Origin: a virus | Reading direction: 5' to 3' (one strand) | DNA length: 58,678 nucleotides | IMG/VR virus record: IMGVR_UViG_3300045972_000025 | Coordinates: 1-58,678 of that record | Part shown: in pieces, positions 1 to 58,678 of the stretch | Numbering within the stretch: the stretch's first letter is position 1 | Layout: the number at the start of each line of letters is the position of its first letter | Program-made: the position numbers and the translations under genes | The notes under the pieces: generated by a model | What the model was told of the DNA's origin: nothing | The model's database searches: none | Seen by the model: the letters and a program-made list of their open reading frames with translations, nothing else

Positions 1-2
1 AT

Positions 3-1586
3 TTCATCAAGACTAAGCTAGATCCCAACGATATCATAAAGGTAGAGGATGAGACCCATATAACACTGTTGTATGGTCTTATCCAGTCTGAAGATGACGG
101 AAGATTAGCTAAAGCAATGAAAGAGTCAGGATTAAAGACTGTTACATTCAATGGTCTGAGTAAATTCGCCAACGATGAGGACGTTCTATTGATCTCCATA
201 GAGAAATCTAAAGAACTCTTAGATGCTGAAGCCAAATTACGTGAGTTGTACCCAGATAACGAGAATAAATATCCAGAGTACAAGCCACATCTGACTCTGG
301 CTTACTTAAAATCTGGTACAGCAGATAAGTATATACAGGATTATTCTGAGCTATTCATGATAAAGGATGTGAAGATCATGGATGCTGAATTCTCTGGTAA
401 GGGTGCTGCTGGTATCTCCAAGACCAAGATAGGTTCCTTTGCTGAGGATATCTTCATCTTCTTATCTCGTATAAAGAAGAAGCTGGTAGCTGCATCCTAT
501 GGTACAGAGAACGAATTTATGGGTGTTCTAAATACTGAGTTGAAGGGTCTCAAGCCTATCCTCGGTGTGAATAGGATAGATGTCAGAAAAGGATCTAGGA
601 TAGGACATTTCCTAGAATCAGCACATATCAATACTGAAGAGCGTTGGATGATCTTGGATATAGATCCTCATAAGCGAGCTGAGCTATCAACGTTCGAAGG
701 TTGGAACCAGTTCCAGGATCAGTTAGAAGAATTCATATCTCATGAAACCCAACATCAGAAGGATTGGGATAATGGGAATCTGATGACGAACGTTGAATAC
801 GCCGATGCTAGAGAACAGGGATTATATCTAGAATTACCAGAAGAGATGCATGCCTTCGCTAGAGAGGCCGTATCCCAATTACGGAACAAGGGATACACCG
901 ATGAGGATATCCTAGATTTAATAGATCGAAAACGATCTGTGGAGCTAGCCAACAACTCATCTGCTATATCAGAGTATGACCAGTATCTCTTTGATGATCC
1001 TGATCTTTATGAGGATTTCTTAGCTCTTATAAAGAATCATATAAAGAAAGATACTGTTAAATTCGAAGCCAAGCAATCTCGACTCTTGAAGAAACGAGCC
1101 ATTAAACAAGAATACGATTCAGCTGCTACATCACTAGATCAGGTTGCTGCTGTATTCAAGAAAGTGGTATGGAATTCTAACACAGTGAACTTAGATTATG
1201 GTGGTGGGAGATTCGATAAAGCCACAGACTTCCTGAGTACACAAGGTGTAGAGAATTTAGTGTATGATCCTTTCAATAGATCAGCAGAACATAATAAAAT
1301 GGTAAAGGCCAGGATAAAAGAAAAGAAAGCTGATACTGGAACACTAGCTAATGTACTGAACGTTATAAAAGAACGAGATATAAGAATAAAAGTACTACAA
1401 GATCTTAAGAAGATGGTCAGACCTGGTGGTAATGTATATATCAGTGTCTATTTCGATCCTAAACAAGAGGCTAAACCAACTTCTAAGGGCTGGCAGAATC
1501 ATCTACCTCTGACAGATTATCTAGAAGAAATTTCTGACGTGTTCACTAATGTAAGGGTTTCTAAAGGAATGGTGGTCTGCTCTTGA
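3..1586 (+). CDS. 2H phosphoesterase / HExxH zincin / SAM methyltransferase fusion, 5'-truncated
   Basis: The reading frame is open from base 3, so the gene begins upstream of the window; a TTG at 69 is probably internal. Three parts are visible. The N-terminal part has two H-x-T motifs, HITLLYGL (His codon at 57) and HLTLAYL (His codon at 288), the signature of 2H phosphoesterases (2',5'-RNA ligase/CPDase superfamily). The middle carries HETQH at 741-755, an HExxH zinc-protease motif, followed by LPEEMHAFA, which could supply the third metal ligand. The C-terminal part starts with LDYGGGRFD (about 1191), like motif I of class I SAM-dependent methyltransferases, and includes MVRPGGNVYIS. Known family roles are cyclic-phosphate hydrolysis or ligation, proteolysis and methyl transfer; substrates are unknown. 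The stop overlaps the next TTG start. Confidence 0.7.
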   Translation, partial: FIKTKLDPNDIIKVEDETHITLLYGLIQSEDDGRLAKAMKESGLKTVTFNGLSKFANDEDVLLISIEKSKELLDAEAKLRELYPDNENKYPEYKPHLTLAYLKSGTADKYIQDYSELFMIKDVKIMDAEFSGKGAAGISKTKIGSFAEDIFIFLSRIKKKLVAASYGTENEFMGVLNTELKGLKPILGVNRIDVRKGSRIGHFLESAHINTEERWMILDIDPHKRAELSTFEGWNQFQDQLEEFISHETQHQKDWDNGNLMTNVEYADAREQGLYLELPEEMHAFAREAVSQLRNKGYTDEDILDLIDRKRSVELANNSSAISEYDQYLFDDPDLYEDFLALIKNHIKKDTVKFEAKQSRLLKKRAIKQEYDSAATSLDQVAAVFKKVVWNSNTVNLDYGGGRFDKATDFLSTQGVENLVYDPFNRSAEHNKMVKARIKEKKADTGTLANVLNVIKERDIRIKVLQDLKKMVRPGGNVYISVYFDPKQEAKPTSKGWQNHLPLTDYLEEISDVFTNVRVSKGMVVCS

Positions 1587-1888
1587 AGATAAGCAGGAAT
1601 GTATATAATGCACTGACTCGTTATGGTCTCTTCAGTAAGAGGCTTAGAGTAGCATTATTTACAGGAGATCCAGATGAAGCTTATCTATATGCTAAGTATG
1701 TGACCAAGAAGAGAACCCCAGAGATAGAACCTTATATATTAAAAGATCCAGAGAATGCATTCCTATATGCTAGAAATGTATTGGGTTGGAGATGGGTCGA
1801 AGCTGAACCCTTCATTAAACAAGATCCCACACTGTGGGAGTATTATCAAAGATATTTTAACCCCGAGTATAAAGGACAAGACAAATGA
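1583..1888 (+). CDS. small protein with two degenerate AYA-type repeats
   Basis: It starts at a TTG overlapping the stop of the fusion gene, so the two are translationally coupled. The 101-aa product has two related stretches, AYLYAKYVTKKRTPEIEPYI and AFLYARNVLGWRWVEAEPFI, separated by KDPEN. This is a helical repeat (A-x-x-YA-x-x-V-x-x-x-R-x-x-E-x-E-x-x-I) found in longer arrays in hypothetical phage proteins. No enzymatic motif is visible, so a binding or scaffold role is only a guess. It overlaps the next ATG by 4 bp. Confidence 0.6.
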   Translation: MKISRNVYNALTRYGLFSKRLRVALFTGDPDEAYLYAKYVTKKRTPEIEPYILKDPENAFLYARNVLGWRWVEAEPFIKQDPTLWEYYQRYFNPEYKGQDK

Positions 1889-2166
1889 ATCCATTCATTA
1901 GCAATATGCCACATCTCCTAGATCTTGGTAAGGATAAGAATGATAAGAATATCTATCTAAACATGTCTGCTGTATCTCATGTGATAGATACAGGTGTTGT
2001 ATTACATGTATTCATGTTGGCGAACCAAGCAGATAGATATGGACAACTCCAACCCCTTATGTTAGATGGGCAAGTTCGTTTAAATTTCTTAAATTTCGTT
2101 GAAGAAATGGATGTAGAGGCCACCGATCCAAAGAATTTCGATGCATCCTTAAATCCTATAACGTAA
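1885..2166 (+). CDS. hypothetical protein, 93 aa
   Basis: The ATG overlaps the preceding stop by 4 bp, which supports translation. The product is 93 aa and soluble, with no recognisable domain. The stop codon TAA forms the first three bases of a late-type promoter motif (2164-2187), so this gene closes a transcription unit. Confidence 0.55.
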   Translation: MNPFISNMPHLLDLGKDKNDKNIYLNMSAVSHVIDTGVVLHVFMLANQADRYGQLQPLMLDGQVRLNFLNFVEEMDVEATDPKNFDASLNPIT

Positions 2167-2187
2167 CTTCTACCTTATAATATGAGG
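2164..2187 (+). promoter_or_regulatory. late-type promoter motif, copy 1
   Basis: The sequence reads TAACTTCT, ACC, TTATAATATGAGG and matches the recurring structural-gene motif. Its CCTTAT (2173-2178) can pair with ATGAGG (2182-2187), which contains the Shine-Dalgarno of the gene at 2198. Promoter function is inferred from recurrence. Confidence 0.5.
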
Positions 2188-2197
2188 ACATCTGAAT

Positions 2198-2545
2198 ATG
2201 AAAAATCTACTAGCATCTCTTGTATCTATTGCTGGACTAGAACCTGTAGAACTTACATTAGGTCCTACTAAGCCTGATTCTAACTCACCTGATAATATGT
2301 CTCCTGTTGGTGGAGATCATGCCTTCTATACCTATTTCGTTCCTGGAGCTATTTTCCAGGCCAAAGATGGTAGCAGCTGGCAGATTGAATCAATCCCAGC
2401 TGAAGGAAATGGTTTCTGCCGAATCCGTAATGTATGGTATCCCAGAGAAGAGGCTACCATTCCACAGGCACAGATTCGTAAAACAATTGACATGTGGATC
2501 TACCCAGTTATTCAGGTCGTGCCAGTCTTATCTCCTGAGGAGTAA
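2198..2545 (+). CDS. hypothetical protein, 115 aa, in the structural region
   Basis: ATG at 2198 with GAGGA at 2184-2188 upstream. The product has a Gly/Pro-rich N-terminus and a beta-rich middle, with no signal peptide after the short hydrophobic start and no family I recognise. It sits directly before a large structural-type protein and behind a late promoter motif, so it may be a minor virion component. That role is inferred from position only. Confidence 0.55.
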   Translation: MKNLLASLVSIAGLEPVELTLGPTKPDSNSPDNMSPVGGDHAFYTYFVPGAIFQAKDGSSWQIESIPAEGNGFCRIRNVWYPREEATIPQAQIRKTIDMWIYPVIQVVPVLSPEE

Positions 2546-2557
2546 CAGGGAGATCTG

Positions 2558-4108
2558 GTGGTAGAGCTCACCGACATAAATCTAGATTCGTTCCTGATTA
2601 GGGAACTAAGATCAGTCGTAGCCAGACATCCAAGATTTAGAGAACTTGGTGGTGAGATAGGCTCATATTTCGCTACCATGATGAAATATAATGATCTAGA
2701 AATCATTATAAAGAACCCATCTTCTGATGGTAATAGATTAGGTTCAGATCACTACATGGCCACCCAGTATGGTAGAGTCATGTTAGCTAAGTTAGAAGAT
2801 AAAGATGGTATGTTCATTGAACATATCCAAGAAGTGGATAAGACTTTAGCTACACCAGAACCTGGTTTATATTATTTCAATCTCGATTCTGTGGATGAAG
2901 CTACTAGGGCAGTTCAGTTGACATGTCAGAAAATGCGTTGGGTCAGTGGAAAAGTAACAAATGCTAATGGTTCTTATTTGAGATTCTCTCAAGCTATATC
3001 GCTGACAGATGTCGCATTCAGAAACTTGGTACTAGGTGAGTATTCAGCCCAACAAGATAAAGTTTATATAAACGTATATAAAGATACTGTAGAAGCCTAC
3101 TCAGTAACTACAGGGTTGGATTTAGTACCAGTAGTAGATTATTGGGTAGAGACATCTGAATCCATCTTGATTACAAATGATACCACAGCTGGTACTCAGG
3201 TCCTCCCAATACCAGATTCTAATTATATATCGTTTGATGTCATTGATCAAGATCAATATACATTAAGACGAGACCTAGATTATAAGGTAGCAGGAAGTAA
3301 CATCATACTATCTAACTGGACTCCTGCACATCAAACCCTAACAATGGTTGGTAGATTTAGAAGAAACCCTATGGTTGTTGGTTTCGTCTCAGCTGAGAAT
3401 CTTATAGATTTCAGAATAGAAAATGGTGCAATAGTCAAAGAGCAATTCTCTGCTATAGCCACTGCTGGAAATTATAAATTCTCTGATCTGACTCAAGGTC
3501 AGGATAAGAACTGGTACCTGACTAACTTATTAATTCCAGGTGACAATCTCGTCTGGGAATGTCGAGTAGATATGGGACAGACTGTCCTCAAGGGTCTTAA
3601 GAATGCTCTTAATATGTACTTGATCCCTGGTGTAGCAATAGTCATAGGAGACAAGACAGTAGTAGGAGATCAACTAGCAATGTTGGTAAATCCTACGGTA
3701 TGTGAGACCTATGAAATTTATGGTTCTAAAGAGAATATCAAATTCGATATAGATATCAGAACAAATGACATGAGAACATCGAGTGAGATTGCTGGTTTGG
3801 TAAAAGAATACCTCTTAGTATCTGGTAGAGATCGTATGGAGACATGTGGTCTCACTATATATGAGGTGTCAAGATCAACCACATCAGACTCTAAAGAAGG
3901 TGGTGCTGGGTTGTTAAGTACACAGATCGTCACCTTATCAGTCTCTGCTGCAGCTGATTGGGAGATAAAGAGACCTCTGATCACTAGATTAGATAATATT
4001 GATACAACCACTGTAGCAGTAGATTTGGCATATCCTGGTAAAAAGGTGACTATTAACCCTATAGGGACTTCATATGGTAGTTCAGGATTTCTACCATCCT
4101 ATTCTTAA
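2558..4108 (+). CDS. probable virion structural protein (baseplate or tail), 516 aa
   Basis: GTG start at 2558 with GGGAG at 2548-2552. The protein is 516 aa, beta-rich and without membrane segments. I see no catalytic motif. Its size, composition and position between a late promoter motif and the tail sheath fit a tail or baseplate component. The C-terminal part (after about residue 370) alternates short strands and helices, as in baseplate wedge-like proteins, but I cannot assign a named family. Confidence 0.5.
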   Translation: MVELTDINLDSFLIRELRSVVARHPRFRELGGEIGSYFATMMKYNDLEIIIKNPSSDGNRLGSDHYMATQYGRVMLAKLEDKDGMFIEHIQEVDKTLATPEPGLYYFNLDSVDEATRAVQLTCQKMRWVSGKVTNANGSYLRFSQAISLTDVAFRNLVLGEYSAQQDKVYINVYKDTVEAYSVTTGLDLVPVVDYWVETSESILITNDTTAGTQVLPIPDSNYISFDVIDQDQYTLRRDLDYKVAGSNIILSNWTPAHQTLTMVGRFRRNPMVVGFVSAENLIDFRIENGAIVKEQFSAIATAGNYKFSDLTQGQDKNWYLTNLLIPGDNLVWECRVDMGQTVLKGLKNALNMYLIPGVAIVIGDKTVVGDQLAMLVNPTVCETYEIYGSKENIKFDIDIRTNDMRTSSEIAGLVKEYLLVSGRDRMETCGLTIYEVSRSTTSDSKEGGAGLLSTQIVTLSVSAAADWEIKRPLITRLDNIDTTTVAVDLAYPGKKVTINPIGTSYGSSGFLPSYS

Positions 4109-4119
4109 TAAGGTTAATT

Positions 4120-4542
4120 ATGCCAATCTTCGAATACAAATGTGTGGAATGTAAGATCTTAATAGAAAAGATCGCACCAACATTAGAGAAATCTGATCCT
4201 AGTGTCAAATGTCCTAGATGTGAACAACAGGCTCTTAGGCTTGAGATTCCATCTAGTATATCATTATCTAGATCTTCAATGGATAATGCTCCAATAGATA
4301 ATATTATCGGAAAAGATGCAGATGCTAGATGGTCAGATATCCATGAGCGTCAGCAAATAAGAAATACAGCTAGAACACAGACTGGATCGGCTGGCTTGAC
4401 TGAGGTCGGTAAGAATGAATTCGCTCCAATCTCTGAGAAATCTAAAGAGACTAGAACGGAAGTAACCGCCAGTCTGAAGCAAGCACCAAAGTTGGATTCG
4501 GGGACAGATTCATCTAAATCCTGGTTATCAACGGTAGATTAA
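4120..4542 (+). CDS. FmdB-type zinc ribbon protein
   Basis: It begins MPIFEYKCVECK, the typical opening of FmdB/CxxC-SSSS zinc ribbons, and has a second knuckle KCPRCE about 20 residues on. The four cysteines should bind one zinc. The remaining ~100 residues are polar, Ser/Thr/Lys-rich and probably disordered. Small zinc ribbons of this type occur in phage morphogenesis clusters; the partner is unknown. ATG at 4120, 11 bp after the upstream stop. Confidence 0.75.
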   Translation: MPIFEYKCVECKILIEKIAPTLEKSDPSVKCPRCEQQALRLEIPSSISLSRSSMDNAPIDNIIGKDADARWSDIHERQQIRNTARTQTGSAGLTEVGKNEFAPISEKSKETRTEVTASLKQAPKLDSGTDSSKSWLSTVD

Positions 4543-4564
4543 GGTCCTGATAACTGATAGATAA

Positions 4565-4588
4565 TAACTTCTCCTTATCTATAGTGAA
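4565..4588 (+). promoter_or_regulatory. late-type promoter motif, copy 2 (tail sheath)
   Basis: TAACTTCT at 4565-4572 is followed by CCTTATCTATAGTGAA. TTCTCC (4569-4574) is perfectly complementary to GGAGAA (4629-4634), the Shine-Dalgarno region of the sheath gene. It is the only promoter-like element in the 96-bp gap. Confidence 0.5.
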
Positions 4589-4638
4589 GGATTAGAATTT
4601 CACATATCTAAAGTCTAATAACCTGAATGGAGAAAAGC

Positions 4639-7600
4639 ATGGCATTATTTGACCAATACGCCGAACCTGGTGTCTACACCACTTCAACAATAGAGGATGC
4701 TGGTACTACTCTCTTCGGAGATACCAAGGTAACTGTCCTCTTAGGAGAGGGTGAAGAATTCAGAACCTCTAACAATGTTGAAGTTCATCGTGGTTCAAGT
4801 TCAAACACTGATGACAGAAGAGCAAAAGAAGACCTCAGTTCACAGATCAATGGGGTTACTAGACAGTTCCAGGTCCAGTATTTCCCAATTGTTAGTGGTA
4901 ACGGTCGTGGTGAGACCACAAACAATCCTACTGACATTACTGTTACTGTCAATGGTAACCCTACCTCAGTATCCACTCTTGATGGTACTACTGGTAAGTT
5001 CTTAATCGATGTCATTCTCCTCTCCGGAGATGTCATCGCTGTAGATTATTTCTTCAAGCGTTCTGATACATTAGTAACGTTAGAAGATCTCAGCAATGAG
5101 ATTCCTACTTTCGCTACCATGGCTGCTCAGGCTGGAAAGCTCAACCTTACTCTTAGCAATCCTGGTTTCTTGGGTAACAGTGTTACTCTAGCATTCACCA
5201 GCACTCCTGGTGCTCCAGTAGCTGATTTAATGGCTATTACTGGTCAGGGAACTAACACTATCTCAATCGAAATCATGAAGGGTACCGTAGCTTCTCCTGT
5301 AGCTCGTACCATCTCTGAGATTGCTGCTCTTATCAACACTGGTGTAATAACTGCTGCTGGTAATATGGTAGTATCTTCAGTAACTGCTGGTGCTGCCTCT
5401 GCAGCTGGTGCTGTAAACTTCACTGGTGGTACTGGTCAAGGAACTAACACAACTTTCCGTGTGTACAATCTACCTATCGTAGATGGTTCAAATGGTGGTG
5501 TTGTTTCTAACAACCCAAGTGATGTTAAGGCTTTCGTCAATAACGTCTCTGTGGCTGTCACTGCTGTAGATGGTATCAACGGTCTCGTAACCTTAGCTGC
5601 TCCAGTGTTGACTAACTCAACTCTGAAGCTAACCTACTACACCAACACTTACCAGGATACATTCGATTTCCTCCCCTCTGATAACATCGCAGAGATTACA
5701 CAGGTTGGATTCGCCCCTGATCGTGAAGACTTCATCAACACCATCGATTATGTTCTAGATGGTAATAAGATCCAATGGGGTGCTTCTGCTAACGTCGTAA
5801 CTGGTCAACAGTCCAATGGCTTCGCTAAGTTTGATGGTACTTATATCACACCTACTCTAGTAGATGATAAGGTTTACCTTGAGCAAGCTTCTGGTGTTGT
5901 TAATGGAATCAATAACATCTTCACCATCAAGGATGCTCCAACAACTGGTTCAGGTCTATCCAGAGTAACCAACAATCCTCTGTATGTGAAGGTATATGTC
6001 GGAATCACCCCAACTACTGCAACTGCAGTCAAGGTTTCTTTCGTAGATGGAAATTCCAAGACTATAACTTTATTCAATCCCCCAGCAACTGGTAATGTCT
6101 ATGTCACCTATTACAAGTCAAGATTAGCTGACAATAAATTCAAGTTCAAGATCCACACTCCTGGTGTTACTGGTCAGGGTAATTATTCCTTGTATGACAA
6201 GAACGACCTACAGATCCCAACCACTTTAGAAGGTACTCATGCTGTTCAAGATGCTGTCTTCACTTCAAGTGGTGGTATCGTATGGCCTGGTACTTTCTCA
6301 GACCTAAAGGTAGTAGCTGGTGCTAAGAATGAAGTAGTAACCTTAACCTTCCAGAACACTGGTGAAACTTATGTTTCTACTCCTGGATCTCAGGCTACTA
6401 ACACAACCGCTCAGGCTGGTATCACCTTCAGAACCTTCAATGCTGCTGTCGCTGCTAATACTGTCACTCTCCAGTTCAAGAACACTGGTCAGACTCCAGA
6501 TGCCACTGCTTTAGCTATAACTGGTAACGTAGTCACTGTAGAAATCACCAAGACTGGTGGTTCAACACGTACCTTAGCTGACGTCGTAGGTCTGTTCAAT
6601 ACTAACGCTGCTCTCGGTACTCCCCTAGTTACCTCAGCTGGTGGCTTGATCTCTGCCACTTTGACTGGTACTGCTGGAACAAACTCTATAATCTCTGCTG
6701 CCATCGCTTTCTCTGGTGGTGTTGATCCTGTATCATCCCCATTCAGCTCTAAGTTCAATGTCAGTTCTTCTATCTCTGGTGGTTCAACTGGTGTTGGTTA
6801 CACTGGTCAGACTTACTCTGATCCTGTCACTGGGTTGACATTCACTATCGTTGATCCTAACACACCTAACTACGTTGATTATGGATTCAACACTCCCCCA
6901 ACCTCATATCGTTTCAAGGCTAACGATGTCTTGGTATTCAATGTTAGTTCAAGTGTGTATTTCACCACCTCTAATGTACCAGTAGTTGCCGTTCCTGGTC
7001 TAAGAGTTAAGGTCACTACCACTCTCGGTATGGCTGCTAATGATTATGCTTTCGTTAACACCTTCAACAAGGCTGGTGCTGAACCAATCGTAGGTGAGTT
7101 CTACTATGCTTCTTACACCACCAACAAAGTGGCTTCAGATTACGAGTTGAAGATCTTCACCAACCTAACTGACATTTACACTCAGTATGGACAACCTACT
7201 GTAGAGAATAAGCTATCTCTTGGTGCTCGTCTTGCTGCTTTGAATGGTGCTACTACTCTTGGTTGCTTACAGATCAAGAAAGATACTGGCTCACCACTCG
7301 CTGGAGATCAGTCCTACATCGATGCTATCGCTTCATTAGCTCGTCCCATCACTGGTGGTACAACTAAGGCTTCTGTAATCGTACCAATGTCAACGAGCCA
7401 GTCTGTACAACAGTACTTGGCTAAGCACCTCGATACTCAAGCTGCTCCTAGAAACAAGGGCGAGGCTATGGGCTTCATCGGATTCAGCGTTGGAACTCAG
7501 CCTAGTGAAGCTCGCACAATTGCTCGTAACATCAAGAGCAATCGTGTAATCGCTATCTATCCTGCTGGTGCCATCATCAGTTTAGAAGTAGATGGTAAAT

Positions 7601-8139
7601 CAGCTGAGTACGCTGTCGGTGGTGAGTTCCTCGCTGCTGCCATGGCTGGTATGAAGGCTAATCCTGCTATCGATTCTGCTACCACACTTACTCGTAAGAA
7701 GATGGTAGGATTCTCTCGTCTCTTACAGAAGCTCGACGATCCTACAATGGATATGATTGCTCCTGATGGTGTAACCTTGTTACTAGAGGCTTCTGGTGCT
7801 TTCAAGATCAGACACTACATCACCACTGATATGAGCAATCCTATCACACAAGAACCTACTAACACTGCTATCGTCGATGATGTCAAGCAGAAGATTCGTA
7901 AGGAACTTGATCAGTTCATTGGTAGAAAGAATCTCGGTGCTCTCGTTAACGATGTCACCATCGTGATGAATTCTATCATGAAGAACTTCGTTCAGTTAGA
8001 GATCTTAGAAGCCTATAAGGGTCTTACTGTAACTCGTAACGAATCTGATCCTACTGTATTGGATGTCACTGTAGCTTTAAAACCCGTGTTTTCGCTATTA
8101 TACGTAAATGTCAGCCTCAAGGTGACTACTAAGTCCTAA
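4639..8139 (+). CDS. contractile tail sheath protein, very large (1166 aa)
   Basis: The start is set at ATG 4639 rather than the in-frame ATG 4627, because GGAG at 4629-4632 lies 6 bp before 4639. The N-terminus (ALFDQYAEPGVYTTSTIED) and the C-terminal ~270 residues (from about 890, with VIVPMSTSQ, PAGAI, RHYITTDMSN and a final polymerisation-type beta domain) are characteristic of contractile tail sheaths. Between them lie inserted beta modules: three copies of a ~75-aa unit (about residues 69-140, 268-340, 420-492; core FxVxxxPIVxGxxxGxxxNNP) and two copies of a ~100-aa unit (about 164-265 and 592-700). T4 gp18 is about 660 aa, so the insertions nearly double the protein; they probably decorate the sheath surface. 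Confidence 0.88.
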   Translation: MALFDQYAEPGVYTTSTIEDAGTTLFGDTKVTVLLGEGEEFRTSNNVEVHRGSSSNTDDRRAKEDLSSQINGVTRQFQVQYFPIVSGNGRGETTNNPTDITVTVNGNPTSVSTLDGTTGKFLIDVILLSGDVIAVDYFFKRSDTLVTLEDLSNEIPTFATMAAQAGKLNLTLSNPGFLGNSVTLAFTSTPGAPVADLMAITGQGTNTISIEIMKGTVASPVARTISEIAALINTGVITAAGNMVVSSVTAGAASAAGAVNFTGGTGQGTNTTFRVYNLPIVDGSNGGVVSNNPSDVKAFVNNVSVAVTAVDGINGLVTLAAPVLTNSTLKLTYYTNTYQDTFDFLPSDNIAEITQVGFAPDREDFINTIDYVLDGNKIQWGASANVVTGQQSNGFAKFDGTYITPTLVDDKVYLEQASGVVNGINNIFTIKDAPTTGSGLSRVTNNPLYVKVYVGITPTTATAVKVSFVDGNSKTITLFNPPATGNVYVTYYKSRLADNKFKFKIHTPGVTGQGNYSLYDKNDLQIPTTLEGTHAVQDAVFTSSGGIVWPGTFSDLKVVAGAKNEVVTLTFQNTGETYVSTPGSQATNTTAQAGITFRTFNAAVAANTVTLQFKNTGQTPDATALAITGNVVTVEITKTGGSTRTLADVVGLFNTNAALGTPLVTSAGGLISATLTGTAGTNSIISAAIAFSGGVDPVSSPFSSKFNVSSSISGGSTGVGYTGQTYSDPVTGLTFTIVDPNTPNYVDYGFNTPPTSYRFKANDVLVFNVSSSVYFTTSNVPVVAVPGLRVKVTTTLGMAANDYAFVNTFNKAGAEPIVGEFYYASYTTNKVASDYELKIFTNLTDIYTQYGQPTVENKLSLGARLAALNGATTLGCLQIKKDTGSPLAGDQSYIDAIASLARPITGGTTKASVIVPMSTSQSVQQYLAKHLDTQAAPRNKGEAMGFIGFSVGTQPSEARTIARNIKSNRVIAIYPAGAIISLEVDGKSAEYAVGGEFLAAAMAGMKANPAIDSATTLTRKKMVGFSRLLQKLDDPTMDMIAPDGVTLLLEASGAFKIRHYITTDMSNPITQEPTNTAIVDDVKQKIRKELDQFIGRKNLGALVNDVTIVMNSIMKNFVQLEILEAYKGLTVTRNESDPTVLDVTVALKPVFSLLYVNVSLKVTTKS

Positions 8140-8148
8140 TTCAATAAA

Positions 8149-8190
8149 AATGAACCTGTCTGTTGTGTAATAATGACAGACAGGTTCATT
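8149..8190 (+). terminator. perfect 15-bp hairpin after the tail sheath gene
   Basis: AATGAACCTGTCTGT (8149-8163) and its exact reverse complement (8176-8190) enclose a 12-nt loop. There is no clear U-tract, so it may be a terminator, an RNA-processing site or an mRNA-stabilising 3' end. It begins 9 bp after the sheath stop. Confidence 0.6.
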
Positions 8191-8210
8191 CAATCTCAAG
8201 GAGTATTAAA

Positions 8211-8648
8211 TTGATTCTACATCCAACGGTTACACATCAGAATAGTATTGTAAGTCTTCAGCTCACCCCTAAATTTACTGGTGATGTTACTGATGCAACA
8301 GATCAGCAACGTATTGGTGCTTATGGTGATCCCCTCATTAATCTGGGTGGGACCTTCGCTGATCCTCTCGATGGTACTTTCACATTTAGTACTACATCCA
8401 GTGATTACTACGCTAAGTTAACGACTGAGTTGCCTTCAAAGGCTGTTAGATTCTTTAAATCACTACCTCAGTCTACATCTTCACAGACTATCACCCAATT
8501 AGCACCTCTCGATATCATCACTAGTGATCCAGTACGTGCTGCTGGTGTATATAATGGTCTCATTGGTAACAGGGTTCAAGCTGCAATGACTACATTAAGA
8601 GCTCTTACTCCAGTAGCATTAACTACGCTACCTGATAAGACTGTATAA
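8211..8648 (+). CDS. hypothetical structural protein, 145 aa
   Basis: I choose TTG at 8211, because AAGGAG (8198-8203) sits 7 bp upstream. Longer readings starting near 8163 would run through the hairpin and lack a ribosome site. The product begins MILHPTVTHQNSIVSLQ, is Thr/Ser-rich and beta-prone, and has no recognised domain. Its place between sheath and tail-tube genes suggests a tail component. Confidence 0.55.
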   Translation: MILHPTVTHQNSIVSLQLTPKFTGDVTDATDQQRIGAYGDPLINLGGTFADPLDGTFTFSTTSSDYYAKLTTELPSKAVRFFKSLPQSTSSQTITQLAPLDIITSDPVRAAGVYNGLIGNRVQAAMTTLRALTPVALTTLPDKTV

Positions 8649-8657
8649 GGGACATAT

Positions 8658-11066
8658 ATGATAAAGCATTATACTGATCTAAATGAATTTAAAGCTGATG
8701 CTGGATCAAAAGGTCTGCGTTTAGAGACTAAGGATTCAGAACACCATGCTATTAAAGATGAAGAATTAGTAGGCATCTTTGATACTGATTTTAATGACGG
8801 GGTAATAGCTGATTCATATGAAGAGCTCGAATCTCATGCTGGTGCTGAATCTGAACAAGTAGATAATGAGATCAGGGAATTCGTTAACGAAGGTAGAGAA
8901 AAGCATTCTTCAGAAGCTGGAAAAGATTATACTGACTACAAGCAATTCATCCATGATGCTGAAGCAGCTGGGCTAGATGTTGAAATCGGTGGTCAAGGTG
9001 ATGCTGAATCTGGTCCTTCTGACTCATTAGGTGAGTTATATGCCCAGGATAAGGAAGGGAATATGCTTGGTATCTTTGATCAGGATACAGGCGAAGGCAT
9101 TTTGTTCGAGACATCTGAAGGATTTACGGAATATTGTAATACTGATCATTATGAAAAAGAAGCTGGATTCGTAGATGATACAGTAAAGAATACTATCGTC
9201 TATCTTAGGAAGAATAAGAATACTCTATTAAATCTCCTACGATCAGGTGGTCAGAATAAGTTACAGCAAGAATTAGCTAAGATCCCCGCTGGTGGAGGAT
9301 CTAAAGGATCTCTAGTTACCAATCAAGTAGAACAATGGTTGAATGGTACACTAAATGATAATTCATTAACTGATGGGTTAGAGAAGTTGTTGAAGCAATC
9401 CTCTCTCGGTCGTGAAGAAGATGGAACAGATTACGACGCTGATGGTGAAACCGATCTTAATAAGATGGGTGAAATACACGAAGATTATGATGTTAAGGTC
9501 GGCGACAAGGTGTCTGATTGGACACCTGAAGTAGAAAATGATGTAGATACTGTAGAAGCTGTTTATAACAATGGTGCTACTGAAGAGATGGTAATAAAAT
9601 CATCCAATGGCAAATACTATGGGATGAATAGAGAAGATGCATACTTCATGGAATTCATCGAAGGTCATGTTCCAGAATGGGTAATCAAGGCTGAAGAGAA
9701 GAAAGGTCAGAGATTCAATGATAAGGATAGAGAGATCCTAAAGAATATGGGGATCCAGGGCAAGAAAAGAGCTAGTCAGAAGACAGCTGCCCCTAAGATC
9801 ATAGGAGTCTCACAACAGATCGAGTCAGTCCTTAAGGATCTCATCCTCGGACCAGTACGTGATGTTATGCAGCGTCTCGGTACAAGTGTGGAGACTAAAG
9901 CTATTAAGGATACATACTTTGAACTAGACTCAGCTCTTCATAAGGCTTTAAAGCAAGCTCAAGTAGGCTCTAAGCTCATTGCTGATAATATTTCTAGAAT
10001 AAAAGAGAGTGCTGTCAAGCATGTCGAAGTAGTCGAGAAAGAATCTAGTAAGCAAGCTGGTCTAGAAGATCTAAATGATTATGCCCATGATATCGTAGAA
10101 GCTGTCTTCGTTGATCATCAACCATCAGAAGTTCGTAGATGGTGTGGTGGGAATAGTAGATTATTACAATCTATTGTAGGTCAATATATCAAGACTTTGT
10201 TCCCTGAATCTAATTTCGAACCAGATTCTACTGAATATGCCCATGTTCGTGATATGGCTATAACAGGGATAAAGAATTATTTTGAAGCAGGTGGATATGA
10301 CGAGCAAGGTGTGTCAGCACCAAAGAGAGCTCCCTTCAAGGAAGATGATGAAGTAGTCGACAATCTCCAATTTGATGATAAGGATAAAGACGTGCTAAAG
10401 AGTATGGGAATCAAAGGATCCTTCAACAAGTTTAACGCTTGTATGGAGAATGGTGGTCTTCAACATGTAGTAGAAGTTATGGCCCCTACTGAGATTGAAG
10501 GATTAGTATCTGAGTTACCTAATGATTATGCTTCTTATCCTGAGTTATCAAGTGTCAAGGATTTATTAGTAGATGCTTTGGTTAAGATTAATGAATTCGA
10601 AGCATCAAAGATGGCTAGCAAGTTTGCTTCATGTGGTAACTGCGAAGATTGTGAATGTGATAAAGAAGACCACAGTCATGCAGATGCCCCTGATTCTAAC
10701 ACCGCAGCTAATGTAGATACCACCGAACAGGGTGTAGATTCTTTCTATTCCGAGCATGATGCTGTATATGCCTCTTTAGATTCTACTAAGTTAATGTTAG
10801 AAGCATCTAAGTATGCTTCAACAGTTGAGATCGACGCTGTTACCGATGCTCCTACTGCTGAAGCCTTCGGGGACACAGTGGAAAATGCTGAAGCATTCCT
10901 GCTAGAAGCTGCTGATCGGTTTGAAGATGGTACTATTGCTGATATACAATCTGCTCTTCTAGCTGCTAACTACACAATCGGTGTAGCACAGAAGGCCATC
11001 GAGAATTGCTTAGGTCCTGAGGCTCTTCTAGTACTAAGTTCCCCTGTAAGTGATTTAATCAAGTAA
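8658..11066 (+). CDS. large acidic protein with internal duplications, 802 aa
   Basis: No family recognised. The N-terminus carries two related units, residues 4-57 (HYTDLNEFK...LVGIFD) and 90-156 (DYTDYKQFI...MLGIFD). A second motif recurs at about 352-369 (FNDKDREILKNMGIQGK) and 572-587 (FDDKDKDVLKSMGIKGS). A cysteine cluster CGNCEDCEC lies near 659-667 and may bind metal. Long acidic linkers suggest a multi-domain virion or assembly protein; its place between sheath and tube fits a tail-associated role, but this is inference. Confidence 0.5.
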   Translation: MIKHYTDLNEFKADAGSKGLRLETKDSEHHAIKDEELVGIFDTDFNDGVIADSYEELESHAGAESEQVDNEIREFVNEGREKHSSEAGKDYTDYKQFIHDAEAAGLDVEIGGQGDAESGPSDSLGELYAQDKEGNMLGIFDQDTGEGILFETSEGFTEYCNTDHYEKEAGFVDDTVKNTIVYLRKNKNTLLNLLRSGGQNKLQQELAKIPAGGGSKGSLVTNQVEQWLNGTLNDNSLTDGLEKLLKQSSLGREEDGTDYDADGETDLNKMGEIHEDYDVKVGDKVSDWTPEVENDVDTVEAVYNNGATEEMVIKSSNGKYYGMNREDAYFMEFIEGHVPEWVIKAEEKKGQRFNDKDREILKNMGIQGKKRASQKTAAPKIIGVSQQIESVLKDLILGPVRDVMQRLGTSVETKAIKDTYFELDSALHKALKQAQVGSKLIADNISRIKESAVKHVEVVEKESSKQAGLEDLNDYAHDIVEAVFVDHQPSEVRRWCGGNSRLLQSIVGQYIKTLFPESNFEPDSTEYAHVRDMAITGIKNYFEAGGYDEQGVSAPKRAPFKEDDEVVDNLQFDDKDKDVLKSMGIKGSFNKFNACMENGGLQHVVEVMAPTEIEGLVSELPNDYASYPELSSVKDLLVDALVKINEFEASKMASKFASCGNCEDCECDKEDHSHADAPDSNTAANVDTTEQGVDSFYSEHDAVYASLDSTKLMLEASKYASTVEIDAVTDAPTAEAFGDTVENAEAFLLEAADRFEDGTIADIQSALLAANYTIGVAQKAIENCLGPEALLVLSSPVSDLIK

Positions 11067-11086
11067 CTATTTCTATAACAATGATT
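11064..11086 (+). promoter_or_regulatory. late-type promoter motif, copy 3 (tail tube)
   Basis: TAACTATTTCTATAACAATG followed by ATT, overlapping the preceding stop codon. It is a weaker match than the others in the pyrimidine box but ends with the conserved AATGAT. Confidence 0.35.
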
Positions 11087-11116
11087 TTATACTTTATATT
11101 AAGTGAGGAGCAATAA

Positions 11117-11782
11117 ATGGCTAATTCTAACTATCTATACCGCCAAGGTGCTAGTGCCCAGACAAAAGCTGTAGTCAGTACACGATTCAAGCTCTATTCC
11201 CATGCTGTCGGAGTAGGTAAGTTTGCTCGTATCGGTGTCACCAGCAGCTTCCAGTTATCAGAATCAAGAAACATCGAAGCCATTCGTGGTCTAGGTTTCG
11301 GTGATCAGGTAGCTGAGCTTATTCCTGGTGTAACTGCCCCAATGACCCTTACTGTAGACAGAACCGCTCTTTATCTACAGAATCTTCAACAGCAGTTCGG
11401 CTACAAGGCTGGTGTATCTGGTCTAGTACGTTCGTTGAAGCATCACAAGTGGCCTTTCGACATCAAGACCGAGATCGTATTCTCTGAACTAGAATCTGAG
11501 AATCCTGATCGCAGCCAAGCGACTCCTGCCATCGTAACTAATAACGAAGGTGGATTAAACAACCTAGGTAATCCTGGTCTGTACGCCATTGTTACTGTAT
11601 ACGAAGGTTGCTGGATGACTAGCTACTCTACTGGTTATCAGGTAGAACAGGCTGCTGTAACTGAGAATTGCAGCATTATGGTAAGCGACGTATTCGACAT
11701 CTCTGGTTCAGTATATGGAGAGTTCATCGATAGTGGCTTGAACAACAGTGATGTAACGGGTCGTTCAATCCGTTATCAGTAA
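11117..11782 (+). CDS. probable tail tube protein, 221 aa
   Basis: ATG at 11117 after GAGGAG. The 221-aa size, N-terminus typical of myovirus tube proteins (FKLYSHAVGVGKFARIGVTS), the segment IRGLGFGDQVAELIPG and a beta-rich C-terminal half fit a contractile-tail tube subunit. It is the short structural gene downstream of the sheath, has its own promoter motif and strong terminator, and uses C-ending codons more than its neighbours, as expected of an abundant protein. The assignment rests on pattern and context rather than a catalytic signature. Confidence 0.65.
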   Translation: MANSNYLYRQGASAQTKAVVSTRFKLYSHAVGVGKFARIGVTSSFQLSESRNIEAIRGLGFGDQVAELIPGVTAPMTLTVDRTALYLQNLQQQFGYKAGVSGLVRSLKHHKWPFDIKTEIVFSELESENPDRSQATPAIVTNNEGGLNNLGNPGLYAIVTVYEGCWMTSYSTGYQVEQAAVTENCSIMVSDVFDISGSVYGEFIDSGLNNSDVTGRSIRYQ

Positions 11783-11801
11783 AATATAATTTCCTCACTT
11801 T

Positions 11802-11827
11802 AATGGCTCCTGAAAGGGAGCCATTTT
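11802..11827 (+). terminator. rho-independent terminator after tail tube
   Basis: AATGGCTCC, a 6-nt loop, then GGAGCCATT running into TTTTA. A 9-bp perfect stem. Confidence 0.85.
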
Positions 11828-11850
11828 ATTACTATCTATAGGTATCTAGA

Positions 11851-11874
11851 TAGCTTCCTATCCCTTATATGATG
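11851..11874 (+). promoter_or_regulatory. late-type promoter motif, copy 4
   Basis: TAGCTTCCTATCCCTTATAT followed by GATG. CCTAT (11857-11861) can pair with ATAGG (11882-11886), the weak ribosome site of the next gene. Confidence 0.5.
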
Positions 11875-11891
11875 ACATCTTATAGGTACAT

Positions 11892-12713
11892 ATGAGACAT
11901 ATTGCTAAGAAAAATTTCATGGATTTGGCTAAGGAACTTAGTCTAGAACATCTCCAACCCTTTCTAGAAGGTCTTAGAAAGAATGTGATGCCATTGGTTC
12001 CAACAGATGATCCAAAGCTCCATAAGATGTTCGTAGATACAGAGAATAAAATTTATGGTATCATGAAGAAACTACATGATGAATCAACACTCATGGCAGT
12101 TAATAATGAAGCATCAAAGACGAGTACAAAAGCTGCTGCGTTAAAAGCTATATGGGCTAAGAAAAAGAAAGCTCTAGATGCAGTGAATGAAGAACTCGGT
12201 AAACCTACTTATGAACCTAGAAAAGATTTCGATAGAAATGATAGTCCTTTCTACTCTAAGGGAACTGAGACTAATTTAGTAGCTCCTGATCCCCCACATG
12301 ACCCAAAGGTTGGTGCTTTCGAGCAGATGCCTAAGTTGTTCAATGATTCAATAAAAGAACTCTGTCGCGTTGCTATGAATAATGGATATGCTCGGGTCGT
12401 AGCTACCCCAGCTAAAGTCAATTTTAAGAAGCGTATAGAAGACTCTGGTTATGATTATGATGTAGAATATAAGAAGACACCAGAAGGTTGGAAGATGCAG
12501 GGTGGAGAAGTTCGTACTAAGTATGAATTTGCCCCTGATATCGAGATGTTCGTAAGAAGATTGAAATCAGCTGACATCAAGCAGCATCCAGCTCCTGAGA
12601 AACTTCCTCCTCGTGATGACATCAGAACTCATATGGATCAGGAAGTAAAGAAGGAAATACAGAACGACCCTGATCTTAAGAAAGAAGCTCGTCGTAGTAT
12701 GAGAAGGAAATAA
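11892..12713 (+). CDS. hypothetical protein, 273 aa
   Basis: A charged, mostly helical protein (Lys/Glu-rich N-terminal half, basic C-terminus ending RRSMRRK). No domain recognised. It is the first gene of the head module and is followed one base later by the prohead protease gene, so it is probably co-expressed with head assembly genes. A chaperone or internal head role is possible but unproven. Confidence 0.55.
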   Translation: MRHIAKKNFMDLAKELSLEHLQPFLEGLRKNVMPLVPTDDPKLHKMFVDTENKIYGIMKKLHDESTLMAVNNEASKTSTKAAALKAIWAKKKKALDAVNEELGKPTYEPRKDFDRNDSPFYSKGTETNLVAPDPPHDPKVGAFEQMPKLFNDSIKELCRVAMNNGYARVVATPAKVNFKKRIEDSGYDYDVEYKKTPEGWKMQGGEVRTKYEFAPDIEMFVRRLKSADIKQHPAPEKLPPRDDIRTHMDQEVKKEIQNDPDLKKEARRSMRRK

Positions 12714-12714
12714 A

Positions 12715-13599
12715 ATGGGTATAAAGAAATCAGCAGCAGCTAAAGTACAAGATCCAATATTCTCTCTAAATGATTGGCAGAGTCTACATGGAGATCGTAT
12801 ACGATCATCTATGTTAAAGACAGCAGCGTTACCTAATGATAAGAAATATCTATTATCACACTGCACAATTATGGCTTCTGTTATGACAGAATCTGAACCT
12901 TATGATTGGTTCATTAAGCCAGAGACTAGTATCTATGTAAATAACAATGATGATTCTTGGGAGAATGAGGTTCTTCGTTTATCTCACAGATCTTTCGTAG
13001 GATCATTCAATTTCGTAGAGCATTATCAGAATACAAAAGAGTCGAAGGGAACCATTGTCGATTCAATCCTTAGAAGAATCAAAGTAGCTGATCCTGACCT
13101 ATGGGTATACTATTGTGATCTGTTAGTAGCTACTGCGTTAGAGCATGATGAGTTAGTAGAAGAGATCAAATCTGGTGATGTTCGCTACATGAGTATGGGA
13201 TGTGTTACAGATGTAGTTATCTGCTCATATTGCGGTCATCAAGTAAAAGAAGGTGATACGAATTGCTATCACTTATCCAGACATAAGGGTGAATTCCTTC
13301 CTGATAATGATGGAGTAGTTCGTCGTGTAGCTGAGCTCTGTGGACATAAATCATTACCAAATGGTGGTGTTACTTTCATCGAAGCTTCATGGGTTGAAAC
13401 TCCTGCTTTTCCTGGTGCAGTCAATCGCGGAATTATCGCTAATGAATGGTCAGGACCATCTGTTAATCCCAAGTCTGCGAGTGTTTTAGAAGGTAAGATG
13501 GCAAAAGCTGCATCTGGTTCATCTATAAATAATGAACTTTCTATCAATAATGTGGTGACTAATAGAGATATAGCCACTATGAACGCGATGTTTAAATAA
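12715..13599 (+). CDS. prohead (head maturation) protease with internal zinc ribbon
   Basis: The 294-aa protein has the pattern of phage prohead proteases. VGSFNFVEHYQN holds the likely catalytic His (about 103), and DVRYMSMGC holds the likely Ser (about 160). The Ser segment is followed by a CSYCG...CYHL zinc-ribbon-like insert (about 170-190), which members of this protease group often carry, and by ASWVETPAFPGA near the C-terminus. Such proteases cleave scaffold and capsid N-termini during maturation. The next genes are a scaffold-like protein, a decoration-like protein and the capsid protein, exactly the expected partners. Confidence 0.8.
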   Translation: MGIKKSAAAKVQDPIFSLNDWQSLHGDRIRSSMLKTAALPNDKKYLLSHCTIMASVMTESEPYDWFIKPETSIYVNNNDDSWENEVLRLSHRSFVGSFNFVEHYQNTKESKGTIVDSILRRIKVADPDLWVYYCDLLVATALEHDELVEEIKSGDVRYMSMGCVTDVVICSYCGHQVKEGDTNCYHLSRHKGEFLPDNDGVVRRVAELCGHKSLPNGGVTFIEASWVETPAFPGAVNRGIIANEWSGPSVNPKSASVLEGKMAKAASGSSINNELSINNVVTNRDIATMNAMFK

Positions 13600-13624
13600 T
13601 AACTTAACACCTCATTAATAAGCC
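13600..13624 (+). promoter_or_regulatory. late-type promoter motif, copy 5 (scaffold)
   Basis: TAACTTAACACCTCATTAAT followed by AAGCC, starting directly after the protease stop. Here I see no good pairing with the downstream ribosome site (AAAGGA). Confidence 0.4.
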
Positions 13625-13655
13625 TCATCTTAAATAGGACCTTGAAAGGATAGAT

Positions 13656-14912
13656 ATGTCAAACCTGAGAAACCGGATTGCTGCCAGATTACAAGCTAAG
13701 AAGTCAGAGGAGCTCAAGAAAGCTTCTCAGATTAAAGCAGCTGCCTCATGGACCATCGCAAAGACGATGTTACCAAACGCTCCTACTCCTGTACAAGAGA
13801 AGTTAGCCACTGCGCTATTAGCTTCTGGACAGAAGGTCCTCGTAGCTGCTCTAAGACAGACTGCTATCAATGCCTCTTATGCTAAGATGGCTGAGACCCT
13901 CAAAGAAGTCCACAAGGTTTCTCTCAATGACTTGATGGAAGATGAGTCTCTCTTGAAGAAGCTCAAGAACGAAGTCACCAAGGAACTCAAGACTGATGAA
14001 GCCGTCAAAGTCGCTAAGGCTAAGAAGGCTGATGAAGTCTCTGATGCTCCTGCAGAAGACCTTCCAGTAGAAGACGCTCCTATCGATGATCTACCTCCTG
14101 CTGATCTACCTTCATTAGATGCTCCTGCTGATCTACCTCCTGCTCCTGTAACTGATTCTCCAGTAATTCCTGCTGAGAATAAGGTCGAACTTCACAATAA
14201 GATCGATCAGGCTGAACAAGCCATCTCTGATCTCGAGAGAGAAATCATGAATACTCAGGAGTCAGAACTCAACATTGAAGCTGCCTTCAATGATGAAGTA
14301 GCTGGTGAGAAGAAGATGAATCTAGCTCACGAGGAACATGTCCATGACGAGCAGTTCGAAGTAGATGTCGATTGGGATGATGATTCTGAGTTAATCCCTG
14401 ACCTCAAGGACCAGGAAGAATCTCATGAGGAAGATGGCTTCTTCGGACCTTCTAGCGTTGAGACCATGGAAGCTTCTCTTGATGGTGACGAAGGTTTCGA
14501 TGTTGCTGCTGAGTCTGATGCCAGCCAGTTCTTCACTGGTAAGGAATCAAGCCAGATCGATCAACTAGGTCAGTTAATGCACAGAGCTAGTGATGTTGTT
14601 AAGCCTGGTACTCTCGCCGATAACTTCGAAGCTGACTTCGATGATTCTCGTGATTTCGATACCGATCATGAAGATTCAATCCTCGGCGATCTTTTAGGTA
14701 AGTTACCTCAGGCTGAGATGGAACAAGAGCGTGACACTGAGCCTTCTATGGAACTTCCTAAGAATGCTAAAGCTGCTAAGCTCCAGCCCAAGACTCTCGT
14801 TCGTGCTAAAGGTGGAAAGCCTGTTAAGTCATTAGGTGATGTAGTCTCCACCAATAAGACTGCTTCTGAGTCTGATCTCATTGCTCGTGCTCTTTTCGGC
14901 GACGAAGAATAA
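13656..14912 (+). CDS. probable scaffold/prohead core protein, 418 aa
   Basis: The N-terminus is basic and helical (MSNLRNRIAARLQAKK). A Pro/Ala/Asp-rich linker spans about residues 130-170, a helical coiled-coil-like stretch about 175-205, and then a long very acidic region leads to a C-terminal helix (SESDLIARALFGDEE). Such low-complexity, highly charged composition is typical of scaffolds degraded by the prohead protease. Position between protease and capsid supports this. ATG at 13656 follows GAAAGGA. Confidence 0.65.
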   Translation: MSNLRNRIAARLQAKKSEELKKASQIKAAASWTIAKTMLPNAPTPVQEKLATALLASGQKVLVAALRQTAINASYAKMAETLKEVHKVSLNDLMEDESLLKKLKNEVTKELKTDEAVKVAKAKKADEVSDAPAEDLPVEDAPIDDLPPADLPSLDAPADLPPAPVTDSPVIPAENKVELHNKIDQAEQAISDLEREIMNTQESELNIEAAFNDEVAGEKKMNLAHEEHVHDEQFEVDVDWDDDSELIPDLKDQEESHEEDGFFGPSSVETMEASLDGDEGFDVAAESDASQFFTGKESSQIDQLGQLMHRASDVVKPGTLADNFEADFDDSRDFDTDHEDSILGDLLGKLPQAEMEQERDTEPSMELPKNAKAAKLQPKTLVRAKGGKPVKSLGDVVSTNKTASESDLIARALFGDEE

Positions 14913-14932
14913 TCGATAATATTTTCTAGTAG

Positions 14933-14957
14933 AAGAGGCCTACAAAGGCCTCTTTTA
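14933..14957 (+). terminator. rho-independent terminator after scaffold gene
   Basis: AAGAGGCC, loop TACAAA, GGCCTCTT and a T-rich tail (TTTATTAT). Confidence 0.88.
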
Positions 14958-15020
14958 TTATACAGGGTATATTATTTTACTGTAACTGACTCTGCTAAAC
15001 TTATCTATATAATAGTATAG

Positions 15021-15045
15021 TTACTTCTAATCATTATTATGAATC
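15021..15045 (+). promoter_or_regulatory. late-type promoter motif, copy 6, with long leader (capsid genes)
   Basis: TTACTTCTAATCATTATTAT followed by GAATC. A second AT-rich promoter-like stretch (TATATAATAG, about 15006-15015) lies just upstream. The distance to the start codon (about 65 bp) is the longest of all copies and includes a GC-richer segment (15060-15090) that can fold (GAAC/GTTC, CCG/CGG). The whole 199-bp gap 14913-15111 holds only the terminator, these promoter elements and this leader. Confidence 0.45.
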
Positions 15046-15111
15046 GAGCAATCTATGTAGAACTCGCCGTCTTGGCTGTTCGGGTTGTTCAAAATATTAG
15101 AGGAGTTATCC

Positions 15112-15621
15112 ATGTCAATGGATTTCGAATACTACGGACAGAATGACGGAACCGTCGCTCCTGACGTAGCCCTAACAGGCGATCCCTCTGTAGACCAGGG
15201 TGTCTTAAAGACTGCTGGTTACTACGGTGGAAAGATCATGGCTCTCAAGACTTCCGCAACTGGTGGTCGTGGTGTTGTCGTGGTTCCTTGCAACGGTGCC
15301 ACAATGACCCCTTATGGTGTCTTGATCAATGGTGCTGGTAACTATGCTGAGTCAATCGGACCTTCTGGTTCAAGAAAGACCCCCATTGTTCGTGCATTCG
15401 CCAAAATCAAGGTTTCTAACGAAGGTACTAACGACCTTTGCTACGAAACTTCACCCACAGCTGCTTATGCCGTCGGTGGTCTTCTTTATGCTGGTGACGG
15501 AACCACAGCTGCCCTAGGCACCTGGACTTCTGACAAGGCTGTAGGAGCTCTCAACGCTGGAATTTGCACCCACATCCCAACTGGTGCTGAGCCTTGGCTC
15601 GGCGTCGCCATGTTGTTCTAA
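15112..15621 (+). CDS. probable head decoration/cement protein, 169 aa
   Basis: The start is ATG 15112 (MSMDFEYYGQ), since AGGAG at 15101-15105 is 6 bp upstream; the in-frame TTG at 15085 has no ribosome site. The product is small, Gly/Ala/Thr-rich and beta-prone (VVVVPCNGATMTPYGVLING), similar in style to phage decoration proteins encoded just before the capsid. Codon use favours C-ending codons, as in the adjacent capsid gene, consistent with very high expression. The two genes are 12 bp apart. Confidence 0.6.
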   Translation: MSMDFEYYGQNDGTVAPDVALTGDPSVDQGVLKTAGYYGGKIMALKTSATGGRGVVVVPCNGATMTPYGVLINGAGNYAESIGPSGSRKTPIVRAFAKIKVSNEGTNDLCYETSPTAAYAVGGLLYAGDGTTAALGTWTSDKAVGALNAGICTHIPTGAEPWLGVAMLF

Positions 15622-15633
15622 GGAGAGGCGAAA

Positions 15634-16539
15634 ATGAGAACTCTATCACGCACTCAGCAACAGATGGCTCAGTTAGGCCAGCTCTTAAAGTCCCCTGGTG
15701 GACGTCAGAAGCTTGCTTCTGCCCTAGGACCCTCACTCCGTAGACGTAGAGACTACATGAGCATCGCTCGTAAGGCTCTAATGGTAGAAACACTCCCTGA
15801 GGGTGCACTTCCTATCTACGACAAGGAATTCGACGAAACTGGTCGCTCCTTCGTAGAAGCTTACGTCGTCGGTGAAGAAGGTGGCGATATCATGAAGGTT
15901 ACAAAGCCAAAGCGCGTAACCGTTCCTACCTTTGATATCACCAGCAATCCCATGATTCCCATCAGCCAGATCAAGGAACGTCGTTTTGACATCGTCGAAC
16001 GCGCTCTAAATCTTGCCAAGGCTGAAATCGGTGCCGTAGAAGATGGTTATGTCTTCGGCCTATTCGATGCTATCGCTACCGCTGCTATCGGCGCTACCGA
16101 TACCGATCCTCTTTACAACTCCGACGTAGCTGTTAGTGGTGCAGTAACTCCTGCCCTATTAGCTGATGCCTTCGGTAAGGTAGAGCGTCACGACATTAGC
16201 GTCGCCTTCGTATTCATGAATCCCCGTGACTACACCGATCTACGTAAGTGGACCGATGCCACCGTCGATCGTGAGACCGAGCGTAAGTTGCTCAAGACTG
16301 GTGTAATGGGTTATGTTTGGGGTGCCACCGTACTCCAGAGCAGAAAAGTAACCGTTGGTGTTGTATACGTACTCGGCGATGCTGAGTTCCTAGGTGTAAT
16401 CCCCGAGCGTATTCCTCTAACCGTTATGTCTGCTGATCGCCCTGACCTTCGTCAGATCGGTTTCGCTTGCTTCGAGAATCTCGGATTCTTGACCTGGAAC
16501 GTTTCAGCCGTTTGTCGTCTAGCTATCACCAGACCATAA
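15634..16539 (+). CDS. major capsid protein (HK97 fold)
   Basis: A 301-aa protein starting at ATG 15634 after AGGAG. Features fit an HK97-type capsid: an N-terminal basic helical arm (residues 1-45, likely trimmed by the prohead protease), an E-loop-like strand region (about 60-80), a spine-helix region around residues 115-150 (FDIVERALNLAKAEIGAVED) and A-domain strands with FVFMNPRDYTDLRKW. The C-ending codon bias is the strongest in the window. A terminator follows directly. Confidence 0.82.
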   Translation: MRTLSRTQQQMAQLGQLLKSPGGRQKLASALGPSLRRRRDYMSIARKALMVETLPEGALPIYDKEFDETGRSFVEAYVVGEEGGDIMKVTKPKRVTVPTFDITSNPMIPISQIKERRFDIVERALNLAKAEIGAVEDGYVFGLFDAIATAAIGATDTDPLYNSDVAVSGAVTPALLADAFGKVERHDISVAFVFMNPRDYTDLRKWTDATVDRETERKLLKTGVMGYVWGATVLQSRKVTVGVVYVLGDAEFLGVIPERIPLTVMSADRPDLRQIGFACFENLGFLTWNVSAVCRLAITRP

Positions 16540-16566
16540 ACCTAACAGAAGATTCATTCTTCTTTT

Positions 16567-16590
16567 AAAGGAGCCTTCGGGCTCCTTTTT
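16567..16590 (+). terminator. rho-independent terminator with TTCG loop after capsid gene
   Basis: AAAGGAGCC, tetraloop TTCG, GGCTCCTTT and further T residues; a very stable classic terminator. Confidence 0.93.
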
Positions 16591-16609
16591 ATTACTTAAA
16601 TATAAAATA

Positions 16610-16635
16610 GTTATTTCCTAGACTATTAATGTTAG
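16610..16635 (+). promoter_or_regulatory. late-type promoter motif, copy 7
   Basis: GTTATTTCCTAGACTATTAA followed by TGTTAG. TTCCT (16615-16619) can pair weakly with the AGGAG at 16651-16655. Confidence 0.45.
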
Positions 16636-16664
16636 AGAGATATTAATTCAAGGAGTTATACTAT

Positions 16665-17108
16665 ATGATGAATTCATATACATTCAAGCAGTCTGTAACC
16701 TTCACTGAACATAACTTTCAGTCTCGCATAGGGGATCTCTGTATATATCATACTGATACACAGCACTTAGTCACCTATAGAGAGGATGCATTAGCTGCTC
16801 AGTTCCCTGTTCGCCAGATAGCCTTAGACTCTATGGAAGAGAAGGGCTGGCTCGTACGTACCCAGGCTCCTGAGTTAGAGAAGAAGGTTGAGATCGATGA
16901 AGTCGTAGTACCTGTGACAGAGGAAGTCTTTGATCAGACTATCAAGGATGAAGATACTCAGGAAGTCTTAGAGTCAGGATCTACTGAAGAACTAGTCGAA
17001 AATGATACTGATGATTCAGTAGACAATGATGAAGAAGAGACTGAGGTCGAAGAAGGCTCAGCAGAAGATAAGCCAAAGCGTCGTGGTGGTCGTCCTAAGA
17101 AGAAGTAG
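16665..17108 (+). CDS. acidic protein with AT-hook-like C-terminus, 147 aa
   Basis: ATG at 16665 (a second ATG follows at once) after AGGAG at 16651-16655. Residues 1-70 look globular; residues 75-135 are almost all Glu/Asp/Thr/Val. The last residues, KPKRRGGRPKKK, contain RGGRP, resembling an AT-hook DNA minor-groove binding motif. Bracketed by a promoter motif and a terminator, it is a single-gene unit just after the capsid. A head-completion or DNA-contact role is a guess. Confidence 0.6.
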   Translation: MMNSYTFKQSVTFTEHNFQSRIGDLCIYHTDTQHLVTYREDALAAQFPVRQIALDSMEEKGWLVRTQAPELEKKVEIDEVVVPVTEEVFDQTIKDEDTQEVLESGSTEELVENDTDDSVDNDEEETEVEEGSAEDKPKRRGGRPKKK

Positions 17109-17128
17109 TATATTGTAGCTTTGGGATT

Positions 17129-17155
17129 TCGGCCTTCTAGATGAAGGCCGATTTT
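17129..17155 (+). terminator. rho-independent terminator
   Basis: TCGGCCTTC, loop TAGAT, GAAGGCCGA and TTTTA. It ends only 12 bp before the next start codon. Confidence 0.88.
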
Positions 17156-17166
17156 ATAGGGAAGTT

Positions 17167-17895
17167 ATGAAATTCTTATCATTCAAGATCAGAGATTTCG
17201 TGAACTTAGAGAAAACAGCTAAGATAGCTTTCTCTCTTAAGGATCTAGTTAACCTTACTAGTGAGCAAGGTGTAAGAAAATCTAAGAATTGTAATATCTC
17301 GGTTAAGAATGTAGATCTGGATTCGATGCTCTTAACTTACAATGTTAGATGTAAGGAGAAAGGATCTGATCCTAAGGGACATGTCGTTAAGATTCAATTC
17401 GACCCATCCCAGATAGATGATAAATCTACTATAAATGATCTAGATGTTAGAGTATCTTGTGGGTGTCCTGCATTCCTATACTGGGGAGCTCAGTGGAATC
17501 TAGCTCAGGGAGATGCTTTAGAGGGAGAACCTCGACCTTTATTACAAGCTCCAACCGATCCAGCTAGATTCCAGAATGTCATTTGTAAGCATCTCAAGGT
17601 AGTTAGTGATAGAGTCAATCCGTTCTTGAAGCGACTATTAGATAAGTATAAAGAGAAATCTACTGAGAAGACTCTTGAGCGTTATGAACCTACAGCTCCC
17701 AGTGTTAAACAAATAGAAGAGCCTGACGACGATGAGATTGTTGAGATCAATCCTGAACCTAAAAAGGTAGAGAAGAAAGTTCCTGAGAAGAAAGAAGAAC
17801 CAAAGAAAGAAGATAAGAAGATTAAAGAAAAAGTAGAGAAACCTAAGAAAGAAGAGAAAGTCGTTGAAAGAACCAATCCAGTGAAGTCGTATTAA
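17167..17895 (+). CDS. SWIM-type zinc finger protein with charged tail, 242 aa
   Basis: ATG at 17167 after GGGAAG. Around residues 100-145 it has VSCGCPAF and, about 40 residues later, VICKHLK, giving the C-x-C...C-x-H pattern of SWIM zinc fingers (protein or DNA contacts). The C-terminal ~75 residues are a Lys/Glu/Pro-rich repeat-like tail, probably disordered. It lies directly behind a terminator with no late motif, so expression may rely on read-through. Confidence 0.7.
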   Translation: MKFLSFKIRDFVNLEKTAKIAFSLKDLVNLTSEQGVRKSKNCNISVKNVDLDSMLLTYNVRCKEKGSDPKGHVVKIQFDPSQIDDKSTINDLDVRVSCGCPAFLYWGAQWNLAQGDALEGEPRPLLQAPTDPARFQNVICKHLKVVSDRVNPFLKRLLDKYKEKSTEKTLERYEPTAPSVKQIEEPDDDEIVEINPEPKKVEKKVPEKKEEPKKEDKKIKEKVEKPKKEEKVVERTNPVKSY

Positions 17896-17901
17896 TAGTT
17901 T

Positions 17902-17927
17902 GTTGACTTCATGACCTTTAATTGATG
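17902..17927 (+). promoter_or_regulatory. late-type promoter motif, copy 8
   Basis: GTTGACTTCATGACCTTTAA followed by TTGATG. CTTCAT (17907-17912) can pair with ATGGAG (17936-17941), the ribosome site of the next gene, with one G-U pair. Confidence 0.45.
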
Positions 17928-17948
17928 ATATAACTATGGAGAATTATC

Positions 17949-18140
17949 ATGGCAAAAATTCAAGAACCCGATGCTAGCGTACTTAACAGACTAGCTGCTA
18001 AATCTGCTGGCAAGACTGCTACTGAAGGTCATTCAGAAGTAGCATTCAAGGATCATGAGGAATTCCTAGCTACCTTAGATGATATCCTCTCAGAAGACAA
18101 CAAAACATCTTGGGATCCTAACGAGCCTACTCTAGACTAA
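17949..18140 (+). CDS. small hypothetical protein, 63 aa
   Basis: ATG at 17949 with GGAG 7 bp upstream. Short polar, acidic protein without recognised domain; the good ribosome site and preceding promoter motif support it as a real gene. Confidence 0.6.
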   Translation: MAKIQEPDASVLNRLAAKSAGKTATEGHSEVAFKDHEEFLATLDDILSEDNKTSWDPNEPTLD

Positions 18141-18169
18141 CTATTAAGTAGATCATAGGGATTGACGAT

Positions 18170-20704
18170 ATGAAGAAACTATCTGCAGATATATTTAAAA
18201 GTGTAGTGGCTAGCGAGGCCTTTGATCATTTAGAGGCTAAGACTGAAACTAGTGATTCAGTCTCTAATAGTTTAGAGGGTCGTGAAAAGCCAACTAATCC
18301 TCGCGCAGAGAATACTCATGCAAAGTTTGCTGGGTTCTATGAGGATTATCTGCAGAAAGCTCTTAACGACATTCACAAGGAATGGCGTGACAAGAATTAT
18401 ACTCTTGAGCAGATGCTAGAGAATCTACCAACCGATACCCACAAGATGTTGTTCGCTCTTGCTAAGCTCCATTATCAAGTACAGAATGGTGGTTTCCAGC
18501 AGTGGATTGACAATGGGTATGCTGGTAATGGACAGGGTGATCTATTAATCCAGGATCTACCTACTCAGGGTGTCCTCGGTAATATTCGTGCTATTCTAAT
18601 CCGTGTACTAGAAGCGTTACAAGATCATGCTGAAGAGAATGATTCTGAATGCCATTCCTTTGATGATGCTGAAGAAGTTCTAAGAAGCACGAGCAATTCA
18701 GATAGAGATACATGGACTATCTTCTGTGAAAGTAATCCTTCTGAAGTAGCCAGTATTGAACAGTGTCTCGGATTTGATCTAGAATCACACCAGATGGAGA
18801 TTCAATTCGATACTGATGAGATTCCAGTAGAAGAAGTCAAGAAATTACCTCAGCAGTTAGAAGATATGTCTGATTGCGACGCCTGGATGAGTTTCATTGA
18901 TGATCACGAGCAATCTACAGTCATGCAGTGGCTTGATCTAGATGAATCTGGTCTAAGAGAGTTCGAAACTGGTCTCGGTGAACTCTACAAATTCTTTAAT
19001 GCCTTTAATGCATGGGAACGCAATGGTGGTGATACAAGCGATCTAGAAGGTAATCTTGACAACTGTGATACAGATTACTACAGATCGGTTGAGAATGATG
19101 AAGAGTATTTCCAAGAAGTCTCTAATTTCTTAGAAACCCTCGAACCTAATGTGGCCAGTTTGAAAGCATCATTTAAATTAGGCTCCATGGTCACCCCTTA
19201 TAATTCAAGACCCTTCAGGGTTATCGCTGCTGCTAATACCACTGATGACTATAGAATCCAAGCTCGCTATCTTGATGGTTCAATAGAAAGCTTGAATAAG
19301 AAAAAGCTAGCTGTTCTAACAAATTCCCTCGGTACACTACAAAGACGCTTCTCAAACTTTATGCGAACTGCTTACAACAAAGATTTTGACTTGTATGTCA
19401 AAACCGCCATCCGGGAAGCTGGGCTTCCCGTAGATGACGATATGAATTGGAGCAACTTCCTAGAGAAGATCTATAAGAGTGTATCTAATGACCCAGATCT
19501 CCGTGATGAGGTAGCTCACCACATGATCATCACTCATCTTTATCATCTTAGAACTTTGAACAAGTTCGATGCTAAACGTGGTCCTGATCAGGATAACGAA
19601 TTGGCTAAGAAGGTCACTACCTTCTTAAAGAAGATGTTCAGTTACTCAGTATCCAAGGCTAGAGATTGGATCGGGGTCAACTATGGATATGGTAAGACAG
19701 TTAAGGAAGAAGTCACTAATCCTGAGACTGGTAAAAGAGAAGAAGGAATGGTCTTTAAGAAAGAGATCCAGCCTGAATACTCTGTTGGTGATCAAACCTT
19801 CAATATCCTAGATAATCATTCTGTCAATGATGATCACTCTGATATAGAATCTTCACAAGATTTCTTGGATTTTAAGAATGCTTTCTATCCTTGGTTGATC
19901 CAGGACATGGGTAAGATTGTAGGACCTAATCTTGTTACTCTTTTCGAAGCTACATTAAATAATGAAGATCCTGATGCTGTGTGGGAAGAATTCAAAACTA
20001 AGACAAGTAAGTCTTACTCATACTACAAGAAGGCTGTTGCTAATCTTAGAGAATGCATAAGAAAGTTCGTTGCTACCGGAAAAGTGGACACAACTAACCT
20101 ATTAGTTAGATTAGTGAATGACTACAATAAGAAGCTACAGAAGATGGTTCCAAAAGAACAACCTGTCACCAGTTCATTAGAGGAGAACAAAGTGGGTAAG
20201 TTAGCTGAATTAATCGCAAAGAAGAAACTAGCTGCTAAAGCTACTGAAGTAAAAGCAACACCATCTAAGTACGCTAAGCTTAAGAGATTAGCTGCTGATG
20301 AACCTGAAGCCATTGGTGAAGCCATCGCTGAGCTTCGTGATAAGTTCATGTCTCAGGTAGAAGCTCTAGATGCATTGGCCGAGAACCTAAATCTAACTCC
20401 TGAAGATGTAGAACCAGGTTTAGAGGGTGTAGAACCTGAAGCTGAATTCTCAGAGTTCGAAGCTGAGAAATCTTCTTCCAAGAAAGCTAGCAAGTTTGCT
20501 GCTGGTCTTCGTCGTACCGCTGATGAAGAGCCTGAAGAAGTAGAGATTTCTCTCAACGAGATCTATTCTAACATCGATGTGTTGGCTCAGGGTGTAGAAA
20601 ATCTAGCTGATAACCTTGGTGTTGAACTCGTTGAAGAGCCCTCTGAAGAAGAGGCAGAGGAATCCACCGAAGAAGCTGAAACTGAAGAAGCTCCAGCTGA
20701 GTAA
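18170..20704 (+). CDS. large multi-domain protein with DMP19-like and possible sigma-like segments, 844 aa
   Basis: Residues about 78-155, including LHYQVQNGGFQQWIDNGYA, resemble the DMP19/DUF4375 family, whose hallmark is a Gly-Gly-Phe near an N-terminal helix pair. Around 329-385 is a small beta segment. Residues about 423-640 (DPDLRDEVAHHMIITHLYHL, TTFLKKMFSYSVSKARDW, and later YYKKAVANLRECIRKF) resemble sigma70 regions 2 and 4 in spacing, but this is weak. The C-terminal ~150 residues are acidic with Lys-Ala-Ser patches. It ends before a strong terminator. The protein may be a virion component carrying a regulatory domain; function is unknown. Confidence 0.5.
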   Translation: MKKLSADIFKSVVASEAFDHLEAKTETSDSVSNSLEGREKPTNPRAENTHAKFAGFYEDYLQKALNDIHKEWRDKNYTLEQMLENLPTDTHKMLFALAKLHYQVQNGGFQQWIDNGYAGNGQGDLLIQDLPTQGVLGNIRAILIRVLEALQDHAEENDSECHSFDDAEEVLRSTSNSDRDTWTIFCESNPSEVASIEQCLGFDLESHQMEIQFDTDEIPVEEVKKLPQQLEDMSDCDAWMSFIDDHEQSTVMQWLDLDESGLREFETGLGELYKFFNAFNAWERNGGDTSDLEGNLDNCDTDYYRSVENDEEYFQEVSNFLETLEPNVASLKASFKLGSMVTPYNSRPFRVIAAANTTDDYRIQARYLDGSIESLNKKKLAVLTNSLGTLQRRFSNFMRTAYNKDFDLYVKTAIREAGLPVDDDMNWSNFLEKIYKSVSNDPDLRDEVAHHMIITHLYHLRTLNKFDAKRGPDQDNELAKKVTTFLKKMFSYSVSKARDWIGVNYGYGKTVKEEVTNPETGKREEGMVFKKEIQPEYSVGDQTFNILDNHSVNDDHSDIESSQDFLDFKNAFYPWLIQDMGKIVGPNLVTLFEATLNNEDPDAVWEEFKTKTSKSYSYYKKAVANLRECIRKFVATGKVDTTNLLVRLVNDYNKKLQKMVPKEQPVTSSLEENKVGKLAELIAKKKLAAKATEVKATPSKYAKLKRLAADEPEAIGEAIAELRDKFMSQVEALDALAENLNLTPEDVEPGLEGVEPEAEFSEFEAEKSSSKKASKFAAGLRRTADEEPEEVEISLNEIYSNIDVLAQGVENLADNLGVELVEEPSEEEAEESTEEAETEEAPAE

Positions 20705-20722
20705 CGAAAAATAGTATTCGAT

Positions 20723-20754
20723 AAAATAGCTCACTGAAAATGTGAGCTATTTTA
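20723..20754 (+). terminator. rho-independent terminator, 12-bp stem
   Basis: AAAATAGCTCAC, 7-nt loop, GTGAGCTATTTT, then ATTATT. Symmetric A/T flanks make it potentially bidirectional. Confidence 0.88.
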
Positions 20755-20776
20755 TTATTCGTTGGTAATAATTAAG

Positions 20777-20797
20777 GTAACTACCTTGTATTAGGAT
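20777..20797 (+). promoter_or_regulatory. weak late-type promoter motif
   Basis: GTAACTACCTTGTATTAGGA lies 22 bp before the next start. It is a partial match (TAACT plus CCTT) and the least certain copy. Confidence 0.25.
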
Positions 20798-20818
20798 TTT
20801 ATAAATGAGAAAATTAGC

Positions 20819-21565
20819 ATGAGTCCTGAATCATCTGTTTATTTCGACTCTATCATTAGTAAACGTTCAGTAGAAGCATATGAACAGGATGAGGAAAAGT
20901 TCTTAGATCAGACAGTCTCTTTAGAGACTCAAAATGATTTGATAGAAGAACACATCTCCATGTATATAAAGGAGAATTTCTTAGATTTCCTCAAGATACT
21001 ACGTAGTATAAGCATCGAAGATCAGGAACTCTTACTCAGCTACTATATGATAAGTAAACCCCAATGGTGTCTAGCCAAAGTACATAGAAGTACCCAGACA
21101 ATATGTAGTTTTAAGATTCGTATGGCTGTAAAGAAACTAGGGGCTATTATAATCTTCGGTACAGAACCATGTCTCAAGAAAATGAGTGCTGTACTCGAAT
21201 CTAACAATCTAGAATCTATCCATAAAACAGTCAAGACCTCTATATTAATAGATGATTATAGAAAGTATAGAAATTTCTCCATCGTAGCTAAAAAGAATAA
21301 TATTCATAGACCAGATGTTAGAAGAATCTTATCCCAGGTATCTAAGATCCTATTAGCGAAGGAGGACGAATTAAGTCTGTCCTTAGGAGCTATGGTATAT
21401 GGCTTGATAGATAAGGCTTCAGCTAACGGCCAGGGTTTTAGTAAGAGAAAACTAGATAAGATGAGCTTCTTGTATAAAGAGGATCCTGAAATACTAGGAT
21501 CCTTCTGTATAGATGTAGAGGATAAGGCGTTCGAACATGTTATGGTATCCCGTGCTAACCATTAA
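20819..21565 (+). CDS. helix-turn-helix protein, sigma region 4-like, 248 aa
   Basis: Residues about 62-110 (SIEDQELLLSYYM...CLAKVHRSTQTICSFKIRMA) have the layout of sigma70 region 4 or a LuxR-type HTH: an acidic pair, a helix, then a recognition helix ending in a run of basic and hydrophobic residues. A second HTH-like segment lies near 150-170 (NFSIVAKKNNIHRPDVRRIL). It is mostly helical with no catalytic motif. A role in phage transcription is inferred. Only a weak ribosome site (GAGAA) precedes ATG 20819. Confidence 0.5.
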   Translation: MSPESSVYFDSIISKRSVEAYEQDEEKFLDQTVSLETQNDLIEEHISMYIKENFLDFLKILRSISIEDQELLLSYYMISKPQWCLAKVHRSTQTICSFKIRMAVKKLGAIIIFGTEPCLKKMSAVLESNNLESIHKTVKTSILIDDYRKYRNFSIVAKKNNIHRPDVRRILSQVSKILLAKEDELSLSLGAMVYGLIDKASANGQGFSKRKLDKMSFLYKEDPEILGSFCIDVEDKAFEHVMVSRANH

Positions 21566-21566
21566 A

Positions 21567-21591
21567 TAACTTCTCTCCCCTATTAATGATG
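21567..21591 (+). promoter_or_regulatory. late-type promoter motif, copy 9 (closest to consensus)
   Basis: TAACTTCTCTCCCCTATTAA followed by TGATG. CCCCTA (21577-21582) pairs perfectly with TAGGGG (21608-21613), which contains the Shine-Dalgarno of the gene at 21620. Confidence 0.55.
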
Positions 21592-21619
21592 ACTTATATC
21601 TGCAGTCTAGGGGGATTAT

Positions 21620-21934
21620 ATGGCGAGTCAAAATAGAAAAGCAGCCCACAGGTTGCAATCTGACTCAGATTTAGCTAATGAGGTATACGATTCTTTGTTA
21701 CCAAAGATGGCATCAGCTAACTTCGTTATAAATAGATTAGGCTTAGTTCGTGTAGCTGGTAACATGTATGAATGTCCATCTACAAAAGATTTCTGGCAGG
21801 TTAAAGAAGGTAAGATCATGCGTCTTACTTCTACCAATGAGGTTGATAATTCAGAGTCCTTGGTGGCTGCTGATTCAACTGATCCAGAAGCAAGTCTAAA
21901 ACAGATATTAGCTGATTTAGAATTCTACGATTAA
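21620..21934 (+). CDS. hypothetical protein, 104 aa
   Basis: ATG at 21620 after GGGGGA. Polar 104-aa protein with no recognised domain. It opens a run of four closely spaced genes (21620-26404) that share one late promoter motif. Confidence 0.55.
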   Translation: MASQNRKAAHRLQSDSDLANEVYDSLLPKMASANFVINRLGLVRVAGNMYECPSTKDFWQVKEGKIMRLTSTNEVDNSESLVAADSTDPEASLKQILADLEFYD

Positions 21935-21943
21935 GGAAACAAA

Positions 21944-23248
21944 ATGACTAAATTTTATGCATCAATCATAGACCAGATTCTAGACGATGTAGCCCCTTCC
22001 TATGAGAATACTAAGGAAGAGAAAGGTAATGGAGATGCTATTCGCTCCATTACTAAGGATAAGTCGGATAATCTGTTATCTGAACTCGGTGGTAAATCTC
22101 ACCACACTGTAGTCCCTTCTGGGATCATAGCTAATAGAGAAGATTGGAGAGATCAGACCAGTAAATCCTTCGATGATGGGTCTGTACTAGCTTCTGCTCT
22201 TAAGGCTGCATCTGGTGAATCAATCGATGGTTTAGAGAAGAAGATGCTCTCTGATAAAGAGATCCAGAGCAAGATCGATGCTATGTTGCATCTCGGTTGG
22301 AATCCTGATAGAGTAGGACAGAATCTTAACAAGATTGCTGAACTAGCTGTATTCAATAGAGGATTAGCTGCTGATTATCTAAATGATCGTGCTGGTCTTG
22401 TAGGTCTATCATACATTGAACCTAATCATTTCATGAAGAGTTCTGGATCTAAGGGCTGCATCGAGACATTCAATAAGATTAAGAGAGAAGGTACTTTAAA
22501 GGCTGCTAGCGTAAAGAAGACATCAGCTTGTGACTCTTGCAGTCATTGTGCTGGTAACAGATGCACCCTTTATAGACTACCTATTGTAGCTAGCAATCAA
22601 GAGCTACAGACTGTAGTCAATCAGGTTACAGCTCGTGTTGGTAAGAAAGCTAGTAAGCAAGCCCTTGTTGATATCCACAATGGTGCTCAGGAAGAATCTA
22701 ATACAATGGCCCCCAGAGTTCAGTCTGATTATAGTATCAGATCTGCTGGTGATAAGCAGGTAGCTGAAGAAACTGTTATAACAGCTACTGATTTCAGAAA
22801 GGCTATCGAAGCTGGTAAATCATTCAATGAAGCTTTCGTAGAAGCTCGCTCAAAAGCTGGTACACTCAAGGCTAAGAATGCTGCTAAGAATTATATTAAT
22901 GAATTGAAGAAGACCGGATCCAAAGTCAATCTTGATCGTATCGATTGTAAGTACTTGACTGGGAAGCTAGCTTCTAAGAATGCTATAGTAGGTTCCAAGA
23001 AGTGTGCTGGATGCACTTTCAGAACTGGTATGCACTGTGGTATGACTGGTGGTACTCTCCTAACTTTCCCTGGTCTCGATAGAGTAAACACCAATAAGAA
23101 CGCTAGTGAGAATGTAGAATATGATGGTAATACACTTAATTCTCAGGTAGGTCTTGATACTAGTGTCCAACAGGATTTCCAGGTAGAAATTAAAGAGATC
23201 ACTAGACATGATGTTGATCTCGGTACCTTTGGCGTCGGAGAGATCTAA
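21944..23248 (+). CDS. protein with two cysteine clusters, 434 aa
   Basis: No family recognised. Two similar cysteine motifs occur: CDSCSHCAGNRC (about residues 195-206) and KKCAGCTFRTGMHC (about 351-364, with another Cys upstream in DCKYL). Each has CxxC followed by a further Cys and a short loop ending in Leu/Pro, as in zinc- or iron-sulfur-binding knuckles. The rest is polar and helical. ATG follows AAGGAAAC. It is probably a virion or assembly protein from its neighbours. Confidence 0.5.
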   Translation: MTKFYASIIDQILDDVAPSYENTKEEKGNGDAIRSITKDKSDNLLSELGGKSHHTVVPSGIIANREDWRDQTSKSFDDGSVLASALKAASGESIDGLEKKMLSDKEIQSKIDAMLHLGWNPDRVGQNLNKIAELAVFNRGLAADYLNDRAGLVGLSYIEPNHFMKSSGSKGCIETFNKIKREGTLKAASVKKTSACDSCSHCAGNRCTLYRLPIVASNQELQTVVNQVTARVGKKASKQALVDIHNGAQEESNTMAPRVQSDYSIRSAGDKQVAEETVITATDFRKAIEAGKSFNEAFVEARSKAGTLKAKNAAKNYINELKKTGSKVNLDRIDCKYLTGKLASKNAIVGSKKCAGCTFRTGMHCGMTGGTLLTFPGLDRVNTNKNASENVEYDGNTLNSQVGLDTSVQQDFQVEIKEITRHDVDLGTFGVGEI

Positions 23249-23746
23249 GTGTCTGAAGTAGATATTCTTTTTGATGAGAATGATAGAGTAGTCCTAGAAG
23301 GGTCCTATGACTCTAGAGCTGGGAACTATAATAAGATAATGGATCTAGTTAATGATCCAGATGCTCCTCTAACACTCATCAACAGAATGATTGCTGTTGA
23401 GATGGCCAATGTCATCAAAGAGATCTCTGGTATTGCATCTAATCCATTATCTCAAGTCAGTTTGAAAACCAGAGAAGCTCAGGTAAAATCATTAAGAGAA
23501 TTATCTAAGACTCTCCAAGAGAATGAAACTCTCTCTAAACGAGATGTATTAAACTTTGATGGTCCTAAGTTTCAGTATGCTGTTCGTGAGATAGTAACCA
23601 TGATGAAGAAATCTATCATCCAGGCTGGCTATCCAGAAGAAAAAGCTAATGATATTCTTAGAACTTTCAGAGATATGATGGCTGTACGTGAACCTGAGTT
23701 AAGAAGAGAAGTAGAAAAAGTAGAAATTACTAAATCGGAGAAATAA
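23249..23746 (+). CDS. helical protein, 165 aa (possible small terminase or head factor)
   Basis: GTG start immediately after the upstream stop, with GGAGAG upstream. Nearly all-helical, with KTLQENETLSKRDVLNFDG and KFQYAVREIVTMMKKSII. This arrangement recalls small phage proteins encoded upstream of the large terminase, but the terminase here lies 4 kb downstream and I see no clear HTH. The small-terminase idea is therefore only a candidate. Confidence 0.45.
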   Translation: MSEVDILFDENDRVVLEGSYDSRAGNYNKIMDLVNDPDAPLTLINRMIAVEMANVIKEISGIASNPLSQVSLKTREAQVKSLRELSKTLQENETLSKRDVLNFDGPKFQYAVREIVTMMKKSIIQAGYPEEKANDILRTFRDMMAVREPELRREVEKVEITKSEK

Positions 23747-26404
23747 ATGGCAACCAAGTCTTATAGATCATACCTTTCTTTCACTGCCCCTGATGAGATG
23801 ATTGCTCAAGTAGCCGAAGCTATCAAGACACAAGGTGTCAAAGAGGCTAACAAAGGCAATGTAGCTAAGTTAGAGATCTGCAAGAAATCATATAGAGAAG
23901 ACATCGTTATCGGTGATCTTTATGTAGTCCCAGCCTCAGTGTGTAAGAACGCTAAGGATTTCCCTATAGCCTTACTAGCCTCTGGTGCTTTCAAGAAACT
24001 GAATGCTGAAGAAGCTGTCGAAGCCAGACTCCAGTTCTTAGCATCAGAAGATATGTCTAAAGAAACTCTCAAGCTAGCTAAAGAGATGCTATTCACTAAC
24101 GATCAGGGAGAGGTTTCTGATCTAGTGGTATTCCATCCAGCTTGGGCTAACATTGCTGACGTAAAGGTAATCCATCTTAATCCTGAGACATTGTTCTTAG
24201 ATCTCAGAGATAAGGTGTTCACTGCATTATATAATCCAACATTATCTAATTCTTTCGAACAGATCAAGGCATTAACTGGTGCCTACAGAGTTGAGTCTAT
24301 CCCACTCCAGCAGCATGTCTTTAAGACTCCTAGTTATGGCACAGCTTACCCTGAATTCGCTAAAGGATCTGAGATCGAAGCTACAGAGACTAAGGTTAAG
24401 CTCGGTGATCCTGATGCGGCTGGTAAATCAGTTGGTAAGGACGCAGTAAAGGCTCTGAATATCAAGACTACATTCCGACTCATTGCTAGCTCTGTTGTTC
24501 CTGCTGAGACCAAGCGTAAGAAGATTCGTCTGTCTGCTGCTCATATAAATGAATTAGAAGAATCTATCCTAGAACCTGAAGAATTAGAGCTATTCAATCG
24601 TGTAGAAGATGTCCTAGATAATAAGAATATAAAAGCTAGCTCTGAGACTGGTCTTCGTAATAGAGAAGATTATGGATCTCCTGATTCTAAAGAGAATGTA
24701 AGTTCTGCTGATGTAGATGGTCCTGATCCTAAGAAAGCTACTCAAGATGTAGATCAGGATGCTCGTATGGTTCTGAAGAAGATCCGTATCGATCTCAGAA
24801 AGATGGAAGATTCTGGAGAAGAGTCTGAACCAGCTAAGTATGACAAGCTATTCAATGACTACCTCAAATTAGAGAATTTCGTCAGAACAAATGGTAAGGA
24901 TGGTTCTGGAGAGGTACAACAGATAATCCAAGATCATATGCAGAATATGCCTGATGCTTCTAAGGAAATCCAGGATGTTAAGGATCTCCCAGCTAAGGTT
25001 GAAGCTGATCAGGTCGTAGTAGAAATGCCTAAGGAAGAGTTCGTAAAAGAACATGAGAAGCTTGTTAAGACTCTCGAAGAAGGTACTGATAGTGAGCAGT
25101 TCGAAGAAGGTGAGAAGCAGGATGAGGAATTAAAAGAAGTAGAAGCTGCTGCCTCTGGATCTTCTGCTTATCGTGTGGACACTTGGTTCGAACGTGGAGA
25201 AGGTCAAGTCACCTTATATAAGGGTGATGAAGAGATCGCTTCCTGGTCTGGTGAAGAACTCGTTGAGTTAGTAGAAGATGGATACCTAAGTCCTAAGGAC
25301 TGGTTGAAGTCAGCTATCGAATATGCTGAGATGCATGGGTTATTAAAAGAAGCTTCCCAAGAAGAAATCTTAACAGAACAGCTTCCAATGAATGCTGATG
25401 ATTGGTTTCAGTATGAGAAGTTAGAAGATTCTGAGCAGTTGAATCCTGTACCTGTCACTGCTTCCTCTGATAGTAAGTGGAGTGTAAAGTGGTCAGAGTT
25501 CAATGCTAAGGATCAGGTAGTTAATAAGACAAGAGAGTTCGCTACCGAGAAAGCTCGTACAAAGTTCACTAAGCAGTTACAAGATCATGCTAATTTCAAG
25601 CGTTTCGAAGCATGGGCCGATCCTACACCAGAAAAGAAAGAAGCATATGGTGAGAAGATAGAACCCAAGTTAGCCTTCACTCTCATGGTTCCTGGTCAAG
25701 TATTAGAAGGTTTCTATCCTGAGCTAGCTGAACAGCTAGAGATTCAACCAATGGGTAGAGAATATAATCATTCTCCTTCTCCTGAGATGCTCCAACGTAG
25801 CTTGGATCAGCAGGATTCAGGTGATGAGACAAAGGGCCCAGCTGGTGTAGGCCTAGGACCTAACGAACCTCAGGGTCAGGCAGCTCCATTACGTAAAGAG
25901 CTATCATTACGTGGTCCTGGATTCACCAATACATTCTATACACCACATGATGATCTAGATCCTAGTTCATTAATGATGGCTAGCAAGAAAGGGTCTAAGA
26001 CTGCCAGTGTAGAGAACAAGGCTAAGCTCGCTGACGTTCTGAAGAAGATCTGTGGCCAAGTTGCTGCATCTCTCGTAGCTGGATTCCAGTTAACCTCTAG
26101 ACCATTATTCACTGATGTACCTCAGGAGTGGACTCTGGATCTAGCTAGCTTAGAGAGTGGCATTCAATCTATCAGTGCTGGTATCATGCCTGTACAGCAG
26201 ACTGGCTTCGGCTTCAAGGCTCTTGGTGCTGATCTCAACGACTCTGATATGGTAGAGGCTCTCAACACTGCATGGGCTCAAGCTGCTGTATGGAACGATG
26301 AGGGTGATACTGGATTCACATATGAAGTATTCGTCCGTGCTGAGAAGCTCGATCTAGAAGCCCTTACTCTTAAACTAAAGTATGTGATCAAGAAGAAGGA
26401 TTGA
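23747..26404 (+). CDS. large acidic protein, probable virion component, 885 aa
   Basis: ATG directly after the preceding stop (GGAGA ribosome site inside the upstream gene). The N-terminal ~230 residues look globular (VVPASVCKNAKDFPIALLAS). The middle (about 270-500) is highly acidic and helical, and the C-terminal ~130 residues (after SKKGSKTASVENK) form another globular domain. No catalytic motif recognised. Size and context suggest a structural or injected protein. Confidence 0.5.
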   Translation: MATKSYRSYLSFTAPDEMIAQVAEAIKTQGVKEANKGNVAKLEICKKSYREDIVIGDLYVVPASVCKNAKDFPIALLASGAFKKLNAEEAVEARLQFLASEDMSKETLKLAKEMLFTNDQGEVSDLVVFHPAWANIADVKVIHLNPETLFLDLRDKVFTALYNPTLSNSFEQIKALTGAYRVESIPLQQHVFKTPSYGTAYPEFAKGSEIEATETKVKLGDPDAAGKSVGKDAVKALNIKTTFRLIASSVVPAETKRKKIRLSAAHINELEESILEPEELELFNRVEDVLDNKNIKASSETGLRNREDYGSPDSKENVSSADVDGPDPKKATQDVDQDARMVLKKIRIDLRKMEDSGEESEPAKYDKLFNDYLKLENFVRTNGKDGSGEVQQIIQDHMQNMPDASKEIQDVKDLPAKVEADQVVVEMPKEEFVKEHEKLVKTLEEGTDSEQFEEGEKQDEELKEVEAAASGSSAYRVDTWFERGEGQVTLYKGDEEIASWSGEELVELVEDGYLSPKDWLKSAIEYAEMHGLLKEASQEEILTEQLPMNADDWFQYEKLEDSEQLNPVPVTASSDSKWSVKWSEFNAKDQVVNKTREFATEKARTKFTKQLQDHANFKRFEAWADPTPEKKEAYGEKIEPKLAFTLMVPGQVLEGFYPELAEQLEIQPMGREYNHSPSPEMLQRSLDQQDSGDETKGPAGVGLGPNEPQGQAAPLRKELSLRGPGFTNTFYTPHDDLDPSSLMMASKKGSKTASVENKAKLADVLKKICGQVAASLVAGFQLTSRPLFTDVPQEWTLDLASLESGIQSISAGIMPVQQTGFGFKALGADLNDSDMVEALNTAWAQAAVWNDEGDTGFTYEVFVRAEKLDLEALTLKLKYVIKKKD

Positions 26405-26417
26405 GAGGATTGTCTAC

Positions 26418-27185
26418 ATGCTCTCTCGATTACTTACTAGACATAAACAAGCTGTAGCTCCCACTAAATCCATTAAATCTAGAACATGGTGGCATGGTAC
26501 CACTAGAGAAGCTGCAAACAAAATCATACATGAAGGATTCAAAGCTCGAGAGATAGAATTAGCTAATGATCAAGGTTATCTAGCTCCACAGGAAGGAAGG
26601 ATATACTTCGCTGACTCTATTAAACAAGCATTTAGTTACTCAGCATTGAGAACCGGAGCAATCGGAGCTTCGGGAAATCTTTATATCTTCCAGATTCCAG
26701 GATCGGCTTTCAATGATATAACATTAGATGAAGATACATTAGCTGATATCATTATAGCTTATGCTGGTAAAGATAATCATACCGATGATCATTTAGATTC
26801 TACAGCAGCTATGAACATTAGTATCTATGCTAAGAACAATCCTAGTGTATGTAAGGCAGTATTCGAGATGATGAAAAAGAATCTACCTAGATTTAAAGAG
26901 ATGGTAGATTCTAGTAATTATAATTTCGATGAGTTAGTACCTTTGTGTAAGGCAGCTATTCAGAAAAAGATAGTACCAGATTTCCTTACTCTAAAGATCA
27001 TAGATGAGCTACCAGCTGCTATAACATCTGATGGGGTTATCTGGCCTGATAAACTCTACATAGTCCCATTAGATGGTTACTCTCAAATAGAGAATAATTT
27101 TGAAGTGAACGATTCTTTCGTTCAGGATTTGTGGGAGCATGCTAAATCCCATATGAAGGTAATAGAAGTGAATCATGGTCGCTAA
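26418..27185 (+). CDS. ADP-ribosyltransferase-like protein, 255 aa
   Basis: Residues about 23-80 carry WWHGTTREAANKIIHEGF, then GRIYFADSIKQAFSY. Together they match the ADP-ribosyltransferase fold (PARP/KptA/phage ART type): an H-G-T strand for NAD binding, the I-x-x-x-G-F turn, and a Y-F-A strand, followed by a GNLYIFQIPG strand. The third catalytic position (Glu) could lie in ITLDEDTLADI, but this is uncertain. Known phage ARTs modify host proteins such as RNA polymerase; the target here is unknown. It overlaps the homing endonuclease gene by 11 bp and precedes the large terminase. Confidence 0.68.
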   Translation: MLSRLLTRHKQAVAPTKSIKSRTWWHGTTREAANKIIHEGFKAREIELANDQGYLAPQEGRIYFADSIKQAFSYSALRTGAIGASGNLYIFQIPGSAFNDITLDEDTLADIIIAYAGKDNHTDDHLDSTAAMNISIYAKNNPSVCKAVFEMMKKNLPRFKEMVDSSNYNFDELVPLCKAAIQKKIVPDFLTLKIIDELPAAITSDGVIWPDKLYIVPLDGYSQIENNFEVNDSFVQDLWEHAKSHMKVIEVNHGR

Positions 27186-27927
27186 AGCAATAACACCTAA
27201 GGAATATTTCATTACAAACCCTATTATACCTAAAAATAGATATACATGTGGTATATATAAGATAGTATGTATAGAAACAGGTAAAATGTATATAGGGAGT
27301 TCTAAAAATATTAGGGGGAGATGGTACGGACACGTCGGAAAATTAGAAGAGAATAAACATCACAGTGATAAGCTACAAAATGCATGGAATAAATATGGAT
27401 CTACATCTTTTGAATTCCACATCATAGAAATATGTATAGACAGAGAGATTAGATTAAATAGAGAACAACAGTATCTGGATTCTTTAGATACATATAATAA
27501 TGGGTATAATAGTACAGATGTGGTTGGGTCTCCTGCACATTCTATAGAGACCAGAATGAAGATGTCTAGAAATAGAAAGGGGAGAAAGTTATCAGAAGAA
27601 CACAAGAGGAGACTATCAGAAGCAAGCCAACACACTCCTCTAAGTAAAGAACATATAGATACCTTGATCACACTTAATAAAACTAGAATATGGTCTGAGG
27701 AATCTAGAAAAAGAATGTCAGAATCTAAGAAAAATCCATCTGTAGATACGAGACAGAAATTACGAGATGCTAATTTAGGTAAGAAACATTCAGAAGAATC
27801 TAAGAAAAAGATGTCTGATACACGCCTCGGAAAACCATGTCATTCAGAAGAATCTAAGAGTAAGATAAGGGAAGCTCAGAACAGGCGATGGGCTAAATGG
27901 AGGGAAAAGAATGGCAAGGCTAAATAA
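27175..27927 (+). CDS. GIY-YIG homing endonuclease with NUMOD3 repeats
   Basis: The N-terminal ~90 residues hold the GIY-YIG nuclease: CGIYKIVC, KMYIGSSKNIRGRWYGH (catalytic Arg), and the metal-binding Glu in REQQYLDSLD. The C-terminal half is a string of NUMOD3-type DNA-binding repeats (KGRKLSEEHKRRLSEA, GKKHSEESKKKMSDT, GKPCHSEESKSKIREA). Its codon use is AT-richer than that of neighbouring genes. It overlaps the ART gene by 11 bp and the large terminase by 17 bp, and both flanking genes look complete, so it is a free-standing homing gene squeezed between them rather than an intron ORF. Confidence 0.93.
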   Translation: MVAKAITPKEYFITNPIIPKNRYTCGIYKIVCIETGKMYIGSSKNIRGRWYGHVGKLEENKHHSDKLQNAWNKYGSTSFEFHIIEICIDREIRLNREQQYLDSLDTYNNGYNSTDVVGSPAHSIETRMKMSRNRKGRKLSEEHKRRLSEASQHTPLSKEHIDTLITLNKTRIWSEESRKRMSESKKNPSVDTRQKLRDANLGKKHSEESKKKMSDTRLGKPCHSEESKSKIREAQNRRWAKWREKNGKAK

Positions 27928-29761
27928 ATTCTCTTCCTCCGCTAGAGAGTCCATCTTAGGACAAATTGTAGATAATGAAATATCTGAGAATACAAACGCA
28001 CTAAATTTTATTGATTTTATAGAAGGTGAATCAGGTCCCAAAGTTACATTATACCCGGTACAGAGATTCATAGCCAAGGCAATTCTGGGTGTTCCATTAG
28101 ATTATAAAGAAGGTATCGTCATAGTTAAGGATAAGTATGCTGAAGAAATTATGTATACTTTTACAGAACGACAATATTTAGAATATCTGTATAATGAGGG
28201 AAGAGTAAATATAGAGAATTGGCAGGATATACCAGCTAGGGGATTTAATGAAGCTGTTATCTTTGCAGGTCGCCGAGGTGGAAAGTCTCAGCTCATCTCA
28301 GCCATAGCCGATTTCAAGTTATATAAGCTACTCAGTATTCGATCTCCTCATGAACACTTCAGTCTAGTAGAAGGTTCTCCAATAGAATTCACTTTCTTAG
28401 CCCAGGATAGTGGTGGTGCTAACAGACTCTATGATAAATTCAAGTCTGATATTAACTCATGTGCATTCTTTAGTCCTTATCTCCGTAAGACTCCAGGATC
28501 TAAGAATATGGAGTTCGTTACAGAAGCTGATAAAGATAAGAGAGATGTTCTACCTAGTATCAAGGTTGGAGCTTATCCTTGTACTACTAACGCTGTACGT
28601 GGTCCTAGCTCCTACTTCCTAGCACTAGACGAATTCGCTCACTTTAGAAATGAGAAGGGTTCTAATTCTGATGAGGTGTATGAAGCAGCTGCTCCTGCAA
28701 CCATGAACTTCACGAACAAGCAGGGTGAATTAGAGTCACTGATCATGACCATCTCCAGTCCCTGGAAACGAGAAGGTAAGGCTTATGATCTTCATGCTGA
28801 TGCAATGAAACATGGATCAGACTCTGGTATTTTCACAATGATGTGTTCATCTGCTGAGATGAATCCTCGTTCCAATTCTACCTATCTAAGAAAGAAAGAA
28901 GTTTCTGCTGCCTTAACATGGCGAGCTGAGTATGGTGGACAATTCCTAGACTCAGCTGAATCATACGTACCTTTGATGTCTATTAATAATGCTATAGATC
29001 GTGGACGTCAGAGTACCACTAGATATCAAGATGATAGGTATTCTAAGTATTACTTCTGGGCACTGGATCTTGGAATGAAGAACGATGCCACAGCCCTAGC
29101 TATCGGACATCTCGAATACATGGAAGGTAATGGGATCGTTCTCTATTATGATTTCATCGGTAGAAAGATGGTCGGAGAGGCTCCATATGAGAATGTACAT
29201 GAGATTCCTCTCGAAGACATCTTGAACTGGATGATAGAACTTAATGACGTAATGCCATGTTATAGAGGATGTACTGACCAACATGGTGGATCCATGTTAA
29301 CACAGCTCCTAAAAATGAACAATATAGAGAATTTCGATCTAGTACATCTCAACACTGGGATCAACTCTCAGATGTATTACACACTCAAAGGTTTCTTGGA
29401 TCAAGGACGTGTGAGATTCCCTGATGTTCCTATCTTCGAGAAGGAATTGAAATCGGTTGAAGCTGAGATTATCAGTAAGTATCAGATCAGGGTTCAAGCT
29501 CCTAACGAAAAGGGAGCTCATGATGATATGTGTGACGCTGTAGCGTTAGTGGCATATCTAGCTAACCAATTTATGGCTGAAGATTCAAGACGTATGGATG
29601 ACATCATTAATAACACTAATGTAGATCCATATCTAATGACCCAGACCTTTGATCCTGAAGTTGGGTCATTACAAGGGTTTAAGATGGTAGAACGTATGAG
29701 AGCCATGGCTAGACAGGATGTCCCTGGTAGACCCGGACGATTAGCTGGTCGCAGATTCTAA
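27911..29761 (+). CDS. terL: terminase large subunit
   Basis: DNA-packaging motor. Walker A is AGRRGGKS (about residues 118-125), Walker B FLALDEFAH (about 236-244), and coupling motif TISSPW. The C-terminal RNase H-like nuclease has WALDLGMKNDATALA (about 383), CTDQHGG (about 454) and AHDDMCDA (about 536), giving the three acidic residues. The 616-aa length is normal for the family. ATG 27911 has GGAGGG 7 bp upstream, which lies inside the end of the homing endonuclease gene. Confidence 0.95.
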   Translation: MARLNKFSSSARESILGQIVDNEISENTNALNFIDFIEGESGPKVTLYPVQRFIAKAILGVPLDYKEGIVIVKDKYAEEIMYTFTERQYLEYLYNEGRVNIENWQDIPARGFNEAVIFAGRRGGKSQLISAIADFKLYKLLSIRSPHEHFSLVEGSPIEFTFLAQDSGGANRLYDKFKSDINSCAFFSPYLRKTPGSKNMEFVTEADKDKRDVLPSIKVGAYPCTTNAVRGPSSYFLALDEFAHFRNEKGSNSDEVYEAAAPATMNFTNKQGELESLIMTISSPWKREGKAYDLHADAMKHGSDSGIFTMMCSSAEMNPRSNSTYLRKKEVSAALTWRAEYGGQFLDSAESYVPLMSINNAIDRGRQSTTRYQDDRYSKYYFWALDLGMKNDATALAIGHLEYMEGNGIVLYYDFIGRKMVGEAPYENVHEIPLEDILNWMIELNDVMPCYRGCTDQHGGSMLTQLLKMNNIENFDLVHLNTGINSQMYYTLKGFLDQGRVRFPDVPIFEKELKSVEAEIISKYQIRVQAPNEKGAHDDMCDAVALVAYLANQFMAEDSRRMDDIINNTNVDPYLMTQTFDPEVGSLQGFKMVERMRAMARQDVPGRPGRLAGRRF

Positions 29762-29785
29762 TAAGTAATATAGACTGGAGATTCT

Positions 29786-30175
29786 ATGTTCAAGGTCTAT
29801 ATTCTAGTCTGTTTCGTCAGTTCGTTAACAACTCTAGCTATTGCTCATAATAAACTAATCATGAGTGGTCAAGGGTTTAAATCCCCATGGTGGGATAAGA
29901 TTACAATCTGTGTACTAGCGACTATTCTGATTTCTTATTTCAGTAATATACATCTAGAATTACCGAAAGCTCCATCTGTTTTCATTTCGGTAATTACTTT
30001 AATTATTACGATATCATTGTTCATCGTCAAGAACGCAGTTACCGATGCCCAATTCAACCCAAAGGAATATAATGTAGAAACTATGCGAGAGGATTCGCTG
30101 TATAAAATTGATGTACGACATCCTCTGATCTACAATATTATATTCTATGGCTGGCTTTTAATCCTCATTTTATAA
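29786..30175 (+). CDS. small multi-pass membrane protein, 129 aa
   Basis: ATG after GGAG. Four hydrophobic segments (about residues 3-21, 36-54, 62-83, 110-129) suggest a multi-pass inner-membrane protein. No recognised family. A holin or membrane-takeover role is possible, but its place after the terminase gives no firm clue. Confidence 0.55.
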   Translation: MFKVYILVCFVSSLTTLAIAHNKLIMSGQGFKSPWWDKITICVLATILISYFSNIHLELPKAPSVFISVITLIITISLFIVKNAVTDAQFNPKEYNVETMREDSLYKIDVRHPLIYNIIFYGWLLILIL

Positions 30176-30184
30176 ACTTTCGAG

Positions 30185-30209
30185 CTCATAAGTGAGTCAT
30201 ACTTATGAG
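30185..30209 (+). repeat. 9-bp inverted repeat over a start codon
   Basis: CTCATAAGT, spacer GAGTCAT, ACTTATGAG. It covers the GTG at 30192 of the next gene, so it may fold over the start region or be an operator. Confidence 0.5.
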
Positions 30210-30698
30210 TATAAAATGTTAAGATTACAGCCTCGGACAAGTGAGCTGATGAAGCTCAAGGATCCAGTTAAATCCCTGATTGAAATTATTAACAGTCTCC
30301 CGGTCCCGATAGTAGTCATAAAAGATGATGAAGATGGACAGAGAGTTTTATTTAAGAACACGGAATGTGCTCATATATCGGATACTGTCCTTTTAGACTC
30401 ATATAGAACTGATGATCCTTTATTAGATGAAAGAGAAAAGATATTCAACATGGAAAATGGGGATATCTTATGGCAATTTAGTAGGGATATGGGAGATAGT
30501 AGAATAACATTTGATATTCTCTATCCTGTATTTCAAAAGAATGAAAAACCTAGAGGATCCAGAACGTTATCAGAATCTATTCAGAAGATTCGTAATGCTA
30601 ATGAGAAATTAGAATCATTGATAATGGCCAGGATGGAAAACTTATCCCCGGAGTCGAGGAATAATCTTCTGGCGAAACGTGGGTTACTACCAGTTTAA
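30192..30698 (+). CDS. hypothetical protein, 168 aa
   Basis: Two starts are possible: GTG 30192, inside an inverted repeat, and ATG 30216 (MLRLQPRTSELMKL). Neither has a strong ribosome site. The product has an N-terminal beta-alpha stretch (LPVPIVVIKDDEDGQRVLF) reminiscent of PAS-like folds and a helical C-terminus (QKIRNANEKLESLIMARMEN). No certain function. Confidence 0.5.
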   Translation: MSHTYEYKMLRLQPRTSELMKLKDPVKSLIEIINSLPVPIVVIKDDEDGQRVLFKNTECAHISDTVLLDSYRTDDPLLDEREKIFNMENGDILWQFSRDMGDSRITFDILYPVFQKNEKPRGSRTLSESIQKIRNANEKLESLIMARMENLSPESRNNLLAKRGLLPV

Positions 30699-30713
30699 TA
30701 TGGGAACCCAATT

Positions 30714-31595
30714 ATGATCGAACCGCTCGAGCGTCGCAGAAGATTTCTATCTCAAAACACAGAGATCAAAGATGACTTACAAACCATCTTCACTGCTGCA
30801 GAAGAGACGTACTCTGATTTGCGAGAAGTACTGTCTGTCACAGGTGAAGTAGAGAAGGCCGTACAGAAACTTCAGACTATGTTAACGGATCTGTCAAAGG
30901 ATTCTAATAACAGTCTCGAAGAGGGTGACGACAAACTCAATCAGATTATAGAATTCTGTTCGAATATAAGCGATAGCTTCGAGAGATTGGTTGAATCACT
31001 TACAGCTGAGAGTGAGAATCAGGAAGAAGAGATAAAGAAGAATCGTACTCTTCTTAGCAACGTGGCTACTACATATAAGAACATAAGTAATCAGCTACTG
31101 CAGGTAAAGCATTCTTTAGATGAAGCTCTCAATGATAGAAAGAAAATCGATCTGGCTGTCAAAGACGCTATTGCTAAGGTAGACCTTATCTATTCAGCGT
31201 TACAAGCTCACAACCCCATTATCCTCTTCTTCAAGAATATGAAGGAAGATGAGATTATGAAGCTATTACCTACATTACAGATAGTAATTTTTGAAATCCT
31301 GAAAGAAAAAGGTTATAATGCTGAAGGCGTAAAGAAAGAACCCATCATCATAATCCTCAATCTGTTCTTGAATCAGTTAAAGAATAATCTGATTGCGATA
31401 CTTGCATCTCTAGCTATAATGTGGATCGTAAGAGGATGGTTGGATCTAAATCACCAAGAAATCAAGTCTGGCCCCAAGCAGTATCAACAAGAAATCGAAG
31501 AATTGAAGAAAGAAATCATTGATCTTCATAATACTGATAAATCAATAGAATCTAAGCTGGGTAGTAAAAAGAAGAGTGCTCCGAAAATTCCTTAA
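30714..31595 (+). CDS. coiled-coil protein with C-terminal membrane segment, 293 aa
   Basis: Residues about 15-150 are strongly helical with heptad character (EKAVQKLQTMLTDLSKD, QEEEIKKNRTLLSNV). A single hydrophobic stretch (NNLIAILASLAIMWIVRGWL, about 223-242) is followed by a second short coiled coil and a Lys-rich tail. The layout suggests a membrane-anchored coiled coil, but no family is evident. ATG after GGGAA. Confidence 0.55.
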   Translation: MIEPLERRRRFLSQNTEIKDDLQTIFTAAEETYSDLREVLSVTGEVEKAVQKLQTMLTDLSKDSNNSLEEGDDKLNQIIEFCSNISDSFERLVESLTAESENQEEEIKKNRTLLSNVATTYKNISNQLLQVKHSLDEALNDRKKIDLAVKDAIAKVDLIYSALQAHNPIILFFKNMKEDEIMKLLPTLQIVIFEILKEKGYNAEGVKKEPIIIILNLFLNQLKNNLIAILASLAIMWIVRGWLDLNHQEIKSGPKQYQQEIEELKKEIIDLHNTDKSIESKLGSKKKSAPKIP

Positions 31596-31658
31596 AAAAT
31601 TATTCCTGATCTGGGTTCACGGCCGAGTAATAATGATACCTAGACCAAGGAGAGTTCT

Positions 31659-32432
31659 TTGACTGAAGTCATCGCAGCCGTCGATCAAGAAATTACTGTC
31701 CAAAAGTCAGACTTCAGTTACAAGGAGGTAGTGACGGTAGATGACGATTTCGTCGTCCCGGCTAACTTCGCTGAGTTCTACGATCGTTATCCCAAGTATA
31801 TACGTACTTGGTTGATTCGCCATCGCTGCCCTCAGGAACTGTTAGCTGACTTCACTCACGATATCATAGAGCATTTCCTCACCGTGTCCGCAAATGGCCA
31901 GGCTAAGGGGATTCTGGATCGTGTGATGTCATTCTCAGGTGACAGGATTGGTGGTAAGTCAGCAGGTAAGTTCTTCTTCTACATCAACCTTCTGCTGACT
32001 CGTAAGTATATGATCTGTATCAAGAAGCGGGTTCAGGAACCTGTGGTACAGCGTAATACAATGAGTATCCAGAGTGAAATTACTGAACAGTATATTCCTG
32101 GGTCAGTATCGTTAGAAGAACTGTTCACCAAACACGGTTGTCAGGATATAGTTCATACTGACTTCCTTGAGGTGCAGAACAAGAAGCATTTCGTTAAAGG
32201 GTTTGTACGGTTCCTGAAGAAGAATGAACCTTCTATCCTCCCTGCTGTCAGCTATTTCATGAAGCATGAGACTATGCCTGAGATCTGCGATGAGAATGCA
32301 TTAAAAATGGAGGAACTGAATAGACTTCGGTCTAGACTCCGGATCCTCGCATCTGTCTATTCTAAGGGACTTACCAAGGTTCCCAACCGTAGAAAGCCAT
32401 ACACCAAGCGGCAGAAGTCTATAGCTGCCTAA
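31659..32432 (+). CDS. phage sigma factor-like protein, 257 aa
   Basis: TTG start at 31659 with AAGGAG (31647-31652) upstream. Residues about 38-75 (FAEFYDRYPKYIRTWLIRHR then PQELLADFTHDIIEHFL) look like sigma70 region 2, with the acidic D-x-x-x-D-I turn. Residues about 178-232 (FVRFLKKNEPSILPAV, MPEICDEN and LNRLRSRLRILASVY) look like region 4. The C-terminus is basic. T4 gp55 is a precedent for a small phage late sigma factor. I infer that it may recognise the late-type motif found before the structural genes. Its leader and early position ahead of primase and polymerase genes fit a middle-phase regulator. Confidence 0.6.
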   Translation: MTEVIAAVDQEITVQKSDFSYKEVVTVDDDFVVPANFAEFYDRYPKYIRTWLIRHRCPQELLADFTHDIIEHFLTVSANGQAKGILDRVMSFSGDRIGGKSAGKFFFYINLLLTRKYMICIKKRVQEPVVQRNTMSIQSEITEQYIPGSVSLEELFTKHGCQDIVHTDFLEVQNKKHFVKGFVRFLKKNEPSILPAVSYFMKHETMPEICDENALKMEELNRLRSRLRILASVYSKGLTKVPNRRKPYTKRQKSIAA

Positions 32433-32441
32433 TCGTAATCG

Positions 32442-32482
32442 AATAGGCCATGACGGTTTATAATTAACCTCATGGCCTATTT
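32442..32482 (+). terminator. 12-bp inverted repeat after sigma-like gene
   Basis: AATAGGCCATGA and TCATGGCCTATT are perfectly complementary with a 16-nt loop, followed by TTCTC. The loop (GGTTTATAATTAACC) is itself partly palindromic and promoter-like. A terminator or operator is likely. Confidence 0.65.
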
Positions 32483-32516
32483 CTCTAGGTATCTATAATT
32501 ATATGTATGGTGGACT

Positions 32517-33149
32517 ATGACAGATCTTCAGGGTATTGAAGATGTTGAATTCAGTAGAGAAGAAGCTAAGAAATTACTAGGTTCTACGTACAACCAGATC
32601 AGTGAACAGAGATGGGAACGGATACGAGAGCTTATAGACTTTAGAGATTTATGCTTAGAAACTACAGGTAAAATACCAAAAGGTGATTCCATATCATGTC
32701 CGTTTCACGGACGAGATAGTAATCCTAGCTTCCACTTGTACCAACGATCTAATGATGCATACTGCTACGGATGTCCCCCTGGTGATCAATACTGGGATCA
32801 TACCAAACTGATCTCTAGACTGCTAGGTTGTTCCAGAGTCCATGCTCTCAAATGGTTAGAAGATAAGTATAATCTACCGAAACTAGATGAACAAGAGGTA
32901 GAGGATGAGCATGTAATCTGCCTTGAGTTTCAGGATGTGAGAGAAGCTTTCATCCAAAAGGCTCGAGAGCTAGTATCGATAGAGAAGAATGATAAAGTAG
33001 CCATGGCTAGAGAACTGATGCGATTATTCTTCATCAGTGAGGGAACAAAAGATCCTTTGTTATGTGCTCAAGTCCTCGGACTCACCAAAGTACGTGCAAT
33101 TCTGAAACAAAAAGAGAAGAGGTTGAAGTCTGGTGAATTTAATATCTAA
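32517..33149 (+). CDS. primase-like CHC2 zinc-finger protein, 210 aa
   Basis: Residues about 60-90 contain SCPFHGRDSNPSFHLY followed by AYCYGCPPG, the C-x2-H...C-x2-C zinc finger of DnaG-type primases. No TOPRIM or catalytic domain follows; the remaining ~120 residues are helical. It sits immediately before DNA polymerase, and its stop overlaps that gene's GTG start region. It may be a primase subunit or a DNA-binding accessory protein. Confidence 0.75.
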   Translation: MTDLQGIEDVEFSREEAKKLLGSTYNQISEQRWERIRELIDFRDLCLETTGKIPKGDSISCPFHGRDSNPSFHLYQRSNDAYCYGCPPGDQYWDHTKLISRLLGCSRVHALKWLEDKYNLPKLDEQEVEDEHVICLEFQDVREAFIQKARELVSIEKNDKVAMARELMRLFFISEGTKDPLLCAQVLGLTKVRAILKQKEKRLKSGEFNI

Positions 33150-36100
33150 GTTCATGGAAGCTCTTGATCCCAAGGACATGAAGATAGTCAAGAAAAAGAA
33201 GAAGGAGAAGCTCCCTTCGGATCTAAGATCTGTATTCGATAGACACGTAAAAGCTATTCAGGAAGCAGGGGTAGACAGCCTAAAGTTTCCTTGGATGCAC
33301 AAGAAGTCTTTCAGATTAATTTCTGACGCAGAAGAGTTAAAGATCTGGATAGAACAAGTTATGGCTGGGGATCGTTATCCAGTTCCTAAGACTGATGAGA
33401 TGTTACCAGCCGTTGCTGTAGATACTGAGACCACAGGACTCGATAACAGAGTCATTATGAAACCTGATGGTTCATATAGCATCAGGAATGAAATCGCTGG
33501 AATCTGTCTATCATCTGATGGTTATGAGGGGATCTATATCCCAGTTACCCATGAAGATGGTAACAACATAGATAGGAAAGAATGTAAGGAGATTTTACAA
33601 GAGTTCTTCAATAACTGCCTACTGATTTTCTATAATGCTAAGTATGATAAAGAGGTCTTGAAGCTTCTCATGGATATTGATATCCGTGAGTATCCATACA
33701 TAGAAGACGTACAGGTAGATGCTTATCTCGAAGATCCTAAGGCAGATTTCGGTGATAAAGGTCATAATGCTGATGGCTTGAAATATCAGTCGAAGACCAG
33801 ACTCAATATGGAACAGATTGAGTTAGGGACCTTATCGAAGGTAAAGGCTGATATGTATAATAAAGAGACTGGTAAGACTAGTCTTAGAATGCAACATGCT
33901 CCATTCAATTGGGTTCCTACTGATATAGCCTTATGGTATGCTGCTGGTGATGCCATTTGTACTTGGTTATTATGGGAGTTAATGCGAGATGAGGCTCGAA
34001 AGCTAGGCCTTGCTCATAAGATTGACCATCAGTTGATCGATACAATCACTTGGGTAGAACGTCAGCGATTCCATGTTGATGTTAAGAAACTCAAGAGAAT
34101 CACCAAATGGCATGCTGGTAAGTTGAAGATTCTACGTGATGAGTTAGAAGCCATTGCTGAGTGGGATATAGTGAGAGGTCCTGGTAGCGATGATGAATTC
34201 AATCCAGGATCCCCACCACAGTTAGTCAAGATCCTGTTTGATCATAAAGGATTTGAACCATTCAATAAGAGTGAGAAGACTGGGATTCCTTCTACTGATG
34301 CTGAAACATTAGAAGAATTAGCTAAAGCTCATCCTGATGATCTGTTCTTGAAGAAGTTACAAGAATATCGGGCTTATGCTTCTCTTCATCCTGGGAATCT
34401 ATGTTATGATCCTGTTGATCATAGTGCCAGAATCTATCTTCGTCAGTGTGTTGTAGCTGGTGGGCGATTGTCTGCTACTGGTGGTGATTTCGAGAAAGAT
34501 GGTGGATTCGGACTCAACATTCAGGCTATCAAACGAGTCGAAGGTAACAAATGGGTAAAAGGTCGCAAGATCCAATCAATACCAGAAGTTACATATAGTA
34601 TCACAGATCTAGATCCTTCATGTTATAAGACAGAGGAGATCAAAGTCAAAAAGAAGAATCCTAGGTATGGGAAGGATCATCTTAACAATAGTGATTGGGT
34701 AGAACCTGAATATCTAGAAACTGATGAGATTGAGACCAAGTATATTCTGGCTAAGGGTATAAAAGGTAATCACTATGCTGAGTACTTCAGTGATTTGTAT
34801 TGTTTGGTCCCAGGTTGTAAGACTTGTGATTTTGTAGATGGCGTAGTAGAGAAGGTGGATTCAGAAGAAATCCTCAACATCCGTAGTCTATTCATTGCTA
34901 AACCAGGATACACATTCTTCACCACCGACTATTCTAACATTGAAATGCGTGTCGCTGCAAACATATCTAAAGAGAGCAGTTTCATCAGTGAGTTCCTTGA
35001 AGGCGAAGGAGATTTCCACTCGTTAACAGCGAGAGCAGTGTTCCCTGAATATACAAATCCAAAGACTCCAAAGGATCGTAAGAAGTTCCTACGTTCTCTG
35101 GCAAAGATCCTCAACTTCGCTCTCTTGTATGGTGGAACTGCGTACACCATCTTTGAAAGTATGAAGAAGGTTCAGAAGAACATTACTTTTGAAGAATGTA
35201 AGGTCATGGTCGAAAAATACTGGGAGAAGGTCCCAGAGTTTGCTGCTTGGGTGAAAGAGCGTCAGGATATGGCTAAGAACAAGATGATCTGTAAGACCGT
35301 TACAGGTCGAGTCATTAAGTTCGACTCAGCCATGAGAGCTCAGAAGATCTTCGTACCAACATCAGAGCATAAAGAAAACTATCGTAGATGGTGGGAAATA
35401 AAGAATGCTATAAAAGAATTAGAAGGTCAAGAAGGTTCTGGTTCTAATATAGCTAGACTCAGGAAGACTGCTGACGCTATGTACTTCGATAAAGAAACTG
35501 GTGTACGAAATCATCAGGATTACAAGAAGTTTCTGGGTAAGATTCAGAGAGTAAGTATCAACATTCCTCTCCAGGGTCTAGCTGGTGATTTTATGAGACT
35601 GGCTCTTAATCATATTAGACTATGGTCACAATCTGACTGTGGTGTAGAGTCTGTATATGAATTACATGGATCAGTACATGATGAGATCGATTACTCAGTA
35701 AAGAATGAGTATGTCCCATTCATTATCCCTAGACTAACTCGATTGATGAAGCTTCGTGACATTCATGAACGACAGAAATGGCCAGTACCTATTGAGTGTG
35801 ATACTGAATATGGTAGATCTTGGGATGTGACTGAACACTTAACAGGTGACAGTGGCCATGAACCAGCTGGATGGACCATGATCGAAGGTTTAGAGTCATA
35901 TATTCCTGGTGGTGTAGATTTCGATAAAGTATATAAAGCTCTGGCTTCAGAAGATACAAGAGATAAGGCCTTGATCTACCTAGAGATGAATCTGAATCCT
36001 AGAACGAAGGAAGCTCAGAAGGTATTGAAAGAGTATGCCTATTCTGGTAAAGAGTACAGAAGGCAACTCATTGTATGTTATCAGCTCGATGAATATTGGA

Positions 36101-36549
36101 ATATTGATCAGGAACCAGACGATTCTAATCTTGAGACCATCTCTGAGTATGAACTTAGAATGGGTCTGGATCCAAACAACCGACCTGCTCTACCAGTAGG
36201 TGGTAGGTTAGGAACTATTTCTATGGAGTATAAGGTACCGAATGTTATACAGATCAAGGATGTCGCTGAAGAAATTGATGAAGAAGTTCAAGAAGAACCA
36301 GACACTTCGGCTCCGGTTTTGGTTATGGGTTCTGAGCCTGAAGAAATAGAATACGAATATGATAAAGATGGAATTGTTTATATAAGAGATGAGATAGATG
36401 ATGCGATATTCCAGGAATTAAATAATAGTCTAGGTATTGGAAACAATAAGTGTAAGGTACATTACAGAGATCAGATCCTGACTCTACAGAAAGTATTCAA
36501 AACAGAAGTTCCTGACATTTATAAGAGGGTAAAGAAATGCCTAAGATAA
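33133..36549 (+). CDS. family A DNA polymerase with 3'-5' exonuclease, 1138 aa
   Basis: Exonuclease motifs: DTETTGL (about residue 97), FYNAKYD (about 165-171) and WYAAGD (about 267-272). Polymerase motifs: TTDYSNIEMR (motif A, about 597-606), KILNFALLYG (motif B, about 658-667) and HDE (motif C, about 850-852). Between exonuclease and motif A is a Cys-bearing insertion (LVPGCKTCDFVDG). After motif C comes an extra ~240 residues ending in an acidic linker and a small C-terminal domain (KCKVHYRDQILTL). T7-type and Pol I enzymes are usually 600-930 aa, so this one is long. GTG 33133 is taken as start; ATG 33154 is an alternative. Confidence 0.92.
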   Translation: MNLISKFMEALDPKDMKIVKKKKKEKLPSDLRSVFDRHVKAIQEAGVDSLKFPWMHKKSFRLISDAEELKIWIEQVMAGDRYPVPKTDEMLPAVAVDTETTGLDNRVIMKPDGSYSIRNEIAGICLSSDGYEGIYIPVTHEDGNNIDRKECKEILQEFFNNCLLIFYNAKYDKEVLKLLMDIDIREYPYIEDVQVDAYLEDPKADFGDKGHNADGLKYQSKTRLNMEQIELGTLSKVKADMYNKETGKTSLRMQHAPFNWVPTDIALWYAAGDAICTWLLWELMRDEARKLGLAHKIDHQLIDTITWVERQRFHVDVKKLKRITKWHAGKLKILRDELEAIAEWDIVRGPGSDDEFNPGSPPQLVKILFDHKGFEPFNKSEKTGIPSTDAETLEELAKAHPDDLFLKKLQEYRAYASLHPGNLCYDPVDHSARIYLRQCVVAGGRLSATGGDFEKDGGFGLNIQAIKRVEGNKWVKGRKIQSIPEVTYSITDLDPSCYKTEEIKVKKKNPRYGKDHLNNSDWVEPEYLETDEIETKYILAKGIKGNHYAEYFSDLYCLVPGCKTCDFVDGVVEKVDSEEILNIRSLFIAKPGYTFFTTDYSNIEMRVAANISKESSFISEFLEGEGDFHSLTARAVFPEYTNPKTPKDRKKFLRSLAKILNFALLYGGTAYTIFESMKKVQKNITFEECKVMVEKYWEKVPEFAAWVKERQDMAKNKMICKTVTGRVIKFDSAMRAQKIFVPTSEHKENYRRWWEIKNAIKELEGQEGSGSNIARLRKTADAMYFDKETGVRNHQDYKKFLGKIQRVSINIPLQGLAGDFMRLALNHIRLWSQSDCGVESVYELHGSVHDEIDYSVKNEYVPFIIPRLTRLMKLRDIHERQKWPVPIECDTEYGRSWDVTEHLTGDSGHEPAGWTMIEGLESYIPGGVDFDKVYKALASEDTRDKALIYLEMNLNPRTKEAQKVLKEYAYSGKEYRRQLIVCYQLDEYWNIDQEPDDSNLETISEYELRMGLDPNNRPALPVGGRLGTISMEYKVPNVIQIKDVAEEIDEEVQEEPDTSAPVLVMGSEPEEIEYEYDKDGIVYIRDEIDDAIFQELNNSLGIGNNKCKVHYRDQILTLQKVFKTEVPDIYKRVKKCLR

Positions 36550-36857
36550 TTACAGACAAGAAGATTGCAGCTGATCTAAAGAAGGTTCTAGCTCAGTACG
36601 AAGCCTTGAGACTAGAGGTAAACAACAATCTACCAATCAAGAAGCATTTGGAACGATATCGTAAGAATATCCATGACAGCAGAGCGCTGCTTAATGTTTT
36701 ATCTAAATACCATAAAGATAAGAAATTCTTAGAATTATATGCTCAAGCAGCAGAATTAGATGCCAGATTCGAGAAAGAGATTCAGTTATTCAATAGAGAC
36801 TTCGAGCAGAGTATCAAAACCCTTAGTGCATTAGAGACAGCTCTAGATAAAGCCTAA
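36537..36857 (+). CDS. small helical protein, 106 aa
   Basis: ATG overlaps the polymerase end by 13 bp, with GAGGG upstream inside that gene. Highly helical, Lys/Glu-rich, coiled-coil-like. Probably translated together with the polymerase, but no function is recognisable. Confidence 0.55.
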   Translation: MPKIITDKKIAADLKKVLAQYEALRLEVNNNLPIKKHLERYRKNIHDSRALLNVLSKYHKDKKFLELYAQAAELDARFEKEIQLFNRDFEQSIKTLSALETALDKA

Positions 36858-36876
36858 TAGCCTTATATAAACAGAC

Positions 36877-36900
36877 TGTCATTTCCTAATAAGATAAGGG
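36877..36900 (+). promoter_or_regulatory. weak late-type motif before portal gene
   Basis: CTGTCATTTCCTAATAAGAT followed by AAGG. CCTTAT (36861-36866) can pair with ATAAGG (36894-36899), the portal ribosome site. Confidence 0.35.
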
Positions 36901-36908
36901 TAATCTAC

Positions 36909-39131
36909 ATGGCAAATCCGAGAACACCTAGGAAAACAGCTGCTAAAAGACCAGATCCATTCTCAGCTGGATCATATACATCACAAGACACAGATGGTAC
37001 TATTCATCAGGGATCTGGTGGTTCACGTATAGCTAGTATCAGAAAACAGGCTGTGTTATTCGGTGATGGTGGTCTGGGTACAGCCGATATTGCTGATTCA
37101 CAGAATATTGGGTACTACAACTTTGAATTCCCTGTAGATTCTCTAGAACTACCTCAATCTAGAAAAGAAGAATTAAAGTTCTACAGACTTTCATATGACA
37201 GAGATCCTATAGTATCAAGAGCTATCGATCTTCATACTGAACTACCTATGAGTAAGATGATCCTGGAAAAGCCCAAATCATCTTCAGAAGCTTTTACTGA
37301 TTATATCTATGACTACTACCAGGCACTAGTCTCTGACACAGATCTCTTTGATATGTTACTCCAAGCCACCAAGGAATACTGGTTGATTGGTGAAGCCTTC
37401 TTATACATCGAGGATTCTGAAGACGATGTCCAATTATGTGAAGAAGCCACTAAGCAATTAAAGAACAAGGGTGGAAGAGGAGATAGAGATGAGCGTGGTG
37501 GTGAAGGTAATCTTCATCCTCCAATAGAAACTAAAGTAGAAGATCTTGATATTATTCAATTCATTAATCCAGCTAAATCTTCCAGAGTTAGAGAAGCTAA
37601 GAAGCTTGGATTAGCTAATGAAACTGAGTCATCATTATTAAAACAGATAAGATCTGCTAAGCTAAAGCTCAATACTAAGATAGCTAGTGTCCGTACTAAA
37701 CTAGCTAGTACGAATAAGATTGCATTACCTGGTGACGAGGCTGATAAAGAAGATTCTAATGCCGAAGCTGCTAGAGAGATGCGTTCTCCGTTAGAGATTC
37801 AACAAGAGAAGGATCAGGAACAAGAGCAATCTAAGGGTGATAAGTTAGAGAATTCAACTGGTGATGACTCTGATCTAGAACCTACCCCAGAAGATACAGA
37901 AGATATATCTGATGATAAAGAAGATATTGCTGAGTTACAGAAATTAGTATCTTTGTTAGAAAAGAAGAAGGAACTCTTATCTGAGCTCAAGGAACTGAGA
38001 GAGACTAGAGAACATGAGTATGAATTATTCTCCCATATAGTCAATAAAGATTACAATGGGTGGTCTAAGATCCAGATGATTCCCCCTGATCGAGTTGAGA
38101 TTAGAAGAGATCCTAGATTTGGTGAGGGTCCTATTGTATTCTATGAACCTTCCGAGATTCAGAAGGAAGCTTTCTTAAAAGATCCTAATGTAGATGCTGA
38201 TACTAGAGAAGTCTTAGAGAATGATGGTAAGATCCCCCTCAATCAAGATCCCTTGAAGGGTAGCTTCCTCATTCACTTCGCTAGAAAGAAGGCTCCATAT
38301 GAAGATCATGGACGCTCTATCCTTCAGAGATGTTTAAGGACTGTCATCTATCGAGATAAGCTTCGTCAGGTTCAGACGACCATTGTCAGCAGAAACATGA
38401 CCCCAAAGACACTAGTCGTAGCTCCAGAAATCTCAGCCACAGAAGTAATGGCGTTGAGAGCTCACATTGACGAAGCTAAGTCTGATCCTGATTATACCAT
38501 CGTGGTAAACTATGAGGCCACTTGGAATGAGATTGGTTCCGAGGGACGTATTCTAGCACTAGATTCTGAGTGGCAGCATACTAATGCTGATCTTGCCACT
38601 GGATTAGGATTCTCTCCTGATCTGTTGACTGGAGAGGGATTCTATTCTGGTAATAAGATCCATCTAGAACTATTAAATACTACATATGTTCTTTATCGTG
38701 AGACCATTTCTAATCTTATGGAGAAGGATTTCTTCAAGCCAATCGCTATGAAGAAAGGCTTCTTTGAACTCGATAACTATAACAGACCTCGTTGGATTTA
38801 TCCTAAGATCAACTTCTCTAGACTAGCTCTTAGAGACTCTGGCGATGTGTACGAGATGTTGTTCAATCTCTACTCTAAGGGATCAATTCCTATCGAGATC
38901 ATCTATGAGTTCTTGAATATTGACCCCGAGACATGCCGTAGAAAGTTAGAAGAAGATCTGTTCACTGTTAACGATTCTAAGTTTAACCAGTTATTAGATT
39001 CTATCTATGGTGGTATCACTGATCGTCTAGTAGATGGCACCGACATGATCTCTAAGATTAGTCAAGGTCTGAAATTAGAAGAGCGTAGTACTGATGACGA
39101 AGGTTTAGAAGGTACTGGTGAGGGTGTCTAG
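36909..39131 (+). CDS. portal protein, 740 aa
   Basis: The N-terminal part (LKFYRLSYDRDPIVSRAIDL, then KEYWLIGEAFLYIED) and the part after about residue 370 (SKIQMIPPDRVEI, later FSPDLLTGEGFYSGNKIHLE) follow portal-protein order. Between them, residues about 175-370 form a charged insertion (KLNTKIASVRTKLAS, then acidic DEADKEDSN). Portals form the 12-mer DNA channel at the capsid vertex. The portal lies 7 kb downstream of the large terminase with replication genes between, which is unusual. ATG after AAGGG. Confidence 0.85.
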   Translation: MANPRTPRKTAAKRPDPFSAGSYTSQDTDGTIHQGSGGSRIASIRKQAVLFGDGGLGTADIADSQNIGYYNFEFPVDSLELPQSRKEELKFYRLSYDRDPIVSRAIDLHTELPMSKMILEKPKSSSEAFTDYIYDYYQALVSDTDLFDMLLQATKEYWLIGEAFLYIEDSEDDVQLCEEATKQLKNKGGRGDRDERGGEGNLHPPIETKVEDLDIIQFINPAKSSRVREAKKLGLANETESSLLKQIRSAKLKLNTKIASVRTKLASTNKIALPGDEADKEDSNAEAAREMRSPLEIQQEKDQEQEQSKGDKLENSTGDDSDLEPTPEDTEDISDDKEDIAELQKLVSLLEKKKELLSELKELRETREHEYELFSHIVNKDYNGWSKIQMIPPDRVEIRRDPRFGEGPIVFYEPSEIQKEAFLKDPNVDADTREVLENDGKIPLNQDPLKGSFLIHFARKKAPYEDHGRSILQRCLRTVIYRDKLRQVQTTIVSRNMTPKTLVVAPEISATEVMALRAHIDEAKSDPDYTIVVNYEATWNEIGSEGRILALDSEWQHTNADLATGLGFSPDLLTGEGFYSGNKIHLELLNTTYVLYRETISNLMEKDFFKPIAMKKGFFELDNYNRPRWIYPKINFSRLALRDSGDVYEMLFNLYSKGSIPIEIIYEFLNIDPETCRRKLEEDLFTVNDSKFNQLLDSIYGGITDRLVDGTDMISKISQGLKLEERSTDDEGLEGTGEGV

Positions 39132-40564
39132 TGTTTAAGATAATAGATGCAGTTAGTTCCCGACTCCCAGATTTAACTGGTAACTCATCTATAGCCAGGA
39201 TAGGGACTGATCTATATACTGTATCTAATGTCCGTGTAGATAATTCAGTAGTAATATACAGATCGATCGATTCTGGTACTACCTGGAATATACTACATAC
39301 TATAACAATCCCTGCTGGAACTAAACGCTTTGATCCTGTACTCGTATCAGATGGTACTAATCTACATTTCTTAGCATCTGTGGCTTCCACCGATATTCAA
39401 CGTTATGACGTAATTAAATATGGGTATGAGATATCAACAGATACTTTAACACCAGTAACTCTCGTTACTGGTAATATGTATCATGGTGGATATGATCTTA
39501 TACTTAGAAATGATGGATTATTACAGATAGCAGTAAGTATCTCTGAACCATTAGTAATGAACCCTAGCATGGTTGATCCTTATTATTGGGGAATCAGTAC
39601 ATGGGTTATGGGGACAGATAATTCTATACAGAATTATGTAGAAGTATTGGGGTTGGGTACAAATGATTTACAACCAAATACTCAGACGATAGGTGGATTA
39701 TCATTATGTAATAATCCAACGAATCCAGAATCTGTAGATATATTCTGGACCCATCATAAACGAACTAGCTTGTTCAAAGATGTTACAGTCTATATCGATA
39801 GTATCTTGACTACAGTATCTGATGGTTCTTCATTCACTTTATCTGATGTTTTCCCTGTTACTCAGTTCCAAGCACGATACACTGAAGATGATCTAACTGC
39901 ATTATCTACTTCCGATACTATCATAATATCTCAATCATATTATACTCAGATCGATGGAAATCTCATCTCATCTAGTATACTAGGGAGATTCTATAATTCT
40001 ATGTGGGATTTTAAAGTCTTACATGGAGATAAAGATGTCTCATGGTGTAACCCAACACCATCTATAAGTATAGCGAATGATATATATTACAGTATATTAG
40101 AATGTACTACTGGAATAAAATTAACCAGAGTAGGATTACTTAGAACATACTATCTTGATCAAGATATGTCCCTATCCTTGATCCCAACCAACACAGTGGT
40201 TAGATTACAGACTCTTAGAGGTAGTAAAGAACTGGCTGATAATTCTTCTGATTGGTACCTACAGGGTGTAGATTCTGATGGAATCAGTCATTTTATGTCG
40301 AGACTTAATCTACCACCCAAGATTCAAGTAACACCATCGTCCTTGATTTTGAAGCGTGGTGTACCGACAACAATAGATGCATCAGGAACTCTAGATCCAG
40401 ATCAGGATCCAATAACATTTAAATGGACATCTGATGATACGACAGGAAAATTCCATATAACTGGTGATGGTCCAATAGTTACTATTCTAGCTGATAAGAG
40501 CATTGGACCAGATCAGAGAACTATAAATATCACCTTGACTGTAAATGATCATCCATTAGACTAA
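39131..40564 (+). CDS. tail fibre-type protein: beta-propeller with Asp-box and PKD domain
   Basis: GTG start sharing its G with the portal stop. Residues about 1-390 alternate short strands in a propeller-like pattern and contain one Asp-box (SIDSGTTW), as in sialidase-like propellers. The C-terminal ~80 residues (ITFKWTSDD...ITLTVND) look like a PKD/Ig-like domain. It starts a run of host-contact proteins. Sialidase-type activity is not claimed: the catalytic residues are not evident. Confidence 0.6.
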   Translation: MFKIIDAVSSRLPDLTGNSSIARIGTDLYTVSNVRVDNSVVIYRSIDSGTTWNILHTITIPAGTKRFDPVLVSDGTNLHFLASVASTDIQRYDVIKYGYEISTDTLTPVTLVTGNMYHGGYDLILRNDGLLQIAVSISEPLVMNPSMVDPYYWGISTWVMGTDNSIQNYVEVLGLGTNDLQPNTQTIGGLSLCNNPTNPESVDIFWTHHKRTSLFKDVTVYIDSILTTVSDGSSFTLSDVFPVTQFQARYTEDDLTALSTSDTIIISQSYYTQIDGNLISSSILGRFYNSMWDFKVLHGDKDVSWCNPTPSISIANDIYYSILECTTGIKLTRVGLLRTYYLDQDMSLSLIPTNTVVRLQTLRGSKELADNSSDWYLQGVDSDGISHFMSRLNLPPKIQVTPSSLILKRGVPTTIDASGTLDPDQDPITFKWTSDDTTGKFHITGDGPIVTILADKSIGPDQRTINITLTVNDHPLD

Positions 40565-40572
40565 TTCTAATA

Positions 40573-40597
40573 ATCGGTTCCTACCCCTTAATTGATG
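40573..40597 (+). promoter_or_regulatory. late-type promoter motif, copy 10
   Basis: ATCGGTTCCTACCCCTTAAT followed by TGATG. CCTTAA (40586-40591) pairs with TTAAGG (40606-40611), the ribosome site of the next gene. Confidence 0.5.
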
Positions 40598-40618
40598 TAT
40601 ATCTTTTAAGGACTGGAA

Positions 40619-41014
40619 ATGAGTTCGATTAATTCAACAATCATAAATACATTATTAGATACATATGGTGCGTTATTTAATAGTGGAACTCTGAAAATAT
40701 ATGCTGGTGCTGTTCCAGCTGATGCTAATACTGCCCAAGTGTCTCCAACACTGCTCGGAACTTTAACCTTCGGGTCTACTGCTTTCGCTACTGCAGCTGG
40801 AAGATCTATAACAGCTAATCCTATTACCCAGGATACAGCAGCTGATGCTACTGGCACAGCATCATATTATAGAGCATTCAAATCCGATGCTACCACAGTT
40901 ATTGAACAAGGAACATGTGGTGTTACTGGATCTGGTGCTGACTTAATAATGAATACAACCAGTGTAGTAGTTGGAGGCCCAATAGTAGCTACTTCATTCG
41001 TTAAGAATCAGTAG
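40619..41014 (+). CDS. tail structural protein, 131 aa
   Basis: ATG after AAGGA. The sequence (TLKIYAGAVPADANTA, TLLGTLTFGSTAFATAAG, TADATGTASYYRAFKSD) resembles a widespread small phage virion protein with immunoglobulin-like strands, usually encoded among tail fibre genes. Exact location in the virion is unknown. Confidence 0.6.
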   Translation: MSSINSTIINTLLDTYGALFNSGTLKIYAGAVPADANTAQVSPTLLGTLTFGSTAFATAAGRSITANPITQDTAADATGTASYYRAFKSDATTVIEQGTCGVTGSGADLIMNTTSVVVGGPIVATSFVKNQ

Positions 41015-41024
41015 AGAGTAACCA

Positions 41025-41642
41025 ATGACTCAGATATTCGCTAACAATGCAAAGACCACTCTGGCAGCTGCAGTAACTACGACAGGCCAGACATCTATTA
41101 CACTAACTACTGGTAAAGGCGCATTGTTCCCTAATCCAACAGCACCAGATTATTTTATGGTGACTCTAGATGATGGTACAAACGTAGAAATATGTAAGTG
41201 TACTGCCAGAGCTACTGATGTGCTAACTATCGCTAGAGCTCAAGAGAGTACTACAGCCCAGGCTTCGTTCGCTATCGGTACTAACGTAGAAGCTAGATTG
41301 ACTTCTGCTAGTGTTACGAACTTGGTTAAATCTCCTGTGATACAGGCTGTGGCATCTCCTGCTACTATTACACCTGATGCTGCTAATGATGCTGTATTGG
41401 TATCTGCTCTCGCTAATGCCCTAACAATAGCTAACCCAACTGGTACATGGTTTAATTTCCAGAAATTAACTATTAGAATCAAGGACAATGGTACAGCTCG
41501 CGCCCTATCCTTCGGTGCTAACTATCGTGCCGTTGGTCTGACTCTCCCAACAACTACTGTCATAAACAAGAATATGTACATTGGTATAATCTACAATCTC
41601 AACGATAGTAAGTGGGATGTAGTTTCAATCGCTCAGGAATAA
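41025..41642 (+). CDS. tail fibre-associated protein, 205 aa
   Basis: Begins with a short Thr-rich adaptor-like segment (FANNAKTTLAAAVTTTGQTS) common at the N-terminus of phage fibre proteins that bind the baseplate, followed by a beta-rich body. It contains ARATDVLTIARAQESTTA. Probably an adaptor or short fibre subunit. Confidence 0.6.
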   Translation: MTQIFANNAKTTLAAAVTTTGQTSITLTTGKGALFPNPTAPDYFMVTLDDGTNVEICKCTARATDVLTIARAQESTTAQASFAIGTNVEARLTSASVTNLVKSPVIQAVASPATITPDAANDAVLVSALANALTIANPTGTWFNFQKLTIRIKDNGTARALSFGANYRAVGLTLPTTTVINKNMYIGIIYNLNDSKWDVVSIAQE

Positions 41643-41651
41643 GGAACCTAT

Positions 41652-42236
41652 ATGACAATCATTACTCCAGTAACTCCAACTACCCCAATAGTACCTACAT
41701 TCGTAGAACGTCGTACATATGACCTGAGACTCATTAGTGAGCGAGGTGGTCAGAATTTCATAGTAGCTCAGAGAGAAGAGTATGATCTCGATGCTGGTAA
41801 GAATCCTATCGGAGAACCTAGAAAGAACTGGCAGGTCCGTAAGGATCTTAGTGAACAGTTCCTCACAGATAATCCTGATGTCGCAACTCTTATTCAAACC
41901 ATTCTAGACAAAGTCGATGCTTGGGAAGCTGCTCAAGTTGGTCCTCAGACTGAAGTAGTCCTTACTGTTGAGCAACGAATCGCTGTCTTGGTCGCAGCAG
42001 TTCAGAAGAAGATGGATGAGACTGCAAAGACAAGAAATTATGATGGTATCCTATCATTATGTAGTTATGCTTCATCTACCAACACTAAGTTCGCAACTGA
42101 AGCCCTAGCTGGTATGTCATGGAGAGATGCGTGCTGGGATTACTGTTACACCTTGTTAGCCAGTGTTCAAGCGGGTACAGCTCAAGAACCTAGTGTTCAG
42201 GAACTATTAGCTGGGTTACCTACTATAAGCTGGTAA
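41652..42236 (+). CDS. fibre assembly-type protein, DUF4376-like, 194 aa
   Basis: The C-terminal half (KKMDETAKTRNYDGILSLCS, ATEALAGMSWRDACWDY, ELLAGLPTISW) resembles DUF4376-type domains that occur at the ends of tail fibres or as fibre assembly proteins. It is embedded between fibre genes, with spacings of about 10 bp on each side. Confidence 0.65.
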   Translation: MTIITPVTPTTPIVPTFVERRTYDLRLISERGGQNFIVAQREEYDLDAGKNPIGEPRKNWQVRKDLSEQFLTDNPDVATLIQTILDKVDAWEAAQVGPQTEVVLTVEQRIAVLVAAVQKKMDETAKTRNYDGILSLCSYASSTNTKFATEALAGMSWRDACWDYCYTLLASVQAGTAQEPSVQELLAGLPTISW

Positions 42237-42245
42237 GGATAACAG

Positions 42246-44909
42246 ATGTTATTAAATGCTGGACCCCTTAATGGAGCAGCCCTAGATGGGTCTAGCATAA
42301 GCTCCTTTTCGGTGGCATCTAATACTTTCATGCCTACTATCACTGGGAGCTTAACCAGTGTTACGAATCAAATATGTAATGGGGCTGGGACATCTTTCAC
42401 TCTAGCAGATGGCGGGACTAATCTATCTGTCCCCACTATCATACTGACTTCCCTTAGTAGAACTGATTGGCAGGGAACAACAACTCTGTCTTCAGTTCCT
42501 AGGACTAATTTAATATCTCATACTGAGATCCCAGCAACTGGTAGTACTTGGTCTTTTTCTCAAGGAGCAGGAGCTGTTAGTGTTTCTACTGGGCCAGATG
42601 GAACAGCTTGTGCTCAAATCAACTGGACTGCTGTAGGACAAGATGTAGCGTCTAGTACATTCGCTCAAGTAGCAGGGCAGACATACACTGGTGTTATCTG
42701 GATTAATCCATCTGTTGATCTTACTAGTGGCTATGTATGGGTCGTCGGTAACATTGTTAAGACTATTGATTCTGGTGCTAATAAGATACCAGCTAATACC
42801 TGGACTAAAATACAATATTCTGCCGTTGCTTCTGTTAGTACTACTGCATATGGTATAATGATTCGTTCAGGAGTGTATCCCTGTTCAATCAAGTTAGCTG
42901 CTCCTGCATGTTACCTAGGTAGTTCTGCTGGTATATTTATTCCAAATACGACAGGTTCCCCATTAGCTTCAACTGATTATACCATATCTGGGAATACTGT
43001 TACACTAGCTCAATCTACTTCAGCTGGTAACATAAAATGGACAGGAACTTACTCTCCATATTCAGGTGTAGCCGCTGTAGGTGAATCAGTAGCATCAAAC
43101 ACTAATATGCCTGTAATCAGTACTGTAGCTAGTTTCGTACATGCTATTGGTGTCACATATAATTCAGCAATGCCTCCTATAACAGGTACAGGATACTTAG
43201 CCTATGGTGAGGGTGGTTCCGATACTAGAACTATAACAGTGACTCTGGAGTTCAATCATGCTCCTACCATTGATATGCCAGTACTCTATCAAGCGACAAG
43301 AAATGAGGAATACTGGATAAGGCCTACTGTAGTTGATTTAGATAATGATGATCTAATATATCAATGGACTCAGATATCTGGATCAACAGCGAGAACTTCG
43401 AATCCTGCTTTGAAGGATCTGCTAGTAAAACTCCATAATCTAAATCCAGCTGGTGAAGATCTAGTATTCTCTTTGACTGTTACGGATTCTATCAATACAC
43501 CAATAACATCTCTCATAACCATCAAAGTACCTGCTTTAGCTACATCGTTAAAAGATACTTCTTTGATTAAGACTACTGGTCCTAAATCTAATAGGATAGC
43601 TCTTAGAAACACTCCATCTGTATGGAATCCAGTCTATAATCTGAACCCAACATCATATTCTGATGCTTTTAATTTCAAGACACAAAATACAGAATCTGGG
43701 ATTAGAAAAATCTATATCAGTGACAAATCATCTCTTATAACAGATGATATAAAGAACGGAACACCTGGATATTATAAGAGAAGAATAACATATAAGGGTA
43801 AGGTCTTAGATTCCATCCACACAGAAGACGATAGTACATATCTCTTAGTAAAAGACGGGGATACCTTATCATTATTACACTATATGTCATCAGGATACCA
43901 GGGAATATCTGATTATCCTGATACTGAACTGAATATCAGTAGTATAGTAAATGAAACATTCTCTGGATTACACTTCACAGCTCCAGCCGATGGATATAGA
44001 GTAATTTCATTATATGGTGCTTCTGGTGTTCTGATTATTCAGTGTAATACACAGGATGTATCTGATGTAAGACAGAACATGTATGTCGCTACTGAGACTA
44101 ATCTATTGATTGGTTCTGATTCAGTTACATTCATCAGAGATATGGATGTTCTAAATCCAGGTACTGGTCAATACCTTATCGGAACACAAGATCAGGCTGG
44201 TAATTCATATGAAGTCTTATTAGACCTTCAATCCCGTAGAATTATAAATACATGGGATAGGGGTAACACCATATCATCTGATATCACAAGTGGTGAATTT
44301 TTATTCAAGAAACACTTGCTACCCCTCATAAAGCCTGTAGCACCTTATCTAACAGCTACAATAGAGGGTAACGATATCAATCTGGAATGGACACAAGAAC
44401 GATATCAAGATGTGAAATACTATGATATCTACATGTGTATGAATGATGGTGAATACACTCGTGTTAAGCGTATAGATTCAGGATACATATTATCTACTGT
44501 ACTATCTGGATATGATTTAGATGGTAATATTATCGATATAAAGATGGTATCTGGTACTGATTATGCTGTCAGTGACTTCAGTAATGTAGTAGAGTTTATT
44601 GGATACGATGTAGATCCCAGATGGAGTATAGGAACTTGGAGTTATGCACCATATGAACTCGGTGACATTAACGGTACATACGTAGGTCTGGCTTTCGATG
44701 TATTCATGATAAGCTATGGATTCGGTATCCTACAATTTGGATTAGATCCTTGGGGAGTACCTGGTTATGAAACCAATCCTATTATAGATGGATGGGGCCA
44801 AGAACCATGGTATGGAGATTTCTGGGGTGCTGTCGGTTTCGAAACTACACCATGCTATGGTTATGGTAAAGAACCCTATGGTGATGATGTGTATGATGAG
44901 ATCGGCTAG
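42246..44909 (+). CDS. large modular tail protein with PKD/Fn3-like domains, 887 aa
   Basis: Beta-rich throughout. Two copies of a VASNT-x-MP-I motif lie in the N-terminal third (SVASNTFMPTITG and SVASNTNMPVIST). A PKD-like segment (DLDNDDLIYQWTQISG) lies near 350-375 and a fibronectin-III-like segment (NDINLEWTQERYQDVKYYDI) near 710-730. The last ~80 residues are rich in Gly, Tyr, Trp and Pro with repeats such as GWGQEP and GYGKEP. It is likely a host-contact or fibre-network protein. Confidence 0.55.
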   Translation: MLLNAGPLNGAALDGSSISSFSVASNTFMPTITGSLTSVTNQICNGAGTSFTLADGGTNLSVPTIILTSLSRTDWQGTTTLSSVPRTNLISHTEIPATGSTWSFSQGAGAVSVSTGPDGTACAQINWTAVGQDVASSTFAQVAGQTYTGVIWINPSVDLTSGYVWVVGNIVKTIDSGANKIPANTWTKIQYSAVASVSTTAYGIMIRSGVYPCSIKLAAPACYLGSSAGIFIPNTTGSPLASTDYTISGNTVTLAQSTSAGNIKWTGTYSPYSGVAAVGESVASNTNMPVISTVASFVHAIGVTYNSAMPPITGTGYLAYGEGGSDTRTITVTLEFNHAPTIDMPVLYQATRNEEYWIRPTVVDLDNDDLIYQWTQISGSTARTSNPALKDLLVKLHNLNPAGEDLVFSLTVTDSINTPITSLITIKVPALATSLKDTSLIKTTGPKSNRIALRNTPSVWNPVYNLNPTSYSDAFNFKTQNTESGIRKIYISDKSSLITDDIKNGTPGYYKRRITYKGKVLDSIHTEDDSTYLLVKDGDTLSLLHYMSSGYQGISDYPDTELNISSIVNETFSGLHFTAPADGYRVISLYGASGVLIIQCNTQDVSDVRQNMYVATETNLLIGSDSVTFIRDMDVLNPGTGQYLIGTQDQAGNSYEVLLDLQSRRIINTWDRGNTISSDITSGEFLFKKHLLPLIKPVAPYLTATIEGNDINLEWTQERYQDVKYYDIYMCMNDGEYTRVKRIDSGYILSTVLSGYDLDGNIIDIKMVSGTDYAVSDFSNVVEFIGYDVDPRWSIGTWSYAPYELGDINGTYVGLAFDVFMISYGFGILQFGLDPWGVPGYETNPIIDGWGQEPWYGDFWGAVGFETTPCYGYGKEPYGDDVYDEIG

Positions 44910-44916
44910 TTAAAAG

Positions 44917-44940
44917 AAACTTCTGTTCCCTTATATGATG
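44917..44940 (+). promoter_or_regulatory. late-type promoter motif, copy 11 (first tailspike)
   Basis: AAACTTCTGTTCCCTTATAT followed by GATG. It forms the left arm and loop start of the inverted repeat at 44925-44957. Confidence 0.55.
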
Positions 44941-44957
44941 CTAGAATATAAGGGAAC
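44925..44957 (+). promoter_or_regulatory. hairpin hiding the ribosome site of the first tailspike
   Basis: GTTCCCTTATAT (44925-44936) and ATATAAGGGAAC (44946-44957) are perfect complements with a 9-nt loop. The right arm contains the Shine-Dalgarno AAGGGA; ATG is at 44961. RNA starting inside the loop would lack the left arm, whereas read-through RNA would be folded shut. Confidence 0.65.
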
Positions 44958-44960
44958 CTA

Positions 44961-47051
44961 ATGGCTACGACTCCTAATTATAATTTTTATCTACCTGAAG
45001 TAGGGGATGGCTCAGTAAATTCTAGACCTTGGGGTCTACAGGTAAATGCTAATTTTACTAATATAGATGCTACTTTAAAGAGTCTAGCAGATGCTAATCA
45101 ACAGGAATCTGTACTTAATTTTCCTGGATGCGATCCTACTGGTGTTACAGATTCTTCTGCTGCTTTCAATGCAGCTATCCGAGCCAGTAAACGAGTATAT
45201 GTACCTTCTGGTATCTATATTCTGGATAATGTGGATCTGGCCAATGGTACTGAGCTCTATGGTGATGGTCCTACTTCTATTCTAAGACAGCCATCTACTG
45301 GTAATGGACGAATGATTAATGCTAATAGAAACAGTGGTGGTTCTTCTGATCCATCTACTAATCTAAAAGGCATCCATATTCATGATCTAAGAATGGAAGG
45401 TCGTGTAGCTACTTTAGGATTCTTCGAGCAATCATCTCTAGTATATGTCTCAGCTGTTTCATCTTTAATGATAGAACGCTGCACCTTCTATGCATGGCAA
45501 GGTGATGCTGTTACAATAGCCTCTGGTGACATCGATGGTCTGGAACGACACAATGAACATGTGACTGTAAGAGATTGCTTCTTTGATGGTTATAACAAAG
45601 ATAACAGACAGGGTATATCGATCTTAGATTGTAATGGCCTGTTGATTGAGAACTGCTCATTCGTTAACTGTACTCGTTCTAATATGCCTGGTGCTATTGA
45701 CTTCGAACCTAATGCATCTCAGTTAGCATATGGTGTAGCTAAGAATGTTACCATTAGAAAATGTAGATTCAAGAACATTGGTGGTAACGTAGGTACCATA
45801 GGCTTCATGTTATCTGGTGATCGTGGTACTAAGTGCCAGAATTTCTTGATTGAAGATTGTCAGATGGATACAATTGTGTATGGTATTGCTTTCCTAGCCC
45901 CTACATATACTGGTCTAAATAAATATAATCATAATGTAGTCGTTCGTGACGTTACTATAGTAAATGCCTCTGGTGGATTCTCTACCAATTTCGATAGTGT
46001 AAATAAAGGTCTGTTCGAGAATTTCTCTGTCACTGATTCATCTGTAACAGCTGGTAGATTCAATGCATGTAGTAACTTCGTCTTCAATTCTTGTTCATGG
46101 ACCAGAGACGTCATTGATGGGAATGGCTCAGTACAATTAGCTGATCTTAATTATAATTTTAGATTCAACGATTGCCGTTGGGAAGATTGTGGTGCTGCTG
46201 GTGGTGGCTTCGGTGTATTCTGTGTCAACAACCTGACCACTGAGACATCAGTCGCTATATCATTCGTTAACTGTAGATTTACATCTCCTCTTGGTAAGAT
46301 GTTGTATGCTATCTATGGTCCTGGTCATAGATTTGTAGCAGCTACCAATAAATTCATTGGTTGTACAGTTGATCCAGTACTTGGGAATAGTTTTGTGGCT
46401 GAAGAGACAGATACTTTATCTAATCTGTATACACCTGTGGCTACTGGTGTCACCACGGCTGGAACTCCAACATATACTACACAGTATGGGGAGTATAGAA
46501 GAGTTGGGAAGACTGTATTCTTTAGATCGCAGATTGAAACCAGTAACAGTACTGGTATGGCTGGCAACCTACAGATATCATTACCAACTGACGCTGATCA
46601 GATAGCAGGACAACCAGTGGCTTCTTTATACCCTGTATCGACTGTTGTAGATGGTGTAGCTTCTACTGGTGGTCAATTCGGTGCAATCAATCCTCTGGCT
46701 GTGTCTGGTGGTCATACTGGATCCATAAGAATGTTTATGACTGGTACTGGAGTAGCGAGTCAGATAACAACTCCAGCTGGTGCCTTCAAGGTGTATTCAA
46801 CTGGTGTATATACTGGTAGACTTCAAACTACTGCATTCCGTGGATCAATATCAGGAACTACTCTAACACTATCTTCTGATGCATATGGTGGATTGTTTGC
46901 TCTTAATCAGACTCTTGGTGGTTTCACAGGTTGTATAGTACCCACTACTATTACCACTAAGTTGTCTGGTACATTAGGTAAGGCTGGTTCAACATATACT
47001 GTATCTCAGACATATGGTACAATAGCAAACACTCAGATCTTATCATTCTAA
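44961..47051 (+). CDS. tailspike 1 with right-handed beta-helix, 696 aa
   Basis: The N-terminal ~40 residues (TPNYNFYLPEVGDGSVNSRP then WG...NANFTNIDATL) are shared with the next two genes and form a likely baseplate-attachment anchor. Residues about 60-460 follow a pectate-lyase-type beta-helix pattern starting with DSSAAFNAAIRASKRVYVPS, a hallmark of depolymerase spikes. The C-terminal part (YGEYRRVGKTVFFRSQI) resembles a fibre knob. It is probably a capsular or O-antigen depolymerase, but the catalytic residues cannot be placed. Confidence 0.75.
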   Translation: MATTPNYNFYLPEVGDGSVNSRPWGLQVNANFTNIDATLKSLADANQQESVLNFPGCDPTGVTDSSAAFNAAIRASKRVYVPSGIYILDNVDLANGTELYGDGPTSILRQPSTGNGRMINANRNSGGSSDPSTNLKGIHIHDLRMEGRVATLGFFEQSSLVYVSAVSSLMIERCTFYAWQGDAVTIASGDIDGLERHNEHVTVRDCFFDGYNKDNRQGISILDCNGLLIENCSFVNCTRSNMPGAIDFEPNASQLAYGVAKNVTIRKCRFKNIGGNVGTIGFMLSGDRGTKCQNFLIEDCQMDTIVYGIAFLAPTYTGLNKYNHNVVVRDVTIVNASGGFSTNFDSVNKGLFENFSVTDSSVTAGRFNACSNFVFNSCSWTRDVIDGNGSVQLADLNYNFRFNDCRWEDCGAAGGGFGVFCVNNLTTETSVAISFVNCRFTSPLGKMLYAIYGPGHRFVAATNKFIGCTVDPVLGNSFVAEETDTLSNLYTPVATGVTTAGTPTYTTQYGEYRRVGKTVFFRSQIETSNSTGMAGNLQISLPTDADQIAGQPVASLYPVSTVVDGVASTGGQFGAINPLAVSGGHTGSIRMFMTGTGVASQITTPAGAFKVYSTGVYTGRLQTTAFRGSISGTTLTLSSDAYGGLFALNQTLGGFTGCIVPTTITTKLSGTLGKAGSTYTVSQTYGTIANTQILSF

Positions 47052-47060
47052 AGGAACGTC

Positions 47061-49118
47061 ATGTCATCTAACACTCCTAATTATAATTTCTATCTCCCAG
47101 AGGATGGGGATGGTGTTGGTAACTCAAAACCATGGGGACCTGCAGTAAATGAGAATTTTACTATAATAGATGAATCTCTATCTGAGATGGTTACCAATAT
47201 ATCGCATAAAATCGATGATACTCAGGTAGTTACTCCAATTAAGTTTGGTTGTGTTGGTGATGGTGTAGCCAATGATTCAATAGGATTCAAAGAATTTTTA
47301 ACATACATAGCGTCTAACCATTGTATAGCTGATGGATTAGGTAAGATCTACAGATTGGTAGGATCAATGGATATCACACCAGTTGTCGATGTCTTTTTAA
47401 GGAATATGAAGATTATCACAGGTACTACAACTGGTGCTTATCTAGACCAGGTGGCTATAACATTTAATGGTGATGTTAATTTTGCATTCGAGAATTTCTC
47501 TATAGATGGGGAACGGGATATCCGTACTGATCTAGAACCATGGCATTATTACACTCAAGAACCAGCAGCATCAGGACAATATTCTCTACAACCACCGACT
47601 AATGTACCAATCATGATTACTGGATTTTATGCTAAGAAAGTAGACATGAGAAATGTCACTTTCACCAACATCCATGCACAGGCACCAATCATCATATTTA
47701 GTCGTGGACAGGTAAATATAGATGGCTTCGTCGCAAAAGGTTGTTCAAACGATGCCTTCGATATCAGACATATAAATGTTGATAATGAGACAGTAGAGAG
47801 ACGAGTAGTTGCTTATAATCATGGATGTACGAATCTTAATAATGCATTTGTCGAAAATAATGGAATCATGAAGGCACAATTCAGTGTTGATTGTACAAGT
47901 AAAACATCACCAGTAATTGGTGGTTCGTATGTTACTGTAAATAGAACGGATAATTTCTTCGCACAAGGTGCTTTTGGACTTATTGTTGCAGGTGGGACCT
48001 TTAATGCCAATAATATTGTTATTCATAACTATGGGACTGCTGGAATCGTTTTCGATAGAAATATGGTAGGAAGTCTTACTAATTGTCGTGTAGTCCATGA
48101 TGATGTAAATGCATGCTCTAATAATCCTTCTGGGGCAGTCTGGACTGAACAGATATATAGTTTCACACTGAGCAATGTTACTATCGATATTCTAGCACGT
48201 GATCCTCGTGAAGCTTTATTTGATAGTAGTGCGCTTGAATTATATGGTGTAACTGCTGATGTTGCTGATGCTTTACCAAATTATTATGGGACATCAACAC
48301 ACATAATTGATAATCTCTTCATAACTACAGCTGCTGCTGCTCATTTGAATAAAGGTATTCGTATATCATCATATAAAGGTTGTGAATATAAGATATCGAA
48401 TACAGTCATTGATGCATCAAATGCAGTATGGGCTCTCTCTTCTGAGAGCAATACACCTTCTGTACCTACTAGATATGTACATCTAAATAATGTTAATATT
48501 TCTGGTAATATGAGAGTATTCGATTGTTCTGAAATCTCACTCTCTTCTGTTAAGAGTAGTGGAACTTTAACATTCAATCGTGTATCTCAAGCCAGTCTTA
48601 ATAATTGTGAATATGCTGATGATTTTTATTATCAGAATACTACATTAGGCAAACTGACTGCTACGAAGTGTAAGATGGATAAACAATTTGTTCTCCAAGG
48701 TATAAATGGTGATGTAACACTCGATAGTTGTAAGATTGGACAAGACTTATATACTATGGTATACGCAAGTAATATTATTCCTAGATTTAATATGACTGGA
48801 GGAACTATTGGTCGCGTTACTAGTCTAGATGCTATTAGTTCTGCAATGATCTCTGGTGTAGAAACTGAAGATCGTATGGAATTTAAGAATGTCAAGACAT
48901 ATGTAGTGACAGGATGTACAGTGAAGTTAGCCAACCCTAATGCTTGTATCAGAGCAATGGAGACTACCCCAGGTTACACGGTTCGGGCTGTTATAAAGAA
49001 CAACTGTCTATGGATCAAAACCGGAACAGCTGCTGCTGGTTATATCTATAATGGTATTACAGGAACATTGATCGGTGATGCCTCCAACAATGATGAAGCA
49101 ACAATAGCCTGGGTTTAA
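47061..49118 (+). CDS. tailspike 2 with beta-helix, 685 aa
   Basis: Same N-terminal anchor (TPNYNFYLPEDGDGVGNSKP) followed by a beta-helix domain that is different from tailspike 1 (GVANDSIGFKEFLTYIAS in the start region). No knob like those of tailspikes 1 and 3 is obvious. ATG after AAAGGAACGTC, 9 bp behind the previous stop. Confidence 0.7.
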   Translation: MSSNTPNYNFYLPEDGDGVGNSKPWGPAVNENFTIIDESLSEMVTNISHKIDDTQVVTPIKFGCVGDGVANDSIGFKEFLTYIASNHCIADGLGKIYRLVGSMDITPVVDVFLRNMKIITGTTTGAYLDQVAITFNGDVNFAFENFSIDGERDIRTDLEPWHYYTQEPAASGQYSLQPPTNVPIMITGFYAKKVDMRNVTFTNIHAQAPIIIFSRGQVNIDGFVAKGCSNDAFDIRHINVDNETVERRVVAYNHGCTNLNNAFVENNGIMKAQFSVDCTSKTSPVIGGSYVTVNRTDNFFAQGAFGLIVAGGTFNANNIVIHNYGTAGIVFDRNMVGSLTNCRVVHDDVNACSNNPSGAVWTEQIYSFTLSNVTIDILARDPREALFDSSALELYGVTADVADALPNYYGTSTHIIDNLFITTAAAAHLNKGIRISSYKGCEYKISNTVIDASNAVWALSSESNTPSVPTRYVHLNNVNISGNMRVFDCSEISLSSVKSSGTLTFNRVSQASLNNCEYADDFYYQNTTLGKLTATKCKMDKQFVLQGINGDVTLDSCKIGQDLYTMVYASNIIPRFNMTGGTIGRVTSLDAISSAMISGVETEDRMEFKNVKTYVVTGCTVKLANPNACIRAMETTPGYTVRAVIKNNCLWIKTGTAAAGYIYNGITGTLIGDASNNDEATIAWV

Positions 49119-49138
49119 ATTTATCTTAAAGGATCACC

Positions 49139-51109
49139 ATGTCATCTAATACACCTAATTATAATTTGTACCTCCCAGAACTAGGAGATAGTACTAGTAA
49201 CTCCAAACCATGGGGTCGCCAATTCAATAACAATCTGACCATCATAGATACAGAATTAAAGAAATCTGAGACACATAGAGGAGCTGGTGTCATAAATGCA
49301 GTTTCAGATTTCGGCCTAGTAGCTACCAAGAAGGGTGACCGTACAACAGCTGCTACTAATACCCTGGCACTCAATGCTGCCATGGTCAGTGCTCAGGCTA
49401 CAGGTAGACCATTATACATCCCATCAGGTTGGTATGCTGTTAATCCATTAACTACCATAGTAGATAGTATGACTATGTACGGGGACCATGGTGGATACAA
49501 TTCTACATTATCTAAAGGTACTGCTACTATCTTAGATTTCGGTAATGCTCTGGGTCAAGATGGACAGAAATGTATAAATGTTAATCCCCCAGCTGATGGA
49601 TTACAACAGATCAAGACCTTTGAGATCAGAGATATAGTATTCTTCTCAGATGGTGTATCTGGAGCACCTCAATACTTCATCTATAAGAAAATTGCTACGA
49701 ACATGAAGATTCGTGGCTGCAGCTTCCAAGGTAAAGTAGGTACTACAGGATATCCGGGTTATGCTATAGCACATCAATCAGACTATGGTCTCACCATTGA
49801 GTCTTGCACATTCTTGTATCTCTATTGTGAAGGTGCTATATTATTCAAACACGATGGTAACCTAGACGGTAATACTGGATCATGGTCGTATGGATGTTCT
49901 GTAACTGATTGTGATATCTCATTAGGTACGTATGGTAAGTATGGTATCAACATCCAAGGTGGTGTTGGTTATAAGGTAACTAGGACTGTAATAGAAGGAA
50001 CATCTGACACTGGTATAAAATGTAATACTACTCCAACAGCTAATTTAGACTATACATGGGGATTAGTATTAGACACTGTATATTTCGAAGGAAATACAAA
50101 CTATCATTTAGATATATCGAGCCCTCATAATGCCAGCTCTCAAGCCATCATATATGGTGGACAGATGCAGGGTGGTAATATTAATCTAGGAGCTAGTGGT
50201 ACTATCACTATCATGGGATTAACGATATCATCTGGTATATGTCGTATAATGGGGTCAGCTAATGCTGCAGTCAAATTAATAAATTGTGCTGGTTTCTTTA
50301 TTCAGAATAATACAGTTCTATCAGCTAATCCTGTGTCAACACAATGGAGTCCCAGAGATTATTCATATAGATGGAATGAGGATTCACATGATGTAGATTA
50401 TCAGGAAGTAGAATGTCTCCCATTATCAGGTGGTGTAGATAACGTAGCTAGTACTATACAGTGGCATAGTGTGTCTGGTACTAAGCCCGATATCGGGAAT
50501 GGATCACTTCGAGGTTGGTATACTCGTAAGGGTGATCTCATAACACTTAATCTCAATCTAATTCCTGGTACCACTACTGTATGGGGTGATGCTGCTCAAG
50601 GCTGGATATTCATATTCCCCAATTTTACAGCAGCTGATACCGCTGTAGGTAATTGGGTCGCTGAAGATTATAATACTATCACATATGCTGGTCACTTCAG
50701 AGCTATTACTAATAGCAATCAGTTTATGTTAAGTATAGATAATGCCAATTCAGCTGTATCTGCTAGTGTACCTATGACATGGAATTATAATGCTGGATCG
50801 GTTGTAGCTGGTGTGTCATTCAATGGTTACATTCGTGGTGGTGATAATATCTTACATGTGACATCAGGTACTACTCCCACAGTAGGGCAGACTGTGTATG
50901 CCACTGGTCTGATGAAGAATGTTACTATCGCTGGTGCTGCCACTCTAGCAGCTGGTGACACAGCAGCATTCTCACTGACTAAGTTAGTTCCAGCTGGTAT
51001 TGGATATAACGATACTACTCAAGTAAGTTCTCCTGTTGCTATGACTACGAACAAGCCAAACCCAGATAATCTTAGTATGCAGATTACATACAAAGTATTT
51101 AAGCTCTAA
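49139..51109 (+). CDS. tailspike 3 with beta-helix, 656 aa
   Basis: Anchor TPNYNLYLPELGDSTSNSKP, then a third distinct beta-helix (LALNAAMVSAQATGRPLYIP at about residues 75-95) and a C-terminal module with LRGWYTRKGDLITLNLNL and a jelly-roll-like end. Followed by a terminator. Three anchor-sharing spikes suggest a branched host-recognition apparatus. Confidence 0.73.
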   Translation: MSSNTPNYNLYLPELGDSTSNSKPWGRQFNNNLTIIDTELKKSETHRGAGVINAVSDFGLVATKKGDRTTAATNTLALNAAMVSAQATGRPLYIPSGWYAVNPLTTIVDSMTMYGDHGGYNSTLSKGTATILDFGNALGQDGQKCINVNPPADGLQQIKTFEIRDIVFFSDGVSGAPQYFIYKKIATNMKIRGCSFQGKVGTTGYPGYAIAHQSDYGLTIESCTFLYLYCEGAILFKHDGNLDGNTGSWSYGCSVTDCDISLGTYGKYGINIQGGVGYKVTRTVIEGTSDTGIKCNTTPTANLDYTWGLVLDTVYFEGNTNYHLDISSPHNASSQAIIYGGQMQGGNINLGASGTITIMGLTISSGICRIMGSANAAVKLINCAGFFIQNNTVLSANPVSTQWSPRDYSYRWNEDSHDVDYQEVECLPLSGGVDNVASTIQWHSVSGTKPDIGNGSLRGWYTRKGDLITLNLNLIPGTTTVWGDAAQGWIFIFPNFTAADTAVGNWVAEDYNTITYAGHFRAITNSNQFMLSIDNANSAVSASVPMTWNYNAGSVVAGVSFNGYIRGGDNILHVTSGTTPTVGQTVYATGLMKNVTIAGAATLAAGDTAAFSLTKLVPAGIGYNDTTQVSSPVAMTTNKPNPDNLSMQITYKVFKL

Positions 51110-51157
51110 TGGCATCTGTATATTTATTTATGCCTCAGAATGGATTCTTTCTATTAT

Positions 51158-51182
51158 AATGACCCTCTTTCGAGGGTCATTT
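51158..51182 (+). terminator. bidirectional terminator between convergent units
   Basis: AATGACCCTC, loop TTTC, GAGGGTCATT followed by T. It separates the plus-strand tailspikes from the minus-strand Hsp20 gene, whose stop is at 51206. Confidence 0.85.
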
Positions 51183-51205
51183 AGCAAGGTCATCAGTAGG
51201 GTAAT

Positions 51206-51634
51206 TTAGTTAATAGGAATAGTCTTGGGCTTCTTTTCTTCAGGAATAATCTTCTCTAACTGAATCTTAAGAAGACCATCCTCTAAAGAAGCATCGATTA
51301 CTTCGATATCTTCAGCGAGATTAAATACTTTCTTAAATTCTCGCTTAGCAATACCACGATACTTAGTGTCTGTGGTTGAATCAGGTTCTGGCTGCTTTAC
51401 ATGTTCAATAGCAAGAACACCTTCTGATACAGTGATGTTCAGGTCGGCTTTCTTGAACCCAGCTAATGCCATCTCGATCAAGAACTTATTAGGTTCAGTC
51501 TCAATGATATTATGTGGGGGATATGTAGATCGCTTGTTATTCACAAGGAAATGATCAACATCGTTGAAGATATGATCAAATCCAAGGAACCATGGATCTA
51601 GTTGATTTAGAAATTCTACTCGGTATCGTGTCAT
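51206..51634 (-). CDS. small heat-shock protein (Hsp20/alpha-crystallin)
   Basis: 142-aa protein of normal length for the family. The alpha-crystallin core has NIIETEPNKFLIEMALAGFK, DLNITVSEGVLAIEH and the conserved strand DASLEDGLLKIQLEK (A/GxLxNGxLxIxxxK type). These ATP-independent holdases bind unfolded proteins; in phages they may protect virion assembly. On the reverse strand AAGGAG lies about 6 bp before the ATG. Confidence 0.9.
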   Translation of the reverse strand: MTRYRVEFLNQLDPWFLGFDHIFNDVDHFLVNNKRSTYPPHNIIETEPNKFLIEMALAGFKKADLNITVSEGVLAIEHVKQPEPDSTTDTKYRGIAKREFKKVFNLAEDIEVIDASLEDGLLKIQLEKIIPEEKKPKTIPIN

Positions 51635-51669
51635 GATGACTCCTTTTAGTTAAGCGAGTATTTGTTATA

Positions 51670-51688
51670 GTGTCCCCGAAGGCAACAC
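51670..51688 (-). terminator. hairpin with TTCG loop between the two minus-strand genes
   Basis: On the minus strand it reads GTGTTGCC, TTCG, GGGACAC. It lies downstream of the metallophosphoesterase stop and upstream of the Hsp20 start. There is no U-tract, so termination is uncertain; it could also be a processing or stability element. Confidence 0.4.
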
Positions 51689-51729
51689 CTGATGACCTTG
51701 CATAATTATTACTTTGAAGTCAGAAATTT

Positions 51730-52893
51730 CTAGGATCGTTTATAGAATTTTCCAGCTGATACACAGTAGTTCTGACTGAATACTATATGTTCAGGAACTA
51801 CCTCACGCTTCTTAGGATCGATATGTACTATAGCGAAACTGTTCTGATATTGACACATTCCTGGTACATATTCAGCATCAACCTTAGCCATACAACCTGT
51901 AGTAAGCCAGAATACTGATCCAAACTGTTCATTAACCTTAGTACGGAATCCTGGCTTATGGGTGTGGCTTGATACACCACACATGACGAAGTTATCAATA
52001 CCATGATGATCAGTTACGAAACAATCGTAATATACCTTGTAATTCTTCTTGACCTCATCACGTATCTCTGATGGTTTATATGCTGATAGATCAAACTTAG
52101 ATACGAGATTAATCTCATGTTCATCCAACCCTAGTAGCTTGGATAAGCTTATACCCATCAGATCCATGAGTGATCTAAGATTAGGTGTCCGATCAGCCAT
52201 ATGACGAAGAATTCTGAATTCGTGATTGCCCATGATGAAGTCTATCTGAGCCTTAGGGCATGCCTTACGCAATGGCTTGAAGAATTTCTCTCTCATGAAG
52301 TCATAACGTTCTTTTAAGTTGATTTGTCTAGGATCCTGATCGAACTTACTGAACTCATATTCGTCGAACATATCCCCATTGAGGACGATAATGTCAGGCT
52401 GAATTCTCTTAGCTGTATCTAGGAAGACACCGAGAACAAAGGGATCAGCTTCTTTATCATGAAGATCTGATCCTATGAGGATAGTCTTAAGATGCTTAGT
52501 GTTCTGATCCTTTTCATACTTACTTATATATGGTACTACTTCCATCTCATAGAAACCACGATACCTGTCTAACGATGCATGCTTGGCGATATCCTTCTCT
52601 AATTGAGCAGCACCACGACCATGTTCTAGACCAGCCTTACGTCGGAACTCAAGGAATGTCCCGAACTTATTACTGTAGCAGCGATCACTGTACCTACCAT
52701 GAATACGGTAGAAATCTCTAGTGATGTACTTGTATGGATGTAGTTCCTTCACTCTACGGAGATCTTCGATGAGTTCTTTTGATGAGACCTTGGGATTGAA
52801 TTTCTTACTCATCTCAGACAGTAGTGCCAAGTGTGCCTGAGACTTCTTTGATTCTTGTTCTACACGACTTTGTTCAAGTTTCTTCTTTGACAT
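51730..52893 (-). CDS. metallophosphoesterase with N-terminal HNH-associated repeat, 387 aa
   Basis: Phosphoesterase motifs in order: GSDLHDKEAD, LNGDMFDE, MGNHEFR and GVSSHTHKPG, the calcineurin-like D-x-H / GD / GNH / H-x-H metal-site series. Before it, residues about 37-90 (ELIEDLRRVKELHPYKYITR and FGTFLEFRRKAGL) resemble the DNA-binding repeat that accompanies HNH homing endonucleases. Such fusions suggest a nucleic-acid-directed nuclease or phosphatase. ATG at 52893 with AAGGAG upstream on the minus strand. Confidence 0.8.
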   Translation of the reverse strand: MSKKKLEQSRVEQESKKSQAHLALLSEMSKKFNPKVSSKELIEDLRRVKELHPYKYITRDFYRIHGRYSDRCYSNKFGTFLEFRRKAGLEHGRGAAQLEKDIAKHASLDRYRGFYEMEVVPYISKYEKDQNTKHLKTILIGSDLHDKEADPFVLGVFLDTAKRIQPDIIVLNGDMFDEYEFSKFDQDPRQINLKERYDFMREKFFKPLRKACPKAQIDFIMGNHEFRILRHMADRTPNLRSLMDLMGISLSKLLGLDEHEINLVSKFDLSAYKPSEIRDEVKKNYKVYYDCFVTDHHGIDNFVMCGVSSHTHKPGFRTKVNEQFGSVFWLTTGCMAKVDAEYVPGMCQYQNSFAIVHIDPKKREVVPEHIVFSQNYCVSAGKFYKRS

Positions 52894-53066
52894 TCAGTAG
52901 CTCCTTCAACTAGCCTTAAAAAGTCAGGAAATTTCCCGTAATCTGCGTTAGAACCCTAATACTTTACTGGACTACGATTGCATATGAAATAGTTCTGTAA
53001 ACAGTTGTCGGACTCGAAGTTAATACACGATTGTTTATTATTTCCGATGCCAAGTAATATAGGTAC
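52894..53066. other. divergent promoter region
   Basis: A 173-bp gap between a minus-strand and a plus-strand gene. On the plus strand it holds the promoter 53031-53060. For the minus strand I see only AT-rich stretches and the ribosome site, no clear promoter match. No small gene fits. Confidence 0.5.
53031..53060 (+). promoter_or_regulatory. early-type promoter, copy 1 (transglycosylase)
   Basis: TTGTTT (53031-53036), 18-bp spacer, TAATAT (53055-53060). The spacing is identical to the other copies in this region. The transcript would start close to the ATG at 53067, implying a leaderless or nearly leaderless mRNA. Confidence 0.55.
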
Positions 53067-53723
53067 ATGGAAGAAAATGGTCTCCAAAAGTACATAATCC
53101 AAGCATGTAGCAACCGATCCTTCGGTCCTGAGATCCTCCACGGTCTCATCAAGAAGGAATCTGGTTACGATGAGGATGCAGTCAGCCAGCAGGGAACCAG
53201 AGGTCTGTGTCAATTAACTAAGGTCACGATCCTCGAGCTGATTGATAAGTACAATCTCCCACTGACTGTTGAGCAAGCCTTCGAGCCACAGAATCAGATC
53301 CTGTTAGCTAGTCTCAGACTCGAAGACATGATTCATGCTCTATCTTCTAGGTATCCCAAACTCAATAGAGTTAAACATCTCGAATTAGCTCTTCATGCCT
53401 ACAACTCAGGATACTCTGCTGTTACGAAGGCAGTAACTGAAGGTGGGATAAAGAACTATAGGAAATTCCTACCAGTCTATGCAGATAAGCATTATGCTAA
53501 GTCAGTCATGGTGCTTAGTACAGACTGGGTTCCAGTATCTACATATGAGACGATGAAGTCCAGTGGTCTGGAAACTCAGATATTTCCATTCCTAATAATG
53601 TTACTTCTAGTTGCTTATTCACTGAAGTATTATAGGATGGGGATCAAATATGTCACTAGAAACAAATCTTGTAGAAGATGCTATAATCCTCATCCATCAA
53701 ATGAAGAACGAGTTCCTGCATGA
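53067..53723 (+). CDS. lytic transglycosylase with C-terminal membrane anchor
   Basis: SLT-type motifs: KKESGYDED (catalytic Glu, about residue 29), GTRGLCQLT (about 44-52) and HAYNSGYSAV (about 109-118). These enzymes cleave peptidoglycan glycan strands. A hydrophobic segment (IFPFLIMLLLVAYSLKYY) near residues 170-188, followed by a basic tail, suggests anchoring of the C-terminus in the inner membrane, unlike a soluble endolysin. ATG 53067 lacks a clear ribosome site. The 3' end overlaps the next gene by 74 bp. Confidence 0.8.
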   Translation: MEENGLQKYIIQACSNRSFGPEILHGLIKKESGYDEDAVSQQGTRGLCQLTKVTILELIDKYNLPLTVEQAFEPQNQILLASLRLEDMIHALSSRYPKLNRVKHLELALHAYNSGYSAVTKAVTEGGIKNYRKFLPVYADKHYAKSVMVLSTDWVPVSTYETMKSSGLETQIFPFLIMLLLVAYSLKYYRMGIKYVTRNKSCRRCYNPHPSNEERVPA

Positions 53724-53958
53724 ACATCCTGACCACAATAAGTTAGCTAACGAGATCATCTCGATTCTTAGAACAGAAGCACCAAGGATCGATAAGAATC
53801 ATGATATTCTATCTATAATCACATTCAATCTCGTACGTATGTCTGTCTGTATCCCTGAAGAATATGAAAAGAACGAGATAGTAGAGAAGTTTCTAGACCG
53901 TGTACAAGAACTCTGTAACCTATACAAAGGATCTATTACCCAACCTGTGGTAGAGTAG
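53650..53958 (+). CDS. hypothetical protein, 102 aa
   Basis: ATG 53650, with GGATGGGG upstream, starts inside the transglycosylase gene, in another frame. Helical, polar protein (LIHQMKNEFLHEHPDH, KLANEIISILRTEAP). No domain recognised; coupling to the transglycosylase could mean a lysis-related regulator, but this is inference. Confidence 0.5.
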   Translation: MSLETNLVEDAIILIHQMKNEFLHEHPDHNKLANEIISILRTEAPRIDKNHDILSIITFNLVRMSVCIPEEYEKNEIVEKFLDRVQELCNLYKGSITQPVVE

Positions 53959-53984
53959 AGTATAAGGTTACGGAAGGAGTATCA

Positions 53985-54386
53985 GTGTGTAAATGGTCTA
54001 GGGGTTTCGACATAGCTGCGTCGTCAGCTAAGCACTCTAATGCTCCAGCTGCCCGGACTCGGATGGGAGCTGCATTATTCAATGGATCTAAACTTGTATC
54101 CATTGGATTTAATACCTATTTCAAGTCCCATCCTGAACACCTTGTCCATGGGCGAGGTCAGAAGAAGTATTTCGAGAACATTCACGCTGAACAAGCAGCA
54201 CTTATCAAGAGAAAGCATTACGATGGTGATGACAACCTTATAATGTACGTGTGGCGCGAGCTCGATAATGGTGCTCCTGCTCATTCTAAGCCATGTGAGA
54301 TGTGTCAGCGACTGATGAAGATTGGTGGGGTAAAGAAGGTAAGATTCCTGGAACCTGATGGTTCATGGGCTGAAATGAAGTTTTGA
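53985..54386 (+). CDS. cytidine/deoxycytidylate deaminase-fold protein, 133 aa
   Basis: GTG start at 53985 with AAGGAG 5 bp upstream. Zinc-deaminase motifs: NIHAEQAAL (His67, Glu69) and SKPCEMCQRLM (PCxxC, Cys104 and Cys107). The HAE plus PCxxC arrangement is that of dCMP/cytidine deaminases, which feed dUMP or modify bases. The spacing fits a small, single-domain enzyme. Substrate not assignable from the sequence. Confidence 0.82.
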   Translation: MCKWSRGFDIAASSAKHSNAPAARTRMGAALFNGSKLVSIGFNTYFKSHPEHLVHGRGQKKYFENIHAEQAALIKRKHYDGDDNLIMYVWRELDNGAPAHSKPCEMCQRLMKIGGVKKVRFLEPDGSWAEMKF

Positions 54387-54393
54387 AATAAAG

Positions 54394-54423
54394 TTATCCG
54401 GATCCTGAATGACTAGGTAATCT
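54394..54423 (+). promoter_or_regulatory. early-type promoter, copy 2
   Basis: TTATCC (54394-54399), 18-bp spacer, TAATCT (54418-54423), then AGTGG. The gene start (54441) follows GGAGG. Confidence 0.7.
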
Positions 54424-54440
54424 AGTGGACTGGAGGAACA

Positions 54441-54827
54441 ATGATCAATCAACTGGATCGTGAAACCATCGTGAATCTCCGGAAGGAGATGGAAGCAGCT
54501 ATGCAGGTGGTCGCCGCAAAGCATGGCATCGTCATCAAGTTCGGGAACTGCAAGTTCAGTCCTGAGAACGCTTCCTTCAAGCTCGATGTCGCCACCAAGG
54601 CCCAGAATGGGTCCGTGATCACCAGGGAAGCTACTGCCTTCAAGCAGTCAGCTGTCTACTATGGTTTGAAATCCGAGGATCTCGGGAAGGTCTTCACCTT
54701 CAATGGAAAGACTTTCAAGCTGACTGGTCTTCTCCCCAAGTCTCGTAAGTATCCCTTCCAGGCAACTTGCCTCCAGGATGGGAAGTCGTATAAGCTCCCT
54801 GAAAGCATTGCTTCTCTCCTGAAATAA
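54441..54827 (+). CDS. hypothetical early protein, 128 aa
   Basis: ATG at 54441 after GGAGG. Globular alpha/beta protein with GKVFTFNGKTFKLTGLLPKS in the second half. Composition is GC-richer than in the structural genes. It belongs to the small-gene early cluster with its own promoter; no function recognised. Confidence 0.65.
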   Translation: MINQLDRETIVNLRKEMEAAMQVVAAKHGIVIKFGNCKFSPENASFKLDVATKAQNGSVITREATAFKQSAVYYGLKSEDLGKVFTFNGKTFKLTGLLPKSRKYPFQATCLQDGKSYKLPESIASLLK

Positions 54828-54831
54828 AAAG

Positions 54832-54861
54832 TTATCCAATCTGTGTTCTAACTGGTAATCT
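54832..54861 (+). promoter_or_regulatory. early-type promoter, copy 3
   Basis: TTATCC (54832-54837), 18-bp spacer, TAATCT (54856-54861), then AGTGAACC. It begins five bases after the preceding stop. Confidence 0.72.
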
Positions 54862-54898
54862 AGTGAACCAGGGCATGGTGCCCATCATGGAGTCCCAA

Positions 54899-55135
54899 AT
54901 GCAGAACCTCGTCAATCCCGTTACCATTGCCTCTCGTCCCGAGGTCTTCACCAGCTTCCAGATCAAGAAAGTCCAGAACCTGGCCAAGAAAGCCACCCTG
55001 GTTTCCATCCCTGAACGCGATTTCCAGCGTACCCAGAAGGCTCCCCTGTCCGTTCTGTTCTATGATGAGAGCCAGAAGCTCCGGCTGATGCGCATCGGTC
55101 AGCACAACGTCCTCACCAACAAGGTTAGCCGATAG
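54899..55135 (+). CDS. hypothetical early protein, 78 aa
   Basis: The start is set at ATG 54899 (MQNLVNPVTIASRPEVF), since GGAG (54889-54892) is 6 bp upstream. Longer readings (GTG 54863) would begin only two bases past the promoter -10 box, upstream of any expected transcript start. Small basic protein with no recognised domain. Confidence 0.58.
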   Translation: MQNLVNPVTIASRPEVFTSFQIKKVQNLAKKATLVSIPERDFQRTQKAPLSVLFYDESQKLRLMRIGQHNVLTNKVSR

Positions 55136-55306
55136 ATGCAGGAGAAGCCTAAGTCGTACCGTGCCAAGAAGATCGAGAAGTTCCTGGACCGCTGGTTTCC
55201 TTATGAACCTATGAGGCTTCCAACGGTCCTGGAGCTTCGGAACCAGATGCTAAAGAACCAGTCCAGTGGAGTTAATAATTCTACGAAAAGTTATCCAGAA
55301 CGGTGA
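55136..55306 (+). CDS. small basic protein, 56 aa
   Basis: ATG directly abuts the preceding TAG. Translation begins MQEKPKSYRAKKIEKFLDRW and ends KSYPER. Codon use is GC-rich like its neighbours up to about residue 45; its end runs through the next promoter -35 box (55291-55296). Too short for family assignment, but coupling and composition support it. Confidence 0.45.
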   Translation: MQEKPKSYRAKKIEKFLDRWFPYEPMRLPTVLELRNQMLKNQSSGVNNSTKSYPER

Positions 55307-55320
55307 TTTCTGGGTAATCT
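55291..55320 (+). promoter_or_regulatory. early-type promoter, copy 4
   Basis: TTATCC (55291-55296), 18-bp spacer, TAATCT (55315-55320), then AGTTC and GGAGGAG before ATG 55339. Confidence 0.72.
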
Positions 55321-55338
55321 AGTTCAGGAGGAGTTCCC

Positions 55339-55677
55339 ATGACCAAGCTCTTGATCGGTGGAAAAGAAATGGATCTCGAAGTCGGGAAAGAAGCGACCAT
55401 CTCCTATGGTTGTGACAGCCATCCCGCGAAGATATCTGCCATGTCTGAAACCAAGGCTTTTATCACCATGGAGCTCACAGAGTACCAGTATCGCGCCACT
55501 GAAAAGGGGAAGGCAACTGGTATGGGTCATCAGGACTGGATCATCGATTGGGATCAGCCTCTCAATGGGGTTGTCCGGGCCAAGGTCAACAAGAAGACTG
55601 GAAAGTTTGTCGGTCCCAAGTCCTTCGCTGGGATTTCTGTAGGTCATGCTCGAGTTTACTACTGCTGGGAACTATAG
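55339..55677 (+). CDS. hypothetical early protein, 112 aa
   Basis: ATG after GGAGGAG. Beta-rich small protein (KLLIGGKEMDLEVGKEAT, RAKVNKKTGKFVGPK) with no catalytic motif. One gene per promoter is typical of this cluster. Confidence 0.6.
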   Translation: MTKLLIGGKEMDLEVGKEATISYGCDSHPAKISAMSETKAFITMELTEYQYRATEKGKATGMGHQDWIIDWDQPLNGVVRAKVNKKTGKFVGPKSFAGISVGHARVYYCWEL

Positions 55678-55728
55678 CCATCCTGGAACATATCCTTCTG
55701 GTATGTCGTCTGATTTAAATAATCGACT

Positions 55729-55734
55729 TATAAT
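55729..55734 (+). promoter_or_regulatory. candidate -10 box
   Basis: TATAAT. The matching position 18 bp upstream (GTCGTC, 55705-55710) is a poor fit to the -35 box of this family, so it is weaker than the other copies. Confidence 0.35.
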
Positions 55735-55764
55735 TTGAAAGTGAGGTTACTGTTGGGAGTTCTG

Positions 55765-55929
55765 ATGCTGGAATTCATAATCTTATACTCTATGCTTCAC
55801 GGCCATGGGATAGCCACTTTGTATGCCATGGACCTTGAACAAGCGAGGACCACATTCATCGAAGGTCGTCCCGATACTACCATCCTCTCTATTGAACAAT
55901 ACAGGAGCACCTATGGTCTCCATTGCTAA
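55765..55929 (+). CDS. small hydrophobic protein, 54 aa
   Basis: The ATG 55765 (MLEFIILYSMLHGHGIATLY) has GGGAG 5 bp upstream and is preferred over TTG 55735, which sits directly after the -10 box. The N-terminal ~18 residues are hydrophobic, possibly a membrane anchor or signal. It overlaps the next gene by 17 bp. Confidence 0.45.
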   Translation: MLEFIILYSMLHGHGIATLYAMDLEQARTTFIEGRPDTTILSIEQYRSTYGLHC

Positions 55930-56542
55930 CGTCGAAGAGGGTTGGGTCGATCTTTACGAGAAGTATGCTACCGAGATCATGGAATACCTCGGCTGTGATC
56001 CCGAGAACCTTCCTGTCCTGATCTTCCCTGATGATGTCGATGAAGTGTGGGACATCGAAGACGAGGATGTGTTCCCGATCTTCGAAGAAGGGACGAAGAA
56101 GCACGACTGCGCTGAGACCGAGACCTTCTCTATCGGATATCTCAACTTCGGCTACTGGATCTATCAGGGAGTTCGAATCAAGTCCGTGTCCGAACAGAAT
56201 GCCAGTCCCGTCATGTTCTACATCACAAGAATGATCACGAGGTTTGATATGCGTGTGAAGACCTTCTCTCATAACGATTTTCCTTATGATCCAGGTAATC
56301 GGGTAGAACCTTGTCCTGATCTGGATACAATGGAAGGTAGTGACAACGAGGAGAATCTCTTCCTAATGGATACTGATATGCAGTTCCATGTCGTATGTCA
56401 CCACTGTCATACCTGGCATCTGACACATGATCTGAAGTCTACAGAACCTGGTACGAATGACTTCGAAGAGGATACAGTTACCTTTAAGTGTCCTGAGTGT
56501 GGTAAGAAGGTTAAGGATGCTATCGTTACTAGGTGTCGATAA
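55913..56542 (+). CDS. acidic protein with C-terminal zinc-ribbon cysteines, 209 aa
   Basis: ATG 55913 (MVSIANVEEGWVDLYEKY) with AGGAG 5 bp upstream; earlier in-frame ATG 55823 has no ribosome site. The acidic N-terminal half is followed by CHHCHTWH (about residues 162-169) and KCPECGKK (about 194-201), two cysteine pairs of a zinc ribbon. Codon use shifts from GC-richer to AT-richer near 56270, within the gene. Its stop overlaps the next ATG. Confidence 0.6.
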   Translation: MVSIANVEEGWVDLYEKYATEIMEYLGCDPENLPVLIFPDDVDEVWDIEDEDVFPIFEEGTKKHDCAETETFSIGYLNFGYWIYQGVRIKSVSEQNASPVMFYITRMITRFDMRVKTFSHNDFPYDPGNRVEPCPDLDTMEGSDNEENLFLMDTDMQFHVVCHHCHTWHLTHDLKSTEPGTNDFEEDTVTFKCPECGKKVKDAIVTRCR

Positions 56543-56685
56543 TGGCTAACTATCCAAAACCACTGCGTCTCTGGCAGAAGCTGTCTGTGCTTCGTAGTGG
56601 GTTGAAACGAGCACCCAATGGTCGAGCCATGATCTATGTTGGTTGTAACCACTTCAGGCCTAGACAGTTACGGAGATTGAGATAA
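56542..56685 (+). CDS. small very basic protein, 47 aa
   Basis: ATG overlaps the preceding TAA (TAATG). Begins MANYPKPLRLWQKLSVLRSG and ends RPRQLRRLR, with about a quarter Arg/Lys. Possibly a nucleic-acid-binding peptide; evidence is coupling only. Confidence 0.42.
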   Translation: MANYPKPLRLWQKLSVLRSGLKRAPNGRAMIYVGCNHFRPRQLRRLR

Positions 56686-56689
56686 AAGG

Positions 56690-56719
56690 TTATCCAATCT
56701 CGCTAATCCCCAGTAATAT
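56690..56719 (+). promoter_or_regulatory. early-type promoter, copy 5
   Basis: TTATCC (56690-56695), 18-bp spacer, TAATAT (56714-56719), then AGTGAACC. The next gene has AAGGAGG before ATG 56740. Confidence 0.72.
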
Positions 56720-56739
56720 AGTGAACCAAGGAGGAAATA

Positions 56740-57426
56740 ATGGCTAAAACCGCTGTCGTTCCTGATGTCTTCGGACTGGCTCCTGTGCTGGCTCCCAAGG
56801 AGAAGGGTAAGAAAGAGAAGGCTGGTGTGCCTTCTGGTCCCGCCCTGGCCTATGTCGCTGCCATCGACTACATCATGAAGTCCCTCAAGGGTGTCCGTGA
56901 GACCTACGAAGGCATGCTCAAGGATGAGATGCTGGATCGGTTCGTGGAACAGGGGATGGAACACAAGAAGCGTCCTGACAACTACCGTGGCGTGAACGGT
57001 ATGGGCGAGGCTTCCTGCGAGATGCGAAAGCGTTCCACTGCCTCTCCTCTGACAGAGACTGAAGTCGAGGAACTCGCCAAGCTCAAGATCGAGGTCCAGC
57101 TGGAGACGGTCCAGGAAGAGATGTTCGTCTTCAACGCTGAAGTACTGAAGAATCCTGAGCTCCGTGCCAAGATCTCGGCAGCTTTCGCCAAGATCGATTT
57201 CGGTGAGCTCCAGCCCATCTCGAAGATCGAAGCTCAGAAGAAGTACGTCGCTTCCGAAGAGAGCATCGAAGAAGTCTTCAAGAAGGCTAAGGACAGCAAG
57301 ATCTGCTCCAAGCTGGTCTCGATGTTGACTACTCTGGCTGTGAAGTCTAAGTGGAGTGGCACCAAGCACGATGCCTTCACCCTACTGTCAGAAGAATCTG
57401 AAACTGTGGACCGTATCGAGCTCTAA
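56740..57426 (+). CDS. hypothetical early protein, 228 aa
   Basis: GC-rich codon use, helical, Lys/Glu-rich. The segment KPDNYRGVNGMGEASCEMRK has the feel of a small conserved phage family (single Cys, Gly-rich loop), but I cannot name it. It is well translated (strong ribosome site) from its own promoter. Confidence 0.6.
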   Translation: MAKTAVVPDVFGLAPVLAPKEKGKKEKAGVPSGPALAYVAAIDYIMKSLKGVRETYEGMLKDEMLDRFVEQGMEHKKRPDNYRGVNGMGEASCEMRKRSTASPLTETEVEELAKLKIEVQLETVQEEMFVFNAEVLKNPELRAKISAAFAKIDFGELQPISKIEAQKKYVASEESIEEVFKKAKDSKICSKLVSMLTTLAVKSKWSGTKHDAFTLLSEESETVDRIEL

Positions 57427-57438
57427 TAAGGGGTTACG

Positions 57439-58017
57439 ATGTACGGACCTCGTCCGGAGAAGGCTATCGATCCATCCGAGTTGGGAAGATTTGAACAACT
57501 CGGATGGATCGGCCAATTGAAGCTCAACGGTACATATACTATCTACGACAACAATGTATATACAAGACATCAGGAAAAGCACAAGCTGTGGGATCCCGTT
57601 TCTAGCAAAGCTATGGTGGAGCTCTGGAAACTGAAAGATACAACAATCTGTGCTGAGCTTCTTCATAAGAAAGTCAGCGGTGGACACCAGGATACCTTGT
57701 ATGTTCATGATCTGTTAACTCATCGAGGTGAAGATCTCGTAGGTTCCACCTACAGAGAAAGGTATAAGCTTCTGATGAACCTCTTCGAGCTCAAGGACAA
57801 TGGGGATTTGGGTCATTTAGTCGTTAATAAGAATCTATGGGTCAGCAGGTGGTTAACCCAGGGATTTAAGTCTGTATTTGATTCTATCACAGATCCAGAG
57901 GTGGAAGGTTTGGTCCTGAAGAATCCTGGAGCTAAGCTGGCATTCTGTGGAAAAGCTGGAAATAATGGGTTCTGGCAGATTAAGTGTCGGAAACCTCATA
58001 AGAATTACTCTTTCTAG
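57439..58017 (+). CDS. DNA/RNA ligase-type nucleotidyltransferase, 192 aa
   Basis: Motif I is QLKLNGTY with the nucleotide-accepting Lys at about residue 28. ICAELLHKK (about 70-78) fits motif III/IIIa, VEGLVLKNP (about 155-163) motif IV, and WQIKCRKP (about 179-186) motif V. The order and spacing match the nucleotidyltransferase core of ATP-dependent ligases, but at 192 aa it lacks an obvious OB domain, so it may be a minimal ligase. ATG after AAGGGG. Confidence 0.72.
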   Translation: MYGPRPEKAIDPSELGRFEQLGWIGQLKLNGTYTIYDNNVYTRHQEKHKLWDPVSSKAMVELWKLKDTTICAELLHKKVSGGHQDTLYVHDLLTHRGEDLVGSTYRERYKLLMNLFELKDNGDLGHLVVNKNLWVSRWLTQGFKSVFDSITDPEVEGLVLKNPGAKLAFCGKAGNNGFWQIKCRKPHKNYSF

Positions 58018-58073
58018 AAGACTCTATATAGACGCTGGGTGTAGCATCTATTAGATAATTTCATATAATTTTA

Positions 58074-58103
58074 TTGTCTATTTCCGGCAGAATGACGTAA
58101 TCT
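58074..58103 (+). promoter_or_regulatory. early-type promoter, copy 6 (rIIA-like)
   Basis: TTGTCT (58074-58079), 18-bp spacer, TAATCT (58098-58103), then AGTG and GGAGG before ATG 58121. Confidence 0.72.
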
Positions 58104-58120
58104 AGTGTAGGAGGAAGTCC

Positions 58121-58678
58121 ATGAAGCTCGCAAGCATGCAGGAAGCTGGGGATGTTCAGGTCGCTGCCACCGTTGGAACCCAGCGGACGTTCCAGATCCA
58201 CAACAACATCAAGAGCTTCCGGATTCTGTCCGATGGGCTCTACAGTGATAAGGTAACTGCCGTCATCCGTGAGCTCTCCTGCAATGCCTGGGACAGTCAT
58301 GTGGCTGCTGGCAAGGTCAGCGTTCCCTTCGAGATCCACTTCCCTAACGGTCTGGAACCTTGGTTCAGCGTCCGGGACTTCGGTATCGGGCTGTGTGAAG
58401 AGGATGTCTACAACCTCTACACCACGTACTTCAGTAGCTCCAAGGACCAGTCGAACGATTTCATCGGCGCTCTCGGTCTCGGTTCTAAGTCTCCGTTCAG
58501 CTACTGTGAGACCTTTACCGTTACGGTGAACTTCAATGGCATGAAGCAGATCTTCAGCGCCTTCATCAGTGAGGAAGGTCTCCCCACCATTATCAAGATG
58601 CATGAGGAAGCTACCACTGAAGGCAATGGCCTGGAAGTCAAGTTCCCAGTGAAGCGTGACGACATCAATGCTTTCCAC
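58121..58678 (+). CDS. rIIA: rIIA-like protein (GHKL ATPase), 3'-truncated by window end
   Basis: The frame is open for 186 codons to the window edge. GHKL/Bergerat ATPase motifs: IRELSCNAWDSH (N-box, Glu51/Asn55), VRDFGIGL (G1, Asp86) and FIGALGLGSKSPFSY (G2). This is the layout of phage rIIA-type proteins, known in T4 for lysis inhibition and exclusion. The long minus-strand reading over the same region is its antisense shadow. Confidence 0.85.
   Translation, partial: MKLASMQEAGDVQVAATVGTQRTFQIHNNIKSFRILSDGLYSDKVTAVIRELSCNAWDSHVAAGKVSVPFEIHFPNGLEPWFSVRDFGIGLCEEDVYNLYTTYFSSSKDQSNDFIGALGLGSKSPFSYCETFTVTVNFNGMKQIFSAFISEEGLPTIIKMHEEATTEGNGLEVKFPVKRDDINAFH

Follow-up and report, generated by a model that had tools for sequence, protein, structure and literature searches.

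The tailspike locus

The DNA analysed here, a stretch of 58,678 nucleotides called the window below, comes from a soil jumbo phage, one of a group of large myoviruses that have Tunturiibacter phage Tunturi_5 as a relative. A phage collection search returned no close DNA relative of the window, and its proteins match those of Tunturi_5, of an uncultured 485-kb phage and, distantly, of Bacillus phage G. The closest contig, G001 (210,611 bp), has structural proteins in common with it that are 71-89% identical. The genes considered here, all on the plus strand, are as follows.

31659-32432, plus strand: homologue of the annotated Tunturi_5 sigma factor gp3 (29% identity)
32517-33149, plus strand: CHC2 zinc-finger primase-like gene
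33133-36549, plus strand: DNA polymerase
42246-44909, plus strand: gene upstream of the tailspike, 887 aa, its stop codon 15 nt 5' of the hairpin described below
44961-47051, plus strand: tailspike-like protein, 696 aa, right-handed beta-helix (Pfam Pect-lyase_RHGA_epim 4e-13, Beta_helix 1e-11; PHROG pre-neck appendage 2e-8)
47061-51109, plus strand: two more genes, of 685 and 656 aa, preceded by gaps of 9 and 20 nt

The genes of 685 and 656 aa probably share the transcription unit of the tailspike, and the block immediately upstream of the latter is structural (portal, virion protein, tail fibre). Regarding the gene at 31659-32432, it has no Pfam match, and its label as a sigma factor therefore rests on the annotation of Tunturi_5, whose gp3 (annotated as RNA polymerase sigma factor) has a homologue in G001. 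A terminator scan found no strong plus-strand terminator between 36.7 and 44.9 kb; as the replication genes are co-directional and lie upstream, early or middle read-through into the tailspike, with the 31659-36549 block as its source, is possible.

A hairpin enclosing the tailspike ribosome site

Between the 887-aa gene and the tailspike lies a perfect inverted repeat of 12 bp, with all 12 positions complementary and a loop of 9 nt, which is overlapped at its 5' side by a promoter-like signal.

44918-44931, plus strand: candidate late-promoter box AACTTCT-N5-CT, in the best-scoring class of the motif described below
44925-44936, plus strand: left arm GTTCCCTTATAT, anti-Shine-Dalgarno strand
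44932-44940, plus strand: TATATGATG, downstream half of the promoter-like signal in the species pair formed by the window and G001 (CT-TATNATGATGA)
44937-44945, plus strand: loop GATGCTAGA, predicted 5'-end region of a local transcript, judged from box position and leader length
44946-44957, plus strand: right arm ATATAAGGGAAC
44950-44956, plus strand: Shine-Dalgarno (SD) sequence AAGGGAA, inside the right arm; the tailspike ATG is at 44961

The 91-nt region around the hairpin has a z of -2.5 against shuffles, and the window holds four perfect stems of at least 12 bp (loops of 3-12 nt), where a first-order Markov simulation expects 0.1. The preliminary description had proposed that the SD is hidden in read-through RNA and freed by a 5' end within the hairpin, and the computed values bear this out: the mean unpaired probability of the SD is predicted at 0.00 in read-through RNA carrying both arms, compared to 0.36-0.66 for 5' ends from 44931 to 44945. 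The enclosure of an SD or AUG in a stable hairpin, one feature of the T4-type mechanism, is present here, with a 12-bp stem, -15.0 kcal/mol for the isolated hairpin and that probability of 0.00. Since the upstream stop codon precedes the stem by 15 nt, ribosomes terminating there would probably leave it closed.

An Rfam search gave no match to the element. The tailspike and the upstream gene have no homologue among the relatives searched; in the same conservation search, the match in L098 was limited to the N-terminus (40%) and was not accompanied by such a hairpin.

As to other stems in the window, the one at 20721-20755, of at least 12 bp, reads as an intrinsic terminator. A perfect 15-bp intergenic hairpin at 8149-8190, between the sheath gene and the next one, has the loop TGTGTAATAATG and no T-run, and the SD of the next gene falls outside its stem. 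In addition, a perfect 16-bp inverted repeat with a 12-nt loop (57468-57511) lies within the coding region starting at 57439, about 30 nt past its ATG.

A candidate late-promoter box

Motif discovery by EM on 669 upstream regions from the window and its relatives yielded GACTTTC-N4-YCYTNTNANRGAGG, whose core can be written as RACTTYC, five free positions and CT (RACTTYC-N5-CT). From 44918 onwards the tailspike site reads AACTTCT-GTTCC-CT-TATATGATG, so that the left arm begins directly after AACTTCT and the signal extends into the loop. The 12-bp repeat with an SD arm, as first described, stands, with its 12 of 12 pairs and the SD in its right arm, but the left arm as such is not the promoter motif; the conserved signal is instead AACTTCT (44918-44924), 5' of the arm, together with CT and TATATGATG, which occupy the arm's second half and continue into the loop. 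TGA is found at box offset 15-24 in 23 of the 47 sites of the window and G001, and at offset 28-37 in 10 of them.

In the stretch 20-60 nt upstream of starts, the strict box was matched 119 times in sense and 60 times in antisense orientation over the group's 1853 genes; permuted patterns gave 42 +/- 12. The spacing between box and start codon has a sharp maximum at 30-34 nt. Moreover, in Tunturi_5 the box scores higher before structural genes than before others (p = 0.001). Nothing besides the box is conserved upstream of it to -45. The hairpin centre lies at box offset 23 in the tailspike case, and in most relatives at 14.5-20, that is, a few nt closer, a point against the nested-promoter reading given below. 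The window contains a second instance on the plus strand, where the box AACTTTC (30175-30181) is followed by a 9-bp hairpin, CTCATAAGT/ACTTATGAG (30185-30193/30201-30209), before an ATG at 30216; the gene there encodes 160 aa, and an alternative GTG start at 30192 sits within its hairpin.

A factor that may recognize the box is Tunturi_5 gp211 (L101:1918-2616), the second sigma factor of that phage, with a Pfam Sigma70_r2 match above the cut-off and a weak Sigma70_r4_2 match. The paper describing the Tunturi phages (PMC11924767) mentions neither promoters nor transcription. A host sigma-70 promoter at 44910-44939 is also possible, if weakly indicated: TTAAAA-18-TATGAT is a weak match (9/12) in a region having fewer such sites than shuffles, and it would likewise start transcripts near the right arm.

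Coupling of box and hairpin in related phages

The survey covered 3.6 Mb of relatives, with 1572 genes having an SD, and counted perfect stems whose right arm contains the SD; as a control, chimeras were made in which the upstream half of each gene was exchanged for that of another. SD hairpins of at least 7 bp were found before 37 of these genes (chimera mean, 8.9), and those of at least 9 bp before 22 (chimera mean, 1.1). A box adjoins the left arm (PWM score of at least 5) in 8/30, 7/15 and 6/23 hairpins of 6, 7-8 and at least 9 bp, respectively, a share of 26-47% among hairpins of at least 6 bp against a background of 6-7%, as counted with a PWM whose training regions include hairpin genes and with gene starts set by a simple SD-favouring rule. 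Seen from the box, SD stems of at least 5 bp precede 22 of 95 strict box genes (23%) and 100 of 1429 genes without a box (7%). Where a box is close to a start codon, there are 11 stems of at least 6 bp whose centre falls 14.5-20 nt from that box, compared to 1.9 in chimeras; a control position gives 1 versus 0.5. The arm sequences vary from gene to gene yet stay complementary, as expected of RNA pairing.

The genes preceded by SD hairpins include the following.

G004:C1 near 145014 (L151:5015): PD-(D/E)XK endonuclease, 15-bp perfect hairpin GAACCCTTATATGTA/TACATATAAGGGTTC, whose core CCCTTATAT is common to the window hairpin
G004: GIY-YIG homing endonuclease, 10-bp SD hairpin
L057: head-protease homologue, 9-bp SD hairpin
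G002: head-decoration-like protein, 7-bp SD hairpin

In Tunturi_5 itself, the hairpin genes include gp321 and gp141, which have RACTTYC boxes ahead of their starts at record positions 261501 and 104402. A further hairpin-preceded gene, L137:5068-5736 (G003), has matches to the 2'-5' RNA ligase superfamily as well as to the Acb1 model (anti-CBASS). In the window, the gene at 69-1586 encodes a protein that resembles 2'-5' RNA ligases in its N-terminal part and has a weak methyltransferase match in its C-terminal part.

The same scan, which picks up gene 49 and I-TevII in T4 as a positive control, finds SD hairpins of at least 7 bp before 2/105 genes in T4, 1/69 in phiKZ, 2/78 in SPO1 and 37/1572 in the present group; phage G has 0/75. 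An unusual richness of the lineage in SD hairpins was therefore rejected, the rates of T4, phiKZ and SPO1 being similar at this length, and the device is not peculiar to the Tunturi_5-related group. The coupling of the hairpin to the RACTTYC-N5-CT box is the group's own feature.

Box-linked hairpins of at least 6 bp are also found distant from start codons in the relatives (6, compared to 1.0 in the control). SD masking alone does not account for these, and a role of the hairpin in SD masking only is not fully supported. At box sites more than 45 nt from a start (for example L039:2667, L023:18772 and Tunturi_5:302526), short hairpins are centred about 16 nt after the box and their arm lacks an SD; such hairpins may possibly represent a 5' stem of the RNA, a feature of the promoter or unannotated small genes.

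Comparison with known systems

The T4 precedent invoked in the preliminary description is documented for genes e, soc, 49 and I-TevI, where the same logic of a promoter nested in a hairpin was shown by experiment (PMC3014915, PMC2988022). As in T4 e (lysozyme) and soc, the SD of the tailspike is in the right arm, and a late promoter, here a candidate, lies in or beside the left arm. In T4 the long upstream RNA is silent and the late RNA starts inside the hairpin and is translated; for the tailspike both would be expected by analogy. However, the promoter of e and soc is TATAAATA, compared to RACTTYC-N5-CT, and the phage groups are unrelated. The tailspike case differs further in its perfect stem, larger loop, gene and predicted start. 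A T4 late promoter as read by gp55, with TATAAATA some 10 nt upstream of the transcription start, is absent, the site reading AACTTCT-N5-CT-TATATGATG.

The hairpin of T4 gene 49 (ACCCTTA..TAAGGGT) has an anti-SD/SD core, CCCTTA/TAAGGG, nearly the same as that of the tailspike hairpin, because both must pair with AAGGG; it has seven perfect pairs and a T4-type late promoter, compared to 12 pairs here, and the likeness is convergent. The hairpin with a nested promoter is likewise described for I-TevI, I-TevII, I-TevIII, segB and Aeh1 mobE (PMC2988022). Endonucleases carry hairpins in the present group too (GIY-YIG, 10 bp; PD-(D/E)XK, 15 bp), the genes being mostly free-standing and including structural ones; the kinds of hairpin gene are close to those of T4, namely homing endonucleases, endonuclease VII and soc. 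With its putative promoter and start site, the tailspike element is an independent, non-homologous case of the e/soc/49/I-TevI mechanism that has a different promoter.

In phiKZ, late promoters have TATG over the start site (PMC7598289). A TATG (44934-44937) does occur at the left arm's edge, but unlike in phiKZ a longer box is conserved. Late transcription of the phiKZ type was rejected, as the nearest relative G001, a 210-kb contig whose completeness is not established, gave no match to the beta domain of multisubunit RNA polymerases (PF00562).

Interpretation and alternatives

With a probability of about 0.6, this is a nested arrangement of a promoter and a hairpin that masks the SD, by which the tailspike is expressed solely from its own late promoter. 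The left arm and the putative late promoter RACTTYC-N5-CT-TATATGATG overlap. An RNA from this promoter would begin in or near the loop, without most or all of that arm, and so would be translated. A read-through RNA, if made, would have both arms and fold, preventing ribosomes from loading on the tailspike. Thus, the tailspike, and probably the two following genes, would run from their own promoter only, decoupled from upstream transcription units. The silencing of early read-through can only be presumed, because the adjacent upstream genes are themselves structural; for the same reason, masking may be as much a means of making tailspike dosage independent of the late unit upstream as of blocking early expression.

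A different origin of the shortened RNA is conceivable, in which an endonuclease cleaves a polycistronic RNA in or close to the box or loop, removing the left arm and activating the SD. The box is indeed most enriched where the upstream gene is co-directional (79 sense versus 34 antisense), and covariation extends to within a few nt of it; however, it is also found before divergent genes, having no co-directional gene directly upstream (35 sense), and divergent genes make up 26 of the 95 with a strict box, which makes processing an unlikely source. It is similarly improbable that transcription starts further upstream and the hairpin represses translation on all tailspike mRNAs until a protein, temperature or ribosomes open it. 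Such a general repressor would fit the SD hairpins of at least 7 bp that lack a clear box (25 among the 1429 genes without one), but not the promoter-like element that adjoins the arm exactly here, with nothing further conserved 5' of the box as far as -45.

A role in terminating or insulating transcription, or as a protein-bound DNA dyad, appears very unlikely, although T-runs follow the stem in 10 of the 71 SD hairpins of at least 6 bp in relatives and some box-linked hairpins are distant from start codons. The tailspike hairpin lacks the GC-rich stem and T-run of an intrinsic terminator, its inner stem being AT-rich and followed past 44957 by CTAATGG, and it is absent from the terminator-like sites of the scan; as for a dyad, the arm sequences vary between genes, unlike a fixed operator. 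Pairing by chance of a C-rich promoter spacer with the SD can be imagined, as a CCTT-type spacer is intrinsically complementary to AAGG; nevertheless, the 12 perfect pairs, the chimera control and the 0.1 such stems expected in the window leave it hardly credible.

Beyond the single locus, it stands at even odds that the composite element, a late-promoter box plus a gene-specific anti-SD hairpin formed from its spacer, recurs clade-wide in soil jumbo phages and makes certain late genes, namely those for homing endonucleases, for proteins of head and tail and for the tailspike, dependent on their own promoter only, irrespective of transcription running across them. The nested-promoter hairpin of T4 has so far been treated as a few special cases in T4-like phages. 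The tailspike case, found in an unrelated jumbo-phage group in which the kinds of gene concerned match those of T4, suggests that this device is reached repeatedly by large phages. In addition, the box is a first candidate late promoter for the jumbo phages related to Tunturi_5, a cultured phage that allows it to be tested.
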